Source of the DNA: a bacterium
Lineage (GTDB): Bacteria > T1Sed10-126
Assembly (NCBI GenBank): GCA_003557545.1
Contig: PWOD01000159.1
Location: 1-14,108, forward strand
Direction of reading: 5' to 3'
Length of the DNA: 14,108 bases
Shown: piece by piece, positions 1 to 14,108 of the stretch
How the letters are laid out: every line of letters begins with the position of its first letter
Position numbering within the stretch: the first letter of the stretch is position 1
Made by a program: the position numbers and the translations under genes
Notes under the pieces: model-generated
What the model was told of the DNA's origin: nothing
The model's database searches: none
The model's input: the letters and a program-made list of their open reading frames with translations, nothing else

Positions 1-1
1 C

Positions 2-799
2 CTGGCCTCAGGGGATATTGGAGCTGATTGCAGTTTTAAATGTCGGGGTCATGCGACGATATCGGGGGCCGGTCATACGATTCAATGTTATGCCAGTCAT
101 GGCCAGATATCAATACCTGAAATTTTGATAATGAGTTGTAACGTGGGGACAGTCAATGCCGTCGAACAGATGACTCCAGCTGATTTTTACCGTTATTTAC
201 GAAAATTTGGTTTTGGCAACTGGACCGGGGTTGAATTGCCTGGAGAATCCCAGGGAAGTTTACGCCGTCCGGATGACTGGTCAGCCCTGACTCAGCCCAG
301 TATCGCTATCGGACAGGCTGTTTCAGTGACACCGTTACAGATCAGTTCTGCACTGTCTGCAGTGGTTAATGGCGGTGAGCTGCTCCGTCCGCAAATAATC
401 CATAGTAAAAGAATCGCTGATCGAGTTGAAAGATCCGGTAACAGAAGCGTAATACGACAGGTTATTGAAAAAGATGTTGCAGAAAAGATGAGAGAGTATA
501 TGCGGGCGGTTGTAACGGAGGGGACAGGACGTCAGGCTGGCTCCAGTAGATATAAGTTGGCCGGTAAGACCGGTACAGCGCAAAAGGCAGATCTTGAACG
601 TGGTGGCTATTATACTGATCGGGTGCTGGCTTCTTTTATTGGTTTCGGCCCCTATGAAGATCCCCGGCTTGTTGTTGCGGTTTTTGCTGATGAACCTCAG
701 GTGGGTCGTTATGGGGGTGAAGTTGCCGGGCCGGCTTTTAGCCGGATAATGGAACGGAGTCTGGACTATTTCGACCGGAACTTTTCCGGTGGATTGTGA
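2..799 (+). CDS. Class B penicillin-binding protein, FtsI/PBP2-like transpeptidase (3' part)
   Basis: This is the last 265 codons of a peptidoglycan D,D-transpeptidase that cross-links cell-wall peptides outside the membrane. The frame is open to the left edge, so the TTG/ATG codons near 125-131 are internal. Two of the three catalytic motifs are visible: S-C-N (SxN) at 134-142 and K-T-G-T inside LAGKTGTAQ at 566-577. The S-x-x-K nucleophile, the N-terminal membrane anchor and the dimerisation domain lie upstream of the window. The segment SIAIGQAVSVTPLQ (about 300-340) is characteristic of FtsI/SpoVD-type enzymes. The protein ends soon after the transpeptidase fold, with no PASTA domains, so it is more FtsI-like than a PASTA-bearing SpoVD or PBP2X. 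Paralogues of this family are hard to tell apart from a C-terminal piece, so I give no symbol. No clear terminator follows the TGA. Confidence 0.93.
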   Translation: MASGDIGADCSFKCRGHATISGAGHTIQCYASHGQISIPEILIMSCNVGTVNAVEQMTPADFYRYLRKFGFGNWTGVELPGESQGSLRRPDDWSALTQPSIAIGQAVSVTPLQISSALSAVVNGGELLRPQIIHSKRIADRVERSGNRSVIRQVIEKDVAEKMREYMRAVVTEGTGRQAGSSRYKLAGKTGTAQKADLERGGYYTDRVLASFIGFGPYEDPRLVVAVFADEPQVGRYGGEVAGPAFSRIMERSLDYFDRNFSGGL

Positions 800-850
800 A
801 TTTTTTAGAAAAGGGGGCCCTCCGGATAGTTTGTCTGTTAAATTTAGTCA

Positions 851-878
851 TAAAACTCTAACTGATTGCTGGCGATGG
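851..878 (+). promoter_or_regulatory. Possible sigma-28 (FliA/SigD) promoter upstream of fliS
   Basis: TAAA at 851-854 is followed after 16 bases by GGCGATGG at 871-878. The flagellar sigma-28 consensus is TAAA, about 15 bases, then GCCGATAA or GCCGATAT. The -10 element matches 5 of 8 positions and the spacing is one base over the usual. It lies about 107 bases upstream of the fliS start, a sensible place for a late flagellar promoter. The match is imperfect and could be chance. Confidence 0.3.
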
Positions 879-971
879 AGTCTTAGAAAAATAGTGCTTA
901 ATCTATCAATTGACTGGCCGATATTAGTAGTAGGTGTGAAATTTTTAACTGATTACCCTAAAATGCCAAAC

Positions 972-977
972 GGGAGG
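972..977 (+). promoter_or_regulatory. Ribosome binding site of fliS
   Basis: GGGAGG lies seven bases before the ATG at 985. It is a strong Shine-Dalgarno match and fixes the fliS start. Confidence 0.8.
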
Positions 978-984
978 CTCAGAC

Positions 985-1536
985 ATGGCTTCTGATCCAA
1001 CAAATGCCTATAAAGATACACAGATACATACCGCGTCACGTGAGCAGATTTTATTGATGCTTTATGAGGGAGCAATTCGGTTTATGAAGCAGGCCAAGGC
1101 TGCTCTGGAAGAAAAAGATTTCGAAATTGCTCACAATAAGATTATTCGTGCCCAGGATATTGTTACTGAACTGATGGCTTCGCTGGATCTTGAGGTGATG
1201 GGAGATGTTGGTAACGATCTTTACCGGCTCTATGATTATGCCCTGCATAACCTTGTCCAGGGTAATGTTGATAAAGAAACTACAAATATTGATGAGGCAA
1301 TTAAAGTAATGGAACAGCTGCAGGAAGCCTGGGACACGGTGATTAATAAGCAGGGAATGACCTATGAAAAAGCAAAAAAACAGGTAGAACAGGCCGAGAA
1401 TAAGCTGTCCGATAGTTCTAAAAAGTCGGCAGAACAGAAAGCTCAACCGGCGGCCAAAGAGGAGTCTGAAGAAAAACCCAAAAAACCTTCCGAACTGGAT
1501 GATCCGCCCTATGGGGACCTTTCGATCCAGGGATAA
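985..1536 (+). CDS. fliS: Flagellar export chaperone FliS with extended charged tail
   Basis: FliS binds the disordered C-terminus of flagellin in the cytoplasm, prevents premature polymerisation and delivers it to the flagellar type III export gate. Residues 1-125 or so match the family well: an N-terminal N-A-Y-x-x-T-Q-I-x-T-A segment, the LLMLYEGAIRFMKQA helix, the AQDIVTELMASLD helix and the LYRLYDYALHNLVQGN helix, all typical of the four-helix bundle. The start is set by GGGAGG seven bases upstream. At 183 residues it is about 50 longer than usual FliS proteins (roughly 125-135). The extra part, from about residue 128, is rich in Lys, Glu, Ala and Pro and looks like a flexible tail. The 3' end overlaps the next gene by up to 38 bases, suggesting translational coupling. 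Confidence 0.93.
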   Translation: MASDPTNAYKDTQIHTASREQILLMLYEGAIRFMKQAKAALEEKDFEIAHNKIIRAQDIVTELMASLDLEVMGDVGNDLYRLYDYALHNLVQGNVDKETTNIDEAIKVMEQLQEAWDTVINKQGMTYEKAKKQVEQAENKLSDSSKKSAEQKAQPAAKEESEEKPKKPSELDDPPYGDLSIQG

Positions 1537-1897
1537 ATTATCCGAGATTAGCAGTCAGCTGTTGGAGCTTGAGAGAAAGGTGCAGAACTCTATCAGAGCA
1601 AATCCAGAGCCTGATATTGAGGCAGCCGGGAGCTATCTATCTAACCAGAATAGACTGTTGAAAAGGCTACAGAACAGTGAAAAAAATCATCATTTAGAGT
1701 TGGATCCTTCTTCGGATAAAATCAAAAAATTCATTATAATGAGAAAAAAAACAGCTGATCTGATAAAAGCCAGGATGGGCGTTCTACAGCAGCAGCTTTC
1801 CAGCCTGGAAAGCTCTGTATTATTACTTCAGCATTATCTGCCCGGGGGCGAAAAAAACGCCCCCCCCGCCAGCCTGAGGATTGATGCCAACGCTTAA
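1499..1897 (+). CDS. FliT/FlgN-like small coiled-coil flagellar protein
   Basis: This 132-residue, mostly helical protein is encoded directly after fliS and overlaps it. FliT proteins are small cytoplasmic chaperones (for the filament cap protein FliD) commonly encoded next to fliS. The sequence has heptad-like Leu and charged patterns (LSEISSQLLELERKV near the N-terminus, then DLIKARMGVLQQQLSSLESS near residues 85-105), like the C-terminal helix of FliT/FlgN proteins. Sequence conservation in this family is low, so assignment rests mainly on context, size and helicity. ATG at 1499 or ATG at 1511 could be the start. Neither has a strong Shine-Dalgarno sequence, which fits coupling to FliS translation. 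The C-terminus (PGGEKNAPPAS) is encoded by an odd G5-A7-C8 homopolymer hairpin. Confidence 0.7.
   Translation: MIRPMGTFRSRDKLSEISSQLLELERKVQNSIRANPEPDIEAAGSYLSNQNRLLKRLQNSEKNHHLELDPSSDKIKKFIIMRKKTADLIKARMGVLQQQLSSLESSVLLLQHYLPGGEKNAPPASLRIDANA
1844..1867 (+). other. Homopolymer-rich hairpin inside the FliT-like gene
   Basis: GGGGGCG at 1844-1850 and CGCCCCC at 1858-1864 form a perfect 7-bp G/C stem closed by a loop of seven A. The C run extends to eight (1860-1867). It lies in the last 18 codons of the FliT-like gene. There is no T run after it, so it is not a standard intrinsic terminator. The A7 and C8 runs are prone to slippage or sequencing error. Confidence 0.6.
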
Positions 1898-2133
1898 AAA
1901 GCAGGCTGTAAAGTGATGGTAAAGTGAGGTTCTTCTTCGATCAATATTAGCTCCCAAATGAAAATTTAATAGATTAAAAAATCTTGCTAAAATGCCGATC
2001 ATTAAGGTGACTATCAGGGTTTTGAGAGCGGTTAAACGTCCTGGAAATCAGCCGTCTGCTGTCAGCTGATAAAAGCTGCTTCCGGTGATCTGATCGGGCA
2101 GGAGTGGGTCGAACCATTTCTATCCAGTCGATA

Positions 2134-2207
2134 CCCCGAGTTTTCGAAGGGGCGGGAGTCGCACCCTCGCGTAGGGGCTGATTGCCGGCAAACTCGTTCC
2201 ACCGCCC
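2134..2207. other. Compact multi-stem inverted-repeat element, possible structured RNA or palindromic repeat
   Basis: Several complementary segments nest here. CCC 2134-2136 with GGG 2149-2151 and CGA 2137-2139 with TCG 2144-2146 make one hairpin with an AA bulge. GGGCGG 2150-2155 pairs with CCGCCC 2202-2207, and inside it GAGT 2156-2159 pairs with ACTC 2192-2195. Enclosed are the hairpin CCCT 2164-2167 / AGGG 2173-2176 and the perfect 10-base palindrome TTGCCGGCAA 2182-2191. The element is more G/C-rich than the sequence just downstream. It could be a small RNA, a 5' leader structure or a dispersed palindromic repeat. On the - strand it has a superficial tRNA T-arm look, but no full tRNA cloverleaf can be drawn. 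I do not recognise a known family. Confidence 0.4.
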
Positions 2208-2379
2208 GAAAAAAGTGGATTTTTGAGTCTGAATGAAGTATATTTGTAATGTAGATAAAAGGCTCAAGTTGTAGTTTATAGTGGGCTTGAATAAATAGTT
2301 CGGGGTCTGACGCAGGGCGGTTAATTGCATCTGCTGGTTTGCTGTCCGGCCGTAGGATTTTTTTAGCTTGGGTGGAGAG

Positions 2380-2407
2380 TTAGTGGAAATAATTGGTTGT
2401 TTATAAC
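2380..2407 (+). promoter_or_regulatory. Weak candidate promoter for the giant surface-protein gene
   Basis: TATAAC at 2402-2407 matches the housekeeping -10 consensus at 5 of 6 positions. A poor -35 (TTAGTG at 2380-2385) lies 16 bases upstream. It would give a leader of roughly 120 bases that includes the hairpin at 2450-2466. The surrounding A/T-rich DNA offers other equally weak options. Confidence 0.2.
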
Positions 2408-2449
2408 TGTTAGAGTTAATAATTGCAGTGTAGACCATAAAAAACGGTT

Positions 2450-2466
2450 GTTTCGCCGGGCGAAAC
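2450..2466. other. Perfect 7-bp hairpin in the leader of the giant gene
   Basis: GTTTCGC at 2450-2456 and GCGAAAC at 2460-2466 are perfect inverted repeats around a CGG loop. On the + strand no T run follows, so it is not a + strand terminator. On the - strand the stem is followed, after a short gap, by six T, giving a weak terminator-like form for transcription towards the flagellar genes. It could also be an operator or a leader-stabilising stem. Confidence 0.5.
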
Positions 2467-2535
2467 GATCAAGTAGTGGTTGTTAGAGTTAAACCGGGAT
2501 ATCTGTGAAAATCTTTTGATTGGCCTGTGATAACT

Positions 2536-2640
2536 ATGTCAGGGCCGCTATTGAGAAAAAATGATTTTAGCTGGTGGTTACTTACCCTGGGGGTTTTCTG
2601 TACCCTCTTCCTGCTGTTTTTTTCCGGAGTTATTAGAGCT
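2536..2640 (+). other. Signal peptide of the giant protein
   Basis: The first 35 codons give a short basic segment (R7, K8), then a run of Trp, Leu, Phe and Val over residues 13-33, then R-A before the acidic mature start EEIIDW. This is a Sec signal peptide. Cys22 sits in G-V-F-C, which is not a lipobox, so lipoprotein processing is unlikely. If translation starts at TTG 2551, the peptide is 30 residues. Confidence 0.8.
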
Positions 2641-5600
2641 GAGGAGATTATTGATTGGTCGCTGGAGGCCGACTGGAATCAGGCTGTCGAATCGGAGCAT
2701 GTTGAGATCGATGGAGATAGATTGCTCTGGAGATTGCATGAAACCCTGGAGGTTACAGAGGATAGCTGCTCCGATTGGGATCAGTACCATTCCCTGGAAA
2801 ACATTGCCTGCCAGGATGATCGGCTTTTTCTTGATGAGGATAACGAGGTGGATGAACTGTTTGAAGCCGTGGGGGTTGGCCGAAGCGGTGAGATTAGACA
2901 GTGGGAGGTTCCGGTTACCGGAATTTACCGGATTGTTGGTAAAGGGGCGCAGGGTGGTGGGGATTATGGTGGTAAAGGGGCACGGATAGAGGGAGAGTTT
3001 GAGCTGGAAGCAGGAGAAATTTATGAGATAGTAGTGGGACATAAAGGGTTTGATAAAAACACTCCGGGTGAGTCCCTTGATGATGGTCATGCGACCGGTG
3101 GTGGGGCAAGCTTTATAGCCCAGGTTATGCTTGGTGATCTGCAGCCATTGATTGTGGCGGGAGGTGGCGGTGGTAACGATTCGATTGCCGGAGCGACAAA
3201 CCATCATGGTCAGGCTGGTGAAGCAGGTGGTTCTGCCCAGGCCGGCGGAGCGATTTCTAATACGGGGACCCCGGGAGCCAATGGAGAAGGTGGAATCGGG
3301 GTATTTAACAGCACAGGTGGAGCTGGCTGGTTGAGTGGCAACGATGGTACGGCGGAAGCACTTAAAGACTCTCCTGAGGGTTGTGATGATGCGGCTAGTG
3401 ATGGGGGGTTTGGCGGGGGTGGAAGTGTTGGAGGAACGTCAAACTATCGAACCGCCGGTGGTGGGGGTTATTCCGGAGGGGCCGGTGCGATGGGAAGTGA
3501 GGAGGCCGCTGGCGGTGGTGGCGGTTCCTTTAACAGTGGGGATAATCAAGCCAACGAGAGCGGTTTCAATGAGGGTGACGGGCAGGTCAAAATTGAGCTT
3601 CTCGAGTTAACCCAGGTCGATGTCCTTACCGGTTCAAGGATATACAATCTGCTGTCCCTGGATGGGATTTATGATGTTAGTCGAACGCTTGTCGAGTGGC
3701 AGTCTGAAGAGCCTTTTGGCACCGGAATAGATATTGAGTTCGCCGTCACCAGCGATTCACAATCACCTCCCGAGATAGTCTATGAAGCAACCGGTTCCGG
3801 ACCTACGGGTGACACACATCTCTGGGTGGTGCCGGAGTCCGGCAACTACCGAATTGGGGCCTATGGTGCCCAGGGTGGTCAGGGAGTTAATGGTTCGGGA
3901 GGCCGGGGTGCTCATGTTGCCGGAGATTTTTACCTGGAGGCCGGGGAAGAGATTGTGATTCTGGTTGGCCAACAGGGGGAAGGTGGAGGGGTTGCAAATT
4001 CTGCGGCGGGAGCCGGAGGGGGAGGGTCGTTTGTTGTTCGTAAGGGAGGGACCGGTCTGTCTGATATCTTTGTGATTGCAGGTGGTGGTGGTGGTCATGC
4101 CGGTCAGCATACTCCACATCCGTACCGACATGGTTCTGTTATGCCGGATGGACGGGATTCTGTGGGCGAATATTCTGGGCCGGGAGGAACCGATGGTGAG
4201 GGGGGAGGAGCGCCGGCTGAACCGGGTGGTGGGGCTGGTGGCGGAGGATTTTTCACTGATGGCGAAACAAGTGATGGCAATACCGGTGGCCACGCTTTTC
4301 TCACCGGCGGTGTTGGAGGTACCGGTGATTTTTCAGGCGGGTTTGGTGGAGGTGGTGCGGCTCGAAGTGGGGGTACTTATTCCCGTCATGGTGGTGGTGG
4401 TGGGTTTTCCGGTGGTGGCGGTGGAGTTGGGCTGTCCGATCCTACTTCCGGCGGTGGTGGTGGTTCTTATAATAACGGAGATAATCCATACAGTGAGGCG
4501 GCGGTTAATACCGGCGACGGTCGGGTGGTTATTCAGCTGCTTGATGAATGGTCGCAGGCTGACAACGGTCAGCCGATACCTAATATCGATATTGGGGAGG
4601 ATCTTACCGGGAAATATCTCTGGATTCGTAAGACTTTCTGGAGTGAAGAGCCGCAGAACATTCCCCTGCTAGATAGTTTAAACATAGAGGTTGAGGGGCA
4701 GCTTGATGAGGGCTATTTAATCACTGCACCTAAGGATATGATGACCGGCAAACCGGAACTTTTCGAGCTGGATTATGAGCTGAATGGTCAACAGATAATT
4801 GTTGATCTGATAGGTAGTCCCGGGACGGTTGATGAAGAACGAATTGAGGGGGTCGAACTGGTCGGTCAGATGGGGCAAACTTTACCGTGGGCGGCTGAAC
4901 ACAGCAGTTTTCAGCTGGAGATTTTGCTGCGTAGTCTGGATATGGAAACATCCCCGGTTGTTAACAGTATTGGTCTCTTACGTCCGGCCGAGTTCATACT
5001 GGAAATCAACCATCAAGAAAGTCTTCTCGAGGTGGCTGATGGTGAAACTGCGGAGTTGGTTGGCGTGGTTGAAAATATTAATGGAGTTGACTACAGCCAG
5101 GAGATTGAGTTCAGAGTTGATGGTGTCCTGGTTGATACTGAGCTGGTTACCCTTGGCCCCGGCGAAACATCCCCGCTATTATTCAATTATCCGTCCAGTC
5201 TTGCTGATGATGGTGCTGAATTAACAATCAGTTCAGCTGATGATTCTGATACTGCCCAGCTACTGGTAGCAGATTTTTCTGGAGGCCGGGGGACTGAGGA
5301 AGAACCTTTTTTAATTGCAAACTGGTATCAGCTGGATGAGATTCGGCGAGTTCCCGGAAACCATTATAAGTTAATAGCTGATCTTGATCAGTCAGCTTCC
5401 GGTTATCATGATCTGGCCGGGCCGGGTGATTCCGGCTGGCTGCCGGTCGGGACTGAGAGTCAGCCGTTTGAGGGGATTTTCCTGGGAGGGGGGCATTATC
5501 TGGCAGATCTTAATATCGACCGGCCGGAACAGGATGGCGTGGGGTTGTTCGGCTGGACCGGCCAGGAGTTTATTCTAAGTGAGGTTGGAATCCGTGATCC

Positions 5601-8600
5601 GCAAATAGTTGGGGGTAGTTTTGTCGGTGGTGTGGTGGGTAACCATGCCGGGGGGGTAATTATTAATCTTTACCTGCAGGGAGGATCGATTGCCGGTGAG
5701 GATGAGGTCGGAGGAATGGTTGGATACACGGATGGAACTATCAATCGAGTCTATTTGGCGGCGGAGATTGAATCTTCCGGTGAAGTTGGCGGGCTGGTGG
5801 CTTCCCAGGGTTCGGAAGCGGTAATTGTCGAAAGTTTTTGGGATGAGCAGCTGACGGGACAATCGGGCAGCGCCGGTGGAGATGGAAAAAGTTCGAGAGA
5901 GTTAAAAGAACTTGCAACTTTTGATGCAGCCGGCTGGAGTATAGAGAGAGTATTGAGCGCTGATAATCGGGGATATCCCTATCTCAGCGGTGATGACCCG
6001 ATCTGGGTTTTGCCATATATTGAACTGCAGCTAACGGTCGAGGGAGAGGGGGAGATTCTGGTTGATGGAACATCGTCTACCGGTACGGTCCAGCTGCCCG
6101 CCTGGGAAATAGCAGAGTTGGAGGCTGATCCGGCTCAATACTGGTATTTTGCCGATTGGACCGGTGCAGTTGATAGTTCCGCTATCATGGTTGAGCTGTT
6201 TATGGATCAATCTCGTGAGATGACCGCCCGGTTTGAGCGTGATACTCGGGTATTAACGGTTGATATAGAAGGGCAGGGGGAGGTGCTGGTTGCCGGGGAT
6301 AGCTACCAGCAGCCGGTTGGTCTAACCGCCGGAGAAACTTTTAGTTTGGAGGCAGTTGCTGCTGAGCACTGGCATTTCCGGGAATGGATTGGAGCAGTTA
6401 CGACAGGGGGAACTGAAACTGAAATATTTATGGGAACCGATCAGACAGTTCAGGCAGTTTTTCGCCAGGATACCCATCAGTTAACTGTTGAAGTTGAGGG
6501 TGAGGGGAATGTCCTGGTAGATGCTGATAGTTATCTTGCTCCGATTGAGTTTCTTGGTGGTGAAACAGTTGAGCTGGAAGCGGTGGCCGGTGAATTCTTC
6601 CATTTTGTTGAATGGAGCGGTGATCTGGAGGGAACGGATAATCCCCAGCAGCTGCTGATTGATTCAGATAAACAGGTAACGGCCTGGTTTGAACGGGATA
6701 CCCAGCTGTTAACAGTCGATATAGAAAATGCCGGACAGGTTCTGGTGGAAGGTGAAACCTACCTTGAACCGGTAGTTCTTGAAGCCGGGGAAACAGTCCT
6801 ACTGGAGGCTGTCCCGGCTGATTTCTTCCATTTCAAGCGCTGGGAAGGCGATCTTACAAGCACTGTTAGTCAAACCCCACTGTTTATCGACGATGATAAG
6901 TCGGTTACGGCAGTTTTTCAACAGGACACAGAGATTTTAACTATTCAAACGATCGGTGACGGGGAGGTCCTGGTTAATGGTGATACCTATACTGCCCCGC
7001 TTGTTTTGCCGGCTGGAGAGACTGTGGTTCTGTCAGCGGTTCCGGATAATTTCTTCCATTTTGGCAGCTGGTCCGGTGATCTCAGTGGCAATCAGCCGGT
7101 GGAACAGCTGTTTGTTGATCGGGAGCAGGAGGTAACTGCAGAGTTTGTTCGTGACACTCATATCCTGACGGCCGAGTTCACCGGAGAAGGTGAGCTGCTG
7201 GTGGATGGTGACAGTTACCAGGAGCCAGTTGTGGTAAATGCCGGTGAGACTGTTGAACTGCAGCCGGTCGCCGCCCAGTATTACCATTTTGATAGCTGGG
7301 GTGGAATAATTAGTGGGACTGATGTTCCGGCCGAACTGTTTGTTGTTGGTGATCATACTGTTGAGGTTAATTTTGCGCTTGATACTCATCTGCTGACAGT
7401 TGAGATCGAACAGGCCGGCCAGGTTCTGGTCGACGGGGACAGCTATCTGGATCCGCTTGTGGTAACGGCCGGCTCTCCCGTTGAGTTAGAGGCGGTAGCG
7501 GATCGGTTCTATCATTTTTACCGGTGGAGTGGCGATCTCGATTCAACCGACAGTGCCACCCAGCTGTTTATTGGCGGGGATAAGACAGTGACTGCTGAAT
7601 TCCGCCGGGATACCCATCTGTTAACGGTTAATCTTGAGGGGGACGGGATGGTAACGGTTGAAGGAGAAACCTATATCGAACCGCTGGTGGTTGATGGCGG
7701 TGAAACCTTAGAGTTGTCGGCGTCTCCTGGCCAGTTTTATCATTTTTTAAACTGGGAGGGATCTCTGGTTGGGGGAGATTTTGTTAAACAGCTGTTTGTT
7801 GAAGATGATCTGGAGGTCACGGCTGTTTTTCAGCGTGATACCCATAGTTTAACGATTGATGTGGAAAACCTCGGTCAGGTGCTGGTTGAGGGAGAAACTT
7901 ATGTTGAACCGGTTGTGCTGCCGGCTGGAGAAACAGTTGAACTGCTGCCGGTGGCCGGTCTTTATCATCATTTTTCCGGCTGGACCGGGGATTTGATCGG
8001 TGACCAGTTGCCCGGCCAACTGTTTATTGATGGGGATAAATCGGTGACAGCGCAGTTTACTCTGGATACCCATACAATCAATCTTGATCTGGATGGCGGG
8101 GGGACTGTTTTGATAAATGGTGAGACCTATGTTGAGCCACCGGTATTTGATGCCGGCGAAACGATTGAATTAACCGCTGTTTCCGATCAGTACTGGAGTT
8201 TTGACGAATGGTCAGGCGATCTTTCAGGCACTCAGAAAACCGACCAACTGCTGGTTGACGATGATAAATTTATTACAGCTCATTTCAGACAGGATACGGC
8301 AATTTTAACGGTAACAGTTGAGGGACAGGGTGAGGTGCTGGTTGACGGGACCGTCAGTCTCGGACCGGTTGAACTGACTGCCGGTGAGACAGTAGAACTA
8401 ACTGCCGATCCCGCTCAATACTGGAGTTTTTCAGACTGGTCCGGAGAGTTAACCGGCAGCCAGTTGGTCGGTGAAATATTTATGTCCGGTGACCGGGCAG
8501 TAACCGCTCAGTTTGTCCAGGACACCTATACGTTGACTGTTGAAATAGAGGGGCAGGGGGAGGTTTTTGTAGAGGGGGATAGTTATCTTGCCCCAGTTGT

Positions 8601-11600
8601 TTTGCTGGCTGGAGAAACGGTTCAACTGGAGGTTCAGGAGGTTCAGTTCTGGAATTTTGACCAGTGGACGGGTGATTTGACCGGCCCCCAATATGAACAA
8701 CTGCTGTTTATTGATGAGGATAAAACAGTTACCGCACATTTTCAGCAGCAGACTCGGGATCTGGAGATTATGATTTACGGTGATGGTAAGGTCCTGGCGG
8801 CAGGAGAAACAGTCCCCCGTCCCGGAGCTACGATCGCTGTAAATGCTGGAGATACCCTGGAGATCGAGGCGGTCCCCGGAGAGTTTTATTCTTTCAGACG
8901 CTGGGTTGATGATCTTAGTGGTACAGCAGCGGTTGAACAGCTTTATATTGATGGACATAAAACAGTCAGTGCTGAGTTCAGGCAGGATACTTTCCAGCTG
9001 GAAATTATTATTCAGGGTCAGGGTGAGGCCCTGGTTGATGGTCAATCTTATACGGCGGTAGTAGATGTGCCCGGTGGGGAGACGGTGGAGATAGATGTAG
9101 AACCAGCTGCCGGGTGGTATTTCATTGGCTGGCAGGGAGATTACCTTAGCAGCGCTGCTCCCGATCAGCTGTTAATGGATGACAATAAACAGCTGCAGGC
9201 AGTATTTGGTGAGCTGAAGGAGTTGACGGTTGAGGTTGAAGGAGAAGGTGCAGTTCTTGTCGATGGTGAGACCTATGTTGAGGTGCTGGAGATACCGCAG
9301 TGGGATACTGTCGTTCTGCAGCCGGTTGCTGGAGTTGACTGGTATTTTGAACGTTGGTCGGGAGATATAGATTCGACGGATAGCCAGTTTATTCTGCAGA
9401 TGGATTCGGCTCGGACAGTGACTGCTGAGTTTACAGGACATCGTTATGTTTACTCGGCTGGGGATGACGGGAGGGTACATAAACTGGATACCTTTGGCGA
9501 TAGTGTCTGGATTTTTGATGGTCATCTGGCGGGTGGGGCGGATCCCCAACTGTTGGATGTGGTGGTTGATATTGATGGGAACATCTATTCTTCAGCCGAC
9601 AACTCGGAGATCCAGAGGATTAATCCGGATGGCAGCTCCTGGGGGATGTTCGATGATCTGCAGGCTTCTTCCAGCCGGTTAGCTACTGATTATGATGGAT
9701 ATATTTATGGAACTGATCTCAACGAGGTATTTAAGCTTGAGCAGAATTTTAATCCTGTCTGGCGATATGATATTGGTGCGACTGTCTTACGAGATGTCGC
9801 CGTGGGTGCAGATGGTTACGTCTACAGCAGCAGTAATGCCAACGAGATCCACAAGATAGCTCCGGATGGATCAATGGTCTGGAAATTTACCGGAACACCG
9901 GATCTCCCCCTGAGTATTGCCGTTGATGGCCTGGGTTATGTTTACAGTGGATTTGCTGGAAGCCAAGAGATCTATAAGTTAGATCCAATGGGGAACCTGG
10001 CGGATACTTTTGAGGTGGGTGCACCGGGAGTCAGAGCGCTGGTTTTTGATGCGGCCGGAAATCTTTATAGCGGCAGTGGACATCCCGATGAGTGGGAGAT
10101 CAACAAGTTGAACCGGTTTGGCACTATTGCCTGGACATATACTGAACATGGAGCCGGTGGAGGCGACATTCAGATCGGGTTGGATGTTGATGAAGACGGC
10201 TATATTTACAGCGCTGCCGGGGATGGGGAGGTACATAAGATCGATCCCGATGGGCAGAATGTCTGGAAATATTCAGGCCATGGTGAGCCGGTCAGCGGAG
10301 TGGCCGTCGAGCCGCTACCGGAACCTTATCAACTTGTTATTGAGCCGGTGGGTGACGGAGTCGGTGATGTATTTGTCCAGGGAGACAGCTATTTTATTCC
10401 AGCTTATATTCATCCTGATCAGGAGATATTTGTGGGTGCGCTGGCCGGAGAATTTTCTCATTTTGTAGGCTGGGAGGGTGATTTGGCTGGCAATAATATA
10501 GTTGAGCAGCTGATAATGGATGGCAATAAAAGCTTGAATCCACGGTTTGAGCGGGATACATATACTCTTGAAATAGATATTTTTGGGGCCGGCCAGGTAG
10601 AGGTTGAGGGAACGGTTTATGATCCATCTGAGTCACTTGAGTTTTACGGCGGCGAGACGGTTGAAATCTCGGCCATCCCGGAGAGCGGCTGGTATTTTGC
10701 CGGATGGGAGGGTGATTTTACCAGCAACCAGCTGGACGAGCAGCTGTTTATGGATGGTAATAAACAGCTGCAGGCAGTGTTTGGTGAGCTGAAGGAGTTA
10801 ACGGTTGATATTGTGGGAGATGGTGCGGTGCTGGTTGATGGTGAGACTTATGTTGACCGGCTGGAAATCGGTGAAGGAGAGACGGTTGAGCTGCAGGCCA
10901 TACCGTCGGCTGACTGGTATTTTGACAGCTGGGCTGGGGATATTACCTCGGGAGATAGCCGGATTGTTCTGACGGTTGATGATGATCTTCTGGTGGAAGC
11001 ACGATTTGAGGAACATCGTTATCTTTATTCGGGTGGAGATGATGGTCTGCTCCATAAAATCGACACCCATGGAAACCTGGTCTGGACCTATGATGGACAT
11101 AGTGGCGAGCCGGTTTTATCCGTGGCTGTAGATGTCGGTGGGGATATTTTGACCGCCGGTGACGACGGGGAGATTCATCGAATTTCACCCCAGGGGGAGA
11201 ACATCTGGAGTTTTGATGGTGCGGCCGGCAGCAGTCGAGATCTGAAGGTTGATTATGCCGGGGCCATCTATATCACGGATGGCACCGCCGGTGAAATTCA
11301 TAAGTTGACCTCGAATGGACAGCTTGATTGGACCTATGGAGAGATGGAAGGTCAAGCACAGATGAGTGTAGAGGTGGGGCCGGACGGATATGTTTATGCC
11401 GGGGATAACGAAAATGAAATACATAAGATAGCACCGGATGGATCCAAGGTCTGGAAATTTTCAGGAACACCGCAGCTGACCTATAGCCTGGCTGTGGATG
11501 GACTGGGTTATCTGTACGCTGGATTTAGAAATCATGATGAAATCTATAAGATAGATCCGGCCGGAAATCTTGTCGAAATCTATGGGCTGGGTTCGGAGAA

Positions 11601-14108
11601 TGTTCGGGCTCTGGTTCTCGACGCCGCGGGAAATCTTTATAGTGGTAGTGGTCATCCGAATGACTGGGTGGTTCATAAGCTGGATCGCTTGGGAAATGTT
11701 GTCTGGACTTATACTGACCATGGAGCCGGCGGCCCGCAGACAGCCATGGGGCTGGCGGTCGATGCTGATGGTTATATTTACAGTGGCTCCGGTGATGGCG
11801 AGGTCCATAAGATCGATTCGGCTGGGCAGAACGTCTGGCAATATACCGAACATGGTGAGCCGGTAAATAGCGTTGCTGTTGAACCTCTGCCACAACCTTA
11901 TGAACTGCGTATTGAGCCGGTTGGCGAGGGAGTTGGTGAGATACTGGTTGGTGGTGACACCTTTTTCTATAACGGCTATATCTATCCCGATCAGGAGATC
12001 GAGCTGGAGGCGGTAGCCGGTGAGTTTTCCCACTTTGTTGGTTGGGAGGCTGATCTGGCTGGAGCTGATCCGGTTGCTCAGCTGCTGATGGATGAAGACA
12101 AGCTGATCAACCCCCGATTTGAGCGGGATAGTTTCACGATTCAGCTTGATTTTATTGGCGAGGGTGAGGTGCTGGTTGACGGGGTCAGTTATGATCAACC
12201 GGCAGAGCTGGAGTTTTATGGCGGTGATACCATCCAGTTCGAGGCGGTAGATACGGCTGATTGGTATTTTGTCGAGTGGAGCGGGCTGGCTGTCAGTGGT
12301 GATACGGTGGTTGAGCTGTATATTTCTGAGTCGGGTCTGCTGACGGCCGAGTTTGAGGAGTTTCGTGAACTGGTTGTAGATATAGTCGGAGATGGGGCGG
12401 TAGCTGTTGATGGTGACAGTTCTTCCCAGTTGTTTAAGTTTCGCCAGGGTGATACGGCGGAGCTGATAGCGGTTCCCGGCCCGTCGATGATTTTTCAGGA
12501 GTGGACCGGCGACCTTTCGTCGGACAGTCAGCAAATTGTTGTTGAAATCGAACAGGATAAACAGCTGACCGCCAACTTTGTCGAAGATTGGTTTGTTTAT
12601 AGCGGCGGTGCTGACCGGGAGCTGCATAAGATAGATTCGTTGGGTAATACTCGCTGGATTTATGAAGAACATTCTGATCGAATTCGGGCAGTCTTTGTTG
12701 ATTCCCAGCGCTATGTTTATAGTGGTGGATATGATAATGAACTGCATAAGATTGATCCCCTGGGGAATAATGTCTGGAAATATACTGAGCATAACGGTTC
12801 GGTACTTGATGTTGCCATTGGTGGACCGGGAGGGTTTATCTGCAGCGCTGGTGCGGACGGTGAAATACATCGGATAAATTCAGCCGGGGATCAAGAGTGG
12901 GTATATATGGATCTTCCGTCAGCGGCCCGGGCGGTAGAAATTGATCGTCTGGGCAATTATTGTCATGCTGCCGGGGGTAATGAGATTCACAAGCTTGGCT
13001 CCGGGATGGATGCAGAGTGGATCTATGATGGTTTTGCCGGGCAGGTTGAAGCGCTGGCAATTAATGGTGCCGGGTACCTGTTTGCCGGGGATGCGACCGG
13101 TGAAATTCATAAGATTGATCCCGAGGGCAACAAGGTCTGGAGTTACAGTGAACATACCGATGAGGTCAGGGGGCTGGCGATTGATCTGACGGGAGATCTG
13201 TACAGTGTTTCCTGGGATGGTGAGTTACATAGAATCGATCAGCAGGGGAACAGGGTCTGGAGTTATGATGACCATACTGATCAGTTGAATGCGGTGGCAG
13301 TAGGGAGCGATGGAGTCATTTATACCGGATCCAGTGATAATCAGGTCCACAAGGTTAGTCCCGGTGGAGATAATCTCTGGCGATACGAGGAACACAGCGA
13401 TGATCTGTGGGCGCTGGCGGTTGATTTTGGTCCGCAACCCTATGAGCTGGATGTTTGGGTGGAGGGGGTGGGAGATGTGCTGGTTGATGGTGACAGCTAC
13501 TTTCAGACCAACCTGATTCGTCCGGATGAGACTGTGGAGCTGCAGGCGGTTCCCGGTCTCTATCAGCATTTTGTTGAATGGGATGGTGATCTGCAGGGAA
13601 GCGAGTTAACCAAACAACTGCTGATTGACAGCCATCGTTCTGTTACGGCAAGATTTGCGGTTGACACACATCCACTGGAGTTGAACCTGGAGGGGTCGGG
13701 CGAGGTTGTTGTGGATGGGCTGAGTTATTCTGAGGATACGACAATAATCCTTGATGCCGGGGAAGCGGTGGTAATTGAGGCGGTGGGAGATCAGTCCTGG
13801 GATTTTACCGAATGGAGCGGTGATCTGTCGGGAACTGTTCCGGTTAATCAGCTGTTCATCGATGGTCCCGCCCAGGTTGGCGCCCTATTTGAGCAGGATA
13901 CCCGGTTGCTCACAGTTGATGTGGAGGGGCTCGGTGTGGTGCTGGTCAACGGCGAGACGGCAGCTGCTGAGGTTATCTTACCGGCCGGGGATACTGCATT
14001 GATCGAAGCAATTCCGGAGAATTCCTGGTATTTTCAGGGCTGGACCGGGGATTACCTGGGGGCTGATACGCAGCTTCAGCTGCTGATGGATGAGGATAAA
14101 GAGCTGAC
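2536..14108 (+). CDS. Giant secreted modular repeat protein with glycine-rich, GLUG, InlB-B-like and beta-propeller domains (3' end outside window)
   Basis: One frame runs open for 3857 codons from the ATG at 2536 and is unfinished at the right edge. Residues 13-33 form a hydrophobic signal-peptide core after R7-K8, with likely cleavage after A35 (VIRA|EE), so export is by Sec. Domains by residue: glycine-rich 121-358 and 427-671; CARDB-like about 818-914; GLUG 915-1143; fifteen InlB-B-like repeats 1166-2302; propellers 2303-2595, 2828-3121 and 3352-3632; triplets of the same repeats at 2599-2827, 3123-3351 and 3637 onward. The protein is very acidic with few Lys and Cys. No Shine-Dalgarno sequence precedes the ATG. 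TTG at 2551 has AGGG (2541-2544) at good spacing and gives a compact signal peptide starting M-R-K-N, so it may be the true start. Likely role: extracellular or surface stalk or adhesin. Ligand and anchor are unknown. Confidence 0.9.
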   Translation, partial: MSGPLLRKNDFSWWLLTLGVFCTLFLLFFSGVIRAEEIIDWSLEADWNQAVESEHVEIDGDRLLWRLHETLEVTEDSCSDWDQYHSLENIACQDDRLFLDEDNEVDELFEAVGVGRSGEIRQWEVPVTGIYRIVGKGAQGGGDYGGKGARIEGEFELEAGEIYEIVVGHKGFDKNTPGESLDDGHATGGGASFIAQVMLGDLQPLIVAGGGGGNDSIAGATNHHGQAGEAGGSAQAGGAISNTGTPGANGEGGIGVFNSTGGAGWLSGNDGTAEALKDSPEGCDDAASDGGFGGGGSVGGTSNYRTAGGGGYSGGAGAMGSEEAAGGGGGSFNSGDNQANESGFNEGDGQVKIELLELTQVDVLTGSRIYNLLSLDGIYDVSRTLVEWQSEEPFGTGIDIEFAVTSDSQSPPEIVYEATGSGPTGDTHLWVVPESGNYRIGAYGAQGGQGVNGSGGRGAHVAGDFYLEAGEEIVILVGQQGEGGGVANSAAGAGGGGSFVVRKGGTGLSDIFVIAGGGGGHAGQHTPHPYRHGSVMPDGRDSVGEYSGPGGTDGEGGGAPAEPGGGAGGGGFFTDGETSDGNTGGHAFLTGGVGGTGDFSGGFGGGGAARSGGTYSRHGGGGGFSGGGGGVGLSDPTSGGGGGSYNNGDNPYSEAAVNTGDGRVVIQLLDEWSQADNGQPIPNIDIGEDLTGKYLWIRKTFWSEEPQNIPLLDSLNIEVEGQLDEGYLITAPKDMMTGKPELFELDYELNGQQIIVDLIGSPGTVDEERIEGVELVGQMGQTLPWAAEHSSFQLEILLRSLDMETSPVVNSIGLLRPAEFILEINHQESLLEVADGETAELVGVVENINGVDYSQEIEFRVDGVLVDTELVTLGPGETSPLLFNYPSSLADDGAELTISSADDSDTAQLLVADFSGGRGTEEEPFLIANWYQLDEIRRVPGNHYKLIADLDQSASGYHDLAGPGDSGWLPVGTESQPFEGIFLGGGHYLADLNIDRPEQDGVGLFGWTGQEFILSEVGIRDPQIVGGSFVGGVVGNHAGGVIINLYLQGGSIAGEDEVGGMVGYTDGTINRVYLAAEIESSGEVGGLVASQGSEAVIVESFWDEQLTGQSGSAGGDGKSSRELKELATFDAAGWSIERVLSADNRGYPYLSGDDPIWVLPYIELQLTVEGEGEILVDGTSSTGTVQLPAWEIAELEADPAQYWYFADWTGAVDSSAIMVELFMDQSREMTARFERDTRVLTVDIEGQGEVLVAGDSYQQPVGLTAGETFSLEAVAAEHWHFREWIGAVTTGGTETEIFMGTDQTVQAVFRQDTHQLTVEVEGEGNVLVDADSYLAPIEFLGGETVELEAVAGEFFHFVEWSGDLEGTDNPQQLLIDSDKQVTAWFERDTQLLTVDIENAGQVLVEGETYLEPVVLEAGETVLLEAVPADFFHFKRWEGDLTSTVSQTPLFIDDDKSVTAVFQQDTEILTIQTIGDGEVLVNGDTYTAPLVLPAGETVVLSAVPDNFFHFGSWSGDLSGNQPVEQLFVDREQEVTAEFVRDTHILTAEFTGEGELLVDGDSYQEPVVVNAGETVELQPVAAQYYHFDSWGGIISGTDVPAELFVVGDHTVEVNFALDTHLLTVEIEQAGQVLVDGDSYLDPLVVTAGSPVELEAVADRFYHFYRWSGDLDSTDSATQLFIGGDKTVTAEFRRDTHLLTVNLEGDGMVTVEGETYIEPLVVDGGETLELSASPGQFYHFLNWEGSLVGGDFVKQLFVEDDLEVTAVFQRDTHSLTIDVENLGQVLVEGETYVEPVVLPAGETVELLPVAGLYHHFSGWTGDLIGDQLPGQLFIDGDKSVTAQFTLDTHTINLDLDGGGTVLINGETYVEPPVFDAGETIELTAVSDQYWSFDEWSGDLSGTQKTDQLLVDDDKFITAHFRQDTAILTVTVEGQGEVLVDGTVSLGPVELTAGETVELTADPAQYWSFSDWSGELTGSQLVGEIFMSGDRAVTAQFVQDTYTLTVEIEGQGEVFVEGDSYLAPVVLLAGETVQLEVQEVQFWNFDQWTGDLTGPQYEQLLFIDEDKTVTAHFQQQTRDLEIMIYGDGKVLAAGETVPRPGATIAVNAGDTLEIEAVPGEFYSFRRWVDDLSGTAAVEQLYIDGHKTVSAEFRQDTFQLEIIIQGQGEALVDGQSYTAVVDVPGGETVEIDVEPAAGWYFIGWQGDYLSSAAPDQLLMDDNKQLQAVFGELKELTVEVEGEGAVLVDGETYVEVLEIPQWDTVVLQPVAGVDWYFERWSGDIDSTDSQFILQMDSARTVTAEFTGHRYVYSAGDDGRVHKLDTFGDSVWIFDGHLAGGADPQLLDVVVDIDGNIYSSADNSEIQRINPDGSSWGMFDDLQASSSRLATDYDGYIYGTDLNEVFKLEQNFNPVWRYDIGATVLRDVAVGADGYVYSSSNANEIHKIAPDGSMVWKFTGTPDLPLSIAVDGLGYVYSGFAGSQEIYKLDPMGNLADTFEVGAPGVRALVFDAAGNLYSGSGHPDEWEINKLNRFGTIAWTYTEHGAGGGDIQIGLDVDEDGYIYSAAGDGEVHKIDPDGQNVWKYSGHGEPVSGVAVEPLPEPYQLVIEPVGDGVGDVFVQGDSYFIPAYIHPDQEIFVGALAGEFSHFVGWEGDLAGNNIVEQLIMDGNKSLNPRFERDTYTLEIDIFGAGQVEVEGTVYDPSESLEFYGGETVEISAIPESGWYFAGWEGDFTSNQLDEQLFMDGNKQLQAVFGELKELTVDIVGDGAVLVDGETYVDRLEIGEGETVELQAIPSADWYFDSWAGDITSGDSRIVLTVDDDLLVEARFEEHRYLYSGGDDGLLHKIDTHGNLVWTYDGHSGEPVLSVAVDVGGDILTAGDDGEIHRISPQGENIWSFDGAAGSSRDLKVDYAGAIYITDGTAGEIHKLTSNGQLDWTYGEMEGQAQMSVEVGPDGYVYAGDNENEIHKIAPDGSKVWKFSGTPQLTYSLAVDGLGYLYAGFRNHDEIYKIDPAGNLVEIYGLGSENVRALVLDAAGNLYSGSGHPNDWVVHKLDRLGNVVWTYTDHGAGGPQTAMGLAVDADGYIYSGSGDGEVHKIDSAGQNVWQYTEHGEPVNSVAVEPLPQPYELRIEPVGEGVGEILVGGDTFFYNGYIYPDQEIELEAVAGEFSHFVGWEADLAGADPVAQLLMDEDKLINPRFERDSFTIQLDFIGEGEVLVDGVSYDQPAELEFYGGDTIQFEAVDTADWYFVEWSGLAVSGDTVVELYISESGLLTAEFEEFRELVVDIVGDGAVAVDGDSSSQLFKFRQGDTAELIAVPGPSMIFQEWTGDLSSDSQQIVVEIEQDKQLTANFVEDWFVYSGGADRELHKIDSLGNTRWIYEEHSDRIRAVFVDSQRYVYSGGYDNELHKIDPLGNNVWKYTEHNGSVLDVAIGGPGGFICSAGADGEIHRINSAGDQEWVYMDLPSAARAVEIDRLGNYCHAAGGNEIHKLGSGMDAEWIYDGFAGQVEALAINGAGYLFAGDATGEIHKIDPEGNKVWSYSEHTDEVRGLAIDLTGDLYSVSWDGELHRIDQQGNRVWSYDDHTDQLNAVAVGSDGVIYTGSSDNQVHKVSPGGDNLWRYEEHSDDLWALAVDFGPQPYELDVWVEGVGDVLVDGDSYFQTNLIRPDETVELQAVPGLYQHFVEWDGDLQGSELTKQLLIDSHRSVTARFAVDTHPLELNLEGSGEVVVDGLSYSEDTTIILDAGEAVVIEAVGDQSWDFTEWSGDLSGTVPVNQLFIDGPAQVGALFEQDTRLLTVDVEGLGVVLVNGETAAAEVILPAGDTALIEAIPENSWYFQGWTGDYLGADTQLQLLMDEDKEL
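2896..3609 (+). other. Glycine-rich domain 1 (ALK/LTK-type, PF12810-like)
   Basis: Residues 121-358 open with a strand segment ending TGIYRIVGKGAQGG, then ELEAGEIYEIVVGHKG, then several poly-Gly runs (AGGGGGND, GGFGGGGSVGG, TAGGGGYSGG), and end with GGGGGSFNSGDN and GDGQVKIELL. This order matches the glycine-rich domain best known from ALK/LTK receptors and also found in bacterial secreted proteins, where Gly helices pack into a compact beta fold. Function here is unknown; a binding or structural role is inferred. Confidence 0.75.
3814..4548 (+). other. Glycine-rich domain 2 (ALK/LTK-type, PF12810-like)
   Basis: Residues 427-671 repeat the layout of domain 1: SGNYRIGAYGAQGGQG, then YLEAGEEIVILVGQQGEGG, the core IAGGGGGHAGQ, more Gly runs (GGFGGGGAARSGG, RHGGGGGFSGGGGG), and the closing GGGGGSYNNGDN and GDGRVVIQLL. 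It is an evident internal duplicate of domain 1. A divergent copy of a short segment (IYDVSRTLVEWQSEEP and LTGKYLWIRKTFWSEEP) follows each glycine-rich domain, so the duplication may have included that linker. Confidence 0.78.
4987..5274 (+). other. CARDB-like Ig-fold domain
   Basis: Residues 818-914 have a beta-sandwich pattern: EFILEINHQESLLEVADGE, then ELVGVVENING, a strand with FRVDGVLVDTELVTLGPGE, then ADDGAELTISSADDSDTAQLLV. This resembles CARDB/APHP-type adhesion modules that often precede repeat regions in bacterial surface proteins. The match is by pattern only. Confidence 0.45.
5278..5964 (+). other. GLUG-type beta-helix region
   Basis: Residues 915-1143 start with GGRGTEEEPFLIANWYQLDE and HYKLIADLDQS, followed by GWLPVGTESQPFEGIFLGGG and GVGLFGWTG. 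Then come GLUG-like units: SFVGGVVGNHAGGVI, DEVGGMVGYTDGTINRVYLA and GEVGGLVASQ. The region closes with ESFWDEQLTGQSGSAGGDGK and a TFDAAGWS segment. This is the canonical order of GLUG-motif surface proteins and predicts a short right-handed parallel beta-helix. These regions are common in anaerobe adhesins and S-layer-associated proteins. Confidence 0.82.
6031..9441 (+). repeat. Tandem array of 15 InlB-B-like beta-repeats (PF18998-type), about 228 bp each
   Basis: Unit starts are 6031, 6250, 6481, 6706, 6934, 7162, 7390, 7618, 7846, 8074, 8302, 8530, 8758, 8995 and 9220. The nine units from 6706 to 8757 are each exactly 228 bp (76 residues). A typical unit reads LTVEIEGQGEVLVDGDSY, then xPVVLxAGETVELEAVP, then F-x-x-W-x-G-D-L, then QLFIDGDKTVTAxFxxDTH. 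The fold expected is a small beta-grasp-like or Ig-like module forming a stiff rod. Units are clearly diverged, so the array is old, but length is under strict constraint. Function is inferred as a stalk or spacer holding the domains away from the cell. Confidence 0.88.
9442..10320 (+). repeat. Beta-propeller 1, seven PQQ/WD-like blades
   Basis: Residues 2303-2595 contain seven blades of about 40 residues with the pattern YSGxxDGEVHKIDPDGxxVW, then (Y/F)xxH, then a V-x-x-(V/L)-(A/V)-V-D-x-x-G-Y strand. Blade openings are RYVYSAGDD, IYSSADNSE, IYGTDLNE, VYSSSNANE, VYSGFAGSQE, LYSGSGHPDE and IYSAAGDGE. Seven repeats suit a closed seven-bladed disc of the PQQ/WD40-like superfamily. No PQQ-binding or enzymatic residues are evident. 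A ligand-binding or structural role is likely. Confidence 0.83.
10330..11016 (+). repeat. Triplet of InlB-B-like repeats between propellers 1 and 2
   Basis: Three units start at 10330, 10561 and 10795. The first carries EFSHFVGWEGDLAG, the second GWYFAGWEGDFTSN and the third DWYFDSWAGDITSG. The last two correspond to the two units just before propeller 1 (8995 and 9220), showing they belong to the duplicated cassette. Bases 9184-9233 and 10759-10808 differ at only two of 50 positions. Confidence 0.85.
11017..11898 (+). repeat. Beta-propeller 2, seven blades, duplicate of propeller 1
   Basis: Residues 2828-3121 hold seven blades opening RYLYSGGDD, ILTAGDDGE, IYITDGTAGE, VYAGDNENE, LYAGFRNHDE, LYSGSGHPND and IYSGSGDGE. 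They match propeller 1 blade by blade: blade 4 shares EIHKIAPDGS and VWKFSGTP or VWKFTGTP, blade 5 has Tyr instead of His in EIYK, and blade 6 shares LYSGSGHP. The start is 1575 bp after that of propeller 1, so the whole propeller was copied as a block. Confidence 0.83.
11902..12588 (+). repeat. Triplet of InlB-B-like repeats between propellers 2 and 3
   Basis: Units start at 11902, 12133 and 12367. The first (EFSHFVGWEADLAG) is nearly the same as the first unit after propeller 1. The third is the most diverged, with MIFQEWTGDLSS in place of the usual aromatic-rich core. Triplet length is 687 bp, the same as the previous triplet. Confidence 0.83.
12589..13431 (+). repeat. Beta-propeller 3, seven more uniform blades
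   Basis: Residues 3352-3632 hold seven blades opening WFVYSGGAD, VYSGGYDNE, FICSAGADGE, YCHAAGGNE, LFAGDATGE, LYSVSWDGE and IYTGSSDNQ. All seven keep His in the (L/I/V)-H-(K/R) motif, unlike propellers 1 and 2. The blades lack the blade-specific insertions (GSGHPxxW, GAGG) of the first two propellers and are close to 40 residues each. They look like a tandemly amplified single blade rather than a direct copy of propeller 2. Blades 3 and 4 carry Cys residues, rare in this protein. Confidence 0.82.
13444..14108 (+). repeat. InlB-B-like repeats after propeller 3, running off the window
   Basis: Units start at 13444, 13672 and 13906; the third is cut by the right edge. The first has YQHFVEWDGDLQG, the second WDFTEWSGDLSG and the third SWYFQGWTGDYLG with LLMDEDKEL. 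By analogy with the two earlier triplets, another propeller should follow soon. The coding frame is still open at 14108. Confidence 0.83.

Follow-up and report, generated by a model that had tools for sequence, protein, structure and literature searches.

A reading frame that runs without interruption to the edge of a contig raises two questions: what kind of protein it encodes, and by which route such a protein would reach the outside of the cell. The stretch of DNA analysed here (the window; 14,108 nucleotides) is the whole of contig C235, one of 239 contigs in a 2.15-Mb assembly that is 91.9% complete; because the contig is complete, the sequence stops on the right where the assembly broke off, and not at a biological end. 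The giant ORF (2536..14108, + strand), identified by ORF reading, begins with an ATG at 2536, has an alternative in-frame GTG start at 2527, 9 bases upstream, and stays open up to 14106, which gives 3857 codons with zero stops. The claim of the first-pass annotation that a single open frame of at least 3857 residues starts at 2536 is thereby borne out. The C-terminus was not recovered, as the other contigs fetched (part of the 239) have zero exact overlap with either end of the window. The protein is acidic and low in lysine, with a pI of 4.05. Three features precede the giant ORF: a penicillin-binding protein gene of which the 3' part is present (2-799), fliS (985-1536) and a small ORF (1499-1897). 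The position of fliS just upstream of the giant gene is an observation in its own right; since fliS is present, the host is probably flagellated.

All features of the giant protein described below are on the + strand. A predicted Sec signal peptide occupies residues 1-35 (2536..2640); read by eye, it looks clear, with a basic n-region, a hydrophobic core and a cleavage site near VIRA/EE. It is followed by two glycine-rich domains, the first of which (ALK/LTK-GRD-like, 2854..3759) is detected by PF12810 and by the window's own profile, and the second (3775..4611) by Pfam and own profile. On the whole protein, ALK_LTK_GRD (PF12810) scores 57.1 bits against a cut-off of 24.5, in two stretches. 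A short stretch of the second domain also matches the human LTK receptor (7nx0); kinship with ALK/LTK receptors was dismissed, as the match reflects the common glycine-rich fold only. Next come a conserved domain (residues 671-814; 4546..4977), which is recognised by own profile and is common to 11 ORFs or fragments of the genome, and the segment that the first-pass annotation named CARDB-like and Ig-type (4987..5274). The latter name did not stand, as Pfam gives no CARDB match on the window at E 0.01. The GLUG-type module (5254..6015) is defined by own profile and was not confirmed by the curated Pfam Glug model on the window; that profile finds about 200 related segments in 40 ORFs of the genome, and some of the paralog segments that match the window's module do pass Pfam Glug. 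NCBIfam CIS12 also matches the window (27 bits vs 860), but this was dismissed as a generic propeller match.

The remainder of the frame is built from two alternating elements, InlB-B-like units and β-propellers. A stalk block of 15 units of ~76 residues each (6016..9438; PF18998 and own profile) precedes propeller 1 (9442..10320), after which three units (10324..11013), propeller 2 (11020..11892), three units (11896..12585), propeller 3 (12592..13434) and three final units, the last truncated at the contig end (13438..14106), follow in turn; the three short blocks were delimited by own profile. Seven-bladed propeller 1 rests on alignment, a structure model and own profile, seven-bladed propeller 2 on alignment, a structure model and structure comparison, and propeller 3 on alignment to propellers 1 and 2. 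By own profile the units number 24, as in the first-pass annotation, in blocks of 15+3+3+3, the last one cut, and the first 12 keep a 76-residue register. Flg_new_2 (PF18998) reaches 376.6 bits on the giant protein against a cut-off of 23.6. Pfam upholds the two glycine-rich domains and the InlB-B-like units of the earlier domain list and gives several propeller models. The propeller starts are spaced 526 and 524 residues apart; the regular spacing proposed in the first-pass annotation is thus found in the last third of the frame, where three InlB units separate the propellers, and does not extend to the first 15 units, which carry none. A five-unit stalk model has a mean pLDDT of 43 and a pTM of 0.24, too low to show whether successive units keep a defined orientation, as the long rigid fibre proposed in the first-pass annotation would require.

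Structure prediction, which had been named as the check for closed propellers, was carried out with AlphaFold2 on propeller 1, the three following InlB units and propeller 2, using an alignment of the modules in the window itself. In the resulting model, pLDDT is mostly 73-93 across propellers 1 and 2 and falls below 50 in the linker InlB units. Each of the two propellers has 28 strands, i.e., 7 blades x 4. Compared with the seven-bladed design v31WRAP-T (7bid), modelled propeller 2 gives a Z of 41.4 and an rmsd of 1.5 A over 280 residues (VIA-align 2), and a TM of 0.92 on the target (Foldseek). The model thus supports closed rings of seven four-stranded blades in propellers 1 and 2, and the 21 blades counted from the sequence hold for the two modelled propellers together with the aligned third.

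Since the assembly comes from short reads, with many contigs broken in genes of this kind, it might be argued that assembly produced the giant frame, as a chimera or as an artefact of the repeats. One family member elsewhere in the genome even has stops within a similar gene: on C214 (L066), the frame of a giant InlB/GLUG gene is broken by TAG and TAA, and this gene is either a pseudogene or affected by sequencing error. In the window, however, 3857 codons are read without a stop, the InlB-like units are only about 40-60% identical to one another, and related intact ORFs are present on other contigs. In particular, propeller modules 1 and 2 (residues 2303-2828 vs 2829-3352) share 53% amino-acid identity and are 66/71/44% identical at codon positions 1/2/3. 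Third positions that have diverged far more than first and second ones imply that the giant frame has long been under protein-level selection. As read from the codons, the two modules are old, selected coding sequence and not a recent or artefactual duplication, and an artefact is the least credible of the explanations considered here. The giant protein is real, and known parts are combined in it in a new way.

The protein is not singular. Searches of its own genome (G000) with parts of the window return about 244 and 199 related segments, and domain mapping of the fetched contigs defines a family of at least 66 ORFs or fragments that covers 277 kb, or 12.9% of the 2.15-Mb assembly, and contains 533 InlB units; a gene split over several contigs may have been counted more than once, and short-read breaks in repeats may make the total an underestimate. 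Seven members have at least 3,000 residues. The glycine-rich domain is found in eleven family ORFs, as is the domain of residues 671-814, and GLUG-type modules are numerous. The architectures are highly varied, with glycine-rich and GLUG modules differing from protein to protein. The giant protein is one of a set of mosaic giants that are made of the same parts and are probably particular to this lineage; the earlier observation stands, and what changes is its setting, a large paralogous family. Direct tandems of three or four giant family genes on C104 and C133 (L071, L116, L068) suggest growth by tandem duplication. The sister genome G001, of the same family, has 8 InlB matches vs at least 150 in G000, so that the InlB expansion would be either lineage-specific or lost in G001.

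Propellers, by contrast with these shared parts, were found nowhere else in the window's genome, which points to a propeller role specific to this family member. At E 1e-20, propeller relatives occur in 20 other genomes among the 386 searched, the best of them scoring 124 bits vs 477-533 for self. At the 27 loci read, with short flanks (about 3.5 kb), no InlB or GLUG unit is in frame with the propeller (0/27), and three of the 27 have a T9SS-like CTD. These relatives look like ordinary secreted or surface propellers of the PQQ type. A contig scan gave one match, which is weak (Candidatus Zipacnadia, 27% identity). At three loci in other genomes (L227, L228, L238), PQQ-type propeller proteins have a T9SS-like sorting domain at their end.

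The anchor of the protein lies beyond the contig edge and can be approached through its paralogs. Of the family ORFs, 40 have an intact stop; a conserved C-terminal domain ends 34 of them and is absent from the remaining 6. Among paralogs of the N-terminal part of the giant protein, all five with an intact end (C81, C173, C73, C80, C164) carry this domain in one or the other of two subtypes. Subtype 1 has the consensus IYTITGxLVYxxxxxxxxYxWDxRNxSGxxVSSGYYLYRVxxxxTGxxxTGKLAIVR, and subtype 2 ends in ASGTYIYLIKGxGxSSSxTLTIIR. Subtype 2 (C80) passes TIGR04183, the T9SS type A sorting domain, with 30.4 bits vs a cut-off of 23; subtype 1 (C81) stays below that cut-off at 18.3, and its matches are to the PorZ and PorU models, at their CTD ends. 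The question of the anchor is thus answered indirectly: rather than SLH, LPXTG or an autotransporter barrel, the C-terminus of the paralogs appears to hold a T9SS type-A-like sorting domain, and the giant protein would have its own copy past the edge of the contig. Some predators and contact-dependent systems also have giant surface proteins with long repeat stalks, and, with the C-terminus missing here, the giant protein could be imagined as a weapon for predation or contact, in which the stalk delivers an effector at the unseen end. As 34 of the 40 intact paralogs have a sorting domain at the end and no enzyme or toxin, and as no effector, enzyme or toxin domain is seen in the window (Pfam, NCBIfam), such a function is very improbable.

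The genome also encodes candidate components of the corresponding secretion machinery. Six PorV/PorQ-family genes score over the cut-off (167.3 bits vs 90). SprA/Sov is represented by fragments at contig ends, on C23 (74.5 bits) and C86 (24.7 bits), to be read against a cut-off of 200 for the full-length protein; neither fragment has a sequence match to any solved SprA. No PorU peptidase C25 domain was found in G000 (~92% complete), where the PorU model matched only at its CTD end; control genomes likewise gave no match. Together, the sorting domains of the paralogs, the PorV-family genes and the SprA-like fragments lead us to infer that the giant protein is T9SS-type cargo. A separate set of genes on C86 (L128, 364-6733), identified by eye as CpaB-, CpaC- and TadE-like and resembling a Flp/tight-adherence pilus, adjoins the C-terminal SprA-like fragment.

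We therefore propose, with a probability of about 0.7, that the giant ORF encodes the N-terminal part of an adhesin or filament of giant size, which a type IX-like secretion system would carry to the cell surface. The signal peptide would direct Sec export, the C-terminal Ig-like, type-A-like sorting domain would be recognised by an SprA-like outer-membrane translocon, and a PorV-family shuttle would collect the exported protein. Outside the cell, the glycine-rich, GLUG and propeller domains would serve as interaction surfaces, with the InlB units as spacers. Most likely, then, the propellers and glycine-rich heads are carried outward, where they may offer repeated binding surfaces; adhesion is suggested by the company of domains, and passage through a T9SS by the paralogs and machinery genes. 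The exported protein and the closed propellers of the first-pass interpretation are supported. Alternatively, the family might be a structural, S-layer-like coat whose mass covers the cell, with the propellers as structural spacers and no specific ligand. The sheer amount of the family (12.9% of the genome) and its acidic, low-lysine member with a pI of 4.05 would suit a coat, as would 1l0q, an archaeal surface-layer protein of solved structure in which propellers stand in tandem and to which propeller 2 compares with a Z of 36.5. However, varied paralog architectures, variable glycine-rich and GLUG modules and the restriction of propellers to one member argue for specific contacts and against a uniform lattice, so that a coat seems unlikely.

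A further observation concerns how cargo is matched to its shuttle. In the two genomes of the phylum, 17 of 22 PorV-family genes lie directly downstream, on the same strand, of a gene with a sorting-domain end; 16 pairs were found by script, and that on C45 of G001, whose overlap is above the script limit, was taken from coordinates. The pairs are on C73, C231, C119, C136, C77, C53 and C198 in G000 and on C118 (two), C108, C102, C20, C23, C6 (two), C79 and C45 in G001. Most giant cargo genes of G000 have no PorV-family neighbour, and these would use shuttles in common. Outside the phylum, a CTD gene likewise often precedes the top-scoring PorV genes, an arrangement that the porU-porV order of canonical loci probably explains. 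Among lower-scoring PorV paralogs of ten other genomes, 15 of 20 follow a CTD gene; these 20 were hand-picked from strong hits and are no survey. As judged from gene order, the pairing suggests that type A cargo has dedicated shuttles. Most work on T9SS concerns Bacteroidota, in which a single PorV is said to serve every type A CTD and dedicated downstream shuttles belong to type B cargo only (PMC12618676). In the open-licence literature, no account was found in which type A cargo is paired with PorV paralogs. We tentatively suggest, at somewhat less than even odds, that type-A-like CTD cargo, including giant fibres, here and in many bacterial families often has its own PorV-family shuttle directly downstream; PorV proteins would then be diversified cargo-specific shuttles or anchors and not one general shuttle, with the propeller giant belonging to the most extreme expansion of such cargo. 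With such pairs, it can be tested directly whether shuttles are specific for type A signals. The larger point reaches beyond one protein, to a genome-wide family and its probable T9SS-like export in a bacterium from a phylum of which only two genomes are compared here, and to the cargo-PorV pairing.

Several known systems share parts of this arrangement. The present family resembles T9SS type A cargo (TIGR04183) of Porphyromonas and Flavobacterium in the predicted signal peptide, in the Ig-like type-A-like CTD of the paralogs and in the presence of PorV-family genes and candidate SprA-like fragments. However, several PorV paralogs, many paired with cargo, here replace one common PorV, no PorU peptidase domain was found, the cargo is thousands of residues long, and the giant protein's own C-terminus is beyond the contig. 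The giant adhesin SprB of Flavobacterium johnsoniae, with its dedicated downstream shuttle SprF, is likewise repetitive, and in several family members, too, a shuttle gene is directly downstream; that system combines a type B CTD with PorP/SprF, whereas here a type-A-like CTD goes with a PorV-family shuttle. As in the archaeal surface-layer protein 1l0q, which has tandem YVTN propellers and PKD domains, seven-bladed propellers alternate with small β domains in a surface protein, although InlB-B units replace PKD, the host is bacterial and the export route is another. The stalk units are of the same family as the Listeria InlB B-repeat (Flg_new_2, PF18998), but here there are 24 of them, without the leucine-rich internalin domain. 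Finally, Giant1-5 of Apilactobacillus kunkeei are very large extracellular proteins that take up 6% of a 1.5 Mb genome (PMC12863079), and in both bacteria such proteins fill several percent of a small genome. Unlike those Gram-positive proteins with β-solenoid heads, the present family comprises at least 66 ORFs or fragments with T9SS-like sorting domains, and about one eighth of the assembly (12.9%) is given to giant mosaic surface proteins, above the 6% of A. kunkeei (PMC12863079).
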